A DNA stretch of 64,000 bases from Lachnospiraceae bacterium (GTDB lineage: Bacteria; Bacillota; Clostridia; Lachnospirales; Lachnospiraceae). The translations under genes were made by a program, and so were the position numbers. Under the pieces are notes generated by a model. It was not told where the DNA came from. It searched no databases and saw only the letters and a list, made by a program, of their open reading frames with translations. How positions within the stretch are numbered: position 1 is the stretch's first letter; the number at the start of each line of letters is the position of its first letter. Positions 1-64,000 of this stretch are shown here, one piece after another. Location: the NCBI GenBank assembly GCA_016284355.1, contig JAEEOQ010000005.1, positions 1 through 64,000 of the forward strand. The letters run 5' to 3'.

Positions 1-431
1 AGAAGACCGCCGATACGGCCCGTATCGCTCATTACTCTTGCCTGAATATAACCCACGCTGTTCTGGTTAAAATAAGAAAAGCTAAGGGTCTGAAGGTGGT
101 TAAATGAGACCTCACGAAGGTCATGGTCAAGTGTCATCTCAAGCTTTCCGCAAAGAAATGCAGATGTGGTATTTGCAAGGATCTGAACTACAAGTACTCC
201 CACATAAATAAGGATAAAAAATGTAAGGGTGTCCAGCGTTTTGCCAGTAATAAAGTGATTTATGGCATACTGCTGGAAAAGCGGCAGTACTATATCAACC
301 ACACCGCCCACTATAATAAGCGCGATCATAGAAAAGATCATTTTTCTATGAGGCTTTAGATAAGGTAAAAGTCTGTTAAGTCCGAAGTACGGAAGCTTAA
401 CTGTCTCGTCTTTTTTCTCTTCGTTTTCCAT
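1..431 (-). CDS. ABC exporter subunit, N-terminal part (cut by window edge)
   Basis: The reading frame is open from an ATG at 431-429 to the window edge, giving 143 codons. The visible part is the start of an ABC exporter transmembrane domain: a polar N-terminus, then hydrophobic helices around residues 35-60 and 75-95, then the helix-rich stretch ending near RVMSDTGRIGG, which is typical of the first third of the type 1 exporter fold. The ATP-binding half lies outside the window. It starts 14 bases after the end of the upstream ABC gene (446-2257), so the two probably make a heterodimeric exporter. Substrate cannot be read from the sequence. Confidence 0.85.
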   Translation of the reverse strand, partial: MENEEKKDETVKLPYFGLNRLLPYLKPHRKMIFSMIALIIVGGVVDIVLPLFQQYAINHFITGKTLDTLTFFILIYVGVLVVQILANTTSAFLCGKLEMTLDHDLREVSFNHLQTLSFSYFNQNSVGYIQARVMSDTGRIGGL

Positions 432-445
432 ATGTACCTCCCCCC

Positions 446-2257
446 TTACGCTATCTCTTCCGGCATGGAGAGCTGCATATCGTAAATCTTCTTATAAATA
501 CCGTTCTTTGCAAGAAGCTCTTCGTGTGAGCCAAGTTCCGCAACCTTACCGTCATCAAGTACAAGTATGCAGTCTGCCTGCATGAGAGTTGTTATTCTGT
601 GTGAGATAAGGATAACCGTTGATTCTCCAAGGTTTTCCTTAAGGGCTTCTCTGATCTTAGCATCTGTTTCCGCATCTACTGCTGAAAGAGAATCGTCAAA
701 CACCATAACGGGTGTCTTTTGTGTAAGCATACGAGCAATAGCAGTACGTTGCTTCTGGCCGCCCGAAAGAGTAACACCTCTCTCACCCACCATAGTGTCA
801 TAGCCCTTTGAAAATTCGCTTATTGCGTCATCTACACAGGCGATCCTTGCGGCTTCCCTTATATCTGAAAGAGTAAGTTCTTCTTTGGTAATACCGATAT
901 TTTCTTTAATGGTACGAGAGAAAAGGAAAGGCTCCTGAAGAACCATACCCACATTGCTTCGTACCCATTCAGCCTTCATGTCGGCCACGTCTACTCCACC
1001 GAATGTTATCTTTCCGTTACCCTCCGGCAGATCATAAAGCCTGTTCATGAGATACATAAGTGTGGACTTTCCGGAACCGGTACCTCCAAGTATACCGAAT
1101 GTGGTACCTTTTTTGATGGTAAAGCTGACATCATGAAGTATCTCAGTCTCTTTGTTGTATCCAAAGGAAACATGGTCAAAACAGATATCGGTAAGCATAT
1201 CCGGTGTGCATGCATTTTCTTTGTCTTTTTCAATATCAGAATTCATAATATATCTGATACGCTCAATTGAAACGCCTGCTTTGCTCATCTCACTTACCAT
1301 ACGGCCAAGCTGTCTGACAGGCCAAACAAGCATAGCGTTGTAAGAAACAAACGCAATAAATTCACCGGCTGTCATGTTGCCGTTTACACATTCAACTACG
1401 CCAAATACGATAATGAGCATAACCTGTACGCCCGAGATAAAATCTCCCGCGCCCCAGAAAAGAGCAAGGAATTTAAGCACTCTTACCCAAAGGTTTGTAT
1501 ATTTTTTGTTCTGAGCTTCAAATCTGTCTTTTTCAAAATTCTCACGGCCAAAAGCTCTTACAACACGCACTCCTGTAAGATTTTCCTGGCATATAGCGGA
1601 AAGTATGCCCTCATTTTCGTCGCATTCCATGAAAAGATCGCTGAATTTGCTGTGAAAATACAGGGAATATATTACTATAATAGGTATACAGATAAGAGCA
1701 ATAACCGTAAGCTTTACATTCATGGAAAACATGAAAGTAACGGAAACGGCAATGAGTATCACGATCCTGAATATGGCAATGAGCTGCTCTGCGATAAAGT
1801 TCCTTACCATATCAACATCGGAAGTACAACGCTGAATTATGTCTCCTGTCTGGTTTTTCATGTGCCAGGAGAACGGAAGCTTTTGGATGTGGGAAAAAAG
1901 CATGTTTCTCATGGTTTCTACCAGAGTCTCTGCTCCCTTTGTATTACTTACGCGGTTTATGTATCCGCAGGTAGTAGAAATAGCTGCTATTACTATAATA
2001 GCAAGAGCAAGTATCCAAAGATGCGTCTTAAAGTACTCGGCACCGTACGTCTTTGAAATAACCCGGCCGACAAGTGTCCCTTCTTTAAGCGGTTCATTTC
2101 CTATAACACTGTCTACGCTCACTCTGATGATCTGCGAAGGCAGCATATCAAGAACCGAAACAAAAAGAGAAAACAGGATCGTTATGATAAAATATCTTTT
2201 GGATCCTTTAAGGAATTCTCTTATAAGAGATACCTTGGTAAATTCTTTTTTCTTCAT
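446..2257 (-). CDS. ABC transporter, fused permease/ATP-binding protein
   Basis: A 603-residue half-transporter with both domains. The N-terminal ~320 residues hold about six membrane helices. The C-terminal ATPase has Walker A (GGTGSGKST), the signature LSGGQKQR, Walker B (VMVFDDSLSAVD) and the switch His in ISHR. Size and domain order match type 1 exporters (MsbA/LmrA-like multidrug, lipid or peptide exporters). An AAAGG-type ribosome site precedes ATG 2257. The next gene downstream is a second ABC subunit 14 bases away, so a heterodimer is likely. The Walker B is followed by Asp (FDDS) where a canonical catalytic Glu is expected. This is the pattern of the degenerate site in heterodimeric exporters, and it supports pairing with the neighbour. 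Substrate unknown. Confidence 0.93.
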   Translation of the reverse strand: MKKKEFTKVSLIREFLKGSKRYFIITILFSLFVSVLDMLPSQIIRVSVDSVIGNEPLKEGTLVGRVISKTYGAEYFKTHLWILALAIIVIAAISTTCGYINRVSNTKGAETLVETMRNMLFSHIQKLPFSWHMKNQTGDIIQRCTSDVDMVRNFIAEQLIAIFRIVILIAVSVTFMFSMNVKLTVIALICIPIIVIYSLYFHSKFSDLFMECDENEGILSAICQENLTGVRVVRAFGRENFEKDRFEAQNKKYTNLWVRVLKFLALFWGAGDFISGVQVMLIIVFGVVECVNGNMTAGEFIAFVSYNAMLVWPVRQLGRMVSEMSKAGVSIERIRYIMNSDIEKDKENACTPDMLTDICFDHVSFGYNKETEILHDVSFTIKKGTTFGILGGTGSGKSTLMYLMNRLYDLPEGNGKITFGGVDVADMKAEWVRSNVGMVLQEPFLFSRTIKENIGITKEELTLSDIREAARIACVDDAISEFSKGYDTMVGERGVTLSGGQKQRTAIARMLTQKTPVMVFDDSLSAVDAETDAKIREALKENLGESTVILISHRITTLMQADCILVLDDGKVAELGSHEELLAKNGIYKKIYDMQLSMPEEIA

Positions 2258-2363
2258 ACCTTTTTCCTTTCATTTTTTGTCTTTCCCTTTTAGCAGTCAA
2301 AGAGTATTTTAACATTTTAAGGCAGTATATACAAGGCTTTAGAGCATTTTGACTCAAATGTGA

Positions 2364-2408
2364 CAACAAAAAAGAAGGCTTAAACGCTTTCACATTTAAG
2401 TCTTCTTT
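2364..2408 (-). terminator. Rho-independent terminator after the kinase/ATPase gene
   Basis: On the minus strand a 14-bp stem (arms 2395-2408 and 2371-2384, one mismatch) encloses a 10-base loop and runs into a T-rich tract (complement of 2364-2373). It lies between the kinase gene stop (2500) and the ABC operon start (2257), so it probably ends the kinase transcript. Confidence 0.8.
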
Positions 2409-2499
2409 CAAAGGAATAAAAATGCCACAGACAGATTTAGGAAAAATCCCTCTTACAGGCGGTCATTCCACTTAGGTGCATATTTGTGATATACCTATA

Positions 2500-3801
2500 T
2501 TACCGCCTGCGTATCAGTTTCGAGAAAGTCTGTTCCGTTTTTTCTGATAGTTTTCGGATCCTTTCGTATGAAAGAAAGTGCATGGGTATCTCTTTTGGAA
2601 GCTCCATATGCATTGCGTCTTCCTTTTCCGAAAGATTAAATATAAAGTGCCAGGTGTCTTGTCTAAGGAAACCCGATATCTTGTCCAAACAGATCTTAAA
2701 TTGTTCTGATTTAATATCGCTTAGAATGCCGATAATACACTTTACATCGCATCTTAACAGTTCAGAAAAACTCTCATGCGCATCGCTTCCAAAATCGATC
2801 ACAAACACTTCGTATCCTTCATTTAGCAGTTCCGTATATTTGCTCTCGGATACTCCCGGTATCAGTTCCGGATTGTTTGAGATCTTCTTCCTAACTGTCT
2901 TTAGTTTTTCGCAGTCACCTGAATCATTGAATTCCACGTATGCTGTTTTCTTGCCGGTCTTTCTTGCAATAAAGTCCGCAAGCAAAATAGCGATGTGGGT
3001 GGTTCCGACTCCATTTGTACTACCAAAGAGCCCTATAGTCTTTACATTACAAACTATGTCTTCTTTTTCCTTAAAGCTGCTCTTTCCAAGATAAGAAATG
3101 AGTCTTTCTATTCCGGGTCTTTTTGCCGGATCTTCCAAAAGGCATCGTTTAAGGATGTTGTATAGCCGCAAACTTCCTTTGGCATTAAGCCGCTTTATCT
3201 TTTCGCCATTATATGGTTTTCCTGTAAGCATGTAATAAAGCAAACAGCCGACGCTGTAAATGTCGCTTTTTTCGCAGGCTTTTCCGCCTTTTTCCATCTC
3301 AGGGGCGGCAAAACCTCGCATCCCAAACTGCAGCGCATTTTCCTTGCATTCGTCACCATACATGGCGGCACCATAATCAATCAGATAAACTTCTTTGTCG
3401 GCATTAATGATAATGTTATTGGGGTTTAGATCCAGATAATAAACAGGTGGACTCTGTTTATGCAGGTATCGGATAATAATACAGATCTGATTTAAGATAT
3501 TAAAGATATCTCCCTTTGCTAAAACTGAATAACCCATCAGTTCTGTAAGTGTGGCTCCGGGTATATATTCTTCGATGAGGTATGTGTACTCTTCATCTTC
3601 TTCTATATCTTTAAGGCTTGGTATGCCTTTAAAGTTTAAATTTTGTATTATTTCTGCCTCTTTTGAAAGTTTACTGTAATACGGGCTGTTTTTATTAAGT
3701 CTTTTTATGATCCGTTTTTCATGCAGGCTTATATGCTCTGCGAGAAAAACATCTTCTGTGATCATCGAGATGATCTTGTACTTGTTAAAACGTAGTAAAA
3801 T
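2500..3801 (-). CDS. Serine/threonine kinase-like domain fused to a P-loop (MinD/CpaE-like) ATPase domain
   Basis: From the first ATG (3765) the protein is 421 residues. Residues 1-230 resemble a Hanks-type kinase: Lys21 in RIIKRL, Asp112 and Asn117 in YLDLNPNN, Asp130 in IDYG and an APE motif near 154. The HRD His and Arg and the catalytic-loop Lys are replaced. The glycine-rich loop is absent from the ATG-started product. Residues ~242-421 resemble a MinD/CpaE-type ATPase, but the Walker A reads GSTNGVGTTHI, without either lysine. The strongest ribosome site (AGGAGG, 3812-3807) is 36 bases too far upstream for ATG 3765. It sits 5 bases before an in-frame ATT (3801-3799), whose extra 12 codons restore a YKII strand typical of kinase N-termini. 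I therefore extend the gene to 3801; the start is an inference. Probably a cytoplasmic signalling protein, partner unknown. Confidence 0.72.
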   Translation of the reverse strand: MLLRFNKYKIISMITEDVFLAEHISLHEKRIIKRLNKNSPYYSKLSKEAEIIQNLNFKGIPSLKDIEEDEEYTYLIEEYIPGATLTELMGYSVLAKGDIFNILNQICIIIRYLHKQSPPVYYLDLNPNNIIINADKEVYLIDYGAAMYGDECKENALQFGMRGFAAPEMEKGGKACEKSDIYSVGCLLYYMLTGKPYNGEKIKRLNAKGSLRLYNILKRCLLEDPAKRPGIERLISYLGKSSFKEKEDIVCNVKTIGLFGSTNGVGTTHIAILLADFIARKTGKKTAYVEFNDSGDCEKLKTVRKKISNNPELIPGVSESKYTELLNEGYEVFVIDFGSDAHESFSELLRCDVKCIIGILSDIKSEQFKICLDKISGFLRQDTWHFIFNLSEKEDAMHMELPKEIPMHFLSYERIRKLSEKTEQTFSKLIRRR

Positions 3802-3890
3802 GTGGTCCTCCTTTCTTCAAGATGTCTGCTACGGTTGGTATGATACAACGGAAATACCTTGTTTGTAAAGTAGAAAAACCGGCCCCATTT

Positions 3891-3906
3891 TTGTGCAAAA
3901 TCACAA
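3891..3906. promoter_or_regulatory. Crp/Fnr-family-like dyad upstream of the DUF1858 gene
   Basis: TTGTG, six bases, CACAA: a perfect 5-bp inverted repeat with the spacing of Crp/Fnr-superfamily sites. It ends six bases before the -35 box of the promoter at 3913-3941. The link to a redox-responsive regulator such as HcpR is inference. Confidence 0.45.
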
Positions 3907-3912
3907 TAAAAC

Positions 3913-3941
3913 TTGACCTTTTTATAGAGTCTCGTTATAAT
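3913..3941 (+). promoter_or_regulatory. Sigma-A promoter for the DUF1858 gene
   Basis: TTGACC (3913-3918), 17 bases, TATAAT (3936-3941). It is 35 bases upstream of the chosen start codon and has a near-consensus layout. Confidence 0.85.
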
Positions 3942-3975
3942 AATCATGAAATTTTTAAAAGGAGGATTTATACGA

Positions 3976-4182
3976 ATGAGTGCAGTAACAATCACTAAAG
4001 ACATGATCATATCAGATATACTCAAACTTGACGAGCGTGCTGTTCCTATCCTTATGGATGCCGGAATGCATTGCATCGGATGTCCGTCAGCACAGGGCGA
4101 ATCTCTTGAAGAGGCTGCTATGGTGCATGGCCTTGATGCAGATGAGATCACAGACGTATTAAACGATCTTTTAAATCAGTAA
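3976..4182 (+). CDS. DUF1858 redox-disulfide domain protein
   Basis: A 68-residue protein. An ATG exists at 3946, but the AAGGAGG site lies inside that longer frame, 8 bases before ATG 3976, so 3976 is the real start. The sequence matches the DUF1858 family (hybrid-cluster-protein-associated disulfide domain): [24 protein letters not shown], then a CxxC motif (CIGC) near residues 35-38 and a SLEEAA helix. Family members are small cytoplasmic proteins, often encoded with or fused to hybrid-cluster or sulfur/iron redox enzymes. Exact biochemical role is not established. It is monocistronic, with a strong promoter, a Crp/Fnr-like dyad just upstream and a terminator right after. Confidence 0.9.
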
Positions 4183-4193
4183 TGGTTTAACAA

Positions 4194-4223
4194 AAAAGAG
4201 CTTCTCGATTGAGAAGCTCTTTT
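4194..4223. terminator. Bidirectional terminator between DUF1858 gene and mecA
   Basis: A perfect 13-bp stem (4194-4206 with 4211-4223) with loop GATT and U-rich flanks on both strands. It serves the plus-strand DUF1858 gene and the convergent mecA gene. Confidence 0.9.
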
Positions 4224-4237
4224 GTTATGTCATTTTC

Positions 4238-4978
4238 TTACAGATCTTTAAGTATTCCTACCGCATTATCTTTTACGATAGTTTCATAATGTTCATCCAT
4301 ATAAGCTTTGGTTGCATATGTGGTCTTTTCAAGTTTTCCAAACTCTGAAAGAAGTCTTATTACCTTGCCGAAGTCGTCTGAAGACTGGGTGGTCTTTACT
4401 ACGAGAAGGTAATAACGGTCGTCCGCTTTGTTTTTATATGCGCTGCTGGGGCCTGCGTACTGGCTGGCGATCTTTGCGCAAACGCTGCAGACTTCAGAAA
4501 GTGTATTAAAGGAGAATACGACTGGCATCTTGCTTTCGTCGATCTCTTTTACTTCTTCTTTTGCTTTATCTGCATCAAGGTCGATACCGAGAGCCTTTGC
4601 AAGAGGGATAAACTCATCATTTAACGACTCGTCCAATGTATCAGGGTAATCAAGCTCTTCTTCATCTTCATCATCAAAATACTCGCCCACAGGATCAGGG
4701 GAAAATCTTGAAAACCTTGAATCTATCTCATCAGGATTATCTACCTTGGTAATAACCAGCACAAGCCTGTCAAGAGCAGGGATAGCCTCAATCATAAGAG
4801 GAGAATCTTCCGCTTCAAAGCCAAACTCACTGGAAGCCTGCTGCATCATATCCGCAAAAAGCTCACGGGTCTTTTCAGAGCCATAAGCAAGCTCGCTGAT
4901 CCTGATACCGCGGGAAGTCAGATCATCCTTATCCAATATGCATTTGATCTTGTTATCACTTAGTTTTTCAAGTCGCAT
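4238..4978 (-). CDS. mecA: Adaptor protein MecA
   Basis: 246 residues. The N-terminus (MRLEKLSDNKIKCILDKDDL followed by RGIRISEL and ELFADMMQQA) fits the MecA substrate-binding domain. An acidic linker (about 95-140) leads to a C-terminal domain rich in aromatic residues, as in MecA proteins that bind ClpC. In Bacillus MecA recruits ComK and other clients to the ClpCP protease. Here the target is unknown and competence genes are not in the window. It is monocistronic, with its own promoter at 5003-5031 and a shared terminator downstream. Length is close to the usual 220-250. Confidence 0.85.
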   Translation of the reverse strand: MRLEKLSDNKIKCILDKDDLTSRGIRISELAYGSEKTRELFADMMQQASSEFGFEAEDSPLMIEAIPALDRLVLVITKVDNPDEIDSRFSRFSPDPVGEYFDDEDEEELDYPDTLDESLNDEFIPLAKALGIDLDADKAKEEVKEIDESKMPVVFSFNTLSEVCSVCAKIASQYAGPSSAYKNKADDRYYLLVVKTTQSSDDFGKVIRLLSEFGKLEKTTYATKAYMDEHYETIVKDNAVGILKDL

Positions 4979-5002
4979 ATTTTCTTCCTTTCTTTTGCAT
5001 AG

Positions 5003-5031
5003 AGTATAGATGATATATCTCTGATTGTCAA
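5003..5031 (-). promoter_or_regulatory. Sigma-A promoter for mecA
   Basis: On the minus strand TTGACA (5031-5026), 17 bases, TATACT (5008-5003), 25 bases upstream of the mecA ATG. AAAGGAAG precedes the start codon. Confidence 0.85.
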
Positions 5032-5080
5032 TCGGGTTTTGGGCTTTTCAATTCTGAAAAAAGTATAAACCGATATTTTA

Positions 5081-7342
5081 TCATTCATAAAAATCATCTT
5101 CATTTACGTCATAATCATCGTCGGTCTCGTTTGTATCATCTATGCCCTCGTCATTAGGGTCTTCATTTTCCGGTTCGCCCTCTGACTCATCAACCGGATC
5201 TTCGTCATCTTCGCCAAATCCGTCATCATCAGGTTCCTCTAAAGGCTCATCCTCCTTATTATATTCATCGTCATTTTCGGCAGGTTCATTAACATCCTCC
5301 TGCTCTTTGATCTCCGGTTCTTCCTCTTCTATCTCTTCCTCTTCTTCCTTCTCTTTGTCTTCGTCCGTTTCCTTCTCTTCTTTAGGTTTCTTTATATAAT
5401 CAGGGAAAGGGACATCCTCCTTATCTTTATGTATCTTTTCCATAAAGCCTTTCCAGATACGTACAGGCTCGGTTTCAGAAGGCAGATCGTCCATGTTTCT
5501 TGGCATATCATAACCAACCCAGATACCGGTGGTGTAATACCCGGTAAACCCTACAAACCACTGATCTTTGTTGTCGTTTGTGGTACCTGTTTTACCGGCG
5601 CAGCTTATATTATCAAGCTTTCCGTTCTTTCCGGTACCCTTTTCCATAACCTTTGTAAGGCAGTAGGTCATCTTTCTTGTTGCCTCAGGGTCGTAAACCT
5701 GGCGGGTCTTAATCCTGTCTGATACTATCTCTCTTCCGTTTGCATCCGTTATCCTAACAATGCAGGTAGGCTCGCGGTATGCTCCCTCATTTTCAAGGGC
5801 GGAGTAGGCCGCAGTCATCTCAAGAGCTGAAACGCCTCTGTAAAGGCCGCCAAGCGCAGCGGAAGGATAATAGTCATCTCTTGTGATACGGGAAAAGTCC
5901 ATGGAAATAAGGTACCTAAGACCCCATTCAGGACCTATCTCGTTAAACAGATCCCATGCCACGGTGTTTTTTGAAACAGTTACCGCATATTCTATCGTTG
6001 TAGTACCGGCGTAGGCAAAGTCAACATTTGAAGGACCGTCTTTTCGCTTTTTATCCTCCACCTTATCTTCAGGGTAATACCCGTTTTCAAAGGCGGGCGT
6101 ATAGACTATGAGCGGCTTAATGCTGCTGCCCGGCTGTCTGAAGCTCTGGAAAGCGCGGTTTAGCGTGTATCCTGCGAACTTCTGACTTCTGCCTCCTACT
6201 ATGGCCACAACTCTTCCTGTGGAGTTATCTATAGTTACGGCAGAGCCCTGAAGGGCATACACGCCCTCATCGTTCTTTTCCTTGCTGCTAGTTAGGCCAT
6301 TATCTACAGCCTTTTGAAGTTTCTTTTGCATAGACATATCAAAGGAGGTATAGATACGAAGGCCGCCTGTAAAGAGCTTTCTCTGGCATCTTGTATACCA
6401 GTTGTTGTAGTTTTCCTCGTACCTTGCTCTGTCCTCGCTGTCTTCAAAGATATATCTGAATACAAAGCCCTCATGCTCCATAATGGCGTGGGTAGCGCAC
6501 CTGTAAGCGTAAGTCTCTATGTAATCATTCTTTTTTTGCTTCTTTTTTACAAGCACTATCTCCGCATCAAGAGCTTCTTTGTATTCTTTCTCTCCGATCC
6601 GCCCGTCAAGGATCATCTGATACAATATCCTGTCGCGCCTTGCTATGGTGTCATCAAAGTTCTGATACGGGTCGTACATGCTGGGGTTATTCGGTATGGC
6701 AAGGATAAAGCAAAGCTCCGATAATGTTAGGTCATTTACACTCCTTCCAAAATAACCCTTTGCTGCGCTCTCGATGCCATAAAAGCCGTTAGCAAAGTAG
6801 ATGTTGTTCAGGTAAAACTCCATAATGTCCGCTTTGCTGTACTTCTTTTCTATCTCAAGAGCCATAAAGGCCTCTTTTATCTTACGTTCCCAGGTCTTCT
6901 CATTTGTGAGGAAGATGGTCCTTGCAAGCTGCTGGGTAATGGTACTTCCGCCCTGGGTTATCTCGCCTTCTTCATCAATATAGGCTTTTAAAGCACGGAT
7001 TACCGCTTTGTAATCAAGGCCGCCGTGCCTGTAGAATTTTTTGTCTTCTATTGCTATTATGGCCTCGATCGCCATAGTCGGTATTTCAGTTATATCAAGA
7101 TAATATGAGTCTTTAGCTCCTTTTATCTCTGCGATGAGGTTACCGTTTGTATCGTATAAGAGGCTTGTCTGGTCGCTTTTAAATGAGTCTCTGCTTGAAG
7201 CATTTATGATGTTTTTTGCATCTTTTTGCATAGCAAGAAGGCCCCTGCCGTATTTGAAGTAGAAAACAAGTCCTGCTGCCAAAATACCGGTAAGAACCAC
7301 TATGCCAAGTATTAAAAATATCCTATTAAGAACCTTTTTCAA
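5081..7342 (-). CDS. Class A penicillin-binding protein (glycosyltransferase/transpeptidase)
   Basis: 753 residues. It has an N-terminal membrane anchor (residues ~7-28). The glycosyltransferase domain carries IEDKKFYRHGG (Glu99) and QGGSTITQQLARTIFL. The transpeptidase domain carries PGSSIKP (SxxK), SKN (SxN) and KTGTT (KTG). These polymerise and cross-link peptidoglycan outside the membrane. The last ~100 residues are almost only Glu, Asp, Asn and Pro, a low-complexity acidic tail. The start is TTG (7342-7340): a GGAGG site lies 7 bases before it, and it follows the stop of the metallophosphoesterase gene by one base, which suggests translational coupling. ATG at 7347 hits a stop after one codon. 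Confidence 0.93.
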   Translation of the reverse strand: MKKVLNRIFLILGIVVLTGILAAGLVFYFKYGRGLLAMQKDAKNIINASSRDSFKSDQTSLLYDTNGNLIAEIKGAKDSYYLDITEIPTMAIEAIIAIEDKKFYRHGGLDYKAVIRALKAYIDEEGEITQGGSTITQQLARTIFLTNEKTWERKIKEAFMALEIEKKYSKADIMEFYLNNIYFANGFYGIESAAKGYFGRSVNDLTLSELCFILAIPNNPSMYDPYQNFDDTIARRDRILYQMILDGRIGEKEYKEALDAEIVLVKKKQKKNDYIETYAYRCATHAIMEHEGFVFRYIFEDSEDRARYEENYNNWYTRCQRKLFTGGLRIYTSFDMSMQKKLQKAVDNGLTSSKEKNDEGVYALQGSAVTIDNSTGRVVAIVGGRSQKFAGYTLNRAFQSFRQPGSSIKPLIVYTPAFENGYYPEDKVEDKKRKDGPSNVDFAYAGTTTIEYAVTVSKNTVAWDLFNEIGPEWGLRYLISMDFSRITRDDYYPSAALGGLYRGVSALEMTAAYSALENEGAYREPTCIVRITDANGREIVSDRIKTRQVYDPEATRKMTYCLTKVMEKGTGKNGKLDNISCAGKTGTTNDNKDQWFVGFTGYYTTGIWVGYDMPRNMDDLPSETEPVRIWKGFMEKIHKDKEDVPFPDYIKKPKEEKETDEDKEKEEEEEIEEEEPEIKEQEDVNEPAENDDEYNKEDEPLEEPDDDGFGEDDEDPVDESEGEPENEDPNDEGIDDTNETDDDYDVNEDDFYE

Positions 7343-7343
7343 A

Positions 7344-8396
7344 TCATGCCTCCGGGTAATTTAGTGCATCAAAGTTCTTTTCCATCTCAAGAAGCTTTTC
7401 TGAAAGCTCTGCCATATCTGTCTTTATCTGCTCATTGTTTGTTATCTCATTTGCAAGAGCACTCTTTTTTTCACGTCCTCTTGTTGTAATAACAAGGCCG
7501 CCCACCAAAAACAGGCCGATACCTGCAAAAAGCGCGGTTATACCGCCAAGCAAACCTGAGAGCATGGCATATGCCAAAGCTGCCGCAAATAAAAGCCCTG
7601 CATACTTTGCCGCCGTAATATATCCGCTGCCGCCCTCCTGCTCTTTTTCTGCTGCCTTTATAAATCCGTTGCTTCGTTCAAGCTCAGCTTTTTTTATATC
7701 ATATTTATCGCGCAGCTCACCGTATTCCTTAAGGGTGTCTGCGCCCGGTGCCTCATCATCTTTGCCGGGCACCTCAAAAGTTTCCGCAAAAGTCCTGTTT
7801 TCTATCTTAAGACCGTCTCTTGTAAGTTCTCCGAGTATATAGCCCTTCGTACCCTTTCCCGGGTAATAAGCATTCTCTGAAACCTTTGTAAATCCACCTT
7901 TTCCGCCCATAGCGATATAGTCAAAGCTTTCTTTATCTATCTCAGGCACCTCTCCGTGTCCCATGTAGATGTGAAAGCCCTTGGTCCTGTATGTATGGAT
8001 CTGCGAAAGCGCCGAAATATCCTGAGTTTTCCTGTTGTAGCTTGCTCCGTATATTACTGCATTTACTTCAGGCACAAGGATCGTAGCATCTGTAGCCGCA
8101 TCAAGCAGCATTATTCTTTTATCGGTAAGCAACTCATATATTCTACTTCTGTCGTTTAAAAAGTCGTGGTCTCCTGCTAAGATAACGATCTCTGTTGCAA
8201 GAAGCTTAGTTAGCGCCAGCTTAAATTCCCTGATCTCGTTTATAGTAGGGTGCCCCAAAAACAGGTCTCCGGATATAAGAAGAAGGTCCACCTTTTCTTC
8301 CCTGCATACCTTAATAAGTGCCTTAAAAGCGTCGTAGCTTTCTTTATATTCGTCCTTTAAGCTAAGGTTAATATCAGATGTGTGTATAAATCGCAT
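7344..8396 (-). CDS. Calcineurin-like metallophosphoesterase family protein, degenerate, with C-terminal membrane segments
   Basis: 350 residues. The fold order follows SbcD-type phosphoesterases: HTSDINL near residue 8, ISGDLF near 42, LAGDHDF near 76, MGHGEV near 145. Three ligand motifs differ from the family: DxH is DIN, GNHD is GDHD, and the late GHxH is GGKG. Metal binding and catalysis may therefore be weak or lost. Residues ~250-300 form two hydrophobic helices, followed by a coiled-coil-like C-terminus, so the protein is probably membrane-attached. It is co-transcribed with the downstream PBP gene (one-base gap), hinting at a cell-envelope role. SbcD proper is longer and followed by sbcC, which is absent here. 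Confidence 0.75.
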   Translation of the reverse strand: MRFIHTSDINLSLKDEYKESYDAFKALIKVCREEKVDLLLISGDLFLGHPTINEIREFKLALTKLLATEIVILAGDHDFLNDRSRIYELLTDKRIMLLDAATDATILVPEVNAVIYGASYNRKTQDISALSQIHTYRTKGFHIYMGHGEVPEIDKESFDYIAMGGKGGFTKVSENAYYPGKGTKGYILGELTRDGLKIENRTFAETFEVPGKDDEAPGADTLKEYGELRDKYDIKKAELERSNGFIKAAEKEQEGGSGYITAAKYAGLLFAAALAYAMLSGLLGGITALFAGIGLFLVGGLVITTRGREKKSALANEITNNEQIKTDMAELSEKLLEMEKNFDALNYPEA

Positions 8397-8463
8397 TTCT
8401 ACTCCTCATTTCAAGTTATATTCCACTATTTTAATTCTAACACATTTGAATGAAAAGAGTGTG

Positions 8464-8498
8464 AAAAAAAGGCAGATGCCTTAATTAAAGCATCTGCC
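8464..8498 (-). terminator. Terminator of the galK-galT operon
   Basis: On the minus strand a 9-bp stem (8490-8498 with 8471-8479) is followed by seven T (complement of 8464-8470), just after the galT stop. Confidence 0.88.
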
Positions 8499-8510
8499 AC
8501 GAATAAAATC

Positions 8511-10022
8511 TTATTTATTTACATATTCCACAAATCTGTCAAAGCCTTCTCTGCCCTCAGGTGTACACTTGTACACGCCGGCATCTTCAAGTACCTGCTC
8601 GAAAACTTTACCGATCTCAGCCTTTAAGATATCAAGGATCTCTTCTTTGCTCTTCCCTTCAAAATCTTCGTAGCTGTCCTTTATCTCGTTTATCCATTCG
8701 GCATGGCTCTTTACCTTTTCGTCTGCAGCAATGTCTGAGCCCTTAAGAATATCTTCTGCAAGAGTGTCCATTTCTGAAACAAGTCTTGAAGGAAGTACTG
8801 CAAGACCCATAACCTCGATAAGCCCGATGTTTTCCTTCTTGATGTGGTGAAGCTTTGCATGCGGGTGGTATACACCAAGCGGGTGTTCATCTGTAGTGAT
8901 GTTGTTACGAAGCACAAGGTCAAGCTCGTAAGCACCGTCTCTCATTCTTGCGATAGGAGTTATGGTGTTATGCGGAGTTCCGTCTGTTTCAGCAAAAATA
9001 AAGCTCTCTTTATCTGTGTATCCTCTCCACGCAGTAAGGATCTTATCTGCTAAGGCTACAAGGCGTTCTTTATCTTTTCCACTTATCCTTATTACGGAAA
9101 GTGGCCATTTTACTATGCCTGCCTTGATATCTTCAAAGCCTTTAAAGTTAACTTCTTTTTCTATTTCTGCCTTTTCCATGGCAAATGTGTAGTGTCCGCC
9201 CTGGAAGTGGTCATGTGTAAGGATAGAGCCTCCCACTATCGGAAGGTCGGCATTTGAACCGATAAAGTAATGTGGCAGATAGTCTTCAAAGCTAAGGAGT
9301 CTGCTGAAAGTATCTTTGCTTATCTTCATAGGTCTGTGCTCGCCGCAAAATACTATGCAATGCTCATTGTAATAAACATAAGGCGAGTACTGGAAACGCC
9401 ACTCTTCCCCGTTAAAGTTAAGAGGAATGGTACGGATAGTCTGGCGGGCAGGGTGATTTACTCTTCCTGCGTAGCCTGTATTTTCAACGCAAAGCTGGCA
9501 TTTTGGATATGCGCTCTGCTTTGCGTTAAGCGCTGCAGCTATAGCCTTTGGGTCTTTTTCAGGCTTAGAAAGATTGATAGTTATATCAAGCTCGCCGTAT
9601 TTTGAAAGATATTTCCAGCGCTTATCCTTTTTGATGCGGTAGCGTCTGATGTAGTCTGAATCGCAGCACATCTTATAAAACCAGTCTGTGGCATCAGTCT
9701 TTGATACGGAATATCTTCTGTTAAACTCCTTTACAATGCTGCTTGGCAAAGGGGTAAGGCAAGCCATAAGCTTTGTGTCAAAAAGGTCTCTGTAGGTAAC
9801 GGTATTATCTGTAAGAAGTCCTTTTTCTGCTGCCGCGTCAAGAAGATCTGAAAGGATTACCTCAAGGTCTCTTTCCTCATTTACAGCACTATCAGTGTAT
9901 TCGTCTTCGCCCATTACCTCAAGAAGTCTGTTTCTTGCGTAGATCGCATCTTCCGGATCTGTAAGTCCGCATTTTACACCGTAACTAACAAGTTCATTTA
10001 CTAATTCACTTATGTTTTTCAT
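8511..10022 (-). CDS. galT: UDP-glucose--hexose-1-phosphate uridylyltransferase (Firmicutes GalT2 type)
   Basis: 503 residues, the length of the Firmicutes GalT2 family rather than the ~350-residue E. coli type. Visible motifs are YNEHCIVFCGEHRPM, GGSILTHDHFQGG, TPHNTITPIAR and HPHAKLHHIKKENIGLIEVMG. The enzyme swaps UMP between UDP-glucose and galactose-1-phosphate in the Leloir pathway. Its ATG overlaps the galK stop by one base (TAATG), so the two are translationally coupled. No galE lies nearby, so the epimerase must be elsewhere. Confidence 0.93.
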   Translation of the reverse strand: MKNISELVNELVSYGVKCGLTDPEDAIYARNRLLEVMGEDEYTDSAVNEERDLEVILSDLLDAAAEKGLLTDNTVTYRDLFDTKLMACLTPLPSSIVKEFNRRYSVSKTDATDWFYKMCCDSDYIRRYRIKKDKRWKYLSKYGELDITINLSKPEKDPKAIAAALNAKQSAYPKCQLCVENTGYAGRVNHPARQTIRTIPLNFNGEEWRFQYSPYVYYNEHCIVFCGEHRPMKISKDTFSRLLSFEDYLPHYFIGSNADLPIVGGSILTHDHFQGGHYTFAMEKAEIEKEVNFKGFEDIKAGIVKWPLSVIRISGKDKERLVALADKILTAWRGYTDKESFIFAETDGTPHNTITPIARMRDGAYELDLVLRNNITTDEHPLGVYHPHAKLHHIKKENIGLIEVMGLAVLPSRLVSEMDTLAEDILKGSDIAADEKVKSHAEWINEIKDSYEDFEGKSKEEILDILKAEIGKVFEQVLEDAGVYKCTPEGREGFDRFVEYVNK

Positions 10023-11281
10023 TAGAATCTGATACCTCCGTAAGGTCTTACCTTAAGAACATGACATGAGCCCTCGCCAAAGAGTGCATCAAGAGCTGCT
10101 TTGTACTCAGGCACTACTTCATTTGGTACAAAAGCTTGAATGGTTCCCGCAAAGCCGCCGCCGTGTACTCTGCTTACACCTCTTCCTGCAAGTACGTCTT
10201 CGCTTACAGCAAGACCGAGAGAAACTGCCTGGTTGTTAACATCAGCGCTTGTATAAACATTTTGAAGGAACTTAAATGAGGAGTTGCCCGACTCTTTGAT
10301 AAGCCTTGCAAATTCTGCGTAATTTCCTTCTTTAAGTGCCTTTACCTGACCTCTTACCCTTCTGTCTTCGTTAAAGAAGTGGATGGCACGTAAGATAGGT
10401 CTGTCGCCAAGTTCTTTGCGAAGCTCAGGGATCTTCTTTGTAAATTCATCTTCATCTACATTGCGAAGCACACTGTGGCCAAGAGCCTTTGCCACAGCCT
10501 TCATCTCCAAAGGGATAGCGGCATAGTCAGGAGTAAGGTCTTTGTGATCACCCTTGGTATCTACTATACAAAGGCTTACGCCAAAACTTTCAAAATCTGC
10601 CTCAACCTTTTCTATAACAGGCTTTTCCGGATCTTCAAAATCAATATGTATAAGGTTTCCAACGGAGCTTGCCATCTGGTCCATAAGGCCGCATGGCTTG
10701 CCAAAGAACTTATTTTCAGCGTACTGAGCCACCTGAGCTATAAGTACAGGTGAAATCTCCATGTTGTTGTAAAGACCCGAAAGAATGGTTCCAACTAAAA
10801 CCTCATAGGCTGCTGAAGAAGAAAGCCCTGCACCTCCAAGTACATCACTTGTTACATAAGCGTTAAAACCGCCAATGTTATAGCCTCTTTCTTTAAGGCC
10901 TGCAGCCACGCCTTTTATAAGACTTAAGGTTGTGCCCTCTTCAGAATGTACAGGTGCAATATTATTGATATCTGCCACGCTCTCGCCGTACCCTTCAGAA
11001 AGTATCCTGATAAGCCCGTTCTCTGTAGGTCTTACCACTGCTATTGCATCAAGATTTACCGATGCGGCAAGCACCTCACCGTGCTGATGATCTGTATGGT
11101 TTCCGCCGATCTCGCTGCGGCCCGGAGCACTGTAGATCTCAAACTCGCCCTCTCCGTATGTATTTATAAAGCTTTCTATAGCCTTAGCATATCTTTCTCT
11201 CTGATAAGGAAGTACGCTCTCATCCACGTAAATATCAAGTAATCTTTTGTCAAATTTACCGTTTCTGATCTCTTCTAACAT
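10022..11281 (-). CDS. galK: Galactokinase
   Basis: GHMP kinase with the galactokinase signature near the N-terminus (GRSEIGGNHTDHQHG), the glycine/serine-rich ATP loop (LGGAGLSSSAAYE) and the C-terminal GGGFAG motif. It phosphorylates galactose in the cytoplasm. An ATG at 11290 gives 422 residues, but the AAGGGA ribosome site sits immediately before it and 8 bases before the second ATG (11281). I choose 11281 (419 residues). First gene of the galK-galT operon, divergent from an AraC-type regulator. Confidence 0.93.
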   Translation of the reverse strand: MLEEIRNGKFDKRLLDIYVDESVLPYQRERYAKAIESFINTYGEGEFEIYSAPGRSEIGGNHTDHQHGEVLAASVNLDAIAVVRPTENGLIRILSEGYGESVADINNIAPVHSEEGTTLSLIKGVAAGLKERGYNIGGFNAYVTSDVLGGAGLSSSAAYEVLVGTILSGLYNNMEISPVLIAQVAQYAENKFFGKPCGLMDQMASSVGNLIHIDFEDPEKPVIEKVEADFESFGVSLCIVDTKGDHKDLTPDYAAIPLEMKAVAKALGHSVLRNVDEDEFTKKIPELRKELGDRPILRAIHFFNEDRRVRGQVKALKEGNYAEFARLIKESGNSSFKFLQNVYTSADVNNQAVSLGLAVSEDVLAGRGVSRVHGGGFAGTIQAFVPNEVVPEYKAALDALFGEGSCHVLKVRPYGGIRF

Positions 11282-11370
11282 AATAGTCATCCCTTCTTGT
11301 TTAATTTAGGTTAACATTGTATACTTATTTTAGGCACAGTTAAGTGCGATTTATTAAAAAGGAGCAATTC

Positions 11371-12402
11371 ATGGACAGAAAGCTTATTACAACCATAAAC
11401 CCGGAGGACGACAGCAAGCGCATAAACCACGCTGTTCTTCCTTATACCATGTTCTTTACCCAGTCTGACGGAAAAAGACTCTCCTTTTACAACATTGCCC
11501 CCGGATACGGCTCTCACACCTATATGCCGGATGGCGACACAGCTGTTCATCAGCACGACTATTTCGAGCTGTTTTATATATTTGACGGAGAAGTTTATCA
11601 GAACATCGAGGGCAGCTCCCTCAGATATAAAAAGGGAGATGCCTGCTTTATGAATAAAAACATAAGGCACTTTGAGTATTGTTCGTCAAAATTCTCCGGA
11701 GTTTTCTTAAATATAAAGCCAAAATACTTAGCAGAAATCTTTGCGGCGGATCTTCTTTACCCCGCAGATAACTACGCCGCGGTATATGGTAAGCCCCATA
11801 CCGCACAGGGTCCCATCCGCGAGTTTATACTTTCAAACCTCAGGGGCGAAGAGCAATTCAAGCGCTCTTACTTGCATCTTTCTGCCGCCCTTTCACAAAA
11901 GCTCGACAATGAGGGAAAAAGCACCGCAGATAACCTTCTTGATGAAATGGCAAAAGAGATGCTTCTTCAAAAAAGCGGCGCAAGCCTTATAGTAAAAGGG
12001 CTTCTTGCAAGGTTTATAAGCGTTCTTGAAGACCCTTTAGAGTACCACCTTACCCATATGAAGCTTGATAACACAAACGAAGACTTTATATACGCAAGGA
12101 TCCTTAACTACATATCGGAAAAGAAAGGCAATATCACCCGCACCGAACTTGCAAGTGCACTAAACTACCACGACGAGTACCTTAACAGGATAGTTAAGGC
12201 AAAGACCGGTGAAAGTCTTATAAAGATAGCAAAGGGCTATCGCATAGCAGAAGCAAAACGCCTTCTTACCGAAACAAATGACAGCATATCCTCTATAGTA
12301 CAGGCCCTTGGCTACACCAGCAGGTCTCATTTTTACAGATCTTTTGAGGCCGAGACCGGAATGCTGCCGAGTAAATACAGAGAATCTGCTGCTTCTGACT
12401 AG
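11371..12402 (+). CDS. AraC-family transcriptional regulator with cupin sensor domain
   Basis: 343 residues. The N-terminal half is a cupin-like sugar-sensing fold (HQHDYFELFYIFDG, then KKGDACFMNKNIRHFEYC). The C-terminal ~100 residues are the double helix-turn-helix (LASALNYHDEYLNRIVKAKTGES and IVQALGYTSRSHFYRSFEAETGMLPSKYR). An upstream in-frame ATG at 11344 precedes the AAGGAG site, so 11371 is the start. It is divergent from galK with an 89-bp gap, which suggests control of the galactose operon, probably in response to a galactoside. Target inferred from position only. Confidence 0.9.
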   Translation: MDRKLITTINPEDDSKRINHAVLPYTMFFTQSDGKRLSFYNIAPGYGSHTYMPDGDTAVHQHDYFELFYIFDGEVYQNIEGSSLRYKKGDACFMNKNIRHFEYCSSKFSGVFLNIKPKYLAEIFAADLLYPADNYAAVYGKPHTAQGPIREFILSNLRGEEQFKRSYLHLSAALSQKLDNEGKSTADNLLDEMAKEMLLQKSGASLIVKGLLARFISVLEDPLEYHLTHMKLDNTNEDFIYARILNYISEKKGNITRTELASALNYHDEYLNRIVKAKTGESLIKIAKGYRIAEAKRLLTETNDSISSIVQALGYTSRSHFYRSFEAETGMLPSKYRESAASD

Positions 12403-12414
12403 ATAATATTACAA

Positions 12415-12470
12415 AAAGGGCACATCTTCAATGCCGAAAGCCATGCTTTTGCATTCAAGGTGTGCCCTTT
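12415..12470 (-). terminator. Terminator after the SAH/MTA deaminase gene
   Basis: A 19-base imperfect stem (12452-12470 with 12415-12433) followed on the minus strand by five T. It lies between the convergent deaminase and AraC genes and may stop both. Confidence 0.8.
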
Positions 12471-12496
12471 CTCAAATCGGTTGTATTCTTTCAAAC

Positions 12497-13795
12497 CTAA
12501 ACCACTATTCTTTTTGTTATCTCGCGCACCTTAGAGTAAACCTTCTCTTCATCAAGGAATTTCATCTTTCTATCTTCCAAGATAAACTCGCCGTTTACCA
12601 TAACATCCGTTACTTCGCTGCCGCTTACGGAGTAAGAAAGGGCTGCGATAAGATTGTTGTCAGGTATCAGGGAAGGGCTGTTAAGGTCAAGGATCGCAAT
12701 ATCTGCTTTCTTGCCTGCCTCAAGGCTTCCGATCTTATCTGAAAGTCCAAGTGCCTTTGCGCCGTTTATGGTAGCCATACGGAAAACCTGCGCTGCGCTT
12801 ACTACCTGCGGATCTCTTTCCGTTCCTTTATGGATAAGCGCCATAAGGCTCATCTCATGGAAGAGATTGAGTCTATTGTTGCTTGCAGCGCCATCTGTAC
12901 CAAGGCAGACATTTACGCCTTTTTTAAGCATAGCAGGGATCGGCGCAAAGCCGTTGCCAAGCTTCATATTGCTGGCAGGGTTTGATACGACAGATACGCC
13001 GTGTTCTTTCATAATGTCTATATCGGCCTCGTCTACCTGTACGCAGTGGGCTGCAATACAAGGTACGTCAAAAAGCCCATTGTCTGCTGCAAGTTTTATA
13101 GGCGAGCAGCCGTGTTTTTCTTTTACTCCCTCTATCTCGCTTACGCTCTCTGAAAGATGTACATGGATATTCATGCCCTCTTTTTTTGCTACATCTGAGA
13201 TATATCTCATAAAAGGCGCATCTACTGTATAAGGAGCGTGGGGTGCAAGGCAGAAGGTCATGCGGTCGCAGTCTTTAAAAGCTTCGCGCTCTTCCAAAAT
13301 GTCGTTTATTCTTCTAAGACCGCCCTCATCAGGCTTATCGCCTTCCATGCTGCCCACGATACCGCGGCCTATCACCGCCCTGATGCCGCTTTCCTTTACT
13401 GCTTTTGTGGTCTGCATCTTGTTCATATGCATATCGTTAAAGCAGGTGGTTCCGCTCTTTACCATCTCGATTATGGCAAGGCAGGCGCCCCAGTAAGCAT
13501 CTTCATCTGTCATCTTCTGCTCTATAGGGTCAACTTTGCCAAAAAGCCAGTCCATAAAAGAAAGGTCGTCTGCTGCATTTCTCATAAATGACATATAGGA
13601 ATGGGTGTGACAGTTGATAAGGCCCGGTATAGCAAGCTTTCGCGTACCATCTACTTCTCTGTCTGCCTTAAATCCTGCAGGTACATCGCCTACAGCCACA
13701 ATATCTTCGCCGGATACGCAGATATTTACTTCCTTTACTTCGTCTGAATCGCCGTTTGGAACTATGGCTCTTATGTTCTTAAATAAAATATTCAT
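12497..13795 (-). CDS. mtaD: Amidohydrolase, 5-methylthioadenosine/S-adenosylhomocysteine deaminase family
   Basis: 432 residues. The amidohydrolase metal motif is PGLINCHTHSYMSFMRN. The later motifs are HLSES, AAHCVQVDEADI and LGTDGAASNNRLN, characteristic of MTA/SAH deaminases and related to chlorohydrolase-type deaminases. The likely reaction is deamination of S-adenosylhomocysteine (or methylthioadenosine) to the inosyl form. It starts 12 bases after the ahcY stop with GGAGG before the ATG, so it is co-transcribed with ahcY. That context favours SAH or adenosine-type substrates, but substrate choice cannot be read reliably. Confidence 0.87.
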   Translation of the reverse strand: MNILFKNIRAIVPNGDSDEVKEVNICVSGEDIVAVGDVPAGFKADREVDGTRKLAIPGLINCHTHSYMSFMRNAADDLSFMDWLFGKVDPIEQKMTDEDAYWGACLAIIEMVKSGTTCFNDMHMNKMQTTKAVKESGIRAVIGRGIVGSMEGDKPDEGGLRRINDILEEREAFKDCDRMTFCLAPHAPYTVDAPFMRYISDVAKKEGMNIHVHLSESVSEIEGVKEKHGCSPIKLAADNGLFDVPCIAAHCVQVDEADIDIMKEHGVSVVSNPASNMKLGNGFAPIPAMLKKGVNVCLGTDGAASNNRLNLFHEMSLMALIHKGTERDPQVVSAAQVFRMATINGAKALGLSDKIGSLEAGKKADIAILDLNSPSLIPDNNLIAALSYSVSGSEVTDVMVNGEFILEDRKMKFLDEEKVYSKVREITKRIVV

Positions 13796-13807
13796 AGGGC
13801 CTCCTTA

Positions 13808-15055
13808 TTACAGGTCGTAACTGTTAAGGTACTTCTTCTGTTCTTCTGTAAGAACATCTATATGCTTTCCGAGGAATGCAAGCTTTCTTATAGCCACATC
13901 ATTATCTACCTCACGAGGCACATCAATAAGCTTTTCTGTAAGTTTGCCCTCATTTTCAACAAGATATTTTGCGGAAAGCGCCTGGATGGCAAAGCTCATA
14001 TCCATGATCTCTGCAGGGTGTCCGTCGCCTGCCGCAAGGTTTACAAGGCGGCCTTCTGCAAGTACGAAGATCCACTGACCTGTAGGAAGCTTGTAGCCCA
14101 TAATGTTCTTTCTTTGCTCGCGTGTCTCTACTGCGATCTTGCGAAGCCTTGCCATATCGATCTCTGTATCAAAGTGGCCCGCATTGCAAAGGATAGCACC
14201 GTCTTTCATAACAGCAAAATCTTCTTCATCGATTACCTTGTCGCATCCAGTTACGGTAACGAAGAAATCGCCCACCTTTGCAGCCTCGTTCATAGGCATT
14301 ACGTCAAATCCGTCCATAACAGCCTCGATCGCCTTGATAGGGTCGATCTCTGTGATTATGACTCTTGCGCCAAGGCCTTTCGCACGCATGGCCGTACCTT
14401 TTCCGCACCAGCCGTAACCTGCTACTACCACGATCTTGCCTGCTACAATAAGGTTTGTGGTACGGTTGATGCCGTCCCATACAGACTGGCCTGTACCGTA
14501 TCTGTTATCAAAGAAGTGCTTACAGTCTGCGTTATTTACTCTTACCATAGGGAACTTAAGGGCTCCGGCTTTGTTCATAGCCTCAAGTCTGATGATACCT
14601 GTGGTGGTCTCCTCGCATCCGCCTATGATATTTGGAATGAGGTGCGGCATCTCGTTATGTATCATGTTTACAAGGTCGCCGCCGTCATCTATTATGATGT
14701 TTGGTCCGCACTCAAGGGCGTGACGGATATGTGTAAAATACTCTTCTTCTGTAGCTCCGTACCAGGCATGTACTGTAAGGCCTGCTTTTACAAGAGCTGC
14801 TGCCACGTCGTCCTGTGTAGAAAGAGGGTTTGAACCCGTAACATGCATATCTGCGCCGCCTGCAGCAAGCACAAGGCAAAGGTAAGCTGTCTTAGCCTCA
14901 AGGTGCACTGAAAGAGTTATCTTCTTTCCTGCAAAAGGCTTGGTTTTGCTAAATTCCTCTTCAAGCTCGCGAAGAAGAGAACAGTTCCTTCTTACCCACT
15001 CAATCTTACGCTCTCCGCTTTCCGCAAGGTTTATATCTCGGATCTCACTTGCCAT
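13808..15055 (-). CDS. ahcY: Adenosylhomocysteinase
   Basis: 415 residues. It has the substrate-binding SNPLSTQDDVAAAL motif, the NNADCKHFFDNRYGTGQS region and the NAD loop GYGWCGKGTAMRAKGLGA followed by TEIDPIKAIEA. The cytosolic NAD-dependent enzyme cleaves S-adenosylhomocysteine to adenosine and homocysteine. The 415-residue length and the short C-terminal tail fit the archaeal/Firmicutes type. The promoter at 15133-15161 overlaps the terminator of the upstream rhamnosidase gene. It forms an operon with the deaminase, giving two routes for SAH disposal. Confidence 0.93.
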   Translation of the reverse strand: MASEIRDINLAESGERKIEWVRRNCSLLRELEEEFSKTKPFAGKKITLSVHLEAKTAYLCLVLAAGGADMHVTGSNPLSTQDDVAAALVKAGLTVHAWYGATEEEYFTHIRHALECGPNIIIDDGGDLVNMIHNEMPHLIPNIIGGCEETTTGIIRLEAMNKAGALKFPMVRVNNADCKHFFDNRYGTGQSVWDGINRTTNLIVAGKIVVVAGYGWCGKGTAMRAKGLGARVIITEIDPIKAIEAVMDGFDVMPMNEAAKVGDFFVTVTGCDKVIDEEDFAVMKDGAILCNAGHFDTEIDMARLRKIAVETREQRKNIMGYKLPTGQWIFVLAEGRLVNLAAGDGHPAEIMDMSFAIQALSAKYLVENEGKLTEKLIDVPREVDNDVAIRKLAFLGKHIDVLTEEQKKYLNSYDL

Positions 15056-15090
15056 ATATTTATACCTCCGTTTAAATAATGTAAATGCTC

Positions 15091-15137
15091 AAAAAAATAA
15101 TCTTAAGTGATACTTAGTCTGTACCACTTAAGATTAT
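15091..15137 (-). terminator. Terminator-like hairpin between rhamnosidase and ahcY
   Basis: Perfect 13-bp arms (15125-15137 and 15097-15109) with a 15-base loop. On the minus strand the stem runs into seven T. It ends the rhamnosidase transcript. The first arm also contains the -10 box of a promoter reading into ahcY, so the dyad may double as an operator. Confidence 0.75.
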
Positions 15138-15161
15138 ACAAAGGAATGCCGATTCTTTCAA
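15133..15161 (-). promoter_or_regulatory. Sigma-A promoter for ahcY operon
   Basis: On the minus strand TTGAAA (15161-15156), 17 bases, TATAAT (15138-15133), about 80 bases before the ahcY ATG. Confidence 0.72.
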
Positions 15162-15182
15162 CTTAAATGTAAATATACGGCT

Positions 15183-18100
15183 TTATTTATTGTCTTTAAA
15201 TACGTATTCGCCTGATGTAAGGTGCTCCACCTCATTTTTGCCGGCATGGAAGAAGATGGCGCCTGTATTTGCAGGGATCTTGAATCTGTAAATGATCGCA
15301 TCTTCCGTTATCTCCCAGCTGCTCTCTATTCGTCCGCTTACCGTATCAAGGTACCCTTTCGCGCTCTTCATAAGGCCGGTTGGGTCAGGAACCGGGCAAA
15401 GCACGAACTCTGAAAATCCCGGCGCGTCCTCAAGCCTCTTTATGCCAAGAGAGCCTCTTATCATCCAGGCTGCTACGGCGCCGTAAGAGTAATGGTTAAA
15501 GGAGTTCATACTGTTGTTGTTTCCAAAACCGTTCTCTTTGGTAAATGAGTTAACACGCTCCCAGATAGTGGTTGCGCCCTGTCTTACAGAGTAGATCCAG
15601 CTTGGATACTCGCCGTTTTGAACAAGTCTGTATACAGTATCGTTCTTTCCAGCAAGAGTAAGAGCCTCCGCTATCCAGGCAGTTCCGATAAAGCCTGTCA
15701 TAAGTGAATAAGGCGGAGTAGGTGTACCATCATTGTCGTGATTTACTCTTTTTACCGCTTCTTCAAGGTAGTTTCCTGCGTCCTGTACATATTCGTCTGC
15801 AAATATACCAAGAGCAAGGGGCACAGCGTAAGAAGTCTGAGTATCCATAAGATATTTGCCATTTTCAAGCTTTCTGGGCACCGGGAGCTTCGTTGGTGCC
15901 ATCATAAGAGCCTGCCTGCTGCCCATCATAGCCTCTTCACTTGAAAATACCGTTCTGTGGGTGGTCTCATCCACATAAACACGGTTAAAGAGTTCCTTCT
16001 CTTTTTCAAATCTTGACCAAAGATCTTCCGAATCTTCAGAAAGCCCCAGGCTTTCCGCCATCTTACTAAGGATACGAAGGTCATAAGCGTAATAAGCCGT
16101 AAATAAAAGGGCTGTCTCATTTAAAACATACTCAGGCGCAAGCCAGTCTCCAAGAGGGCCTTCATTTATTATGCCTGTACCCGGGTCTCTTCTTGTATCA
16201 AGATAATCTACGTAACGCTTCATGGCGTTATAGTGCTCGGAAAGCATATCCGTATCTTTATACTGCAAGTAACTTTCATAAGCTGCGGTAATACCTGCGC
16301 TTCCCCAAAGGATACCGCCAAAGCCTCCGCCAATTGGCGCTATGTCTGCAAAACGGCCGGAAGGGTCTTGCGTATCGCGCATAGCCATCATGTGCCTTCT
16401 AAGGAAGCCCGATGAGTCTGCCATATGTACGGCAGACCTTGAAAATACCGAAAGATCTCCGCTCCAGCCCATTCGCTCGTTTCTTTGCGGACAGTCTGTA
16501 GGGATGGAAATATAGTTGTCGCGAAGGGACCAGGAAATGTTTTCCCAAAGCTTGTTTACTTCAGGGTTTGATGTTACATATCCTGCGCTAAGCGTCGGAA
16601 CAGAACTTATGGCAATGCCTCTTACAGCAGCAAGCGGAAGAGGTTCGTCTATCCCGGTTATCTCTACGTATCTGTAGCCGTGGAAGGTAAAATGAGGCTC
16701 AAGGATGTTTGCTCCTTCTTTTAAGAAGAAGATATCCTGAGCGTAGGCTGCTCTGATATTTTCAAGCATCAACATACCTTCATTCCCCTTGTAAGCAGGA
16801 AGATCAGGGTATAAAACTTCCGCAAAACGAAGCCTTACTTTCTGACCGTCACCCCCTTTAAGACTGATACTTGGGATTCCCGCAAGGTTCTGCCCCATAT
16901 CGTATACATATACACCGGGCCGCGGCTCAGTCATAGCAACCGCCGTAAGTCTTTCGCTTATCTTTACTGTTGGACCAACCTGCCCCGTAAGCTTAAAGTC
17001 TTCATAGCCCATATCGTCAAGGCTTGGACCGAAAGGTCCGAATACCGTTTTCTTGCCTATGTAGGCTGTGTGCTCATTTAACGGCACTTCCACCGCCTTT
17101 TTGCACAGAATTTCCTTTTCTCTAAGGTCTGTGATCTGACCCTGGAAGAAACTGCCGCATTTGATAGGACCCTGAGAAGAGAAATCCCAGCTTTCATCTG
17201 TTACTATCACTTCTCTTCTTCCGTCTTTGTGTAATATCACTATCTTTGCAAGAAGCGAGCTTCTGTCACCAAAATAGTTCCAGTTGTCTGCCGTAAATGA
17301 CAGCGCACCGCTCCACCAGCCTTCACCAAGAGTTGTTATAAACTCGTTTTCACCCTCTTTTAAAAGACCGGTTATATCGTAGGTCTGGTAGAACATTGTC
17401 TTGTTGTACTGAGTGGCACCAGGGTTAAACATGTCATCGCCGACTCTCTTACCGTTAAGTTCTACCTCGTAGATTCCTCTTGCGGTAATGTAAAGTCTGG
17501 CAGATGCAAAGTCTTTTTCTACGTTAAAAGCCTTCCTAAGGATAGGAATAGCGTTCCTGCTGTTATCGCGCACCTCAAAGAAGCCTTCATTTCCGCCGTC
17601 TGCGGTTACTTCATCTTCTTTATACAGCGTATTTCCGGGCTCTCTGTAGTTTTTTATCGTGATGTTTTTAAATGTAGCTCTGTTTCCCGCAGGCACCTTT
17701 ATGCCTGTATCGCAGGCGCAAGGGAAGCTGATATAATCAGAGCCTTCGCCCATAGGGTTAAGGTTTACTCCTCCCTTTACAAGAAAAGCAGGGCGCGGAT
17801 CGTTTGGATCAGGTCTTGTAAGCCTGTGGTCATCATCTTCTCCGTCAAACCAGAAGTCAAACATACCGCTTACTGCGGAAAATGAGACTTTATGAAGATC
17901 ATGAGCATTTTCTTTTGTTATAAAAGGAACTTCTATGCTCTTAAAAGGCGTATCTGCCTTGTCTTCCTTTGTGTAGCCTGCTCTGTAGATGTTAAGAAGG
18001 GCGCTCTTTCCCTCTTTAAGCCCTGATATATCTGTCTCTATATAAATGTAAGACTCGTCTTTTCCTGCCTTAACCCCAAGTATGTTAAGGTTTTCGCTCA

Positions 18101-18572
18101 TAAGCCTTTCATCGTTTGCACCAAGTACAAAGCCTGCCTTATTGCTGCCTTCTTCAAGCTTTAGCTCATAGCTTCCCCTAAAAACAGGAAGATAATGCGG
18201 ATAATAAACAAGGTCTTCATCCACGCCGCCTATAAATTTGGCGCCTTCCCATGGCTTAAGGTCAAGGCCGCAGGTTCCAAGGCCTGTCTCAAAGAAGCTT
18301 ACGCTTTCAGCCTCTTCGCCCTTGTTGTCCCATACCTTTACCCTTATGGTATATCTTGTCTCAGGAAGCAGCGGGGCTCCGTCGTAGTATATACCAAGAG
18401 TGTTATCGCTTTCTACTCTGCCAAGGCTCTCTCCGTTAACAAAAAGCTCGTATGCCGTCTGCCTGCAGCCCTGAATATCGCTGTCAAGCTGCCAGAAAAA
18501 GCGGGGCCTTGCCGTGTCTATCCCCATTGCCTCGCCCATATATTCAGTTTTAAAATTCAAAACTCTAAGCAT
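15183..18572 (-). CDS. Alpha-L-rhamnosidase, glycoside hydrolase family 78
   Basis: 1129 residues without a signal peptide, so probably cytoplasmic. The N-terminal fibronectin-like domain begins YMGEAMGIDTARPRFFW. Carbohydrate-binding beta domains follow (about residues 170-560). The (alpha/alpha)6 barrel carries DCPQRNERMGWSGD near residue 695, the catalytic region of GH78. The enzyme removes terminal alpha-L-rhamnose from plant glycosides or polysaccharides taken up as small products. It is monocistronic, with GGAGG before the ATG and its own terminator. No rhamnose pathway genes are adjacent. Confidence 0.92.
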   Translation of the reverse strand: MLRVLNFKTEYMGEAMGIDTARPRFFWQLDSDIQGCRQTAYELFVNGESLGRVESDNTLGIYYDGAPLLPETRYTIRVKVWDNKGEEAESVSFFETGLGTCGLDLKPWEGAKFIGGVDEDLVYYPHYLPVFRGSYELKLEEGSNKAGFVLGANDERLMSENLNILGVKAGKDESYIYIETDISGLKEGKSALLNIYRAGYTKEDKADTPFKSIEVPFITKENAHDLHKVSFSAVSGMFDFWFDGEDDDHRLTRPDPNDPRPAFLVKGGVNLNPMGEGSDYISFPCACDTGIKVPAGNRATFKNITIKNYREPGNTLYKEDEVTADGGNEGFFEVRDNSRNAIPILRKAFNVEKDFASARLYITARGIYEVELNGKRVGDDMFNPGATQYNKTMFYQTYDITGLLKEGENEFITTLGEGWWSGALSFTADNWNYFGDRSSLLAKIVILHKDGRREVIVTDESWDFSSQGPIKCGSFFQGQITDLREKEILCKKAVEVPLNEHTAYIGKKTVFGPFGPSLDDMGYEDFKLTGQVGPTVKISERLTAVAMTEPRPGVYVYDMGQNLAGIPSISLKGGDGQKVRLRFAEVLYPDLPAYKGNEGMLMLENIRAAYAQDIFFLKEGANILEPHFTFHGYRYVEITGIDEPLPLAAVRGIAISSVPTLSAGYVTSNPEVNKLWENISWSLRDNYISIPTDCPQRNERMGWSGDLSVFSRSAVHMADSSGFLRRHMMAMRDTQDPSGRFADIAPIGGGFGGILWGSAGITAAYESYLQYKDTDMLSEHYNAMKRYVDYLDTRRDPGTGIINEGPLGDWLAPEYVLNETALLFTAYYAYDLRILSKMAESLGLSEDSEDLWSRFEKEKELFNRVYVDETTHRTVFSSEEAMMGSRQALMMAPTKLPVPRKLENGKYLMDTQTSYAVPLALGIFADEYVQDAGNYLEEAVKRVNHDNDGTPTPPYSLMTGFIGTAWIAEALTLAGKNDTVYRLVQNGEYPSWIYSVRQGATTIWERVNSFTKENGFGNNNSMNSFNHYSYGAVAAWMIRGSLGIKRLEDAPGFSEFVLCPVPDPTGLMKSAKGYLDTVSGRIESSWEITEDAIIYRFKIPANTGAIFFHAGKNEVEHLTSGEYVFKDNK

Positions 18573-18691
18573 AAATTACCTCCACACTTTTTAGTCCTTT
18601 AATAATTTTATCAAATCTCCTGCCTATTATAAAGGTCTGATTTTACCGTAGTTTCGTGTCATTTTTTGCTTATTTTCCAAAAAATTTCAGG

Positions 18692-18719
18692 TTGATTTCA
18701 AATACAGGTATGTTATACT
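18692..18719 (+). promoter_or_regulatory. Sigma-A promoter for the VanY gene
   Basis: TTGATT (18692-18697), 16 bases, TATACT (18714-18719), 56 bases before the chosen start. Confidence 0.6.
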
Positions 18720-18775
18720 AAATATAGTGGTTTAGTGTACCTGTAACACAATTGATAGCAAATGAGGCGATGTTC

Positions 18776-19801
18776 ATGAAGCGTTTATTTATCGCGCTGG
18801 CAGGAGTTCTTTGTATCGGAGCCACCGGAGTTTATGTTTTTACGCAAGCTTCGGTAAGTTCCAAGGCCGGAGACCCTTCCTACTCAATCTATTATAATAT
18901 TGCTGAAGCCAGGGCCTCTGTTATACCTGAAGATATAATAGAGGAGCGTGCCGTTCCTTCCGATGTGATCCCTATTACAGAAGATGAAGTGGCTCTTTCA
19001 AATGCTTACGCATCTGCAGCAAGATCATTTTTTGCAAAGAGAAATGAGGTTGATACGGAAAGCGAAGCTAAAGAGTCTGATCCTTTTGAAAATGAAGGTG
19101 TTTTGGAAGAAGAGGCGATAGCTGAAGACTCATTTGAAGAAGAAACATCTGAAGATGAAACATCTGATGAACCAAGTTTTCTTCACCCTGCTCTTGATAC
19201 AGACCCTGAGAGCATTACCGTACTTGTAAACCACGAATACTCACTGCCTGAAGACTATGTTCCTTCCGATATGGTATCTGTAAACGTTAAGTTTACATGC
19301 AGCGAAAAAGAAGATAAGCGTCTTATGCGAAAAGAAGCAGCCGAGGCCCTTGAAGCTCTCTTTGCTGCCGCAAACGAAGACGGTATCAGCCTTTGCGCCA
19401 TTTCAGGGTACCGTTCCTACGAAAGACAGAACAGGCTTTACTTAAATAATGTAAGAGTCAACGGCAAAGAGTATGCCAGCCGTTTTTCTGCTCCTCCGGG
19501 GCAGAGCGAGCACCAGACAGGGCTTGCCATGGATATTTCTTCCGCAAGCAACGGTTATTCTCTTGACTACGAGCTTGCCGATAAAAAAGAAGGCAAATGG
19601 CTTATAGAAAACTGCTCTGAATACGGCTTTATCGTAAGATATCCTAAAGACAAAGAGGAAATAACGGGTTATGCTTACGAGCCATGGCATTTCAGATATG
19701 TAGGCAAGCGTCTTGCCGAATATCTTACCATGAACGAGCTTACACTCGACGAATATTACGGCTCTAAGGCCGCAGGAGAGGATTTAGGTTATTCGGACTG
19801 A
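18776..19801 (+). CDS. D-alanyl-D-alanine carboxypeptidase, VanY (M15B) family
   Basis: 341 residues from ATG 18776, chosen because GAGG lies 8 bases upstream; a longer frame starts at 18752. It has an N-terminal signal/anchor (MKRLFIALAGVLCIGA). A long Glu-rich linker (residues ~80-150) spans the wall. The C-terminal M15B peptidase domain has SGYRSYERQNRLY, the zinc ligands in SEHQTGLAMDIS, EYGFIVRYP, and EPWHFRYVG with the last His ligand. It trims D-Ala from peptidoglycan stem peptides outside the membrane. It is followed 17 bases later by plsC, probably in one operon. Confidence 0.9.
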   Translation: MKRLFIALAGVLCIGATGVYVFTQASVSSKAGDPSYSIYYNIAEARASVIPEDIIEERAVPSDVIPITEDEVALSNAYASAARSFFAKRNEVDTESEAKESDPFENEGVLEEEAIAEDSFEEETSEDETSDEPSFLHPALDTDPESITVLVNHEYSLPEDYVPSDMVSVNVKFTCSEKEDKRLMRKEAAEALEALFAAANEDGISLCAISGYRSYERQNRLYLNNVRVNGKEYASRFSAPPGQSEHQTGLAMDISSASNGYSLDYELADKKEGKWLIENCSEYGFIVRYPKDKEEITGYAYEPWHFRYVGKRLAEYLTMNELTLDEYYGSKAAGEDLGYSD

Positions 19802-19818
19802 TAACCAAAAGGTAAAAT

Positions 19819-20547
19819 ATGATCAGACTTATTTTAATACTTATATTTCTTTTATTTTTTGCTATTTACAGCATTGTCGCCCTTCCCATCGTTTACATTG
19901 TAAATAAGATAAACGACAAGACAGGCCAGAAGCATTCTCAAAGGGTTACCCGCCACGCTTTTAAGATAATTCTTTTCCTTGCGGGAACAAAGATTGATAT
20001 CAAAGGCCTTGAAAATATACCAAAAGACAGGTCGGTTCTCTTTATCTCAAACCACAGGAGCGATTTTGATGTAGTTATCATCTACGCTCTGCTTCCTGTC
20101 CTTACCGGATTTGTTTCAAAGATAGAGGTAAAAAAAGTGCCTATCTTAAGGCGTTGGATGCAGTTTAACAAATGTGTATTCCTTGACAGAAAGAATCCAA
20201 GAGAAGGCCTTAAGGCCATACTTGCCGCTGTGGAAAATGTAAATAACGGCACATCTATGTATATCGCCCCTGAGGGCACAAGAAATCACGAAAAAGAAAT
20301 GCTGCCATTTAAGCCCGGCAGCCTTAAGATAGCGGAAAAATCCGGTTGTCCGATAATCCCTATCGCCCTTACCAACACAGATGCGATCTTTGAAAATCAA
20401 AAACCAAGGGTCAAAAAAGCCCGCGTTCAGATCACTTTTGGCAAGCCTATAGAAGTTGGCAGTCTTGACGCCGAAGGCAAAAAGACGCTCCTTGAAGACA
20501 CACAGAACACTGTTAAGAAAATGCTTGAAGATAACCTCAAATCATGA
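19819..20547 (+). CDS. plsC: 1-acyl-sn-glycerol-3-phosphate acyltransferase (PlsC family)
   Basis: 242 residues. There is one N-terminal membrane helix. The acyltransferase motifs are SNHRSDFD (HxxxxD), FLDRKNPREG, APEGTRNHEKEMLPFKPG and the IPIALTN strand. It makes phosphatidic acid at the inner face of the membrane. The AAAGGT ribosome site is 5 bases upstream. It probably shares a transcript with the VanY gene before it and the small membrane protein after it. Confidence 0.88.
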   Translation: MIRLILILIFLLFFAIYSIVALPIVYIVNKINDKTGQKHSQRVTRHAFKIILFLAGTKIDIKGLENIPKDRSVLFISNHRSDFDVVIIYALLPVLTGFVSKIEVKKVPILRRWMQFNKCVFLDRKNPREGLKAILAAVENVNNGTSMYIAPEGTRNHEKEMLPFKPGSLKIAEKSGCPIIPIALTNTDAIFENQKPRVKKARVQITFGKPIEVGSLDAEGKKTLLEDTQNTVKKMLEDNLKS

Positions 20548-20589
20548 TAATATGTATTCTGCGTGACTAAATCAAAGGAGGACAAGATA

Positions 20590-21039
20590 ATGCCAACATG
20601 GGCTATAGTACTTTTAATTATTTTGGTTGTTCTTGCTGTTGCATTATTCTTTTTATACAGATTCGGTACCAAACTCCAGCGTCAGCAGGAGGAGTCTGAA
20701 GCGCAGATGAAAGCCATGGCTCAGTCTGTTTCGCTTCTTGTTATCGACAAAAAGATGATGAAACTCAAGGAAGCAGGGCTTCCACAGGTCGTATATGACC
20801 AGACCCCTAAGTACCTTCGCAGATCTAAGGTTCCTATCGTTAAAGCAAAGATCGGACCAAAGATCATGTCTCTTATGTGTGACCCTAAGATTTTCGACCT
20901 TATCCCTGTTAAGAAAGAGGTTAAGGCAGTTATCTCAGGTATCTACATTACAGACGTTAAGGGTCTTCGTACAGGTCTCGAGCAGAAGGCTCCAAAGCAG
21001 AGCTTCTTTAAGAGATTACTTGGAAAGACAAAGAAGTAA
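20590..21039 (+). CDS. Conserved small membrane protein of unknown function
   Basis: 149 residues from ATG 20590 (AAAGGAGG 8 bases before; an ATG at 20563 lies upstream of that site). One membrane helix (residues ~4-24) is followed by a short coiled coil, then a basic beta-rich domain (KIGPKIMSLMCDPKIFDLIPVKKEVKAVISGIYI) and a Lys-rich end. I do not recognise a named family. The type II anchoring places the C-terminal domain in the cytoplasm or outside depending on topology; the positive residues after the helix favour inside. Confidence 0.8.
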   Translation: MPTWAIVLLIILVVLAVALFFLYRFGTKLQRQQEESEAQMKAMAQSVSLLVIDKKMMKLKEAGLPQVVYDQTPKYLRRSKVPIVKAKIGPKIMSLMCDPKIFDLIPVKKEVKAVISGIYITDVKGLRTGLEQKAPKQSFFKRLLGKTKK

Positions 21040-21056
21040 GTATTAATTAGCAAATT

Positions 21057-21084
21057 AAAGCGACCATATACAGGTCGCTTTTTT
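21057..21084 (+). terminator. Terminator after the VanY-plsC cluster
   Basis: A 9-bp stem (21057-21065 with 21073-21081) followed by a U run to 21084. Confidence 0.9.
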
Positions 21085-21095
21085 GTTGCCTTAGT

Positions 21096-21521
21096 TTAGT
21101 TGTAATCGTTGCTTATCCTTATCTTCATGATATTATCGGATATTCGCTCATCATTCATGGAAAGCTCATAATCAATATCTATAAGTATTTCGTCTTCGCC
21201 AAAAGCTACGTTCATTTCCCTGGTGTTAGTCGTCATATAGATATTGCCAAAGGGCAGCTCATAGCTTGTGGTATGCATTTTCCCTTCCGAAAAATACAGC
21301 TCACCGTTTATAAAACCGGTTCTTGTCATCTCAACCTTATCGGGCCCTGCTTTAAGAAGGATATTGCTTATCTGATCTTTTCCTTCTGCTATCTCATCGT
21401 ATTTTATACAATGCATCCCGTTTTCAAAATAATACTCTCCGGGAGTGGTGACCTCAATTGGCTCACTTTCGGCATCCGAAGTCTGCTTTCCAAAAACAGT
21501 TACCATAACGCTTTTATTCAT
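21096..21521 (-). CDS. DUF1934 (YwiB-like) beta-barrel protein
   Basis: 141 residues, nearly all predicted beta strand. The family pattern is VMVTVFGKQ, GEYYFENGMHCIKYDE, VEMTRTGFINGELYF, HTTSYELPFGNIYMTT and IDIDYELSMN. DUF1934 proteins are small lipocalin-like barrels of unknown function. The start overlaps the GntR stop by four bases (ATGA), so it is the last gene of the ispE-gntR operon. Confidence 0.85.
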   Translation of the reverse strand: MNKSVMVTVFGKQTSDAESEPIEVTTPGEYYFENGMHCIKYDEIAEGKDQISNILLKAGPDKVEMTRTGFINGELYFSEGKMHTTSYELPFGNIYMTTNTREMNVAFGEDEILIDIDYELSMNDERISDNIMKIRISNDYN

Positions 21522-22195
21522 TTTGAATCCTCATTTCTAACCATTTTTGATACCGCAAGAACCTGTCCGTAGATATGTTCTCTTATGGCTGCTTTGGCGG
21601 CATCTGCATTTTTTTCTTTAAGGCAGGCAATTATCTCGTTGTGCTCACGAAGGAGCTGCTCGTGGGAGCTGCCGTCTTTTAAGTACTCCACTCTGTATCT
21701 GTACATCTGCTCACGCAGGTTATTTAGCATCTGTATAAGCCTGCCGTTGCCTGTGGAAAGAAAGATAATGTCGTGAAACTTTACATCTGCTTCCGCAAGC
21801 TCTGTGACATCGGTTTTGCTCATTTTCTTAGAAAAACCTTCTGTGCATTCTTCAAGCTTTTCTATATCATCTTCAGTCATGCGCTCGCAGGCTAGTCCTA
21901 CAGCAAGCTCTTCAAGGGCACATCTTACCTCAAGCACGTCTTGAAGATCTTTTTCGGTGATGCGTGAAACTGCTGCGCCTTTTCTTGGGATCATCTCCAC
22001 AAGGCCTTCCTTTTCAAGCATTCTTATGGCCTCTCTTACAGGAGTCCTTGAAACTCCAAGTTTTTCCGTAAGTGCCAGTTCCATAAGCCTTTCACCGGGT
22101 TCAAGCTCTCCCATGAGGATAGCCCTGCGAAGAGTCTGAAATACCACGTCGCGAAGGGGCAGGTATTCGTTTATGTTGACCGTAAAATCATGCAT
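21518..22195 (-). CDS. GntR-family regulator, FadR/FCD subfamily
   Basis: 225 residues from ATG 22195, which overlaps the ispE stop by eight bases; GGGAGGG inside ispE lies 10 bases upstream. The winged helix is at the N-terminus (LGVSRTPVREAIRMLEKEGLV). The C-terminal FCD ligand domain has the helical pattern with VRCALEELAVGLA and the metal-type ligands Asp/His in DVKFHDIIF and HEIIA. The effector is unknown. Its position inside an isoprenoid gene operon does not identify the target. Confidence 0.88.
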   Translation of the reverse strand: MHDFTVNINEYLPLRDVVFQTLRRAILMGELEPGERLMELALTEKLGVSRTPVREAIRMLEKEGLVEMIPRKGAAVSRITEKDLQDVLEVRCALEELAVGLACERMTEDDIEKLEECTEGFSKKMSKTDVTELAEADVKFHDIIFLSTGNGRLIQMLNNLREQMYRYRVEYLKDGSSHEQLLREHNEIIACLKEKNADAAKAAIREHIYGQVLAVSKMVRNEDSK

Positions 22196-23078
22196 TGACC
22201 AGTTTCCCTCCCTTATTAACCATAAATCTTGAATCAAATACGCTTCTTACCGTGTTTTTCTTCATAAAGTCGGATTTGATCTTTTTTGTGTCGGCATCCG
22301 GAGCAAAAATACCAAATACTGTAGTTCCGCTGCCGCTCATGAGGACTCCCTTTGCCCCGGCTTCCTTAAGTTCGTGTTTAAGCTCGTGTATTATCTTGTA
22401 TTCTTTAGCTGTTACTTCTTCAAGAACATTGCCAAGGAGAGCACACATTTTATCTGCATTTCCCTCTTCTATGGCTTTAACCATAGCGTCCACATTCGGG
22501 TGGTAGGTTCTTTCTTTTTCATCATACTTTGTATAAATCTGCTTTGTGGAGGCACTTACCTTTGGCTTTATTATTATAAGCTTACAGGAAGGCATACCTT
22601 CTATAGGGGTCAGCTTTTCGCCGATACCTTCGCAAAGTGCTGTACCGCCATCTATAAGGTACGGAACATCGGCACCAAGGATCGCGCCGTATTCTTTAAG
22701 CTTTTCCCTGCTTATCTTCAAATTAAAAAGTCTGTTCATGCCCTTAAGAGCCGCAGCCGCATCTGCGCTTCCGCCGCCCATACCCGCAGATACAGGTATA
22801 GCTTTGCGAAGCTTTATAAAAACGCCCTCTTTAATGTTATATTCTCTTCGTATAAGGTCAACTGCCTTATAAACTATGTTCGAGCTGTCGCAGGGCACAA
22901 AAGGAATGTTGGTAGTAAGCTTTATATCAGGCTCTTCAGTCATTTCCATATAAAGCTTGTCGTAGATATCCACGGTCTGCATCACCATGCGGACCATATG
23001 ATAACCGTCTTCTCTTTTCCCTGTAATATCAAGCGAAAGATTGATTTTTCCGTACGCTCTTAAATTAATATATTTCAT
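22188..23078 (-). CDS. ispE: 4-diphosphocytidyl-2-C-methyl-D-erythritol kinase
   Basis: 296 residues of GHMP kinase fold. Motifs are AYGKINLSLDITGKREDGYH at the N-terminus, PVSAGMGGGSADAAAAL near 100 and GVLMSGSGTTVFGIF near 260. It phosphorylates CDP-ME in the methylerythritol phosphate isoprenoid pathway. It is first in an overlapping operon with a GntR regulator and a DUF1934 protein. A 13-bp palindrome stands just before its GAGG ribosome site. Confidence 0.92.
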   Translation of the reverse strand: MKYINLRAYGKINLSLDITGKREDGYHMVRMVMQTVDIYDKLYMEMTEEPDIKLTTNIPFVPCDSSNIVYKAVDLIRREYNIKEGVFIKLRKAIPVSAGMGGGSADAAAALKGMNRLFNLKISREKLKEYGAILGADVPYLIDGGTALCEGIGEKLTPIEGMPSCKLIIIKPKVSASTKQIYTKYDEKERTYHPNVDAMVKAIEEGNADKMCALLGNVLEEVTAKEYKIIHELKHELKEAGAKGVLMSGSGTTVFGIFAPDADTKKIKSDFMKKNTVRSVFDSRFMVNKGGKLVNA

Positions 23079-23091
23079 GGTACCTCTTTTT

Positions 23092-23120
23092 TAACCAAAA
23101 GGGACAGTCCCTTTTGGTTA
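23092..23120. repeat. Perfect palindrome with GGGACAGTCCC core upstream of ispE
   Basis: Perfect 13-bp arms (23092-23104 and 23108-23120) with loop CAG. T runs lie on both sides. It sits a few bases before the ispE ribosome site. It resembles dispersed REP-like palindromes of Clostridia, but only one copy is in this window. Confidence 0.7.
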
Positions 23121-23180
23121 TGTTTTTTGTATACAATTTGATTCTATTTTATACTCGCTTATAAAATCTTGCAAGCAGAA

Positions 23181-23216
23181 AAATAAAAAGACCGAAGGCA
23201 ATTTGCCTTCGGCCTG
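23181..23216 (-). terminator. Terminator of veg
   Basis: On the minus strand a GC-rich stem (GCCGAAGGCA with TGCCTTCGGT) is followed by a T-rich tail, just after the veg stop. Confidence 0.88.
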
Positions 23217-23229
23217 TCATATTCGTATT

Positions 23230-23466
23230 TTAGCTACAAAGTGTCATCTGAACATCGTTGGTGAGAAGATCTGAATAACTGTATGAGATCATTTTATTCT
23301 CATCGTTATCTTTAATCTCAAGCATAAAGATGTATGGGTAAACTTCTTTTATAATGCCTTCGTTAACATCATATTTATGTCTTCCCTTGTTGGCACGCAC
23401 TACAACTTTACTACCCCTATGTCTAAAGACAGCCTTACGAACATCACTAAGATCAGCCATTCTCAT
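23230..23466 (-). CDS. veg: Veg family protein
   Basis: 78 residues: MADLSDVRKAVFRHRGSKVV, then RANKGRHKYDVNEGII and YPYIFMLEIKD. This is the full Veg family pattern, an SH3-like small barrel. In Bacillus Veg stimulates biofilm matrix expression; whether that holds here is unknown. GGAGG lies 12 bases before ATG 23466 and 18 before a second ATG at 23460, so the first is preferred. The promoter is at 23532-23560. Confidence 0.9.
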   Translation of the reverse strand: MRMADLSDVRKAVFRHRGSKVVVRANKGRHKYDVNEGIIKEVYPYIFMLEIKDNDENKMISYSYSDLLTNDVQMTLCS

Positions 23467-23531
23467 CGCAGTTATTTACCTCCATCGCATAGAAAGATTG
23501 TTGTGTAAACACTTCATTGGTTTACTGTGAC

Positions 23532-23560
23532 ATAATATCACATTTCCCTTTAATTGTCAA
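23532..23560 (-). promoter_or_regulatory. Sigma-A promoter for veg
   Basis: On the minus strand TTGACA (23560-23555), 17 bases, TATTAT (23537-23532), 66 bases before the start codon. Confidence 0.85.
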
Positions 23561-23630
23561 AGATTTTTCAGACAATTCGCTTTTCGTGAAGTCTTTTTAC
23601 TGACATATGTTACGATAGAACCCTGCGGTT

Positions 23631-23730
23631 TTTGTGCACATTGCACAAATAACAGCATTTAACCCTATGATATATTTTAAACAATATAAAATAGTGCACA
23701 AAAACAACTGTCTTCATTTGTGCACTATTT
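23631..23730. repeat. Two dyads built from the same TTTGTGCA half-site
   Basis: The 350-base gap between veg and the PEGA gene holds the veg promoter and this element. Dyad 1 is TTTGTGCA, CAT, TGCACAAA (23631-23649), perfect over 8 bp. Dyad 2 has perfect 14-bp arms (23689-23702 and 23717-23730) with the half-sites facing outward. The four half-sites look like binding sites for one regulator. Dyad 2 could also act as a weak terminator for the PEGA gene. Confidence 0.55.
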
Positions 23731-23815
23731 ACAAAAATACTATATTTTGTCCTTACTACAATCGTCTTATCCTAGATGTTGTGTTGGCTGACTTGTAATA
23801 TTATACAAAAAACCA

Positions 23816-25225
23816 TTATTGCGTTGATAAATCTGGAAAACTAAATACTGCGTCTTCGCCGTCATTGTCAATTTCTACAATGTAAGTCTTGGTTATATAT
23901 CCATCCTTTGTGAACATTATCTGATGCTCACCGGTGACCTTGGTTACCCTTACAGGAACTACCCCAATCTTCTGTCCGTCAAGGTATGCGGTGGCTCCTT
24001 CCGGTTTCTTTATGGAGATATATTCACCATCTACAGTTGTAGTCTCTTCTTCAGGCTCATCAATCCATGTTAAATCGTCTGAATTCTCTAAATCATCGTC
24101 TTCAATCTCAACTATATCATCAAGGTCCTGTACAGGATCGTTGAAATTCGTAAGATCTGATAAGGATTCGTCCTTTTCTTCTTTGGTGCTGTCTGCAAGG
24201 TCTATCTTAAGGTTTACCGTTGGCTTTCCTACAGTAAGAAGCCTTGAAACAGGCTTGTAGCCCTCTTTTTTTACCTCAATAACATACTCGCCGTATGCCA
24301 GTTTAAACGGTATATCTGCATCTGTAAGTTTGCCGTCTATATACACTTCCGCATCATCAGGTCTTATGTTTACAGATATAAGGCCTTCTTTATCTACCTC
24401 ATTTCTATACTCGTTAAGGTCTACATTTACGGTCTTATCAGCCTCTACTGTTATATACTTGTTAACCGATAGACCGTCATTTTTCAATACAACCTTATAT
24501 GTTCCCTCTCTAAGGTCAAAGCTCATCCCCTCGCTAATGCTTCCGAATATGTCGTATCCTATCTCAACAGAACCGCCGTAAAAATCTCTGAAATTACTGA
24601 AAGTCATGGTTCCGTGGCCGCGCTGAATGCAAAGGGAATAAATCTTTCCTTCGATGCCCGTGGCAATGAGGATGTCTTTTTCCGATAACTCATCAAGCGT
24701 TATCTGCCTGCCGTCTTTTGCAAATACAAGAAGATGGGAGTCAAACTGGTACTCTCTGTCGCCAAGGTAAATTATATACTCGGTCTTATCTATCTCTATC
24801 TCACGTATGCCCTTATAGCTCCAGGCCTCACCCGATCTTTTAATAGATACCGCTCTGCTCTTTCCCTTTTCCGGGGTTACCTCTACTATCTGCCCAGGGG
24901 TAAGCCTTCCGGGAGCGATCGCCTCACCGTATTTATTGGTTATGTCTGTGCCAAGATCGAAGGTGTAGTCGGCAAAATCCATCTTTGCAATGCCGTATAT
25001 CTTAAGCATACCGGCCTCAGCGTCAATGCTCGCGATAACTCCTGTTACGGGACTGCCCTTTTCAGCAGCTTTTGAATCTATTACAGAAACAGTCTCATTT
25101 TCAGGCACTTTTATGTTTTTTTCAGTTTTCTTTTTCCCTGCCTTACTTACATTTACCACCACCATGGCAAATACCGCAGCCATTATGGTAAGCATAAGTA
25201 TCGGTATCCACTTATTGTTTTTCAC
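23816..25225 (-). CDS. Membrane-anchored PEGA-domain protein
   Basis: 469 residues from a GTG at 25225: GGAGGAG lies just upstream, and the longer frame (25243, TTG) includes that site. The N-terminus is a signal anchor (KNNKWIPILMLTIMAAVFAMVVV). Extracellular beta-rich domains follow, including two PEGA repeats near residues 265-340 (DDAEVYIDGKLTDADIPFKL) and at the C-terminus (PEGATAYLDGQKIGVVPVRV). Between them is an acidic linker. PEGA domains are typical of surface-exposed sugar- or wall-associated proteins. Function not assignable. It starts 36 bases after the cca stop. Confidence 0.85.
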   Translation of the reverse strand: MKNNKWIPILMLTIMAAVFAMVVVNVSKAGKKKTEKNIKVPENETVSVIDSKAAEKGSPVTGVIASIDAEAGMLKIYGIAKMDFADYTFDLGTDITNKYGEAIAPGRLTPGQIVEVTPEKGKSRAVSIKRSGEAWSYKGIREIEIDKTEYIIYLGDREYQFDSHLLVFAKDGRQITLDELSEKDILIATGIEGKIYSLCIQRGHGTMTFSNFRDFYGGSVEIGYDIFGSISEGMSFDLREGTYKVVLKNDGLSVNKYITVEADKTVNVDLNEYRNEVDKEGLISVNIRPDDAEVYIDGKLTDADIPFKLAYGEYVIEVKKEGYKPVSRLLTVGKPTVNLKIDLADSTKEEKDESLSDLTNFNDPVQDLDDIVEIEDDDLENSDDLTWIDEPEEETTTVDGEYISIKKPEGATAYLDGQKIGVVPVRVTKVTGEHQIMFTKDGYITKTYIVEIDNDGEDAVFSFPDLSTQ

Positions 25226-25261
25226 ATTCTCCTCCAATGCCAAACAAAAAAGTATCTGTTT

Positions 25262-26611
25262 TTATTTACGTAAAATACCAAGAAGCTTTTCTTTCGTATT
25301 TACAGAAGGGTCGTCAAGCACTGCGTTAAGAAGTCTGTTAAGAGCCTCGCCCACATCTTTGCCGGGAGCCACGCCAGCTTCCATAACGTCTTTACCTGTT
25401 ACGACAAGGTCTTTAAGCTCTACAGGCTCTCCCTTTTCCATTATATCCTCATAAAGACTCTTTATCTTTTCAAGTCTTACAAGCTTTTCTTTTCTAAAGA
25501 AATCCGACTGTCCCATAATGTCTGCATTAATAAGCACAAGAAGGGACTTCATTTCTTCTTTACCGACCTTATTGATCACATGCCTTAGATAGCAGGGCGT
25601 AAGGTCTAAAAGTGTGGCATCCATAAATACATCATGGTATTTAACAAGCTTAGCTACGGTAGCGATAGTCTTGTTATCAAACTTAAGCCTTCTTAATATC
25701 TTCTTTGCAAGTTCTTCGCCTGCGTCCGCATGGCCTTTAAAATGATCCTTGCCGTTCTCGTCTGTGGTCTTTACAAGAGGTTTTCCAAAATCGTGCAAAA
25801 GCGATGCAATGCGGAGCGGATCTTTATGAGGGTCTCCTTGCGGTACAGCCTCCATAACCTTTATACAATGCTCGCCCACATTATACGCATGGTGCGGATT
25901 GTTCTGCGGTGTGGCAAGGCAAAGGTCAAGCTCCGGAAGCACAACTGCCGTAATACCAAGGTTTACAGCCTCTCTTATACGGCCGGGACATTTAGCGCAG
26001 ATAAGCAGTGTCAGCTCCTTTGCTATTCTTTCAGCGCTGACCTTCTTAAGATTGCCCGCTTTTTCTTTTATAGCCTCTGCGGTCTTTTCTTCTATATCAA
26101 AATCAAGCTGAGCCGCAAACCTTACGGCGCGAAGCATACGAAGGGCGTCTTCTTCAAAGCGCTCGGAAGGCTCTCCTACGGCCCTTATAACGTGGTCTTC
26201 AAGATCTTTTATGCCGTCAAACTCGTCAATGAGGCCCTTTTCGGGGTGGTAAGCCATAGCATTTATGGTAAAATCGCGGCGTCTTAAGTCTTCATATAAA
26301 GAGGCGGTAAACTCCACATTTTCAGGGTGTCTGCCGTCAAGGTACTCGCCGTCAATGCGGTATGTGGTCACCTCATAGTTCTCGTGGTTTAATACCACCG
26401 TAACCGTACCGTGGGCTATGCCTGTATCTATGGTGACCTTAAAAAGTTCTTTAACCTGCTCCGGCAACGCAGAAGTGGTAATATCCCAGTCTCCCGGTAT
26501 TCTGCCAAGTATAGAGTCTCTAACGCAGCCGCCCACAGCATAGGCCTCATAGCCTGCACCCTCAAGTGTCTTTATTATTAAGTTAACATCGCCGGGTATC
26601 TGTATATTCAT
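25262..26611 (-). CDS. cca: CCA tRNA nucleotidyltransferase / PcnB-family protein with HD domain
   Basis: 449 residues. The N-terminal nucleotidyltransferase has AYAVGGCVRDSILGRIPGDWDITTSA (metal Asp pair in DWD) and RRDFTINAMAYHPEKG. The helical tRNA-binding part follows. A C-terminal HD domain carries LLHDFGKP. Enzymes of this kind add or repair the 3' CCA of tRNAs; Clostridia may split this between CC- and A-adding paralogues, and the sequence alone does not decide. A promoter lies at 26647-26674. Confidence 0.9.
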   Translation of the reverse strand: MNIQIPGDVNLIIKTLEGAGYEAYAVGGCVRDSILGRIPGDWDITTSALPEQVKELFKVTIDTGIAHGTVTVVLNHENYEVTTYRIDGEYLDGRHPENVEFTASLYEDLRRRDFTINAMAYHPEKGLIDEFDGIKDLEDHVIRAVGEPSERFEEDALRMLRAVRFAAQLDFDIEEKTAEAIKEKAGNLKKVSAERIAKELTLLICAKCPGRIREAVNLGITAVVLPELDLCLATPQNNPHHAYNVGEHCIKVMEAVPQGDPHKDPLRIASLLHDFGKPLVKTTDENGKDHFKGHADAGEELAKKILRRLKFDNKTIATVAKLVKYHDVFMDATLLDLTPCYLRHVINKVGKEEMKSLLVLINADIMGQSDFFRKEKLVRLEKIKSLYEDIMEKGEPVELKDLVVTGKDVMEAGVAPGKDVGEALNRLLNAVLDDPSVNTKEKLLGILRK

Positions 26612-26646
26612 TAAAAATCCTCATTTTCACAAATCTTTACCAGAAA

Positions 26647-26674
26647 ATTATAACATAACATAGAGTAAACTCAA
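26647..26674 (-). promoter_or_regulatory. Sigma-A promoter for cca-PEGA operon
   Basis: On the minus strand TTGAGT (26674-26669), 16 bases, TATAAT (26652-26647), 36 bases before the cca start. Confidence 0.65.
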
Positions 26675-26694
26675 AGGGCGGTTTTGACGTTTAA

Positions 26695-26725
26695 CAAAAA
26701 GGAGTCTCAAAACAGAGACTCCTTT
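26695..26725 (-). terminator. Terminator of proS
   Basis: On the minus strand an 11-bp perfect stem (26715-26725 with 26698-26708) runs into TTTTTGTT. Confidence 0.9.
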
Positions 26726-26743
26726 AAAATGCAAATTATTTTT

Positions 26744-28177
26744 TTAATAAGCTCTTCCCCAATATACAAGAGCTTTTGCTTTCTTGCCGCAGCATACGCA
26801 GGTATCTGCGATAGGCTTGCTGTTAAACGGCATACATCTTGAGGTTGCGCCGGTGTCCTCCTTGATCTTGTTTTCACACTCAACGTCGCCGCACCACATT
26901 GCTTTAACAAAACCCGGCTTTTCATCTATGGTCTTCTTAAAGCCCTCGTAATCTGTGGCCTCGTAGGTATGAGCCTCGCGGTGCGCAAGTGCGCGCTCGT
27001 ACATGTCTTTCTGCATCGTATCAAGGATCTCGCCGAGTTTAACATCAAGTTCATCAAGGTTAACTGTGATCTTCTCTCTTGTGTCACGTCTAACGACTAC
27101 GCACTGATTATTTGCAATGTCCTTAGGTCCGATCTCGATACGAACAGGGATACCGCGCATCTCCTGCTCGCTAAACTTCCAGCCCGGACTCTTATCTGTA
27201 TCGTCTACCTTTACTCTGAAAGCGCCGAGCTTGTCGCGAAGCTCCATAGCCTTTTCAAGCACGCCTTCCTTCTTCTGCTGGATTGGAATGATCATAGCCT
27301 GAACAGGTGCAACCTTTGGAGGAAGTACAAGTCCGCTGTTGTCTCCGTGTACCATAATGATGGCACCGATTATACGTGTACTTACGCCCCAGCTGGTCTG
27401 GTGTGGGGTCTGAAGTTTGTTGTCTTTGTCTGTGTACTGGATGCCGAAAGCCTTTGCAAAGCCGTCGCCAAAGTTGTGGCTTGTACCTGACTGAAGAGCC
27501 TTACCGTCATGCATAAGAGCTTCGATAGTGTAAGTAGCCTCTGCTCCTGCAAATTTTTCTTTATCGGTCTTGCGGCCTCTTACAACAGGGATAGCAAGGA
27601 AATCTTCGCAGAAATCTGCGTAAAGGTTAAGCATCTGCTCTGTACGCTCTTCTGCCTCTTTTGCAGTAGCGTGGATAGTGTGACCTTCCTGCCATAAGAA
27701 CTCACGGCTTCTAAGGAATGGTCTTGTGGTCTTTTCCCATCTAACTACAGAACACCACTGGTTGTAGCACTTAGGAAGGTCTCTGTAAGACTCAACCTCG
27801 CCTTTATAAAAATCACAGAAAAGAGTCTCTGATGTAGGTCTTACGCAAAGCTTTTCAGCAAGAGGCTCAAGACCTCCCTGTGTAACCCAGGCAACTTCCG
27901 GTGCAAAACCTTCTACATGATCCTTTTCTTTCTGAAGGAGGCTCTCGGGGATAAACATAGGCATGTAAACGTTTTCAACACCTGTTTCTTTAAACCTTCT
28001 ATCAAGCTCTTTTTGAATATTTTCCCAGATCGCATAACCTGCGGGCTTGATAACCATACATCCCTTAACATTGGAATAACTGATGAGTTCAGCCTTGGTA
28101 CATACGTCTGTATACCACTGAGCAAAGTCATCTTCCATGGAAGTAATGGCTTCCACCATCTTCTTGTCATCTGCCAT
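26744..28177 (-). CDS. proS: Prolyl-tRNA synthetase, archaeal/eukaryal type
   Basis: 477 residues. Class II motifs are visible: [73 protein letters not shown] and the C-terminal zinc-type cluster (CxxxCE and CVCCGKKA). Length and the absence of an editing insertion identify the ProS type 3 form found in archaea, eukaryotes and many Clostridia. It charges tRNA-Pro. It is transcribed alone from the promoter at 28228-28256; no T-box precedes it. Confidence 0.94.
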
Positions 28178-28227
28178 AGTAAATAGCCTCCGTTTTTACT
28201 TATTTATTATATGAAATATACTTTTTG

Positions 28228-28256
28228 ATTTTAAGCCCCTTACCGCTTTTTGTCAA
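28228..28256 (-). promoter_or_regulatory. Sigma-A promoter for proS
   Basis: On the minus strand TTGACA (28256-28251), 17 bases, TAAAAT (28233-28228). The rest of the 221-base gap holds only this and the divergent promoter at 28328-28356. Confidence 0.82.
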
Positions 28257-28327
28257 CAATCTTTACGTCAAACACACGTTATTGGGTTTTGATAAATGCC
28301 GGGTACAAGAAGTTGTGCAAAAAGAGT

Positions 28328-28356
28328 TTGACATAGCAGTGAAAGAAATTTATACT
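28328..28356 (+). promoter_or_regulatory. Sigma-A promoter for the HD-GYP gene
   Basis: TTGACA (28328-28333), 17 bases, TATACT (28351-28356), 43 bases before the start codon. Confidence 0.88.
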
Positions 28357-28398
28357 AAAAAGTGAGAAAGTATACACCCTCTAGGGAAGGAGTACTAT

Positions 28399-29511
28399 AT
28401 GGGAAGTAAACGTGTAAGGACATACGATCTGACACCGGGGCTTATAGCTGCGGACGATGTCTATACTTTCAATGACCAGCTTATAATCCAGGAAGGAACA
28501 AGGGTTACGGACAGAGTCATCACAAGACTTAAGTTTTACGCCGTGCCCGACATAAAAGTTTATACCGACGAAGATACAGATGAAGATGAACTTGAAACTG
28601 AGGAAGAAACCGTCGTCTTTTCATACGACAAGCCTTACAGAGATCAGGTTATGTCAACACCTGAATTTAAGATATTCGGAACAGCTTATTCCGTTTCTGT
28701 AGATAAACTGTCAGACTCTCTTGACGAGATCGCTATGGGAAAAAGGCAGGCAAGCCAGGAAGAGCTCCTTGAGGTTGTTTCCTCTTCCCTTGCAAATGTT
28801 CGTAACAATGTACATCTTTTTGATATGCTCAACTGTATGCACGACATGTCAGATATCGTCTATGTACATTCGCTTAACGTAGCGCTTATTGCCCATGCTC
28901 TCGGCATATGGATCGAGATGCCGGAAGACGACCTTGCTGTTCTTACCACAGCTGCTCTTTTACATGATATAGGCAAGCTTCTTGTTCCATCTGAGATATT
29001 AAATAAACCTGGTGCTCTTAACGCGCAGGAATATGCCATAGTTAAGACCCATGCACAGTTTGGCTACAACATCCTTAAAAATCAGGACACTCTTGATGAA
29101 AGGATCAAAAATGCAGTCCTTCAGCATCATGAAAGATGCGACGGAAGCGGTTATCCTGTGGGGCTTCACAGTAATGAGATAGACGATTTTGCAAAGATCA
29201 TCGCCATAGCAGATGTATACGATGCCATGAGCTCAAAGAGAACCTACAGGGATCCTATCTGTCCGTTCTCGGTTATCGAGATGTTTGAAAAAGACGGTCT
29301 TCAAAAATACGATCCACACTACGTACTTACCTTCAGACAGGGCGTTGTTGAGACCTACTTACACAACGACGTAGTTCTTTCAGACGGCAGAGAAGGGGAA
29401 GTCGTTCTTATCAACAAACTCGATCTTTCAAGACCTGTTGTAAGATTAAAAGATTCCACCTATGTAGATCTTTCCAAAGAAAGAGATATTATTATAAAAA
29501 GCGTGATATAA
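28399..29511 (+). CDS. HD-GYP domain protein, probable cyclic-di-GMP phosphodiesterase
   Basis: 370 residues. An N-terminal ~110-residue beta-rich region is followed by the HD-GYP domain: VHSLNVALIAHALG, LLHDIGKLLVP, KTHAQFGYNIL, HHERCDGSGYPVGL and IADVYDAMSSKRTYRDP. All metal-binding His/Asp residues are present. Such enzymes linearise cyclic-di-GMP (some act on other cyclic dinucleotides) and often act on motility and adhesion, fitting the flagellar genes in this window. There is no membrane segment. It is monocistronic with AAGGAG before ATG 28399. Confidence 0.9.
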   Translation: MGSKRVRTYDLTPGLIAADDVYTFNDQLIIQEGTRVTDRVITRLKFYAVPDIKVYTDEDTDEDELETEEETVVFSYDKPYRDQVMSTPEFKIFGTAYSVSVDKLSDSLDEIAMGKRQASQEELLEVVSSSLANVRNNVHLFDMLNCMHDMSDIVYVHSLNVALIAHALGIWIEMPEDDLAVLTTAALLHDIGKLLVPSEILNKPGALNAQEYAIVKTHAQFGYNILKNQDTLDERIKNAVLQHHERCDGSGYPVGLHSNEIDDFAKIIAIADVYDAMSSKRTYRDPICPFSVIEMFEKDGLQKYDPHYVLTFRQGVVETYLHNDVVLSDGREGEVVLINKLDLSRPVVRLKDSTYVDLSKERDIIIKSVI

Positions 29512-29534
29512 TATACAAACACAGACTCAAAACA

Positions 29535-29570
29535 GCCGCACACCGGATTGGTGTGCGGCATTTTTTATTT
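29535..29570 (+). terminator. Terminator of the HD-GYP gene
   Basis: A 10-bp perfect GC-rich stem (29535-29544 with 29550-29559) followed by a U run. It reaches into the end of the convergent aroK. Confidence 0.92.
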
Positions 29571-30068
29571 TCCTATTATTTCACAGATCTTTGTCAGCAC
29601 GTCTTCCGGAGACGGAAGGTTTGCATCGATTACGATATCTGCATATTTTTCATATAACGGGTGGCGTTCGTTATAAAGATCCCGCAGGGTTTGACCTTCT
29701 TTTAAGATTACGCCGCGCTTTTTTACGTTAGCTACACGTTTTTCTATGGTTTCTATATCAAGGTTAAGATATACAACCTTACTGATTTCTTTTAAATGTG
29801 CCATAGCGGCAGGCTCGTAAATAACGCTGCCGCCCGGGGCTATAACAGCTCCTTTGCAGTCAAGCTCTTCGTTTACTTTACTCTCTATATCAAGAAATTC
29901 TTCCTCGCCTTTTTCTGCTATTATCTCAGATAGGAGCTTTCCTTCCTGTTTTTGAATAAGAAGGTCAGGGTCTACAAACTCGTAGCCAAGCACCTTTGCG
30001 AGTATAACACCCACAGTACTCTTGCCGGCTCCCGGCATCCCTATAAGGGTAATGTTGTCTGTTTTCAT
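29565..30068 (-). CDS. aroK: Shikimate kinase
   Basis: 167 residues. P-loop GMPGAGKST, the DxD-like FVDPDLLIQ, PGGSVIYEP (GG motif) and RHPLYEKYADI (lid Arg). The enzyme phosphorylates shikimate on the aromatic amino acid pathway. Its ATG overlaps the flavin-reductase stop by four bases. No other aro genes are in the window. The RHPLYEK reading in place of the usual RxPLY is a normal variant. Confidence 0.9.
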   Translation of the reverse strand: MKTDNITLIGMPGAGKSTVGVILAKVLGYEFVDPDLLIQKQEGKLLSEIIAEKGEEEFLDIESKVNEELDCKGAVIAPGGSVIYEPAAMAHLKEISKVVYLNLDIETIEKRVANVKKRGVILKEGQTLRDLYNERHPLYEKYADIVIDANLPSPEDVLTKICEIIGK

Positions 30069-30643
30069 CGTCTTTTCTTGTCCTTCTTCCTTACAGAGTA
30101 GCCAAAGCTACCAACCTTTTCACCAAGAGTAAAATATTCACCGTGTGAATATGTGACAAGGCCGGTATCATTAAGATGGAACTTCCCTTTTTCATCAAGG
30201 TATTCTTCATCTATGGAAACGCCCACAACTTCAGCAATAAACATATCATGGCTGCCAAGAGGCTTTATTTCGGTAACCTTACATTCAATGTTTACAGGGC
30301 TTTCTTCGATGCCCGGTGCATCTATCTTTTGAGACTTTAATGGGGTGAGTTTCATTTCTTTGAACTTATCCACATCACGACCGCTCTTTACGCCGCAATA
30401 GTCACAGGCGCGAAGGAGCTTACGTGTGGTAAGGTTTATAACGAATTCCCCGGTCTCTTTAATGATATCATGTGAGTAGCGCTCAGGGCGGATAGATATC
30501 GATACCATAGCGGGACTGCTGCAAACTGTGCCTGCCCAGGCCACTGTTATGATATTTGGCTTTTCATCTATTTTGCCGCAGCTTATCATTACCGCAGGGA
30601 TAGGATAAAGCATGTTCCCGGCGTTCCAGTATTGTTTTCCCAT
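30065..30643 (-). CDS. Flavin reductase-like, FMN-binding split-barrel protein
   Basis: 192 residues. The pattern PIPAVMISCGKIDEKPNIITVAWAGTVCSSPAMVSISIRPERYSHDII, followed by EFVINLTT and the CDYCG-V-SGRDVDKF segment, matches the flavoredoxin/flavin reductase family. It binds FMN and moves electrons from NAD(P)H or ferredoxin to an unknown acceptor. It is first in an overlapping pair with aroK. Its start codon abuts the -35 box of the divergent gene. Confidence 0.87.
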   Translation of the reverse strand: MGKQYWNAGNMLYPIPAVMISCGKIDEKPNIITVAWAGTVCSSPAMVSISIRPERYSHDIIKETGEFVINLTTRKLLRACDYCGVKSGRDVDKFKEMKLTPLKSQKIDAPGIEESPVNIECKVTEIKPLGSHDMFIAEVVGVSIDEEYLDEKGKFHLNDTGLVTYSHGEYFTLGEKVGSFGYSVRKKDKKRR

Positions 30644-30671
30644 TGATTTTTGGTTCCTTTTGTAATAAAAT
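30643..30671 (+). promoter_or_regulatory. Sigma-A promoter for the Ig-like gene
   Basis: TTGATT (30643-30648), 17 bases, TAAAAT (30666-30671). The -35 box overlaps the flavin-reductase start codon on the other strand. Confidence 0.68.
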
Positions 30672-30693
30672 ATTTAGAAAGGAGGCGCGTTTT

Positions 30694-31026
30694 ATGCCTA
30701 ATTATCTTGAAATTGAATCCACATCGGGTCTTGACCAGACAGTTAAACAGGCCCTTAAATTTAAAACAGGTAATTTCGTATGGAAGATAAGGTTTAATAC
30801 TGCCTTAGATCCACAGACGGTTAACAACAACAACTTAAGCGTCAGTTCTCCGTCAGGTCAGATCAAGACCAATATTTCTTATGATGCCCTTACAAACGAA
30901 ATAGAGATCACACCTCTTGAAGCTTATGCCAAAGACGAGTCTTATACGCTTAATATAAGCAAGCGTGTAACAAGCAAAGGCGGTAAGCCTCTTAAGAATA
31001 ACATAGAAGTAAAATTTAAGCTATAG
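30694..31026 (+). CDS. Small cytoplasmic Ig-like (Big_5/SbsA-type) protein
   Basis: 110 residues from ATG 30694, 8 bases after AAAGGAGG; an ATG at 30643 is far upstream of that site. The protein is one bacterial Ig-like fold: KIRFNTALDPQTVNNNNLSV, then NEIEITPLEAYAKDESYTLNIS and VTSKGGKPLKNNIEVKF. This SbsA/Big_5 pattern usually occurs in secreted proteins, but there is no signal peptide here. Function unknown. It converges with the TPR gene with no base between the stops. Confidence 0.8.
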   Translation: MPNYLEIESTSGLDQTVKQALKFKTGNFVWKIRFNTALDPQTVNNNNLSVSSPSGQIKTNISYDALTNEIEITPLEAYAKDESYTLNISKRVTSKGGKPLKNNIEVKFKL

Positions 31027-32139
31027 TTAATTGGTAAAATCTTCTTTTTTAAGTATGAGGAACTCGCTTGTGGCGTAACTTCCGTTAGTTACCACGTCAA
31101 GCAGATTCTTCATACTTCTTTTTTCTGCGTTGTCGATGACTTCTTTTATACGACGTGTCATCTGAAGCGGATGGTCTTCCTCTTTATACTCTTCTCTTAC
31201 CTCAAGTGCAGTGTAAGCAATCTCTTTTATATTATCTTCTGTTACTATATAGTCTTCCTCGCGAAGAAGTTCTACGCCAAGAACAACTAAAGGATCGTCA
31301 GGGATATCGGTAGCTTCTACAGGGGTTTCGCAAGGTTCTTTTACAGGCATTTCAGTTTCAGGCTCTACTTCTGTAAAACCGGGCATTTCCTGCTCTTCAT
31401 CTTCTGTCTCTTTTACCTTTACTTCCGGCTCTTCAAGCTCCAGTTCAAGCTGTTCTGCTCCCTCGTCTTCATCTTCCGTCACAAGCTCAAGCTCAAGCTG
31501 CTCTGCCCCTTCATCTTCATCTTCTTCAGGCTCAGGTGACGCAGTCGGTTTCCTTGCGGGTATTTCCTGCTTTCCTTCGTATATCTCAAGAAGACTTCTG
31601 GCTTTATCTACTATAGGACCGTCCCCAAACCAGAGTATAATATCCTTGCACTCTCTGACGCATTTATCAACATTTCCGGCTTTGTGGTAGAGCCTTGCAA
31701 GTTCAAAGGCCCATTCTTCTACGTATTCCTCTTCTTTTAATTTTTCAAGAGATTCGATCTGTTCGGAAATATCCTTCTTTTCAAGCCTGTCGATAAGAAA
31801 TCTGATAACATACTGGTCGGAATCTGTAGGCGCAACTTCAAGAAACTCTCTGTAGTAACGCTCTGCCGCCACAGTATTCTTTTGCTTTACGGCGATACAG
31901 GAAAGCTGATAAACTATCTTTCTTGTCTTTGTCTTGTCGTAAATACGAAGCAGCAGGGAATAAGCCTCCTCATAGTGGCCTGTGGCGTCGTATACATCGG
32001 CAAGAGCACCAAGCTCTGTAAGCGACTTTACCTTTGAAGAATCAACGGTATCGGCAAGTTCGAGGGCCTCCTCATATTTGCCGCGGTCCGAAAGCTTACG
32101 TATCTTTTCAATTTTCTCCGAAACAGACAATCTCTCCAA
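31027..32139 (-). CDS. TPR-repeat protein with acidic tandem repeat
   Basis: 370 residues, TTG start at 32139 with AGAGGA nine bases upstream. Residues 1-200 are helical TPR-like repeats (alternating Ala/Leu/Tyr pairs such as YEEALELADTVD and YEEAYSLLLRIYD). Residues ~205-290 are Glu/Asp-rich with two nearly identical copies of EDEDEGAEQLELEL. A short C-terminal domain follows. It lies 13 bases after the cNMP-domain gene and is probably an operon partner. I do not recognise a named family. Confidence 0.78.
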   Translation of the reverse strand: MERLSVSEKIEKIRKLSDRGKYEEALELADTVDSSKVKSLTELGALADVYDATGHYEEAYSLLLRIYDKTKTRKIVYQLSCIAVKQKNTVAAERYYREFLEVAPTDSDQYVIRFLIDRLEKKDISEQIESLEKLKEEEYVEEWAFELARLYHKAGNVDKCVRECKDIILWFGDGPIVDKARSLLEIYEGKQEIPARKPTASPEPEEDEDEGAEQLELELVTEDEDEGAEQLELELEEPEVKVKETEDEEQEMPGFTEVEPETEMPVKEPCETPVEATDIPDDPLVVLGVELLREEDYIVTEDNIKEIAYTALEVREEYKEEDHPLQMTRRIKEVIDNAEKRSMKNLLDVVTNGSYATSEFLILKKEDFTN

Positions 32140-32152
32140 AACTTATCTTCCT

Positions 32153-34465
32153 CTATTTGTTTCTGTAGTAATCAAGCGTATCTTTAAGCTCATCGGTAAC
32201 GGTTCCGCCCTCATTTTCAATGTGGCGCAGCCTTCCTTCAAGTTCTTTTTGCTTACGCTGATTCTCTCTGTTAAATCTGCCAAAGGCCTCATCGTAAATA
32301 TTCTGCTTGCAAAGGTTATCTCTTATGTCCTTTGTAAACGGACAATACATGCACATCATCTCGCGTACGACTTTGTTAAGTCTCATGGCGCCCTGGGATT
32401 CGTTCTTGATCCAGGTCTCGTAATCCATTGCAAATACTTCTTTTACGTTGTTCTTGCCTTTTTGGATCTGAGCCTTAACCTTCTCTTTACGCTCTTCTGA
32501 AAGATCCTTGTTCTTTTTGTAGAACTGAATATAATCGGAATACTCGCTGGTAAGGGACTTAACCTTGATATCGTTCCAGCTGGTACCCTGAATGGTACGA
32601 CAAAGCTCCCACCTGAACCTTCCGAGTACAGGTATAAACATGTCGTTAAGGTCACCGTCTGAAAGAGCCGGCATAAGGAATCTGCCCGGCGTATCACGCT
32701 TTCTTCCGGAAATTTCCTGCCACATAGAGACTCTGTCTCCGTACATAGGCAGCATAACTATATCAGGTACAACTTCTTTTTGAATATATTCTTTCTTTAT
32801 ACCTTTGCTCTCATCTACATAGAGTACTTCTCTGTAAAATACAGAAAAATCAATTTCCGCAAGGGAATCTATGGTGTTTCGCACAAGCTCCTTGCTCATA
32901 AACATACGGCCAAGGTCGCCAGCAAACATATCTTTATGGATAAACGGCACAAAGGTAGTGATCTGGCCGCTTACGATACGGCAGTTGTATTTCAGCATGT
33001 TCTTGATCTCAAAATCAAGCCTTGCTTCTTTGTTTACAGCCTCTTTCTTTTCCTGCTCTTCTGTAATGCTCTTCTGGTTCTTAAGGTCGCGCAGGTACTC
33101 GTAATAATCCATATCAAACTCGTTCTTTGACGGGTCTTTGCGCATCTCGTAAATGGCATCAAGCCACTCTCTTGCGGTATATACGTGTATCCTCTCGTCG
33201 TCCTCTTCAAAAAGCTCTGCATGATGATAAAGGAGGATAAGCTGATTTGGCTCTAAAAGTCTTTCATCAAGGAACCCGTAGTTTAAGAAAAGATCGATGA
33301 TCTTGTCTTTATTTCTCTCCTCATAAGCACGCTTATATACGTTATGGTACAGTTCATAAAACGGCTCAAGCAGGCTTCTTCTCATCTTTCTTGCGGCATC
33401 ATCCGAAGCAAACTTGTCTTTCATAGACATAAAGACCTTGATGTTTTCAGCAAGGGCATCTGCCTTTTCCTTCTCAAGTCTGCCGTAAGAAACGATCTTA
33501 GCAAAGCTGTCTTCAAACTCAGCAAGCTGCTCTTCCGTAGACATACCTTCGCCTGCTCCTGCAGCTGCGGTCTTCGCCTCTGCCCGAAGCTTTTCCCAAA
33601 GGTCGTCGTTATCTTCCGGAGTAAAGCCTGTTTTTTCAAGGAGATAACTGCGAAGCTCCTTTGTCATGTTTTCTATCTCGTCGTATACTTTTCTAAGGTC
33701 GTCGCACTTTTTGCCGGTACTTTCAACCTTTCCGATAAGTCTTGAAAGATTTGAAAGGTAGCTTCCGTGCTTTCTGACTGTAAGACAATTGTAGAATTTC
33801 TCCAGGAAATGAGCTGCCTTATCTGTGTCTTTTTTGACACGGTCATAGCTCTGGCTTATCTCCTGTATCTGCCTTACCGCAAGGTTCTTTGCACCTGCGT
33901 AAAATGCCTTACATATATCTGCAGGCACGAGAGCAGCCTCTTTGTAGCCTGCCAGCATAAGGGCATCAGGCTTAAGAAGGCACTCGAATGCCTTACCTAC
34001 ATCTACTACTTCATTTGGTTCAAATTTGTATCCGTAACCTGTGGCATATTCAAGAGCGAGTTTCTTTCTGGTATTAACAAAATTCATGAACTCTCCGCAT
34101 TTGTCGCCTATCTCTTTCTGGAAAGCGAGCTGGCCTGTAAATTCGCGAAGAGCTGCCTTCATAATAAGACCCGGATAGTCTTTATTTGCAGAAAGAAGAA
34201 GCATAAGATCTTCTTCAGAATTAACCGGAAATGCGAATATATTTGCTTTTTCAAGTACCTTAACATTTGCAAGATACTTCTTGCTGTGTATGTCAATAAG
34301 ACCGATGAAATTACCCGGTCCCATAACTTTCCTGCTGCCTTTTGAAACAAGTTCAACTTTCCCGGCTAACAGTATCCCTATAAAATTAACCGGCGCGCCT
34401 TCCTCAAAGACAACTGTGCCCGGTTCGATCTGATTTACCGACTTGCTCACAAGTTCGAAACCCAC
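32153..34465 (-). CDS. Large protein with N-terminal cyclic-nucleotide-binding-like domain
   Basis: 770 residues from GTG 34465, which has GGGAGG six bases upstream; a TTG at 34480 lies inside that site. Residues 1-115 form a cNMP-binding beta-roll (IEPGTVVFEEGAPVNFIGILLAGKVELV, then GPGNFIGLIDI). The remaining ~650 residues are mostly helical and unlike any family I can name. There is no DNA-binding helix-turn-helix, so it is not a Crp-type activator. There is no membrane segment. Co-transcribed with the TPR protein, it may form a scaffold with it. The extended -10 TGCTATAAT at 34515-34507 is its probable promoter. Confidence 0.78.
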   Translation of the reverse strand: MGFELVSKSVNQIEPGTVVFEEGAPVNFIGILLAGKVELVSKGSRKVMGPGNFIGLIDIHSKKYLANVKVLEKANIFAFPVNSEEDLMLLLSANKDYPGLIMKAALREFTGQLAFQKEIGDKCGEFMNFVNTRKKLALEYATGYGYKFEPNEVVDVGKAFECLLKPDALMLAGYKEAALVPADICKAFYAGAKNLAVRQIQEISQSYDRVKKDTDKAAHFLEKFYNCLTVRKHGSYLSNLSRLIGKVESTGKKCDDLRKVYDEIENMTKELRSYLLEKTGFTPEDNDDLWEKLRAEAKTAAAGAGEGMSTEEQLAEFEDSFAKIVSYGRLEKEKADALAENIKVFMSMKDKFASDDAARKMRRSLLEPFYELYHNVYKRAYEERNKDKIIDLFLNYGFLDERLLEPNQLILLYHHAELFEEDDERIHVYTAREWLDAIYEMRKDPSKNEFDMDYYEYLRDLKNQKSITEEQEKKEAVNKEARLDFEIKNMLKYNCRIVSGQITTFVPFIHKDMFAGDLGRMFMSKELVRNTIDSLAEIDFSVFYREVLYVDESKGIKKEYIQKEVVPDIVMLPMYGDRVSMWQEISGRKRDTPGRFLMPALSDGDLNDMFIPVLGRFRWELCRTIQGTSWNDIKVKSLTSEYSDYIQFYKKNKDLSEERKEKVKAQIQKGKNNVKEVFAMDYETWIKNESQGAMRLNKVVREMMCMYCPFTKDIRDNLCKQNIYDEAFGRFNRENQRKQKELEGRLRHIENEGGTVTDELKDTLDYYRNK

Positions 34466-34522
34466 TGTTTTACCTCCCAAATAATTACAGAATAACCACT
34501 TCTACCATTATAGCATACCCGC

Positions 34523-34551
34523 TTGACTTTTGCATTAAATTATCATATACT
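34523..34551 (+). promoter_or_regulatory. Sigma-A promoter of the SRP RNA gene
   Basis: TTGACT (34523-34528), 17 bases, TATACT (34546-34551). It is divergent from the cNMP-domain gene promoter. Confidence 0.88.
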
Positions 34552-34558
34552 ACAAATT

Positions 34559-34718
34559 GCCGTGTGTCGTGGTTTTGATCGTGACCATATGGGCAGGGGT
34601 CTTGCGCGACGGGAACCGATGAACCGTGTCAGGTCAGGAATGGAGCAGCACTAAGTCGGACCTTCCGGGTGCCGCAAGGGTGCCTCTGCTCCCCTGTGGT
34701 TACGATCAAGACTACGAC
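34559..34718 (+). ncRNA. ffs: Signal recognition particle RNA
   Basis: About 160 bases. The 5' and 3' ends pair over roughly 28 bases (34567-34595 with 34691-34718, many GU pairs). The helix-8 hallmark GTCAGGTC, loop GGAA, then GGAGCAGCACTAAG is at 34636-34664, as in bacterial SRP RNAs. A strong promoter precedes it and a terminator follows. The RNA joins Ffh to target ribosomes to the membrane. Ends are estimated from the promoter and the terminal helix. Confidence 0.9.
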
Positions 34719-34752
34719 AAAAGCACAGAGTTATTCGCTCTGTGCTTTTTTT
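34719..34752 (+). terminator. SRP RNA terminator, overlapping the 3' end of tadA
   Basis: A perfect 12-bp stem (34719-34730 with 34738-34749) followed by U. The tadA stop codon (34731-34733) lies in the loop and its last codons form the right arm. Confidence 0.88.
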
Positions 34753-35204
34753 CTTGCCCGAAGGTTTGCAAAAAACTCGCTCATAAGAGTGCTGCATTCA
34801 TCTTCAAGGATACCTCTTTCAGTTTCTACTCTGTGGTTGAATTTCTCCATATTAAGAAGATTGATGATCGATCCGGCGCATCCCGCCTTAGGGTTCATAG
34901 CCCCTATCACCACGCGCCCCATACGAGACTGCACTATGGCTCCCGCACACATCTGGCATGGCTCCAGGGTAACGTACAGCGTACACTCTTCAAGCCGCCA
35001 GTCTCCTGTTTTTTTACAGGCTTTTTTAATCGCCGTTATCTCTGCGTGGGCAAGGGCGGTTTTGTCTGTATTTCGCCTGTTATACCCTCTTGCTATTATC
35101 TTGTCATCTCTTACTATAACGCAGCCAATGGGCGTCTCGTCCATGGCGTAAGCCTTCTTTGCGAGCCGCAATGCTGCCTTCATGTATTTTTCGTCTTTAT
35201 TCAT
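34731..35204 (-). CDS. tadA: tRNA-specific adenosine deaminase
   Basis: 157 residues of cytidine-deaminase fold. Zinc motif HAE (ALAHAEITAIKKA) and PCQMC (TLEPCQMCAGAIVQSRMGRVVIGA), with the TadA-type tail (GCAGSIINLL, C-terminal helix). It converts A34 to inosine in the wobble position of tRNA-Arg. Monocistronic, and convergent with the SRP RNA gene so that the two share sequence at their ends. Confidence 0.93.
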   Translation of the reverse strand: MNKDEKYMKAALRLAKKAYAMDETPIGCVIVRDDKIIARGYNRRNTDKTALAHAEITAIKKACKKTGDWRLEECTLYVTLEPCQMCAGAIVQSRMGRVVIGAMNPKAGCAGSIINLLNMEKFNHRVETERGILEDECSTLMSEFFANLRARKKAQSE

Positions 35205-35291
35205 ATCTTGTACATTCTCTTTTAATAGTGTTATACTTATTTATAATGTATCGTTTGTTTGATTTTAGCACAGAAAGGACGGGCTAACAAT

Positions 35292-35990
35292 ATGCAGATT
35301 CACGGCTTTAACAAAACTACGCTCCTTGATTATCCGGCGCATATAGCGGCGTGCATCTTTACAGGTGCCTGTAACTTCCGCTGCCCCTTCTGCCAGAACG
35401 CCGCGCTTGTGCTAAATCCGGCGGGGGAGCCCGTTATAAACGAAGATGAGGTTTTATCATACCTTGCCAAAAGAAAGGGCATACTTGAAGGTCTTTGCAT
35501 AACAGGCGGCGAGCCAACTCTAAATAAAGACCTTCCCGAATTTATAAAAAAAGTAAAAGACATGGGCTTCCTTGTAAAGCTTGATACAAACGGAAGCAAT
35601 CCGGATCTGTTACGCGAACTTGCATCAAAAGGCCTTCTTGATTACGTGGCTATGGATATAAAATCTTCAAAAGAAGGCTACGCAAAGGCCATAGGAGTTC
35701 CGGGCTTTGACATATCGCCTATAGAAAATTCCGTTAGTTTTCTTATGGGAAGCGGCATAGAGTACGAATTTCGTACTACAGCTGTAAGAGAGCTTATCAG
35801 CCCTAAAGACTTTATGATGATCGGAGAGTGGCTTGACGGAGCCGACAAATACTACCTTCAGGGCTACAAAGACTCAGGAGACCTCATAGCTCCCGAGGGC
35901 CTTAGCGGATATACAAGAAGCGAGCTTGAGCCTATAGTCTCAAATCTTCGCTCTCACTTCAAAACTATAGAGATCAGGGGGCTTGACTAA
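35292..35990 (+). CDS. Radical SAM activating enzyme, NrdG2-like
   Basis: 232 residues from ATG 35292 (MQIHGFNKTTLLDYPAH matches family N-termini); the frame is also open from an ATG at 35259. The radical SAM cluster is CNFRCPFC. GGEPTLN and KLDTNGSNPD follow. It belongs to the anaerobic ribonucleotide reductase activating protein-like family (NrdG2), which activates glycyl-radical enzymes. A partner such as nrdD is not adjacent. The following GNAT gene starts inside the stop codon. Confidence 0.88.
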   Translation: MQIHGFNKTTLLDYPAHIAACIFTGACNFRCPFCQNAALVLNPAGEPVINEDEVLSYLAKRKGILEGLCITGGEPTLNKDLPEFIKKVKDMGFLVKLDTNGSNPDLLRELASKGLLDYVAMDIKSSKEGYAKAIGVPGFDISPIENSVSFLMGSGIEYEFRTTAVRELISPKDFMMIGEWLDGADKYYLQGYKDSGDLIAPEGLSGYTRSELEPIVSNLRSHFKTIEIRGLD

Positions 35991-36538
35991 TGAACCTGAC
36001 TATAAATACAGAAAGACTGCAGCTTCGTATGCTGTTTCCCGGCGATGAAGAACTGATAGCGCTTTTTTACCAAAAGAATATCCCGTTCCTTGCAGCCTGG
36101 GAACCTAATGTAAATCAGAATATGGCAGACCCCGGTACGCAGCGAAACGCCCTTGAATACGAACTTGACCGTGTAAAAAAAGGCACCTTTGTGCGCTATT
36201 GGTATTCCACCAAAGAACATCCGGAGATACTGCTTGGTACAGTTTGCTTCCAGAATATCACAATGTCTGCGTTTCACAGCTGCCAGATAGGCTACAAGCA
36301 GGACATCGGCGCCTGCGGAAGAGGCTATGCCACAGAGGCGGTAAAAGCTTCATGTGAGCATATGTTCAGAAACGAAAACATACACAGGATCGTGGCAAAC
36401 ACGATCACTGATAACGATCGCTCTATCAAACTCCTTAGAAATGCGGGTTTTGAATACGAAGGCGAAGAAAAAAGCTCCGTCATGATAGGCGGAGCCTGGA
36501 AAGACTGCTATAGGTTTGCTCTGATAAACAAGTATTAG
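35990..36538 (+). CDS. GNAT N-acetyltransferase, RimJ/RimL type
   Basis: 182 residues. The RimJ/L layout is visible: INTERLQLRML at the N-terminus, LGTVCFQNI, the acetyl-CoA motif GRGYATEAVKA and the N-terminal-acetylase ending (RNAGFEYEGE, WKDCYRFALI). It may acetylate an N-terminal amine or a small molecule. The ATG overlaps the previous stop (TAATG). Its stop codon overlaps that of rsmA on the other strand. Confidence 0.88.
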   Translation: MNLTINTERLQLRMLFPGDEELIALFYQKNIPFLAAWEPNVNQNMADPGTQRNALEYELDRVKKGTFVRYWYSTKEHPEILLGTVCFQNITMSAFHSCQIGYKQDIGACGRGYATEAVKASCEHMFRNENIHRIVANTITDNDRSIKLLRNAGFEYEGEEKSSVMIGGAWKDCYRFALINKY

Positions 36539-37395
36539 CCGCAGAGAAGATCTGAAAGCTTTGCAAACTCTACAAGAGAAAGCTTTTCACCTCTTACGTC
36601 TGCTTTAAGGCCCATTTTTTCAAGGGCATTAAGAACGGCTTCTTTATCTACGCTGATCTCACTTGAATTACAAAGACCGTTTACCAGCGTCTTGCGGCGC
36701 TGAGCAAAAGAAGCTCTTATAACTTTAAACATATAGGAAGTGTCCTGTACCTTAACGGGGCACTTTTCGTGTTTTGTAAGCCTTATTACTGCACTGCCCA
36801 CATTTGGACGAGGCATAAAGCAGTTTGGCGGAACATTTGCAGCGATATAAGTATCTGCATAAAACTGAACTGCAAGGGAAAGAGCTCCGTACTCTTTGCC
36901 GCCCGGCTCTGCCTGCATACGCTCTGCCACTTCCTTTTGGATCATAACCGTAATGCTGCTTACAGGGATATTCTCTTCAAGAAGCTTCATGATAATAGGT
37001 GTAGTTATATAATAAGGCAGATTTGCAACCACCTTTATAGGCTTTCCCGCATTTTTCTCGCGTACAAGTGCGTCAAGGTCTACCTTTAGTACGTCTTCAT
37101 TAAGGACAGTTACATTATCGTAGGCAGAAAGAGTGTCGCTAAGCACCGGTATAAGGTTTCTGTCTATCTCTACAGCCACAACCTCTCTTGCCGACTCGCA
37201 AAGGTACTGGGTAAGAGTTCCGATACCGGGGCCAATCTCAAGCACCATATCTTCCTTTGTTATTCCTGCTGCCGCAACGATCTTATCGAGTACGTGGGTG
37301 TCTATAAGAAAGTTCTGACCGAATTTCTTTTGAAAATTAAAATTGTATTTTTTAAGTACCGCTATGGTTTCCTGCGGATTGCCAAGTGTTGCCAA
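36535..37395 (-). CDS. rsmA: 16S rRNA (adenine1518/1519-N6)-dimethyltransferase
   Basis: 286 residues: KKFGQNFLID, the SAM loop EIGPGIGTLTQYL, EIDRNLIPVL and the catalytic NLPYYITTPI, with a C-terminal helical domain. It methylates two adjacent adenines near the 3' end of 16S rRNA; loss gives kasugamycin resistance. The start is TTG at 37395, which agrees with family N-termini (short segment before KKYNFNFQKKFGQNF). Confidence 0.93.
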   Translation of the reverse strand: MATLGNPQETIAVLKKYNFNFQKKFGQNFLIDTHVLDKIVAAAGITKEDMVLEIGPGIGTLTQYLCESAREVVAVEIDRNLIPVLSDTLSAYDNVTVLNEDVLKVDLDALVREKNAGKPIKVVANLPYYITTPIIMKLLEENIPVSSITVMIQKEVAERMQAEPGGKEYGALSLAVQFYADTYIAANVPPNCFMPRPNVGSAVIRLTKHEKCPVKVQDTSYMFKVIRASFAQRRKTLVNGLCNSSEISVDKEAVLNALEKMGLKADVRGEKLSLVEFAKLSDLLCG

Positions 37396-37483
37396 ATCTC
37401 AACCTGCCCTTCTATAATCTAAACTACAAATTAAGGTACATTAATGATATAATATTTTCCGAAATAAAGAAAGAGGATTTTTT

Positions 37484-38272
37484 ATGGAACTTATAATAGA
37501 TACACACACGCACTATGACGACGAGCAGTTTGATAATGATAGAAAAGAGCTCCTTTGCGGCCTTAAAGAGCGGGGCATCGGGACTGTTATACATGCCTCC
37601 GCCAGCATGTCTAATCTAAAGGCGGGCCTTGCCCTTGCAAAAGAATATGATTTTATATACACTATGGCAGGCTTCCACCCTGACGAAATCGCAGAGCTTT
37701 CAAATGGCGGCTACGAATACCTTGAAAGCCTTGTGGCAAGTCCTGAAATAATAAAAGAAAACAAGATCGGGGCTATAGGCGAGATCGGGCTTGATTACCA
37801 CTGGATGGTACGCCCAAAAGAAGAGCAGATAGAAGGCTTTAGAAAACAGATGCGACTTGCAAAAAAAGCGGGTCTTCCTGTAAATATACACAGCCGCGAC
37901 GCCGCCGAAGACACCTGGAATGTTATGAAAGAAGAGCATCTTGAAGAGATAGGCGGCATTATACACTGCTTTTCAGGCTCAGTAGAAATGAGCAAAAACT
38001 ACCTTGCCGCAGGCTTTTACCTTGGTATAGGCGGAGTTGTAACCTTCAAAAACTCCAAAAAGCTTAAGCAAGTGGTTATAGAAGCCCCGGTAGAGCGCCT
38101 TGTCCTTGAGACCGACTGCCCTTACCTTGCTCCCGAGCCAAACCGCGGCAAACGCAACGACTCCGGCAACCTCATCTACGTAGCTGCAGAGATCGCAAGC
38201 CTAAAAGACATGCCGATAGACGACGTGATCCGCATCACAAGTGAAAATGCAAGAAGAGTGTATGGACTGTAA
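37484..38272 (+). CDS. tatD: TatD-family metal-dependent hydrolase
   Basis: 262 residues: IDTHTHYDD (metal HxH), GEIGLDYHW, PVNIHSRDA, IIHCFSGS and LETDCPYLAPEPNRGKRND. TatD/YcfH enzymes are 3'-5' DNA exonucleases or deacylases in the cytoplasm. AAAGAGG precedes the ATG. It is the last core gene before the accessory island. Confidence 0.92.
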   Translation: MELIIDTHTHYDDEQFDNDRKELLCGLKERGIGTVIHASASMSNLKAGLALAKEYDFIYTMAGFHPDEIAELSNGGYEYLESLVASPEIIKENKIGAIGEIGLDYHWMVRPKEEQIEGFRKQMRLAKKAGLPVNIHSRDAAEDTWNVMKEEHLEEIGGIIHCFSGSVEMSKNYLAAGFYLGIGGVVTFKNSKKLKQVVIEAPVERLVLETDCPYLAPEPNRGKRNDSGNLIYVAAEIASLKDMPIDDVIRITSENARRVYGL

Positions 38273-38333
38273 AACACACTCGTTAAAAGATATGCGGACG
38301 CCACCGGTACAATGGCGCCCACATGCATATAAA

Positions 38334-38591
38334 CTAATGCCAATTTTTTACAGCTATGACTATATTCATGATTCCCAATGACAAAAAAACAGATAAGCCA
38401 CTAATTATTGTTGAATACCACCATTTTTTCTTTATTCTATAATAGTGTGTACTTATCCCATGAAATAGAATTAACAAAAAACTTAATGCTACTATGCTAG
38501 TAATATAGAATTGTCTCTTTAAAAGGAAGTAAATTAACAATTCAAGCAAAGCGTATAAAGCAGTGGACACTAAAAACCATATAAATACCAT
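38334..38591 (-). CDS. Small three-helix membrane protein, candidate immunity protein
   Basis: 85 residues from ATG 38591, almost entirely hydrophobic, with three predicted helices (about 1-22, 28-47 and 60-82). The strong AGGAGG (38626-38621) is nine bases before a different ATG (38611-38609), which is 20 bases upstream and out of frame by one base. Between them is a run of six G. One more G (or two fewer) would join that ATG to this frame (MKGGKQAMVFIWF). So the gene may be frameshifted, phase-variable, or translated by coupling from a 13-codon leader. It shares a 76-bp promoter block with the peptide-bacteriocin operon. An immunity role is inference from size, topology and shared control. 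Confidence 0.65.
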   Translation of the reverse strand: MVFIWFLVSTALYALLELLIYFLLKRQFYITSIVALSFLLILFHGISTHYYRIKKKWWYSTIISGLSVFLSLGIMNIVIAVKNWH

Positions 38592-38637
38592 AGCCTGCTT
38601 CCCCCCTTCATACTACTTTTCCTCCTAAATTTGTTAT

Positions 38638-38713
38638 GATAACGCATTATCTATAAATTAAAATATGCTAACCCCACCAATAAGTAAAGAGACATATAGT
38701 TCTCATTAGCTTG
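38638..38713 (-). promoter_or_regulatory. Promoter block A (76 bp, duplicated at 42446-42521)
   Basis: Differs from block B at only 5 of 76 positions. It contains an imperfect 16-bp dyad GAGA-N2-TATA-N2-TCTC (38689-38704), a -10-like TATAGA/GATAAT region without a good -35, and a near-perfect 14-bp palindrome (38638-38651). It starts exactly 26 bases before the ATGAAG start, as in block B. The form suggests an activator-dependent promoter. Confidence 0.75.
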
Positions 38714-38748
38714 TCTTTTTTGTTGAAATTTGGACCAAAACAGGATAT

Positions 38749-38764
38749 CATATACCGGAATATG
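38749..38764. promoter_or_regulatory. 16-bp dyad at the regulator's own promoter
   Basis: CATATACCGGAATATG matches its reverse complement except at one symmetric pair. It overlaps the likely -10 area (TATACC) 24 bases before the regulator's ATG. Possible autoregulatory operator. Confidence 0.45.
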
Positions 38765-38787
38765 TTTTTAAAAGGATCATTTTTATT

Positions 38788-39714
38788 ATGAAAGATAACA
38801 TACATATCGGAGAAGTAATCAAATCTTGCCGTGTTGCAGCAGGTTTATCGCAAGAAGATCTAGCTGAATCGATTTGTTCAAGAGAATACCTTGGAAGAGT
38901 TGAGCGAGGCCTAAACGCCCCAACCATCGAGGTAATAGATAGCTTATCCGAAAGGCTAAATCAAAATATTTATGAGTTATACTCACTTCTACTAAAGCAT
39001 TCAGATATCAAAACGCACATAAAGATTGAGTCAATGAATGAGTATTTTACTTATGGAAAAATATCCGAAATCCTTCCACTACTTGAAGAATGTAGCGCTG
39101 ACCCAGCCTTTCAAACAGGGGAACCGTTTCAGATATTGATGTACGGGTATGCTCTTTACTATTCACTCACCCTAAGGCAATATAGTACCTCTATAGACTA
39201 TTCTCTTAAGGGATTGCTCTCAAAATACAGAACCACGGATCAGATATGCTCACTAAAGCACCATTACAGCAATGTTGATATTACCTTGATGCAACACTGG
39301 GCTGTCAACATCTGCAGATTAAATGACAAAGCTGGTTTAAATATTTTAAATTTTTTACTTGAGTATTTGTTTCAGACCCTTTCGGACAGCCAATACAGAG
39401 TAAATGCTGTTCACAGATTTGAATCAAAAATTATAGGGCCGGTTTGCTATAACAAATTTCTGTTTCAAAAGGCCTTTGGCATTGCTCTAAGCGAAAGTGA
39501 CCTCTCGCAGCTGAACACTTCCATCTCCTTGATGAAGAAAAGCTCATCCATGTACTTTTTACCGGAATTATTGCTTATCCGCGGAAATATATATAAGAAA
39601 AGCGGAAATAACGACGCCGCTGACTTTGACCTTAGAACCGGCAAAGCATTGGGATCCTTTTTATACGACGACACCTATTTAGAAAAGATTATAAAGGAAG
39701 CCGCTTCAATCTGA
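38788..39714 (+). CDS. HTH (XRE) regulator of Rgg/PlcR (RRNPP-like) architecture
   Basis: 308 residues. The N-terminal ~65 residues form an XRE helix-turn-helix (IGEVIKSCRVAAGLSQEDLAE, CSREYLGRVERGLNAPTIEVIDSL). The remaining ~240 residues are helical and TPR-like, without other motifs. Length and layout match peptide-binding RRNPP regulators (Rgg, PlcR, ComR). In those families a secreted, re-imported peptide binds the TPR domain. A short exported peptide gene lies 2.6 kb away behind promoter block B. The divergent 85-residue gene has the related block A. Peptide control is inference. AAAGGA lies 11 bases before the ATG; the end of the coding region forms part of a terminator. Confidence 0.8.
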   Translation: MKDNIHIGEVIKSCRVAAGLSQEDLAESICSREYLGRVERGLNAPTIEVIDSLSERLNQNIYELYSLLLKHSDIKTHIKIESMNEYFTYGKISEILPLLEECSADPAFQTGEPFQILMYGYALYYSLTLRQYSTSIDYSLKGLLSKYRTTDQICSLKHHYSNVDITLMQHWAVNICRLNDKAGLNILNFLLEYLFQTLSDSQYRVNAVHRFESKIIGPVCYNKFLFQKAFGIALSESDLSQLNTSISLMKKSSSMYFLPELLLIRGNIYKKSGNNDAADFDLRTGKALGSFLYDDTYLEKIIKEAASI

Positions 39715-39736
39715 AGCGGCTTCCTTGTTGTATTTA
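39694..39736. terminator. Terminator between the regulator and the bacteriocin operon
   Basis: Perfect 15-bp arms (39694-39708 and 39712-39726) with loop ATC and U-rich flank on the plus strand. The left arm includes the last regulator codons. It can serve both converging transcripts. A 21-base core of this hairpin recurs on the opposite strand at 42787-42807. Confidence 0.85.
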
Positions 39737-39837
39737 CCTCAAATCTATTATCTCAGAATTAACATATATATATCCATCATAAGTAAACGAATCGGCATAT
39801 GCTAACGCCTTTAATGCCATTTGGCGATTTTTGAATA

Positions 39838-40974
39838 TTATTTTAAATTTACTATCTCCGGAATCTCTTTATTGTATTCACCATAGACTATAAAATATGC
39901 TTTATCGTCTTTGATCTGCAAATAAATGCTGGTTTCATCACCAAGAGCCTCTCGGTCATCTCTTTTTAGAATTGCGTTAAAATCATTGTCATAGAGATAT
40001 ATTGTGGTACTTGAATCGTCGTAATTAGTTAATATGTTATAATTGCCATTTTGGGTAAATCTGTATGAGCCTTCATCGCTAATACGGTCAGTACTATAGC
40101 TGAAAGAGTGTAAAATCTTTTGATCTCCGTCCGTATTAATCTCATATACCTTGACAATATAATCTTCTGTTCCTGCCTCTATGTCTTCTATATAAGTTTT
40201 ATCTATGGAATAAAAACAGCCATCTCCTTTTCCGGAACAATTAATATCCAGGTCATTTTCATTGTCAAGTTTGTCAAACTGACCTGCACTTGAATTTAAT
40301 TTATATAAATCTTTTCCGTTTACTACAAATAGTTCACCATCAACTTCAAAAATGGAATATGCCTCTTTATTTGAAGTATTTATATATGATCGTTTTTCTT
40401 TTGTATCAGGATCAATGCTCTTTAGCTTTGCTCCCATAATTTCTTTGTCACCTAAATATGTCGAGTAATACAAAAGACCATCTTTAAGAGCAACCTCATA
40501 TTTATCGCCACCCAAAAGCTTGGTTTTTCCTTCTCCGTTTAATTTTGTTCTGTACCATCCGCTACTTTTTCTATAGTAAACATATCCGTTGTCATAACCA
40601 AGAATGCTCCATATATTTTTTGCAAGCTTGTATGGTTTAGCTTTAAGATCCGATATTTTTAACACGTACATTCCTTTACCGGTAATATAAACCAGTCGGT
40701 TGCCAAAGAATGTAAAATCTTTTACATTTTTCTTTATGACTGTCGGCTTTGTCCCCTGACTTGCCATTTTTGAAGTATATTTGTAAAGAACTTCATCCCT
40801 GGTAAAATAAAGATCATTCTTATGATATTTACCCCGAACTACAGCCGAAGCCTGCAGGTCCTCGCTCAATTTTGAAATATCTGGTTTAGATGCAGCAAAT
40901 GCTTTCGAGGATAATGCTATTGTTGAAAATAATAACACAACCAAGATCTTCACTACTATTTTGGATTTTCTCAT
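39838..40974 (-). CDS. Secreted beta-propeller-like protein, third gene of bacteriocin operon
   Basis: 378 residues. A signal peptide ends at AFA-ASKP (residues ~27-28). The mature part has repeated short beta segments with Gly/Tyr turns (YHKNDLYFTRDEVLYKYT, FGNRLVYITGKGMYVL, YDNGYVYYRKSSGWYRTK), as in DUF5050-type propellers. It resembles the 562-residue protein at 42818-44506, including the AFAASK junction. It lies 22 bases after the helveticin-like gene. The last 15 codons overlap a different frame that stays open to 39737 and reads like a continuation (FKIIFKNRQMALKAL), so the gene may be 3'-frameshifted. Function unknown. Confidence 0.75.
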   Translation of the reverse strand: MRKSKIVVKILVVLLFSTIALSSKAFAASKPDISKLSEDLQASAVVRGKYHKNDLYFTRDEVLYKYTSKMASQGTKPTVIKKNVKDFTFFGNRLVYITGKGMYVLKISDLKAKPYKLAKNIWSILGYDNGYVYYRKSSGWYRTKLNGEGKTKLLGGDKYEVALKDGLLYYSTYLGDKEIMGAKLKSIDPDTKEKRSYINTSNKEAYSIFEVDGELFVVNGKDLYKLNSSAGQFDKLDNENDLDINCSGKGDGCFYSIDKTYIEDIEAGTEDYIVKVYEINTDGDQKILHSFSYSTDRISDEGSYRFTQNGNYNILTNYDDSSTTIYLYDNDFNAILKRDDREALGDETSIYLQIKDDKAYFIVYGEYNKEIPEIVNLK

Positions 40975-40996
40975 GTTAATTCCTCTTCACGTTTTA

Positions 40997-42274
40997 TTAA
41001 TAGTTATTTGATGTAAAATTAGAACTCTGAATTTTATATATTCTATATTTCCCAGTGTTTCTGGTATATACCATATCTCTTATAACACAATCCGTATATC
41101 CGCCATTTATCTGAAGTCCCTCAATTTCAAGTTTGTCTCCAGAGAAATCATTAGAGTTAGTTACTATTGCATTATGTAACCAATTGCATGAGTAGCTTTT
41201 TGTTTTACTATTCATTTTTCCTGAAACAACAGCAATCATCGGTGTTTGACCCTTTTTCCCTCCACTGATTTTTAGATCACCATTATTTTCGAGTTCTATA
41301 CCCTGAAAAGAATCATTTGGCAAAATCGCATTAGTCGCAGATTGCTGATAACTACAAATAAGATCATCTCTTATCACACTATCATAACAATATATATACT
41401 TAGAATTTTGAGCTTCCTTAGCATCAAATGCATCATTTATTCCATCCATATCATAAAAACTATATTGAATATTTCCTTTGTCACTTTTCATCCAAATGAC
41501 CAATGTTGATAAATCGGTAGACACTGCAGCGTCAACTCTTTTGGCCGAATCATAGGGCGTATTATCTTTGTTTGCATAAGCAATACTCGCCAATCTTGGA
41601 ATGTCTGTATACTTTAATGTGGTGCCCGCAGAATAAGTCACTCTGCCAATTTGTAACGACCAGTGATCATAAACAGTTTCGCCTTTCTCATTTTTCCTTG
41701 ATGCTGTGCTAGCCTTACATCCCACAATAAATTGCGGGTTACCACGAGAGTCATCTCCCACATACTCAAGCGTCTGTCCATGGCCTCCACCTGTTATCGT
41801 CATATAATCTATAACTGTTGCTTCTTTGTTAGCTTTATTGATTAAGCAACGTGATATCCTTGTATCTGCATCTTCATGTAAAGTTATATAAATATAATTT
41901 CCAACTTGGCATGATTTCTGGATAGCTTCATCAGCCGTCAACCCCTTCAAAGTGTACCCTAATGTGGCATTAACTTTAATCGGTTTTGAGGATTTAGGCG
42001 AATTTAGCCCTTTACTTTCAGGAACAACTAAGTTCGGATGTTCTTTTTTAAAACGAGCGTATTCTTCATATGTATCAAAATCATCAATATCAAGCAAACA
42101 TGGTACAGCGTCATCTTCATGTGAATCAAGTAAATATTCTTCGCCATAGATGTCTAGCCTTTCATCCACAGAAATAATGACTTCGCGCTCAGCATGAACA
42201 TAATCATATCTTAGCATCATACTAGTTGCTATGCAACAAACAAGTACTAATGCAATTAAATTTCTCTTTTTCAT
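40997..42274 (-). CDS. Helveticin J-like class III bacteriocin family protein
   Basis: 425 residues with a signal peptide (cleavage near YVHA-ER, residues ~28-29). From residue ~140 the order of motifs follows the helveticin J family: GGGHGQTLEYV, NPQFIVGCKAS, WSLQIGRVTY, IPRLASIAYAN, AKRVDAAVSTD, a SFYDMDGIN segment, NDSFQGIELENNGDLKISGG and KLEIEGLQINGG. Helveticin J is a heat-labile bactericidal protein of lactobacilli; homologues are secreted and often unstudied. AAAGGAG precedes the ATG. It follows a 42-residue exported peptide gene by 16 bases. Bactericidal activity is inference from family resemblance. Confidence 0.75.
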   Translation of the reverse strand: MKKRNLIALVLVCCIATSMMLRYDYVHAEREVIISVDERLDIYGEEYLLDSHEDDAVPCLLDIDDFDTYEEYARFKKEHPNLVVPESKGLNSPKSSKPIKVNATLGYTLKGLTADEAIQKSCQVGNYIYITLHEDADTRISRCLINKANKEATVIDYMTITGGGHGQTLEYVGDDSRGNPQFIVGCKASTASRKNEKGETVYDHWSLQIGRVTYSAGTTLKYTDIPRLASIAYANKDNTPYDSAKRVDAAVSTDLSTLVIWMKSDKGNIQYSFYDMDGINDAFDAKEAQNSKYIYCYDSVIRDDLICSYQQSATNAILPNDSFQGIELENNGDLKISGGKKGQTPMIAVVSGKMNSKTKSYSCNWLHNAIVTNSNDFSGDKLEIEGLQINGGYTDCVIRDMVYTRNTGKYRIYKIQSSNFTSNNY

Positions 42275-42290
42275 TTTGATTCTCCTTTAG

Positions 42291-42419
42291 TTAATAAGTG
42301 TTATTATCTGTCATGATCGGTACCCCTTCATTTCCCACCGGTGGTGGATCATTTACGTTGCCTAACGGGATCAACGTAAGAGCCAGTACCATAATCAACG
42401 CTATTGCTCTTTTCTTCAT
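42291..42419 (-). CDS. 42-residue exported peptide, candidate pheromone precursor
   Basis: A short gene with AAGGAG ten bases before its ATG (42419-42417). The product begins MKKRAIALIMVLALTLIP, a classical signal sequence. It ends with about 20 polar residues (GNVNDPPPVGNEG, then VPIMTDNNTY). This layout matches precursors of RRNPP-type signal peptides (PapR, Phr, NprX-like), whose C-terminal few residues are the signal. It is the first gene of an operon with the helveticin-like and propeller proteins, behind promoter block B. A small bacteriocin or an attenuator peptide are alternatives. Confidence 0.68.
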   Translation of the reverse strand: MKKRAIALIMVLALTLIPLGNVNDPPPVGNEGVPIMTDNNTY

Positions 42420-42445
42420 ACTACTTTTTCTCCTTATTTTTCTTT

Positions 42446-42521
42446 GATAATGCATTATCTATATACTAAAATATGCGAACCCCACCAATAAGTAAAGAGA
42501 CATATAGTTCTCATTGGCTTG
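42446..42521 (-). promoter_or_regulatory. Promoter block B for the peptide-bacteriocin operon
   Basis: Copy of block A, 5 differences in 76. It has the 16-bp dyad at 42497-42512, a perfect 14-bp palindrome GATAATGCATTATC at 42446-42459, and TATAGA/GATAAT as -10 candidates with no good -35. It lies 26 bases before the peptide ATG, the same distance as block A. Confidence 0.75.
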
Positions 42522-42571
42522 CTTTCTATTGACATTATAATTAATACATAGTAAAGTTACTCAGAAAAGTA

Positions 42572-42645
42572 CTAACAAAATCTAACAACTTCTAACAAAA
42601 TCTAACAAGATTTCAAAGTACTAACAGAAAATAAAAGTACTAACA
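42572..42645. repeat. Phased CTAACA (TGTTAG) array B
   Basis: Six copies of CTAACA at 42572, 42582, 42592, 42602, 42621 and 42640: spacings 10, 10, 10, 19 and 19 bases, close to whole helical turns. Array C at 44542 shares the internal layout. This and the short ORF below fill the 400-base gap between the peptide and the propeller gene. Confidence 0.7.
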
Positions 42646-42667
42646 GATTACAGGGGGAGACATTTGG

Positions 42668-42754
42668 ATGCTTTCAAGAAGAGGCTCAGAATATGGTTCT
42701 GTCAGCTTGGCCTTACCAAGATTTGAGGAGTACGTAAAATCAGTTGAAATATAG
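42668..42754 (+). CDS. Possible 28-residue peptide gene
   Basis: ATG with AGGGGGAG eight bases upstream; product begins MLSRRGSEYGSVSL and has no signal sequence. The phased array lies just upstream and a hairpin follows at 42783-42811. Another frame is also open here, so this may be a relic of a longer gene. Weak support. Confidence 0.25.
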   Translation: MLSRRGSEYGSVSLALPRFEEYVKSVEI

Positions 42755-42782
42755 TGAATTTTGCAAACGAGATGCATTTTCA

Positions 42783-42811
42783 ACCTGCCGCTTCAGATTG
42801 AAGCGGCAGGT
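42783..42811. terminator. Hairpin after the second propeller gene
   Basis: Perfect 13-bp arms (42783-42795 and 42799-42811), loop GAT. The U-rich flank is better on the plus strand. On the minus strand it follows the stop at 42818. Confidence 0.7.
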
Positions 42812-42817
42812 CTTGTT

Positions 42818-44506
42818 TTATTTAACTTTGTTTTTTACAATATCTGATATCTTGATATTAAGAAATGTTTCCGATATTTCAAATGAATATTCTCCGGTTT
42901 TCTCGTCAAACACTATACAGTCGTTATTTGCAAGAATTGCATCAATATCGATCTTCTCATCTTCAAAGTCGGTTAATATATTTATATACTCGTTATAGAA
43001 GCCATAATAAACCATTCCATATAATTCAAGGAGATATTCATCTTTCTTTATTCCGGAAGAAGGATTCTTAACTATCTCACGTATTTTGCCATCAAGATAT
43101 CTGCTAAACTCATCGCTACCCGGCTTATAAGAATATCCCTCCGTTTTCATGGTTTTAACAAACTTATCCTGAATCTCTTTTAGTGTAATATTGCCATTTT
43201 TAGCATAAAAATCTCTTAATTCATCAAGATCGATTATCTCATGTTTATCAAGCTCAGCTCCGTTATCGTCTACATATACAGCACCGTGGATGATATAAAG
43301 CTTATTACCGATCACCGTTGCATGCATATTGGTATAGTCAGTTAACCCGGCTATATGGCGGTGGCATAATAAATCTCCGTTTTTATCAAGTACCGAAACA
43401 TAGCTTGGATCGTCTCCATCGTATCCAAAATTCATTAAATATCCATTATGCATTTCTAATTTTCCACCAAGCAGAGCATTGACATAAGAAAGATGCGAAA
43501 ACTCCTTCCATTTTCCGTCCGTTTCTTGTCTTGTGATCAGTAATCCTCTGCCATTTTCAAGGTAGTCCAGGTTATTCGATATAATCTGTTTGTACCTGTA
43601 TCCATCTTCAAGAGTATAACCGGCATATTCGGGATATTCGTCCGCGCTTCCGAGTTTATTAAATTTTTTACCATCAAATATAAACAGCTCGTGCGTATAC
43701 TCTCTCTCTTCTCTGTTGTAATCCGTAACAGTTAGTATAACCTCTCCGTCTTGCTCCCTTAAGCCAACCTGTGGCCAGCTTCCTCCGTTTTTAACTTTTT
43801 TTATCAGCTTCCAATCGCTGCCATCCGGATTGGCCGAATAAATCTTGAAATATTTTGAAGCATACTGGTCATAAAGCCTGATGTAAACGAGTTTTTCAGT
43901 GCTTTCATTACTGAAAAAAGCATAATTACCATCATAAATCTTACTGCAGATTTTTTTCTTTTCTGTTCCGTCAGTATTTATACTATATAATGACTTTTTA
44001 TCATATACGTCTTTGATCCAATATATTTTATCTTTAAATTTCTTGGTATATTGTATCCAGGTATCAGAATCCTTTCGCAGCTTCATTACTTTACCTGTAT
44101 CAAGGTTTTTCGCATATACCCCCTGCTTGGGATTATCCGTATAAAAAGTCTCGTAGAATACGTAATTATCTTGGAATACAGCATTATGAAATACGTTCTT
44201 AACGTATTTCTTTAACTTATAGTCTTTTATATTTATTCTGTATATGTTCTGATATTTTGTCTCCTCATTTCTGGTAAAATAGACGTAGTCACCATACACA
44301 TATCCATTTATGGCAATATTGGTTTTCCACCCATCGTCAAAATCGCAGTTTTCAAGAACACGCTCCAAAATCTCCGACTTAGATGCCGCAAATGCACTAT
44401 TGCTGTGCATCACAAATAAACATGCCACTATCAACAAAGATGCTAAAATCAAAGTTATGCGATCTATCAAATTACTATTTTCTGTCTTCGTGTAATCCTT
44501 GATCAT
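42818..44506 (-). CDS. Secreted beta-propeller-like protein
   Basis: 562 residues from ATG 44506 (GGAGGAGGG six bases upstream; a longer frame from 44548 precedes that site). A cytoplasmic segment of ~15 residues leads to a hydrophobic signal ending AFA-ASKS. The mature protein has repeated beta segments (NGYVYGDYVYFTRNEE, YKIYSANPDGSDWKLIK) like DUF5050-type propellers. A C-terminal helical domain of ~150 residues follows. It is related to the 378-residue protein at 39838. The upstream region carries phased array C, shared with the bacteriocin operon, so joint control is likely. Function unknown. Confidence 0.75.
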   Translation of the reverse strand: MIKDYTKTENSNLIDRITLILASLLIVACLFVMHSNSAFAASKSEILERVLENCDFDDGWKTNIAINGYVYGDYVYFTRNEETKYQNIYRINIKDYKLKKYVKNVFHNAVFQDNYVFYETFYTDNPKQGVYAKNLDTGKVMKLRKDSDTWIQYTKKFKDKIYWIKDVYDKKSLYSINTDGTEKKKICSKIYDGNYAFFSNESTEKLVYIRLYDQYASKYFKIYSANPDGSDWKLIKKVKNGGSWPQVGLREQDGEVILTVTDYNREEREYTHELFIFDGKKFNKLGSADEYPEYAGYTLEDGYRYKQIISNNLDYLENGRGLLITRQETDGKWKEFSHLSYVNALLGGKLEMHNGYLMNFGYDGDDPSYVSVLDKNGDLLCHRHIAGLTDYTNMHATVIGNKLYIIHGAVYVDDNGAELDKHEIIDLDELRDFYAKNGNITLKEIQDKFVKTMKTEGYSYKPGSDEFSRYLDGKIREIVKNPSSGIKKDEYLLELYGMVYYGFYNEYINILTDFEDEKIDIDAILANNDCIVFDEKTGEYSFEISETFLNIKISDIVKNKVK

Positions 44507-44541
44507 TAATGTCCCTCCTCCAAACAAACGAGCAACAACCT

Positions 44542-44576
44542 CTAACAAAGTCTAACAAGATTTCAAAGTACTAACA
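44542..44576. repeat. Phased CTAACA (TGTTAG) array C
   Basis: Three copies of CTAACA at 44542, 44552 and 44571 (spacings 10 and 19). A 27-base stretch covering the last two copies is identical in array B. It lies just upstream of the ribosome site of the propeller gene. Confidence 0.7.
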
Positions 44577-44589
44577 GGGAATAAACGCA

Positions 44590-46005
44590 CTAAAATAAGT
44601 CATTAACAGTTATCACATTTTGAAAGATACCCGCATATCCATTATCTACCAAGCCGTAAGTTGTTACCAGTGTTGGAAAAATGGCGTATTTGGTGCCTGT
44701 AGCTAGCGCAAGATCGCTGATTTTTCTGCGAATGTCCAAATCCACTCCCTCATTAGCCTTAAATTCGGCTACCGAGTATTTCATTTCGCACATATTGATA
44801 ACCTGATCTTTTCTCACTATCATAAGATCAATCTGAGAGCCATACAGTCCCTTTTCATCATCTGTCCTGCAATACCAGCTGTTTTCCTCAGAATATATGC
44901 CACTTATACCAAGTTTTTCCTTTATCTTCTTAACGTGATCAAGACATACTCGTTCAAACGCCAAGCCAAGCCAAGTATTGATTTTTGGAGTGTTTATCTG
45001 TAATGTCCAAAAGTTTTCTTCCGTTGGCTCATTTTTAATAAACTGATGATAAAAAAGAGTATAATAATCAACAAGCTGATACATTGCATTTTTCTTTTTC
45101 ATTCCGAATGCATTGTATTTTCTTATGAAACCACAACTCTCAAGTTCTTCAAGTTTCTTTGTAAGATCACCCGAATTCTGTATTCCCGAAGCCTTTATTA
45201 TTTCTTCCCGATTCATACCCACTTTCTTTTCAGCCAGTGTTTCTATAATCTTAGTATATACTTCCGGATTCCTAAAAATCGAGGCATATAAATATCTGTA
45301 CTCTTCCCTAAGCGGCGCATCTTTTGCAAAAAGAATCTCGTCTACATTTTGAGCTATACTTAACCCCTTCTTTAAAAATGTCCAATAATAAGGAACTCCG
45401 CCAAATATCATATAGTATTGCAAGATCTGGCTTCTGTTAAGTGCCAGCCCTTCTGCGCTCACATACTCCTCGCACTCTCCAAGCGAAAACATACTAAGGT
45501 GAATAGTTTCGGTTATACGGTTATATAAACCTCCCTTGTCGTGGATCACTTTTGAAAGCAACCATGAAGTAGCAGATGCGCATACAATGAGAACAACATC
45601 TTTTCTGGCCGATGCCCATCCATTCCAGAAATTCTCCAGTGCCATAATAAGATCGCTTCTTGGCGTATCCATCCATGATAATTCATCTATAAATATTATT
45701 TTCTTTTTCTCAGTTGAGTTTCTGATCAGTTCTTTAAGATCCTCGAAGGCTTCCAGCCAATTTTTTGCTTTTTTTGTTGGCTTTCCACCGGAGTTTTTGA
45801 TCGAAGCCTGAAATTCAAAAAGCTGTTCCTTTAAATTTCCATTAGAAAGCCCGGCATGCTGGAAAGTGAATCTATATCCGTATGCCTCTCTTATCAGAAA
45901 AGTCTTTCCGATTCTCCTTCTTCCATACACTGCGACAAAATGAGACTTGTCATCTTTTGTAATCTCTTCAAGTATAGCCAGCTCTTTTTTCCTTCCTACT
46001 ATCAT
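44590..46005 (-). CDS. AAA-type ATPase with DUF234-like C-terminal domain
   Basis: 471 residues. The ATPase half has GRRRIGKTFLIREA (Walker A), IIFIDELSWMD (Walker B) and a sensor segment (VCASATSWLL). A winged-helix segment near 260-300 (AEKKVGMNREEIIKASGI) leads to a C-terminal nuclease-like domain with DLMIVRKDQVINMCEMKYS. This is the archaeal-type ATPase/DUF234 family, widespread and mobile. Biological role unsettled. Two near-identical long dyads stand directly upstream. Confidence 0.85.
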   Translation of the reverse strand: MIVGRKKELAILEEITKDDKSHFVAVYGRRRIGKTFLIREAYGYRFTFQHAGLSNGNLKEQLFEFQASIKNSGGKPTKKAKNWLEAFEDLKELIRNSTEKKKIIFIDELSWMDTPRSDLIMALENFWNGWASARKDVVLIVCASATSWLLSKVIHDKGGLYNRITETIHLSMFSLGECEEYVSAEGLALNRSQILQYYMIFGGVPYYWTFLKKGLSIAQNVDEILFAKDAPLREEYRYLYASIFRNPEVYTKIIETLAEKKVGMNREEIIKASGIQNSGDLTKKLEELESCGFIRKYNAFGMKKKNAMYQLVDYYTLFYHQFIKNEPTEENFWTLQINTPKINTWLGLAFERVCLDHVKKIKEKLGISGIYSEENSWYCRTDDEKGLYGSQIDLMIVRKDQVINMCEMKYSVAEFKANEGVDLDIRRKISDLALATGTKYAIFPTLVTTYGLVDNGYAGIFQNVITVNDLF

Positions 46006-46018
46006 AGCTAAACCCTCT

Positions 46019-46150
46019 TTATAATTTACTTAATCTCGTTATTTTTGATAGATTAAGTAAATTATAACACCAAAAAAACGGATTTTCAAGGATTATCCTC
46101 TTTATATTTTACTTAATCTCACTTTTTTTGATAGATTAAGTAAATTATAA
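46019..46150. repeat. Two tandem long dyads upstream of the DUF234 ATPase gene
   Basis: Dyad 1: perfect 18-bp arms 46019-46036 and 46050-46067. Dyad 2: 18-bp arms 46102-46119 and 46133-46150 with one mismatch. Both have 13-base loops and the same arm TTACTTAATCT. They are 83 bases apart. Likely operators, or target sites tied to the ATPase's own spread. Confidence 0.75.
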
Positions 46151-46155
46151 CGCAA

Positions 46156-46183
46156 ACGAGCAATGACTTTCGTCATTGCTCGT
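46156..46183 (-). terminator. Terminator of metG
   Basis: Perfect 12-bp stem (46156-46167 with 46172-46183), loop TTTC. It follows the metG stop on the minus strand; the T run is short. Confidence 0.75.
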
Positions 46184-46205
46184 CTTAATTCTAATTAGAT
46201 AATTT

Positions 46206-48185
46206 TTACGCTATCTCTGCTCCTGCAGGCATTTTCTTTTCAGGTACCATGAGGCTAAGCTCGCCCTCAAGGCCTTCTGCACAAAGGAGCATTCCTTCCG
46301 ACTTAATGCCGGCGATCTCTCTTGGCTCAAGGTTTACAAGTACCATAACCTTTTTGCCTACCATCTCTTCTGCCGAATAGTTAAGTTTGATACCTGATAC
46401 GATGGTTCTTACTTCGCTTCCAACCTTAACCTTAGAGCAAAGAAGCTTCTTGCTCTTCTTTACTTCTTCGCATTCAAGGATCTCTCCTACCTGGAACTGA
46501 AGCTTTGCAAAGTCATCGTATGAAATAAGGTCTTTTGCTTCGATATCAATAACAGGCTCAGCTTCTGCCGGCACAATACCGTTTTCTTTCTCATACTCTG
46601 CCTTCTGAGCTGCTCTTATTGCCTCAACCTTTTCCATGATCTCATTTACATCAAGTCTTGCAAAAAGGATTTCCGGAGTATCAGTAACCTTTGTTCCGCT
46701 TTCGTACTTGCCAAATTCACCAAGGCTGTCAAGTTCGCGCTTAGTAGCATTAAGCTGAGCTAAGATCTTCTTACTTGTCTCAGGCATAAATGAGGCAAGA
46801 AGGCTTGCGCCTATGGTAATGCTCTCTGTAAGGTTGTAAAGAACTTCTGCAAGTCTGTCTGCTTTGGCTTCGTCCTTTGCGAGAGCCCAAGGCATTGTTT
46901 CGTCGATATATTTGTTGCATCTCTTAAAGAGATTGAAGATCTCTGTAATGGCGTCTGCCACGCGGAGCTTATCCATAGCAGCTTCTACCTTTGGAGCGGC
47001 GCCAAGTACCACTGTCTTAAGGTCTGCATCAACCTCTTCGCTTACGCCTGTACTCTTAACCACACCGCCAAAGTACTTGTTGCTCATGGAGATGGTTCTG
47101 TTTACAAGGTTTCCAAGTACATTTGCAAGCTCTGAGTTAAGTCTTTCAACAAGAAGCTCCCATGTAATGGTTCCGTCGTTATCAAATGGCATTTCGTGAA
47201 GTACAAAGAATCTGACCGCATCTACGCCAAAGAGGTCTACAAGGTCGTCTGCGTAAATAACGTTGCCCTTTGACTTACTCATCTTGTCTCCGCCCTGAAG
47301 CAGCCATGGATGTCCAAATACCTGCTTTGGAAGCGGAAGATCGAGAGCCATAAGGAAAATAGGCCAGTAAATTGTATGGAATCTTATGATATCCTTACCG
47401 ATGAGGTGAAGGTCTGCAGGCCAGTATTTCTTAAACTGCTCTGTGCTGTTTCCGTCTGCATCGTATCCGATACCTGTGATATAGTTTGTAAGAGCATCAA
47501 GCCATACATATACCACGTGCTTTGGATCGAAGTCTACCTGGATGCCCCATGTAAATGTGGTACGGGATACGCAAAGATCCTGAAGTCCCGGAAGAAGGAA
47601 GTTGTTCATCATCTCATTTTTACGGGATACAGGCTGTATAAACTCAGGGTGCTCATTGATATAAGCAATAAGTCTGTCTGCGTATTTGCTCATCTTAAAG
47701 AAGTAAGCCTCTTCTTTTGCAGGCTTTACTTCTCTGCCGCAGTCAGGGCACTTGCCGTCTACAAGCTGGCTCTGTGTCCAGAAAGACTCGCAAGGAGTAC
47801 AGTAAAGGCCTTCGTACTCACTCTTGTAAATGTCGCCTTTATCGTAAAGCTTCTTGAAGATCTTCTTTACCTGCTTTTCATGGTCCTCATCTGTGGTACG
47901 GATAAATCTGTCGTATGAAGTACCCATAAGATCCCAAATGTTCTTAATAGTAGTAGATACATTATCTACATACTGCTTTGGTGTAATACCTGCTGCCTCG
48001 GCCTTTTCCTGGATCTTCTGGCCGTGCTCGTCTGTACCTGTCTGGAAAAATACGTCATAGCCCTGTTCTCTCTTGTAGCGTGCTATGGCATCAGCAAGAA
48101 CAGCCTCATAGGTGTTGCCGATATGCGGCTTTCCTGATGTGTAGGCAATGGCTGTTGTGATGTAATAAGGTTTCTTTTCTGCCAT
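46206..48185 (-). CDS. metG: Methionyl-tRNA synthetase with C-terminal tRNA-binding domain
   Basis: 659 residues. Class I signature YTSGKPHIGN, the zinc knuckle (CTPCESF and CPDCG), KMSKS in GDKMSKSKGNV, and a C-terminal OB-fold EMAP/Trbp111-type domain (DFAKLQFQVGEILECEEV, IVSGIKLNYS). It charges both initiator and elongator tRNA-Met. A T-box leader lies directly upstream, so transcription is expected to follow the charging level of tRNA-Met. Confidence 0.95.
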   Translation of the reverse strand: MAEKKPYYITTAIAYTSGKPHIGNTYEAVLADAIARYKREQGYDVFFQTGTDEHGQKIQEKAEAAGITPKQYVDNVSTTIKNIWDLMGTSYDRFIRTTDEDHEKQVKKIFKKLYDKGDIYKSEYEGLYCTPCESFWTQSQLVDGKCPDCGREVKPAKEEAYFFKMSKYADRLIAYINEHPEFIQPVSRKNEMMNNFLLPGLQDLCVSRTTFTWGIQVDFDPKHVVYVWLDALTNYITGIGYDADGNSTEQFKKYWPADLHLIGKDIIRFHTIYWPIFLMALDLPLPKQVFGHPWLLQGGDKMSKSKGNVIYADDLVDLFGVDAVRFFVLHEMPFDNDGTITWELLVERLNSELANVLGNLVNRTISMSNKYFGGVVKSTGVSEEVDADLKTVVLGAAPKVEAAMDKLRVADAITEIFNLFKRCNKYIDETMPWALAKDEAKADRLAEVLYNLTESITIGASLLASFMPETSKKILAQLNATKRELDSLGEFGKYESGTKVTDTPEILFARLDVNEIMEKVEAIRAAQKAEYEKENGIVPAEAEPVIDIEAKDLISYDDFAKLQFQVGEILECEEVKKSKKLLCSKVKVGSEVRTIVSGIKLNYSAEEMVGKKVMVLVNLEPREIAGIKSEGMLLCAEGLEGELSLMVPEKKMPAGAEIA

Positions 48186-48227
48186 TTTTCATCTCTCCTT
48201 TTCATAGTTAAAAAACAAAATAAAGAA

Positions 48228-48490
48228 GGGGCGTCATCATAAAGACGACGCCCCGTTAGCTTTCGTGATACCACTTTATTTCGCACTGCCCTCGCGAGCA
48301 AGTACCTCAGTAACTGCCAATCAGCAGTCCGCGCTGTAACGGGCGTTCCCGTCCGGTGCTAACAAATGAGCTCACACCGAAGACTCCGAGACCATCTTCA
48401 TAAGGTTTTCGCCGCCTGCTCACACCACCCGCAGACTCTCTGAAGACTACTTGCTCTTATTACTCTTCTCTTCTTAGTCTTTTGTTATTT
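48228..48490 (-). promoter_or_regulatory. T-box leader (probable Met-specific) upstream of metG
   Basis: The minus-strand leader ends with the T-box motif (48283-48262, GTGGTATCACG within it) and a terminator stem (48247-48254 with 48228-48235) followed by T-rich sequence. The stem I region carries AGAGAGT and GGGTGGTGTGAGCAGG, typical of T-boxes. An ATG in GAAGATGGTCTC (about 48408-48397) is the best specifier codon. Uncharged tRNA-Met would allow read-through into metG. Confidence 0.85.
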
Positions 48491-48499
48491 ATGCCATAT

Positions 48500-48528
48500 A
48501 GTCTACAATCATTATTAAAAAAAGTCAA
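48500..48528 (-). promoter_or_regulatory. Sigma-A promoter for the T-box-metG transcript
   Basis: On the minus strand TTGACT (48528-48523), 17 bases, TAGACT (48505-48500). Confidence 0.68.
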
Positions 48529-48676
48529 GAAAAAAGTAAATTGCCGTCTCATGGATAGTTGTTTGATAATATCTGTTTGACACATTCATTATTCTGACAT
48601 AAAATAGTGAAGTAAGGCAATATCTGCCTTAATGGGTGTAATGCAAAAAAATATAATAGATTGGGAGGTACATAGT

Positions 48677-49606
48677 ATGGAATTAGTAACTCGAAGCGAC
48701 CTTGATGGTCTTGTTGCAGGTGCGATCCTTATCGATGCCGGGGTCATCGAAGATGGAAAAGTTCGTTTTGTACACCCTAAAGATGTACAGGACGGCAAAG
48801 TAGAACTTTCTTCCGATTGCATCACAACTAACCTGCCTTTTGACCCGCGTGTAGGTATGGCTTTTGACCACCATGAGAGCGAAAACGAGCGCCTGGGCGA
48901 TCTTGAGCAAAAGGCCAGAGATGAAGGCCGTCTTGTTCTTGAAGCAAATGCAAAGAGTGCAGCGCGCGTAGTTTACAACTACTACAAAGACAAAGCTATT
49001 CATATCAGCGAAGAGCTCGTAGCTGCTGCAGATAAGTGCGACAGCGCAGATCTTACACTTGATGAGATCTTCCACCCGACAGGCTGGGTTCTTTTACATT
49101 ACATTATGGACGCACGTTCCGGTTTTGGTCGTTTCCATGATTTCAAGATCAGTAACTACGATCTTATGATGAAGCTTATGCATTTTTGTATCGACCACAG
49201 TATTGACGAAGTTATGGAGCTTCCTGATGTTAAAGAGCGTGTGGACATGTATTTTGAGCATGAGAAGCTTTCAGAAGACCAGCTCCGCAAAGTTACCACA
49301 ATCAAAAAAGGTGTGGCTGTAGTGGATCTTAGAAACGAAGAAACCATCTATACCGGCAACCGTTTCAAAATCTACGCCATGTACCCTGAGATCAAGTTCA
49401 GTATCCATGTTGCCTGGGGCAAGCAAAAAATGAACACCGCGCTTATGGTAGGAAAATCCATAGTAAATAAGGCCGGCACAGCAGATATCGGAAAGATCTG
49501 CCTTGAATACGGCGGCGGCGGACATGCCAAAGCAGGAACCTGCCAGGTGGCAAACGAAGATGCCGACAGGATCACCGAAGAGATAATCGAAAAACTGCAG
49601 AAATAA
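48677..49606 (+). CDS. DHH-family phosphoesterase
   Basis: 309 residues from ATG 48677 (GGGAGG eight bases before; the frame also opens at 48632). Motifs are TRSDLDGLVAGAIL, FDHHESENE (DHH) and the C-terminal GGGGHAKAGTCQV, the DHH/DHHA1 arrangement. Family members cleave oligonucleotides, cyclic dinucleotides or phosphate polymers using two metals. The substrate cannot be read. It is monocistronic. Confidence 0.86.
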   Translation: MELVTRSDLDGLVAGAILIDAGVIEDGKVRFVHPKDVQDGKVELSSDCITTNLPFDPRVGMAFDHHESENERLGDLEQKARDEGRLVLEANAKSAARVVYNYYKDKAIHISEELVAAADKCDSADLTLDEIFHPTGWVLLHYIMDARSGFGRFHDFKISNYDLMMKLMHFCIDHSIDEVMELPDVKERVDMYFEHEKLSEDQLRKVTTIKKGVAVVDLRNEETIYTGNRFKIYAMYPEIKFSIHVAWGKQKMNTALMVGKSIVNKAGTADIGKICLEYGGGGHAKAGTCQVANEDADRITEEIIEKLQK

Positions 49607-49616
49607 ATGCAATTTT

Positions 49617-49648
49617 AAAAGAGCAATGGCGTTTGCCATTGCTCTTTT
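49617..49648. terminator. Bidirectional terminator between the DHH gene and fliS
   Basis: Perfect 14-bp arms (49617-49630 and 49635-49648), loop GTTT, U-rich on both strands. Confidence 0.92.
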
Positions 49649-49664
49649 ATCAAATCAATTATTC

Positions 49665-50144
49665 TTATGCTAAAAATCCTCTGTTTCCTTCATTGGCAGA
49701 AACAGTGGTTTCGTTTAGACTGCCGCGGCCATAGGTTAGGCCGGCATAGACCTTTTGGGTGTTTGCCATTACGGCGCCGTCTTTGTCCTTCTTTGCAAGC
49801 TCTGCAAATGAAACCCGAAGTCCTTTAAGTACGTCTGCTGCAGCGGAGAGCTCGTCTGCTTTTCCGCTTACTCTTGCCCTGTTTATGCAGCCGTTTACGT
49901 ATATGTAAAGTCTAAGCAGTTCTCTTGAGATCTCGTATTTCATATCAAGAGATGCTATAAGCTCTTTTACAAAGGTAAGGGCATGGGTAAGGTCTGCGCT
50001 GCCTTCAGCCATATTCCCTTCCCTGTATGCTTTTGCCGCATTTTCAAGGTCTTCAAGGATTATATCGTATAAAATGACGATTATCTCGCATCTTCCGGCT
50101 TCTGCAAGTCGCCTCGCATAGCCGTTTATGGATTCTTTTGTCAT
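49665..50144 (-). CDS. fliS: Flagellar export chaperone FliS
   Basis: 159 residues, all helical. The pattern CEIIVILYDIILEDLENAAKAYREGNM, then LTFVKELIASLDMKYEISRELLRLYIYVNGCINRA is FliS. FliS binds the C-terminus of flagellin in the cytoplasm and prevents early polymerisation. It follows the flagellin gene by 29 bases. Final gene of the sigma-D operon. Confidence 0.9.
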   Translation of the reverse strand: MTKESINGYARRLAEAGRCEIIVILYDIILEDLENAAKAYREGNMAEGSADLTHALTFVKELIASLDMKYEISRELLRLYIYVNGCINRARVSGKADELSAAADVLKGLRVSFAELAKKDKDGAVMANTQKVYAGLTYGRGSLNETTVSANEGNRGFLA

Positions 50145-50173
50145 TTAGCTTCCCTCCTGCGGAAATGAACTTA

Positions 50174-51697
50174 TTAGCCCTGTAACAGCTGAAGTACTGT
50201 CTGCGGTCTTTCGTTTGCCTGGGCAAGCACAGAGGTTCCTGCCTGTGAAAGTACGCTGTGCTGTGTATAGTTTGTCATTTCTTTTGCCATATCCACATCC
50301 TGGATTCGTGACATTGCAGAGGTCATATCCTCGCTTGATTCATCAAGGTTAAGGATAGAGTGCTCAAGTCTGTTCTGGTAAGCTCCAAGCTTTGATCTAA
50401 CTGAGGTAACAAAGGTTATGGCCTTATCTACTCTTCCAAGTGAAACCTCTGAGGTCTGGGATGTGCGAAGGTTAAGGTTTACAAGTCCCATAGTCTCGGT
50501 ATTCATGGTAGGTATGCTGACATCAAGGGTCTGGAAGGTGTTGGCGCCAATCTGAAGTACCATCTCACCTATATCAAGTACGGTAAGCTTGCTTTCAGCT
50601 TCCTCGCCATCTGAAATGCTCATCTCGGTTGCTCCGTCTGCAGATTCAATAACAGAATCTGTGTACCCGGTGTGGCTTACGTAGCCGTTTACCTTTATGG
50701 TCATCTCAAAACCGTCTCTGTCGGTTATGGTAACTCTGTCGCCATCGCTGTGGGTAAGGGCTGTTTTATCAAAGCCTTCTCCGAGGGAAACTTTGGCATC
50801 TGCTCCCTGCGCCGTAGCATTGCTTGCAAGTCCAAGTGCTGCGCAAAGGTCTTCGCTGTCACATACCACATTTATCTTTGTGTTGCTGCCGTAATCCTTT
50901 GATACGAAGATAAGCTGGCAGCCTTCTACAAGCTCGCTTGTTTCGTAGCCTGCCCACTCTTTGAATTCCTCATCTTCAGATGGGCCGCCTGCAAGAGCGC
51001 CAAGGTTAAATCCGGAAAGTTCTGCTGCCTCGCGGATCTTCGCATATATCTCTTCCGAGCTTTCTCCTTCTTTAACAAGAACGCTTACGCCGTTGATATC
51101 AAGCTTACCCGATACGGTAATGCCGTCTCCATCAAAGTAAGACGCATCTCCCGTCATTCCCACAAGCACTGCCTGATGAGGGTCCTGCGTCACTTTGATA
51201 TCGTATATCTTTTTTGCCACCTTGTCAGATACGGAGATAATTTCTACACCTGTAGTGTCAGTGTAACTCTTTCTCTCTACTGTACCATCAAGGAGAGCCT
51301 TTGTATTAAACTCTGTATTTGTTGAGATCCTGTCGATCTCGTTCATGAGCTGATCCACTTCTGCCTGAATGGCCTCTCTGTCTGCAGATGTGTAGGTTTC
51401 GTTTGATGACTGTACGCAAAGCTCTCTCATACGCTGAAGCATTGCGCTAACCTCATTAAGCGCGCCTTCCGCCGTCTGGATAACGCTTATTCCGTCTGAA
51501 GCATTTCGGCTTGCCTGCTCAAGACCTTCTACCTGCGTACGCATCTTTCTTGAAATAGACATACCTGCAGGATCATCTGCTGCCTTGTTGATCTTATATC
51601 CTGATGAAAGCTTTTCTATGCTCTTATCAAGATTCCTTTCGGTTCTGTTAAGCTGGCGATTAGCCTTAAGTGCCGACATGTTGTGGTTGATTCTCAT
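50174..51697 (-). CDS. hag: Flagellin
   Basis: 507 residues. The conserved N-terminal D0/D1 region is MRINHNMSALKANRQLNRTERNLDKSIEKLSSG; the C-terminal D1/D0 region is VRSKLGAYQNRLEHSILNLDESSEDMTSAMSRI ending AQANERPQTVLQLLQ. Between them is a ~200-residue variable D2/D3 insertion exposed on the filament. It is one of a three-gene operon, 18 bases after the large upstream gene, and followed by its chaperone gene. The gene name follows Bacillus use. Confidence 0.95.
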   Translation of the reverse strand: MRINHNMSALKANRQLNRTERNLDKSIEKLSSGYKINKAADDPAGMSISRKMRTQVEGLEQASRNASDGISVIQTAEGALNEVSAMLQRMRELCVQSSNETYTSADREAIQAEVDQLMNEIDRISTNTEFNTKALLDGTVERKSYTDTTGVEIISVSDKVAKKIYDIKVTQDPHQAVLVGMTGDASYFDGDGITVSGKLDINGVSVLVKEGESSEEIYAKIREAAELSGFNLGALAGGPSEDEEFKEWAGYETSELVEGCQLIFVSKDYGSNTKINVVCDSEDLCAALGLASNATAQGADAKVSLGEGFDKTALTHSDGDRVTITDRDGFEMTIKVNGYVSHTGYTDSVIESADGATEMSISDGEEAESKLTVLDIGEMVLQIGANTFQTLDVSIPTMNTETMGLVNLNLRTSQTSEVSLGRVDKAITFVTSVRSKLGAYQNRLEHSILNLDESSEDMTSAMSRIQDVDMAKEMTNYTQHSVLSQAGTSVLAQANERPQTVLQLLQG

Positions 51698-51715
51698 AAA
51701 CTTTTCCTCGCTTTC

Positions 51716-54385
51716 CTAACGCAGCTTGTTTATTATCATTTCAGCTGCCATATACAGTCTCTGTACTGTTCCCATCCTAATGCCTTCCGCAGAATTGATA
51801 TTTGCGTTGACTATTTTAAGATGTTCGGTCAGGCCGGCGAGTACTTCCTTGTCCTCACAGGCAAATGCACCTGTAAGCCCATCCTTTTCAAGCCACAGCT
51901 GCGCGCTCACATCCGTGTGATCTGCATTCTGTGCTTTAATTGTCATCCTTCCCTCACCTGTGCCTCTGTGGCGCACGGTAAGGCTGATCATATTCACATT
52001 GCCATCATCATCTACTACAGGCATTTCATAATGCTCATTCCTTACAAGCCTTGTCTGCAGCTCAAACATACCTCTAAGTATTTTCAGGCCCTGAATACTC
52101 TCAAAACTAATATCGTCATTTTGAATTTGTTTATTAACCATTTCGGTGGCTTCATCATTAAAAAGTTCGCAGCTTTTCGCAAGATCAAGGCCTTTTCCGA
52201 CACTGTCAAGCATCTCATCGCTAATGGCGGCAAGAACATGTCTTTCGCTTCTGCCAAGGGACTTTACAAACTTTGAAAGTCTCCTTGCTCCGCCCTTTGA
52301 CTCTCCCTCAAGCATCTCTTTTGCTGCTTCAAGGGTAAGAGGTGTAACCTCTATGCCGTATCTTGCAAGGAATCTTACCGTGTCATCGCTTGCATTTAGT
52401 GTATTTGCAAGCTCCTTTGCCTGCTGCCTTGCAAAGTCTTCCGTAAGGGTACTTGCATCATCTGCTATCCTTGCAGCCTCAAGCCTTGCAAATGCGGTAT
52501 CAATGCTTTCAGTGATGGAATTGATGTATCCACCTTTTGTCTTTTCTCCTGCTGAGTTATCCACAGCCTTGTCAAAATGTCCACGTTTTGCTATTCTTGC
52601 AAATGTGAGAAGACTGCCAAGAGTCAGCTCGGCTCCCGCATTTACGGCTGCTCCTATAGCTGCTCCGTCTGACTTTTCTATCTGGCGAAGAAGCCTGTAA
52701 ATGCCGATATATGCCTTGCGCTCATCTGCATTTATCTCGTTGTTTCTTTCAAGGTTGTAAAGGAATACTGCTTCATCCTTTTCGCTTGTATTAAGGCTTT
52801 CGCTTATTCTTCCCGCCTCGCTATAGAGCTTGTCAAAGGTCATATTTGAAGGATTTAAGCCTTCCTTTATCATCCTTGCAACCACTGCCGGCTTAAGAGC
52901 CTTTGTGGTCTGCGTTACAAGGGCATCGTAATACTTCATCCTTGTGATGTTTTCTTCGTTTATCTCAAGGTTGTTGTATCCAAGGATCCTTGTAGCACGC
53001 TCATTTTCAGCGGTGTCGTCTATTCCGTTTTCTTTTAGCAGGCTTCCGATAGCTTTAAACGCCTTCTTTATTGAATCTCCAAGATCAGCTCTAACCTGAG
53101 TTCCAACTGATTCAAGATCTGCTGCCATCTGTCTGTAGGCAGCGGCATTTTCAGAAAGTGCCTTTATCTCGTGGCCTGCATCTGCTAAGGTAAGGCTTCC
53201 CTCTGAAGCGTAAACTTTTCCTGCCGCAAATGCACTGTGAAGTGCTACCTCGCGGGTATATTCAAGAGCCTCTTTAAGGCTTTCTTTTTGTACTTCGCCC
53301 GTTGGAGCTCCGGCCTCTTTAAGGAGCGAGGTGTAATACTTTTCTTCCTCTTCCTTAAGGGCTTTTACCACTCCTGCCATATTGCCAAGATCTACTTTTA
53401 TTCCCTTCTTTAACATAAGAAGCGCGGATTCTTCGCTCATCTTATAGGAAGTTTCATACATCTTTCTTGTGGCGGTGATAAGGTTCCATCTGTTTGTTAT
53501 GTAGCCGGCTTCTTTCTTTAATGCTGACGTGATATCTGCCTCAGCAGGGTTTTCGCCGTTTTTGGCAGCATCATCAATATTAGCCCTGTCAGCCTCTGAA
53601 AGTCCGAAGTTATCAAACTCATTAAGACCTTTAAGCCTTGCCACATTTCGGGCGCTAATATCGATATCTCTGTCAAAAAGCCATCTGGCCTCAAGAGAAA
53701 CATCCTCACTTTCAGGAACTCCTTCAATAAGCAGTGTCTTATCTACCTGGGGCTTTATCTGCGTCCAGACTTCGCCTGTATCGGGCTTTGACACGCTTTC
53801 GTTTTGAGCTGCTGTCGCCGCATAAGATGCCATATATATACCTGCCACATTTACCGGCATTTCATTCTTTAATATGTACTCTTTAGCTGAATCCGAAAAA
53901 TTTCCTCTGGCACGCTCAGCCATAGCTATGGTAATGGCTACTTTTTCATTTTGCTCTCTTGTAAGCTCTTTCTTTTCTACAGCCCCTTCAAGAGCCTCTT
54001 TTCTCTGTTTTCTGCCTTCCTTGACTCTGGTTATAGCCCTCTCAAGAGTTTTTTCCGTATATTCTTCATACGGAGATTTTTCCTCTTCAAGCTCTTTTAC
54101 ATCTCCACTTGTCAGGCTGTCTGCCATGCTCTTAAGCTGGTTTGCAAGCAGCATAGCTTCGTCTTCTTCAGCCTTTTTTGCGCGCAGATCACCCTCAAGA
54201 CCAAGTCTTGTCTCGGGATCCATCTTAACTTTAGTATCGGTGGTTTTAGAGAGTACTGAGATCAGATCCGCGCTTTGAAGAACTTCTTGCGAAGAATTCT
54301 GAAGTACCTTTTTTTCCTCTTTTGTGTCTGATATCTTTTCGCTGACATTTACCTTACTTAAGGGGGGTGTGATCTTGTTTACCAT
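51716..54385 (-). CDS. Large protein of unknown function, first gene of the flagellin operon
   Basis: 889 residues, no signal peptide, no membrane segment. Mostly helical and rich in Ala, Glu and Lys. The last ~90 residues (VNMISLTVRHRGTGEGRMTIKAQNADHTDVSAQLWLEKD, then LTEHLKIVNANI) look like the beta-rich Flg_hook end of FliK-type hook-length proteins. That match is tentative. The N-terminus starts with a flagellar-substrate-like polar stretch (VNKITPPLSKVNVSEKISD). Related proteins sit beside flagellin genes in Lachnospiraceae (from memory). It is transcribed from a sigma-D promoter and precedes flagellin by 18 bases. Confidence 0.75.
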   Translation of the reverse strand: MVNKITPPLSKVNVSEKISDTKEEKKVLQNSSQEVLQSADLISVLSKTTDTKVKMDPETRLGLEGDLRAKKAEEDEAMLLANQLKSMADSLTSGDVKELEEEKSPYEEYTEKTLERAITRVKEGRKQRKEALEGAVEKKELTREQNEKVAITIAMAERARGNFSDSAKEYILKNEMPVNVAGIYMASYAATAAQNESVSKPDTGEVWTQIKPQVDKTLLIEGVPESEDVSLEARWLFDRDIDISARNVARLKGLNEFDNFGLSEADRANIDDAAKNGENPAEADITSALKKEAGYITNRWNLITATRKMYETSYKMSEESALLMLKKGIKVDLGNMAGVVKALKEEEEKYYTSLLKEAGAPTGEVQKESLKEALEYTREVALHSAFAAGKVYASEGSLTLADAGHEIKALSENAAAYRQMAADLESVGTQVRADLGDSIKKAFKAIGSLLKENGIDDTAENERATRILGYNNLEINEENITRMKYYDALVTQTTKALKPAVVARMIKEGLNPSNMTFDKLYSEAGRISESLNTSEKDEAVFLYNLERNNEINADERKAYIGIYRLLRQIEKSDGAAIGAAVNAGAELTLGSLLTFARIAKRGHFDKAVDNSAGEKTKGGYINSITESIDTAFARLEAARIADDASTLTEDFARQQAKELANTLNASDDTVRFLARYGIEVTPLTLEAAKEMLEGESKGGARRLSKFVKSLGRSERHVLAAISDEMLDSVGKGLDLAKSCELFNDEATEMVNKQIQNDDISFESIQGLKILRGMFELQTRLVRNEHYEMPVVDDDGNVNMISLTVRHRGTGEGRMTIKAQNADHTDVSAQLWLEKDGLTGAFACEDKEVLAGLTEHLKIVNANINSAEGIRMGTVQRLYMAAEMIINKLR

Positions 54386-54409
54386 GCTAAAATCTCCTTC
54401 GTAAATAGT

Positions 54410-54436
54410 ATTTCGGCTAAGAAGATTTAATTCTTA
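54410..54436 (-). promoter_or_regulatory. Sigma-D (sigma-28) flagellar promoter
   Basis: On the minus strand TAAG (54436-54433), 15 bases, GCCGAAAT (54417-54410), against the sigma-D consensus TAAA-N15-GCCGATAT. It is 25 bases before the first codon of the flagellin operon. Confidence 0.75.
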
Positions 54437-54611
54437 ATATGTCACCGCGTGGTTACGCAAAAGAATTTCGGACTAAAAATGTTTCCAAAAATGTGACAGA
54501 AAAGTCAACTCCCTTACACATAATTTTACACCGTTTTAACCTGTTTGAAACAGACATTGTTCACAAAATATGGTAATTTGCATAAATTTTAAGAAAAAAT
54601 TTCACTTTCCA

Positions 54612-54640
54612 TTGACATTTTTAACAAATTATGTTAGTAT
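54612..54640 (+). promoter_or_regulatory. Sigma-A promoter of the free-standing RNA
   Basis: TTGACA (54612-54617), 17 bases, TAGTAT (54635-54640). Confidence 0.82.
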
Positions 54641-54646
54641 AGGGAC

Positions 54647-54830
54647 AGTCGATCCGGGACGAAGGATTGATATTACGCGGGATTATCATAAAGCGCATAT
54701 GATGTTTGTTCCTGCGGGAGGATTGTGAAACGTTGGGGAACGTGAAAGAGGGCAAAACTATTTGAGAAAGCGGATAGGAACGTAATCTTTTTAAAGATTA
54801 CCTTTCCTATCCGCTTTCTCAGTTTATTAT
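54647..54830 (+). ncRNA. Structured non-coding RNA of unidentified class
   Basis: About 180 bases with no convincing ORF, between two minus-strand genes, with its own promoter and a long terminator. Three hairpins are visible: GTCGATCC paired with GGATTGAT, a larger stem-loop closed by CGCGGGA and TTCCTGCG, and a short ACGT-TGGGGA-ACGT loop. The 5' and 3' ends do not pair, unlike 6S RNA. I cannot match it to a named class from memory; raiA-type RNA is one candidate to test. This fills most of the 442-base gap. Confidence 0.6.
54764..54820. terminator. Long terminator hairpin of the RNA and aldo/keto reductase gene
   Basis: Two 16-base arms (54764-54779 and 54805-54820) with an inner stem extending it to about 24 bp. 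It is followed by AGTTTATTATT on the plus strand and serves the convergent reductase gene. Confidence 0.85.
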
Positions 54831-55879
54831 TCTATATATCCTACGTTTATCTCTCCTGCCAACACCTTCTTATAGTCCTCGTAGTTCTTCTTTAAAAGAT
54901 TTGGCGTATCAAGTTCATACGGGCATTTGCTCTTACATTTGCCGCAGTTAAGGCAGGTCTCGATCTTCTTCATCTCTGCCTGCCAGTGCTCAGAAAGCCA
55001 CCCGCCTGTCGGCGCTCTTCTTATCATAAGAGACATTCTTGCGCACTGATTAATGGTTATGCCCATAGGACAAGGCATGCAGTATCCGCAGCCTCTGCAG
55101 AATTCTCCGTCGAGCTCCTTCTTTTCTTTTTCTATAAAGGCCTTTATCTCATCTGTCATCTCAGGCTCTTTTTCAAAGAAGGAAAGCCACTCATTAAGCT
55201 CGCTCATCTTCTGGATACCCCAGATCGGAACTGTGTTCTCAAACTGAAGAGTAAACGCTCCTGCTGCCTGCGCATTTGTAATAAGGCCGCCCGCAAGACC
55301 CTTCATACAGATAAAGCCCATATTTGCTTTTATACATTTATCTATGAGCGCGATCTCTCTTTCAGTTGAAAGGTAGCTCATAGGGAACTGCAACGTTTCG
55401 TAAAGTCCTGACTCTATAGCCTCTTCAGCAATTCCGATCTTGTGCGCAGTGATTCCGATATGCTTTATAAGTCCTTTTTCTTTGAATTCCAGCATAGCCT
55501 CGTACATACCGGTTCCGTCTCCCGGTCTGTATACTCGCCCAGCACAATGGAACTGGTAAATATCCACATAATCTGTCTTCATGCTGCGAAGAGACTGGTC
55601 AAGCTGCGCCCTAAGTTCTTCAGGTGTCTCGCACATGCCCTTTGTGGCTATAAAGATCTTGTCTCTGTCTGTTTTAAATACAGTGTCTCCAAAGGCCCTT
55701 CCTATCTTTTCTTCGCTGTCGCTATAAGCATGGGCAGTATCAAAAAACCTCATGCCCCCATCATATGCTGCGCGCAGGATCTTTACCGCAGTGTCCATAT
55801 CTGCCCTTTGTACCGGCAACGCGCCAAATCCGTTCTGAGGAACAGTTATCCCTGTACTTCCAAGTGTAACATTCTTCAT
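54827..55879 (-). CDS. Aldo/keto reductase with C-terminal 4Fe-4S ferredoxin-like domain
   Basis: 350 residues. The AKR barrel has LGSTGITVPQNGFG, FFDTAHAYSDSEEKIGRAF (catalytic Asp/Tyr), KTDYVDIYQFHC and GITAHK. The C-terminal ~100 residues carry two ferredoxin-like clusters (CRGCGYCMPCPMG and CLNCGKCKSKCPYE). This class is common in anaerobes and may pass electrons between clusters and substrate. Substrate unknown. GGGAGG is eight bases upstream. Confidence 0.9.
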   Translation of the reverse strand: MKNVTLGSTGITVPQNGFGALPVQRADMDTAVKILRAAYDGGMRFFDTAHAYSDSEEKIGRAFGDTVFKTDRDKIFIATKGMCETPEELRAQLDQSLRSMKTDYVDIYQFHCAGRVYRPGDGTGMYEAMLEFKEKGLIKHIGITAHKIGIAEEAIESGLYETLQFPMSYLSTEREIALIDKCIKANMGFICMKGLAGGLITNAQAAGAFTLQFENTVPIWGIQKMSELNEWLSFFEKEPEMTDEIKAFIEKEKKELDGEFCRGCGYCMPCPMGITINQCARMSLMIRRAPTGGWLSEHWQAEMKKIETCLNCGKCKSKCPYELDTPNLLKKNYEDYKKVLAGEINVGYIE

Positions 55880-55968
55880 ACCTTAATCCTCCCTATATTA
55901 ATTAATTACTGCATTTAATTTGATTTTAACATCAAAAATTGCCTTTATCAAGTTGCCACGGCAGGTTC

Positions 55969-55997
55969 TTGAAAGTTTTTACCCGTTGTGATAACAT
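55969..55997 (+). promoter_or_regulatory. Sigma-A promoter for the second HD-GYP gene
   Basis: TTGAAA (55969-55974), 17 bases, TAACAT (55992-55997). Confidence 0.6.
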
Positions 55998-56037
55998 AAA
56001 AATAAGCGTTATATCTTTATTTCAAGGAGGTAACTGT

Positions 56038-57063
56038 ATGGCGATCACAAAGCGCAAAGAATTCCCTATTATTTCTTATATCATCCTCCTTGTCCTTTAT
56101 ATTTTAACTCAATTTTTGGTATCAGTTGTCGCAAGATCTCAGCGCATAGTTAATATAAACGGTTATATGGTACCGCTATCGGTGTTAGTCGGTGCCTTTT
56201 CATCACTGTCAAATATATGCATTATTTTACTTGCAGTTTTCTTTAAAAAGCTTGGCTTTATCACCTCTGTGGCAATGATTTTGATCCAGGCTCCGATTCT
56301 TTTGTATGCTATATTTGTTTTACATACTTTCTCAAGTATTTCCGGTATATTTGCAAATTTACTGGCACTTTTGGCAATCATTGTCATTTACAGACGCAAT
56401 CTTAAGATCGGCGAATACAGATATGCGGAAATGAAGCATCTTACAGATAAACAAGAGGCGTCAGGAAGGCTCTTTGAACAGACTGCCACCGCACTAGTAA
56501 ATGCCATAGATGCAAAAGACACCTATTCCCACGGTCATTCACTTAGAGTTGCCGAATATTCAAAAATGATTGCCACCCTGCTTGAAAAAGACGAGGACGA
56601 GATACAAAAGATTTATTTTTCCGCACTTTTACATGACGTAGGAAAGATCGGTATCCCTGACGGTATAATTAATAAAAAAGGAAAACTCACAGAAGAAGAA
56701 TACGACACCATAAAGCAGCACCCTGTTCTTGGTGGTCAGATCCTTATCAGCATCAGCGAGCATCCGTATCTATACATCGGCGCCAAGTATCACCACGAGC
56801 GATATGACGGCCGTGGGTATCCTGAAAGGCTTAAGGGAATCGAGATTCCGGAGATAGCAAGGATCATTTCCGTTGCGGATGCATACGATGCCATGACTTC
56901 AAAACGAAGCTACCGTGATCCGCTCCCACAGGCAAAGGTTCGCGAGGAAATAGAAAACGGCATCGGCACTCAGTTTGACCCTGAGTTTGCCAAGATCATG
57001 CTAAAACTTATCGACGCCGACAGTGAATACAGCATGAAGGAAAACAAACCGACAGGGGCGTAA
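56038..57063 (+). CDS. Membrane-anchored HD-GYP domain protein
   Basis: 341 residues from ATG 56038 (AAGGAGG seven bases before; the frame also opens at 55939, far upstream of that site). Four hydrophobic helices span residues ~10-120. The cytoplasmic HD-GYP domain follows: HSLRVAEYSKMIA, LLHDVGKIGIP, KQHPVLGGQIL, HHERYDGRGYP and VADAYDAMTSKRSYRDP. It is probably a cyclic-di-GMP phosphodiesterase with a membrane sensor, distinct in build from the soluble one at 28399. Confidence 0.9.
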   Translation: MAITKRKEFPIISYIILLVLYILTQFLVSVVARSQRIVNINGYMVPLSVLVGAFSSLSNICIILLAVFFKKLGFITSVAMILIQAPILLYAIFVLHTFSSISGIFANLLALLAIIVIYRRNLKIGEYRYAEMKHLTDKQEASGRLFEQTATALVNAIDAKDTYSHGHSLRVAEYSKMIATLLEKDEDEIQKIYFSALLHDVGKIGIPDGIINKKGKLTEEEYDTIKQHPVLGGQILISISEHPYLYIGAKYHHERYDGRGYPERLKGIEIPEIARIISVADAYDAMTSKRSYRDPLPQAKVREEIENGIGTQFDPEFAKIMLKLIDADSEYSMKENKPTGA

Positions 57064-57101
57064 GGTTTAAGAAGGTTATGAATATGGATTTATAAAATAT
57101 A

Positions 57102-57130
57102 CCCCTGCAGGAGTTTCTGCAGGGGCGTTA
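57102..57130. terminator. Bidirectional terminator between HD-GYP and VanW genes
   Basis: Perfect 9-bp GC-rich stem (57102-57110 with 57117-57125), U-rich on the minus-strand side and weakly on the plus strand. Confidence 0.8.
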
Positions 57131-57988
57131 TTATCTTATCTGGTCTTTTGGTATAAGCGCGCAATCGTACATTACCTCGGAGTGATTGTTTAAGATGTTC
57201 TCCCGGTAGAGCACTCTGCCGCTCTCCTTATCAGTCTTTACTCTGTATACCTTTGAAATGCGGTAATACTTGTCTCCTTCTTTTGAAAAGTGATGATCTT
57301 CCTCTTCAAGGCTGAATGTATATGGATATTCCTTTTCTCCTCGTATCTCACCGCATAGTTCGCCGTTTTCTATCCAGACAAATATCTGGATATTTCCGTC
57401 TGAGTTATTCCTGAACCTGTAATCAAGATTGTTATAGCTTACGGAAGTTCCTGTACCAAAAGGAACACGGCGCCTGTCATCAGGAAAGAGTGCATCTGTA
57501 TGATGGTGAAGCTCCGTAACCTGAAGAGCGCAGTTAAGTACAAGATAATGTACCATATTTGCCATCTGACAAAGACCGCCGCCTATGCCTGCCGCAGGTT
57601 TGCCCTTTTTAAGTATCATACCTTCAAGATATCCGGCTTTTTCTGTGGGTTTTCCAAGAAGTCTCCAAAAAGAAAAAACTTCTCCGGGTCTTACCACTAT
57701 TCCGTTTATCTTCTCGCATGCCAGCTTTATGTTTGTCACTTTGTTTTCCTGAAGGCGCATATCAACGCCTTCAAGATGACGTATAAGAACCGAACTGTGA
57801 CTTGCAAGTACCGCAGGGAGCTTATCGGTGCTCTTTCTTTCCGCAAACTTCTCCCCGCCAAACAAATCAGATATCTTTCTCTTAATTATCTCCTTTTCAA
57901 GCGAAATCCTGTAACACGTAGGACTCAGCTCGCAAAACAATTTTCTTCCCACAATTAGTTCCCCTCTCATAATTCTCCCTTGTTTCAT
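57131..57988 (-). CDS. VanW-family protein
   Basis: 285 residues. The VanW core is NGIVVRPGEVFSFWRLLGKPTEKAGYLEG, then GGGLCQMANMVHYLVLNCALQVTELHHHTDAL and GTGTSVSYNNLDYRF. No signal peptide is seen. VanW proteins occur in some vancomycin-resistance clusters, but most are chromosomal and of unknown function, as this one seems to be (no van ligase nearby). ATG 57988 lies only two bases after GGAG; ATG 57970 has GGGAG four bases upstream and may be the true start. Confidence 0.87.
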   Translation of the reverse strand: MKQGRIMRGELIVGRKLFCELSPTCYRISLEKEIIKRKISDLFGGEKFAERKSTDKLPAVLASHSSVLIRHLEGVDMRLQENKVTNIKLACEKINGIVVRPGEVFSFWRLLGKPTEKAGYLEGMILKKGKPAAGIGGGLCQMANMVHYLVLNCALQVTELHHHTDALFPDDRRRVPFGTGTSVSYNNLDYRFRNNSDGNIQIFVWIENGELCGEIRGEKEYPYTFSLEEEDHHFSKEGDKYYRISKVYRVKTDKESGRVLYRENILNNHSEVMYDCALIPKDQIR

Positions 57989-58014
57989 ATCTCCTTTGGA
58001 GAAAAACTTGTTAA

Positions 58015-58854
58015 CTATATCAGCTTCAAATACTTAAATGCATTCCAAAGCCCATTATCATCCACATCGGTTGTGATATAATCTGCTGCCTCTTTGATTT
58101 CCGGGCCTCCGTTGCCCATAGCCACATTAAAAGCGCAGCATTCAAACATAGAAAGATCGATCTTGGCATCTCCAAAGGAAATAGTATCTTTAGGGTCTGC
58201 CTTAAGGTAGTCAAGGATAGCCAGCACCGCAGTCTTTTTTGTAATGCCTGCAGGGCCAAGATCTCCAAACAGGGCAAGCTCTCCTTTTCCGCCCCAGGTA
58301 TTTGCCTCAAGCTCCGGAAACTCTACCTTTGAATCAAGATGATCCTGATAAGAACTAAGAATAAAGCTTATCTTGTTTATATCGTCTCTGTAAAGGTCTT
58401 CGCCCTTAAAGTGTGTAAATCCGTGTACAAAGCCTTCTGCTCCCTTCTTTGCATCTTCTTCCTTAGCGCCTTTTCCCATGGAATACTTCATCATAACAGA
58501 CGGTCCCTGCTCTATCATGTAGTCGTTGCAGTACATGCCGCTGTTTGACTCAAGGTAAAAGCCAAGGTGTCTGTCGTTACACCAGTCTACGATATGCTTT
58601 ACTTCATCTCTTGTAAGCCCTTTGTGTAGCACCACGTTTCCGTCGCTCTCCACATAGGCTCCGTTTCCGCCTATCATGCCGTCAAGGTCGCAAAGCTTTC
58701 TCCTTTGTATCTCAGCCTTTGAGCACCCGGTACAAATATAAACTTTATGTCCGTTTGCTCTTGCCAAATCTACGGCTTTGCCTGCCGATTCCGGCAGCTT
58801 TGCCTCATAGTTGATAAGCGTTCCATCCACATCAAGAAAAACTATTTTCCCCAT
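58015..58854 (-). CDS. HAD-superfamily phosphatase, Cof type
   Basis: 279 residues. Motif I is FLDVDGTLINYEAKLP; motif II Thr in YICTGCSKAEI; the C-terminal motif is ISFGDAKIDLSMFECC, then GNGGPEIKEAADYITTDVDDNGL. This is the Cof/YwpJ subfamily of haloacid-dehalogenase-like phosphatases, which act on sugar phosphates or cofactors. Substrate unknown. AGGAGG precedes the ATG. Monocistronic. Confidence 0.9.
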   Translation of the reverse strand: MGKIVFLDVDGTLINYEAKLPESAGKAVDLARANGHKVYICTGCSKAEIQRRKLCDLDGMIGGNGAYVESDGNVVLHKGLTRDEVKHIVDWCNDRHLGFYLESNSGMYCNDYMIEQGPSVMMKYSMGKGAKEEDAKKGAEGFVHGFTHFKGEDLYRDDINKISFILSSYQDHLDSKVEFPELEANTWGGKGELALFGDLGPAGITKKTAVLAILDYLKADPKDTISFGDAKIDLSMFECCAFNVAMGNGGPEIKEAADYITTDVDDNGLWNAFKYLKLI

Positions 58855-59002
58855 AAAAACCTCCTATTTATCCCTTTTGGCCTATATTATCGCATATTCA
58901 TGCAGTTAGGCACAAGTATTTTTGTGAATTTTTCATCAAAAATACCTTTATATGTAATAACAGTTTAAAGTCATTTTTCACTGCATGATTTTATGTATTT
59001 AT

Positions 59003-60700
59003 TTATGAACAATTTAATCCCTTCAAATACTCTTCCACATTCAAGTACTGTATTTCATCTATTGCAGCCTTCTCTCCGCGGTATATCACGTACCGACCGG
59101 TTATATCGCCATACCGATGCTCTGTAAGTCTGCATTTTTCAGGGTCAAGAAGGTGTCTATACTGGTCTTTTACCTGTTCTTTGCTGTATTTTATCTCGTA
59201 TATCTTGCAGCTTAGTTTCTCCGGATCAAAGACCACCATATCAAATTCACCAACTGCAAACTGTAGTTTAAATACTTCCTTATCCGGATTTGCGATCTTT
59301 GTTTCAATAAGTACTATTTCTTCCATTAATCTGCCGCTGATCTCACTAAGCAGTCTGTCAAGTATGCGTTTTCTTTCTTTTATGGAAAGTTCGCTAAAGC
59401 CTGCATCTTTCAGTATGTTTTCTACAATAGCTGCTGCCTGTGCATATCTGAGCCCCGGCTGTATAACTGCGGTAACACTGCCTTTTGCCCCAGTCTCAGG
59501 AAGATATGCTATATCAATATCCATAACAAGATCAAGCAAGGTAAGATATTCCTTTATCTGAACCATATGTGCTTCTTCTACTTTGACGCTCTGTTCCTCG
59601 ATATTCAAGATATCAAGAACTTTCATCATACCAAGCTGTTCCACAACACTTTTTGTAAAGCGATGATTGATATTTTCAACCACTCGGTTTATCACATTTG
59701 TCAGCTCTCCCCTTTCATGAAGATCAAGAAGCCCTCTGAAATGCCCTCCGTATTGATACAGCGAAAGAGAATGCTGAATGTTTCCTGCTATGGCTGAATC
59801 AACGTATTCATGTGCGTTTTTTACATTTGAAAACGTTGCATCTTCATTGTAATTAACGCCGCCAAGGCTCATGGTTCCGCCATATCGTATATATTCGTCA
59901 ATGCCGGTTATGCCAAGAACTTCCTCGAATTCTCTATATGAAATAAATGTTGTATGCAGCATAATGCATCTGTCAAAGAGCTGTTCTCCTTTAGAAAAAG
60001 CAAAACCTAAGGAATCAGTACCTGAAAGCACAATCTTCATACCGCTACTCGCATAGATATCCGAAAAAACTGCTGCCCCTTCAACAAAATCTTCCATAAG
60101 TGTTACTTCATCGATAAAAACGTAGGTGTACCCTGCTATTTCAAGCAGATTAAGGTCTGAGTCAATATCGGCCAATGTATCTTTAGATGTAACCTGAATA
60201 AATGCAGCCCTTTCAAACTCTTCATCAGAAAGCTCGTCTAAGATCTGTCTGATCATCGTCGTTTTTCCGGTTCGTCTAAGTCCATATAGAATGAAGACTT
60301 TATCTGATGTATCTCCAAATATATAATCTCGAAGTTCTTTTATGCACTCTCTTTTTTTATACCCCCTAACAGCCTCTATCTGTGCTCTTAGAAGCTCTCC
60401 TGTTCTTACTATTGTTTTGTAACTAAGCTGTTCTTTTATAGCTTTCTTTTTTGCAGGTTCAAACGCATCAACAAGCCCTCTAAGCTCTTTTTGAAGCCTT
60501 TTCCTTTGTTCTATCTCAGCCCTGAGTCCGGCTAGCCTTTCTATGTTGATATACGTTTCTTTTCTTTTTCCGTTTATACTAACCCGGTGGTAATAATAAT
60601 CGTGTCCGTTTATCCTTTTCCTTGCTATACTTCCGCCCGGCAAACGCGCAATCTCTTTTTCAAGCTCGAATATCCTGCGCTGTAATTCTTTTTTATCCAT
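59003..60700 (-). CDS. AAA ATPase of DUF4143 type with N-terminal DNA-binding-like domain
   Basis: 565 residues from ATG 60700 (AGGAGG eight bases before; the frame starts at 60730). Residues 1-75 resemble DUF6788-type short domains (GGSIARKRINGHDYYYHRVSINGKRKETYI). The ATPase has YGLRRTGKTTMIRQ (Walker A) and YVFIDEVTLMED (Walker B). The C-terminal part includes a nuclease-like segment (EFDMVVFDPEKLSCKIYEIKYS). This family is widespread and mobile; role unsettled. The promoter overlaps repeated TATACCC boxes. Confidence 0.82.
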   Translation of the reverse strand: MDKKELQRRIFELEKEIARLPGGSIARKRINGHDYYYHRVSINGKRKETYINIERLAGLRAEIEQRKRLQKELRGLVDAFEPAKKKAIKEQLSYKTIVRTGELLRAQIEAVRGYKKRECIKELRDYIFGDTSDKVFILYGLRRTGKTTMIRQILDELSDEEFERAAFIQVTSKDTLADIDSDLNLLEIAGYTYVFIDEVTLMEDFVEGAAVFSDIYASSGMKIVLSGTDSLGFAFSKGEQLFDRCIMLHTTFISYREFEEVLGITGIDEYIRYGGTMSLGGVNYNEDATFSNVKNAHEYVDSAIAGNIQHSLSLYQYGGHFRGLLDLHERGELTNVINRVVENINHRFTKSVVEQLGMMKVLDILNIEEQSVKVEEAHMVQIKEYLTLLDLVMDIDIAYLPETGAKGSVTAVIQPGLRYAQAAAIVENILKDAGFSELSIKERKRILDRLLSEISGRLMEEIVLIETKIANPDKEVFKLQFAVGEFDMVVFDPEKLSCKIYEIKYSKEQVKDQYRHLLDPEKCRLTEHRYGDITGRYVIYRGEKAAIDEIQYLNVEEYLKGLNCS

Positions 60701-60728
60701 AAAACACACCTCCTGACGGCTTTTTCTC

Positions 60729-60783
60729 ATTATACCCCTTTTTTAATTTCTTTTCAACAGAAAGGGTATAATCAAGGGTATAA
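60729..60783 (-). promoter_or_regulatory. Promoter and operator-like repeats of the DUF4143 ATPase gene
   Basis: On the minus strand TTGAAA (60757-60752), 17 bases, TATAAT (60734-60729). Two direct copies of TTATACCCTT (60783-60774 and 60771-60762), 12 bases apart, lie upstream, and an inverted copy (60730-60740) overlaps the -10. This suggests autoregulation. Confidence 0.68.
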
Positions 60784-60836
60784 CAAAGCGCCCTTAAGGC
60801 AAATCATGCCCGCGAGCGCCAGTTTTTATATAATGA

Positions 60837-62483
60837 TCATGAGGCAAACTCCATTTTGTCCACAGGGTTTTGAACTGTCGTTCCGTTTTTAAGCTCGATT
60901 ATCTCGTCGTATCTGGTTCTAGTCTCAGGCAAAATATGATGTGATACCGAAATAAGGGTCAGCTCCTGTCTGTCAAGCAAGGTCTCCTCTATCGCCCTTG
61001 CAGTCCCGTTATCAAGTGCACTTATGCCCTCGTCAAGAACAATAATGTCTCTTTCGGCATACATTGCTCTTGCTATGGCAACTCGCTGCTTCTGGCCGCC
61101 GGAAAGCATGCTTCCATCGCTGCCCACCTTGTAATCGGCGCCCTTTTCTTTTACCACGTCTTCAATCTCCGCATTTCTTATGGCTTTTTCATATTTTGCA
61201 TCGTTGATTTCTCCCAGCATAACGTTTTCTTTTATGCTCTCATTGAACAGGAAAACTTTTTGCCAAACCACCGCGGTTAATTTTTTGAGCATGTTTTGTT
61301 TCTCGCTTGCTCCGTCAACAAGCACCTTCCCCGCTTTTGGCTCGTAGTTTCCGCAGAGCATATTTATAAGTGTGCTCTTTCCGGCGCCGCTTTCTCCTAC
61401 GATAAGGTATTTCTTGCCTTTTTCTATCGAAAGATTAACGCTCTTTAAAGTCTCTTTTTCGCTGTCAGGGTATGCAAATGAAACATTTTCAAAGGTTATC
61501 TTGTTCCATTCATGCTTATTTCCCTTCCCTGCCTGATCTTCTGTTTCTTCTTCTGCCGCTTTTTGGCTTTCCTCTGTATATTCCCCGATCTTTTTTACGA
61601 TAGGGTCAAGCGCTTTAATCGCAGGAATAAGTGCAAAGAGCTCAAATAACGGCTGGCAAAAGCTTCCCGACACCTGGATAACTCCCACCATACTTCCGTA
61701 GCTTATCTTGCCTATATAGATAAAATATCCGGCGAGTATGCATATCACCATCTGCATTGTAAACATGAGTGTATTTGAGGCGCTGTTATTCATTTGCTTT
61801 AAAAGTCCAAATTTCACGCCCTTTTTGATCAGATACCTGTTTACTATGCCAAACTTCGAAGTACTGTAATCCTCTTTTTGCAGAGATCTCACTACTTCAA
61901 ATCCGCCTACCACCTCGGTAAGGCCTTCTGTCATATTTTCCTGAGCCTTTGATAGTTCTTCCGAGGCGCCTGAAAGCTTCTTTGAAAACAGCATCGGTAC
62001 TACAAACATAATGGCGGTCATAACAAACATGAAAACGGTAAATACCCATGAATACCTTGTCATGACGATTACAGCCAAAACCAGCATTATCGCATAGGAT
62101 ATTATTGAAAGAACAGTTGAAACGTAGCTGTCTTCGATCTTTTTTACATCGTTTTGAACAAGCGATACATAATCACTGCCTTTATGTTTTTCGAAATCAA
62201 GAGTGTCCTTCTTTAAAATCTTATCCACAATATTTCCCCTGATCTCACCTGCTATCTTCTGGTTTAGCTTAACTTCACTATGAGCCTGTAAAAAGCTGAT
62301 GAGGGCGATGGCCAGTGTATATCCTGCCGCTATGATTATCGCCTTCAGTATTTCACCGGATGTGGCAGTATCTACTATATGTTGCAAAAGCAGACTGATA
62401 CCCACATATGCAAATGCAAAAGCTATGGCAAAGAATACTGCAACCGCAAATCTTACCTTGTTTTTCTTTAAATAGAATTTCAT
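60837..62483 (-). CDS. ABC transporter, fused permease/ATP-binding protein
   Basis: 548 residues from ATG 62483 (GGAGGG seven bases before; the frame starts at 62543). Six helices lie in the first ~300 residues. The ATPase has GESGAGKST, LSGGQKQR, IIVLDEGISALDN and the switch SHH. It is a type 1 exporter half that may work as a homodimer, since no partner is adjacent. A MerR regulator lies directly upstream on the same strand, which suggests ligand-induced expression. Substrate unknown. Confidence 0.9.
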   Translation of the reverse strand: MKFYLKKNKVRFAVAVFFAIAFAFAYVGISLLLQHIVDTATSGEILKAIIIAAGYTLAIALISFLQAHSEVKLNQKIAGEIRGNIVDKILKKDTLDFEKHKGSDYVSLVQNDVKKIEDSYVSTVLSIISYAIMLVLAVIVMTRYSWVFTVFMFVMTAIMFVVPMLFSKKLSGASEELSKAQENMTEGLTEVVGGFEVVRSLQKEDYSTSKFGIVNRYLIKKGVKFGLLKQMNNSASNTLMFTMQMVICILAGYFIYIGKISYGSMVGVIQVSGSFCQPLFELFALIPAIKALDPIVKKIGEYTEESQKAAEEETEDQAGKGNKHEWNKITFENVSFAYPDSEKETLKSVNLSIEKGKKYLIVGESGAGKSTLINMLCGNYEPKAGKVLVDGASEKQNMLKKLTAVVWQKVFLFNESIKENVMLGEINDAKYEKAIRNAEIEDVVKEKGADYKVGSDGSMLSGGQKQRVAIARAMYAERDIIVLDEGISALDNGTARAIEETLLDRQELTLISVSHHILPETRTRYDEIIELKNGTTVQNPVDKMEFAS

Positions 62484-62570
62484 ATTTTTTCCCTCCGTCT
62501 TTTGATAGACAAAGGATAACATCTTGTGTAAAGGCAACGTCAACAGCCTATTTTCCTGATTAATTGCTCT

Positions 62571-62604
62571 TAAAAAGAAAAAACCTTGGGTTAACCCAAG
62601 GTTT
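62571..62604 (-). terminator. Terminator of the MerR gene
   Basis: A perfect 24-base palindrome (62581-62604) containing the MerR stop codon, followed on the minus strand by T-rich sequence. Confidence 0.85.
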
Positions 62605-63769
62605 TAAAGGAATATAAACCAAACTGTACTTCAAACTCCGCATTTTTATCGATCATACTAAAATCAGATGATTCTTTGGTTTTTACCACTTTTTCGGTTT
62701 TCATTTCTCCGGTCTTTTCCCAGCCTTTTTCTTTCATATCGGAATGGAACTGCTCTTCTGTCGGAAATCCATGCTCTTTTTTAAACATCAACACTTTTAT
62801 ACAATCAAGCCTTGTTTTTTTGCTGACATTAGGATATATCCTTATTTCTTTATCAACGAAGCTTTCCGCATCATAATCGTCCCAAAAGATGTAATCCATA
62901 ACATCATCAAAAGGCGCTTCTTTTATGTTTCCAAAGAAGACCAAAGTGTTTTTCGGAAAAATATCTTCAAGAAAATATTTAACTGTAGCGTTTTCTTTTA
63001 CATGGATAAAAAGGTTGATATCATCAGGCAGCGACCTTAGTATGGCACTGTTTAAAAAGCCCATGGAATCGCCCGATATCAGCACATTCTTTGCTTCTTT
63101 GCCATTTTCTTTAACAAGATCTGCGATGATCTGAAAGAACTCTCTTATCTCATGAACGTATTTTTCATCATTGTCCTTAAGATAAGCCTCCACCATCTCT
63201 GAAATGCCTGCCGTTCGGTCATCTATATCAGGTATCTCCTCACCAGAAATTACTCCGTACCTGATATAGTACCTTTTGCCACAGTCAGGGCAAACCATCT
63301 CTCCGCTCATTATCTCATTATGAGAAAGTTCCGGGTTTTCAAGTTCAAGAGTTTTGCCGCATTTGATGCACTTAAGGTTACACGCCATATTTAGCGGCAC
63401 GCCTCTGTTAAATGTAAAATTCGGCTCATAGCTTTCAAGCTTTTTTTCTATGAGCTCATTCATTTTTTTAAGCTTTTTTATCTCTTCTTTATTCTGTCTA
63501 AGCTTTTCTTCAAAATTCTGCTTAAATGACTTTAACCCCGCAAATGTACCGCTTGTAAACATAGTCTGGAATAAAAGATAGGCCTTCATCTCTTCAAGCT
63601 TAAAATTCATATTTTTAAGCAGAAGAATGCTGTCCATTACCCTGTCGTCTATTTCGGAAAAACTGTACTGAGTATTTTCCTTTAAAGGTGTAAGCAACCC
63701 TTCCGAAATATAATGTCTTACGGTATCAATTGTAACATCATGCTTTTTTGCAAACTCTCCGATCTTCAT
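62591..63769 (-). CDS. MerR-family regulator with zinc-ribbon-like and C-terminal effector domain
   Basis: 392 residues, longer than usual MerR proteins. The N-terminal MerR helix-turn-helix is MKIGEFAKKHDVTIDTVRHYISEGLLTP, followed by a coiled coil (residues ~70-120). Residues ~133-170 form a zinc-ribbon-like pair (CNLKCIKCGKT and MVCPDCGKR). The last ~200 residues look like an alpha/beta domain with no recognised family (NVLISGDSMGFLNSAIL). It probably controls the ABC transporter gene 108 bases downstream. A terminator in the 3' end makes co-transcription partial. Confidence 0.82.
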   Translation of the reverse strand: MKIGEFAKKHDVTIDTVRHYISEGLLTPLKENTQYSFSEIDDRVMDSILLLKNMNFKLEEMKAYLLFQTMFTSGTFAGLKSFKQNFEEKLRQNKEEIKKLKKMNELIEKKLESYEPNFTFNRGVPLNMACNLKCIKCGKTLELENPELSHNEIMSGEMVCPDCGKRYYIRYGVISGEEIPDIDDRTAGISEMVEAYLKDNDEKYVHEIREFFQIIADLVKENGKEAKNVLISGDSMGFLNSAILRSLPDDINLFIHVKENATVKYFLEDIFPKNTLVFFGNIKEAPFDDVMDYIFWDDYDAESFVDKEIRIYPNVSKKTRLDCIKVLMFKKEHGFPTEEQFHSDMKEKGWEKTGEMKTEKVVKTKESSDFSMIDKNAEFEVQFGLYSFKTLG

Positions 63770-63798
63770 GATACTCCCCTGTTTTTTCTTGATATAGT

Positions 63799-63824
63799 AA
63801 AAGGGCTGAAGCTTCAGCCCTTTT
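63799..63824 (-). terminator. Terminator of the gene entering from the right edge
   Basis: Perfect 26-base palindrome, U-rich on the minus strand. Confidence 0.85.
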
Positions 63825-63834
63825 AAGTATATCT

Positions 63835-64000
63835 TTAATTCTTTTCAACTGCAAGTGTTACATCTTCGCCGTTGATATTCCAGTCTTTGGTGTAGCCGCT
63901 TGCCTTGCCTACGGTAAGTGTAGTTGCCATTACATCGTGTAAGATCTCGTCTTTGTTGTCTTCCATGATCTTTGCAAGCTTGTCATTGCCGGTTACGTAT
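63835..64000 (-). CDS. 3' end of a gene, possibly isoleucyl-tRNA synthetase
   Basis: The reading frame is open on the minus strand from the window edge to a TAA at 63837-63835, giving 54 codons. It reads VTGNDKLAKIMEDNKDEILHD, then TLTVGKASGYTKDWNINGED and VTLAVEKN. This resembles the C-terminal end of long archaeal/eukaryal-type isoleucyl-tRNA synthetases in Clostridia, which often end NINGE-VTLAVEK. The tail is too short to be sure. Confidence 0.45.
   Translation of the reverse strand, partial: YVTGNDKLAKIMEDNKDEILHDVMATTLTVGKASGYTKDWNINGEDVTLAVEKN

Follow-up and report, generated by a model that had tools for sequence, protein, structure and literature searches.

Within the window (the whole stretch of DNA analysed, 64 kb long), a promoter block occurs twice around the gene of a 308-residue regulator (Table 1). 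Copy 1 lies between this divergent gene and a short minus-strand unit, which consists of a 13-aa ORF starting at the ATGAAG of the block and an 85-aa ORF with no Pfam match, and copy 2 precedes an operon of three genes, encoding 42-aa, 425-aa and 378-aa products, that ends before a bidirectional terminator. A six-G run just past the copy-1 ATGAAG (38591-38611, minus strand) decides whether the 13-aa or the 85-aa ORF is in frame; a change in its length would switch the ORF that is read, and may reflect either real variation or the assembly. Two terminator hairpins (39694-39726 and 42783-42811) bracket the operon and have a common 21-nt core (GCCGCTTCAATCTGAAGCGGC and its reverse complement), and no Rfam families were found in 38000-45000. 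Phased arrays of CTAACA/TGTTAG hexamers (42572-42645 and 44542-44576; start spacings 10, 10, 10, 19, 19 and 10, 19) precede the peptide operon and a gene for a 564-aa DUF5050 protein; they are possibly a second shared regulatory site, and the perfect TGTTAGNNNTTGTTAG of the array occurs nowhere else in the 80% complete genome. In addition, a 471-aa ATPase (44590-46005, minus strand) matches the PADLOC candidate defence family PDC-S27 (3.4e-193).

Table 1. Positions in the window of the promoter blocks, their elements and the surrounding genes.
Feature	Position	Strand	Remarks
85-aa hydrophobic (membrane) ORF	38334..38591	-	downstream of copy 1
13-aa ORF MKGGSRLWYLYGF	38570..38611	-	from copy-1 ATGAAG; overlaps 85-aa ORF
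Promoter block copy 1 (dyad, promoter, RBS, ATGAAG)	38606..38713	-	108 nt, 90% identical to copy 2
Imperfect counterpart of 14-bp palindrome, GATAACGCATTATC	38638..38651	.	6/7 pairs, copy 1
Putative core promoter copy 1: -35 TTTACT abutting box, 17-nt spacer, -10 TATTTT (weak)	38660..38688	-	read from sequence
16-bp box copy 1, proposed receptor operator; minus strand GAGAACTATATGTCTC	38689..38704	.	conserved in L061, L029
Regulator promoter TTGAAA-17-TATCAT	38723..38751	+	10/12
308-aa RRNPP/PlcR-like peptide receptor (HTH_3 and TPR-like C-terminal domain)	38788..39714	+	
Bidirectional terminator hairpin	39694..39726	.	between regulator and operon
378-aa secreted protein, family unknown	39838..40974	-	22 nt downstream of 425-aa gene
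425-aa secreted protein	40997..42274	-	weak but above-threshold helveticin-J (PF17312) match; 16 nt downstream of propeptide
42-aa secreted propeptide MKKRAIALIMVLALTLIPLGNVNDPPPVGNEGVPIMTDNNTY, candidate pheromone	42291..42419	-	behind copy 2
Promoter block copy 2	42414..42521	-	108 nt, 90% identical to copy 1
14-bp palindrome GATAATGCATTATC, function not supported	42446..42459	.	perfect in copy 2 only
Putative core promoter copy 2: TTTACT-17-TATTTT	42468..42496	-	read from sequence
16-bp box copy 2, proposed receptor operator; minus strand GAGAACTATATGTCTC	42497..42512	.	

The initial annotation had described the repeat as 76-bp blocks (38638-38713 and 42446-42521) with mismatches at 5 positions, lying 26 bases before an ATGAAG start, and both figures are exact, the start codons being read on the minus strand from ATG at 38611 and 42419. 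The repeat is longer than first noted: it takes in the RBS and ATGAAG with 11 differences over its 108 nt, which is far beyond chance, and the longest identical run between the copies (38 nt, 38670-38707) spans the dyad and the adjoining promoter. On the minus strand the order is upstream dyad, promoter region, RBS and ATGAAG; since the homology reaches the RBS and ATGAAG on the downstream side and ends 9 bp past the dyad on the upstream side, it sets the likely direction of transcription. A count of the block in the whole genome, of which 157 contigs with 2.71 Mb (80% complete) were covered, had been proposed beforehand to define the regulon and returned these two copies only, both within 4 kb of the regulator gene.

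Both blocks contain, as annotated, the dyad GAGAnnTATAnnTCTC, which is identical in the two copies and has 6 of 8 pairs matched. This 16-bp dyad and the 14-bp palindrome had been taken as nested and are actually side by side, 37 bp apart; the palindrome, assigned to both blocks, is perfect in copy 2 and imperfect in copy 1. A dyad of such layout arises in 5% of dinucleotide shuffles of one block and a perfect 14-bp palindrome in 1.6%, so neither is compelling alone. The palindrome is not supported as a second operator, being imperfect in copy 1 and missing from two distant relatives (L029 and L061, see below); the -10 region may simply lie within it, and it gives no evidence for a second regulator. 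The idea of a shared regulator site is supported for the 16-bp box, with two genomic copies by the regulator and its presence in these two distant systems, and not for the 14-bp palindrome. The initial annotation had recognised neither an RRNPP/PlcR-like peptide receptor in the regulator nor a pheromone-like propeptide operon behind copy 2. A larger genome-wide dyad regulon was discarded for the perfect matches on contigs C36, C41 and C94 and for a one-mismatch match at C72:23976, all of them inside long ORFs, and one-mismatch matches are no commoner in the genome than those of a reversed control pattern. On the minus strand, no strong sigma-70 hexamer pair was found at the copy 1 promoter, for which GATAAT at 38646-38651 is an alternative -10.

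The 308-residue regulator has the length (250-500 aa) and the N-terminal HTH of RRNPP receptors (HTH_3 match, 5e-11), and its best sequence match in PDB is PlcR. A profile of eight relatives (A1) matches full-length PlcR (1.2e-14), followed by Rgg2 and ComR. The AlphaFold model, computed from four aligned sequences, has a pLDDT of 86.5 (38 in single-sequence prediction), and its top PDB match is PlcR-PapR7-DNA (3u3w; Foldseek 4.4e-7; VIA Z 19.8, rmsd 5.6, 272 residues aligned). No Pfam TPR match was found in the window receptor itself, and a TPR-like domain is indicated by TPR_2 in L061, by the full-length PlcR profile match and by the fold match. Because the HTH_3 domain and the PlcR matches in sequence, profile and fold point to the RRNPP type, the regulator is, on these matches and a predicted model, an RRNPP-family peptide receptor closest to PlcR with PapR7 and DNA. 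No Rgg/GadR/MutR family model was among the NCBIfam matches, and the Rgg2 profile match covers residues 4-104 only.

No relatives of the receptor closer than 25-29% identity, as footprinting would require, were present in 397 genomes of the family, in which the genus was represented by a single genome. Viral contigs contained neither relatives nor box-promoter matches, and plasmids and phages gave only distant matches (24-42% identity). Unannotated stretches of the Enterococcus phage records PQ520200 and OR846627 encode a receptor relative (89% of length, 24% identity). Moreover, seven PlcR-like receptor genes were observed in about 15 kb of another locus, L026 (G344:C1:345000-364500), with ABC-transporter genes and a transposase-like ORF interspersed among them.

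Two distant receptors, L029 of the rumen MAG RGIG8255 (28-29% identical to the 308-aa receptor) and L061 of genome G409 (19-24%), have the box GAGAAnTATAnnTCTC in the gap between the receptor gene and a divergent small secreted peptide ORF. The gap boxes read GAGAACTATAGTTCAC or GAGAAGTATAAGTCTA, with at most 1 mismatch; shuffled receptor/peptide gaps match the box with a chance of about 3e-4 each, and in the L029 genome the gap box is the only site within 1 mismatch. All three receptors have C-[ST]-R-E-Y in common at the recognition helix, and the box was found in both relatives with this REY helix, in contrast to none within 1 mismatch near the receptor in 37 homologues with other helices (2/2 vs 0/37, p about 0.001); as this set is small, a correspondence of helix and box in the three systems is only suggestive. 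In the window and in L061 (TTTTCA-17-TATAAT) the box abuts a putative -35 with a 17-nt spacer to the -10, and the distance from box to start codon is 133 nt in L029 vs 71-77 nt in the others. On the other side, the box ends 20-21 nt from the receptor start codon in L029 and L061, which would allow feedback on the receptor in these two systems. The mature peptides of the three systems had no safe similarity. With its 16 bp the box has the geometry of the PlcR box in a different sequence, and we infer an operator role for it.

Among the ORFs of the window, only the 42-aa ORF passes strict propeptide criteria, with a charged N terminus, a hydrophobic core and an RBS at propeptide length. The call of its export signal is heuristic (charged N terminus, hydrophobic core), and on this basis the ORF belongs with the 10-100 aa exported propeptides of RRNPP systems. 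The published RRNPP signature, which is the rule of RRNPP_detector, places propeptide and receptor -60 to 400 bp apart (PMC10075063); here the propeptide gene is 2.6 kb from the receptor, and the link between them is the shared promoter block only. Such adjacency is a rule of detection and not a mechanistic requirement. Several homologous receptors are also accompanied by secreted small ORFs.

Drawing on the computed repeat and its restriction to this locus, the family and fold of the receptor, the recurrence of the box in L029 and L061 and the features of the propeptide, we propose with a probability of about 0.72 that the block is the operator-promoter of an RRNPP-type (PlcR-like) quorum-sensing circuit, in which the peptide-bound receptor activates both promoters through the box. 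The 42-aa propeptide made from copy 2 would leave the cell and be trimmed, and its C-terminal fragment would be taken up again to occupy the TPR domain of the 308-aa protein, which as a dimer would bind the 16-bp box GAGAAnTATAnnTCTC via the REY recognition helix. From the box at the weak -35, the receptor would activate copy 2, and with it the pheromone, the helveticin-J-like protein and the second secreted protein, and also copy 1, which points away from the receptor gene and leads into the ORF of the small membrane protein. Since the receptor would switch on its own pheromone operon, the circuit would have positive feedback, and activation is favoured because the box stands upstream of a weak promoter. 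The logic of export, processing, re-import and reception is that of PlcR-PapR (PMC2464732) and of RRNPP systems generally (PMC10075063). Historically, the peptide gene may at first have been divergent from the receptor gene, in the arrangement of L029 and L061; the promoter unit would then have been duplicated, with the peptide kept at copy 2 and a membrane-protein ORF at copy 1.

The receptor might instead act on both promoters through the box as a repressor that is relieved by the peptide, as the sign of peptide control varies among RRNPP members (AloR13, PMC7425212) and the box lies close to the receptor start codon in L029 and L061. However, the box stands at the upstream margin of the repeat, before a weak -35, where activators sit, that strand has no strong sigma-70 promoter, and PlcR, the closest match, is an activator; we consider repression unlikely, though worth keeping in mind. 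Rather unlikely, too, is a PlcR-like receptor that binds the box with another ligand, be it the 13-aa product of copy 1, the peptide of another locus or a non-peptide: the 13-aa ORF occupies the place of the peptide gene in L061 and L029, the 42-aa propeptide gene is not adjacent to the receptor, and a non-peptide ligand of ComR has been reported (PMC12998947), but it is the 42-aa propeptide that has the shared promoter block and propeptide features unique in the window. We regard it as quite improbable that one receptor reads two signals, the 42-aa propeptide from copy 2 and the 13-residue leaderless peptide MKGGSRLWYLYGF from copy 1; if true, the promoter duplication would have made a system with two signals out of one with a single signal.

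Two further explanations were weighed. In one, another regulator, with its gene at some other locus, acts on the box, and the closeness of the receptor is incidental; further sites may be missing from a genome that is 80% complete, and binding of the box by the receptor is a prediction, but the receptor locus lies between the two copies and REY receptors in two distant genomes have the box beside them too, which makes this improbable. In the other, which seems very improbable to us, the block is a recent segmental duplication without a selected regulatory role. Its 90% identity over 108 nt in one 4-kb stretch does resemble a local duplication, but the 11 differences spare the 38-nt run with dyad and promoter (an estimated chance of about 1%), and the box is present in distant systems as well.

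The circuit preferred here, with activation by the peptide-bound receptor, would provide a concrete operator, receptor and candidate pheromone for a PlcR-like system in an anaerobic member of the Clostridia that probably belongs to the Lachnospirales; our literature search returned no such circuit for this group. Through the shared box, the pheromone gene would be paired with a non-adjacent receptor, which detection by adjacency would overlook, and the apparent correspondence of recognition helix and box could help to predict the operators of other receptors.

PlcR-PapR of the Bacillus cereus group is similar in full-length receptor homology and fold, in its small secreted propeptide, in an inverted-repeat box of 16 bp that precedes the promoter and has arms of 4 bp on either side of an A/T centre, and in the secreted proteins of the regulon. 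However, the structural-alignment identity to PlcR is only about 18%, the PlcR box wTATGnAwwwwTnCATAw (PMC2464732) differs from the GAGAACTATATGTCTC of both copies, PlcR controls 45 genes against two sites found here in an 80% complete genome, and papR adjoins plcR whereas the peptide gene here heads a distant operon, with no secreted-propeptide-like ORF found beside the 308-aa receptor. Because box sequence and gene order differ, the 308-aa receptor is judged not to be a PlcR orthologue. Rgg-SHP and ComR-ComS of streptococci also combine HTH and TPR-like receptors with small peptides, but their profile and fold matches are weaker than those of PlcR, and SHP is exported by another route (PMC10075063). 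AloR-AloP of Paenibacillus has RRNPP-like receptors with secreted peptides of 32-50 aa and many paralogues, as in L026, but its peptide gene is immediately downstream of the receptor (PMC7425212). The quorum-sensing systems of solventogenic Clostridium, likened here without sequence comparison, are RRNPP-type systems in Clostridia too (PMC7376267, PMC7206700). The system of the window fits the known RRNPP quorum-sensing class, except for its non-adjacent peptide gene, and what is new is a proposed operator sequence of its own.
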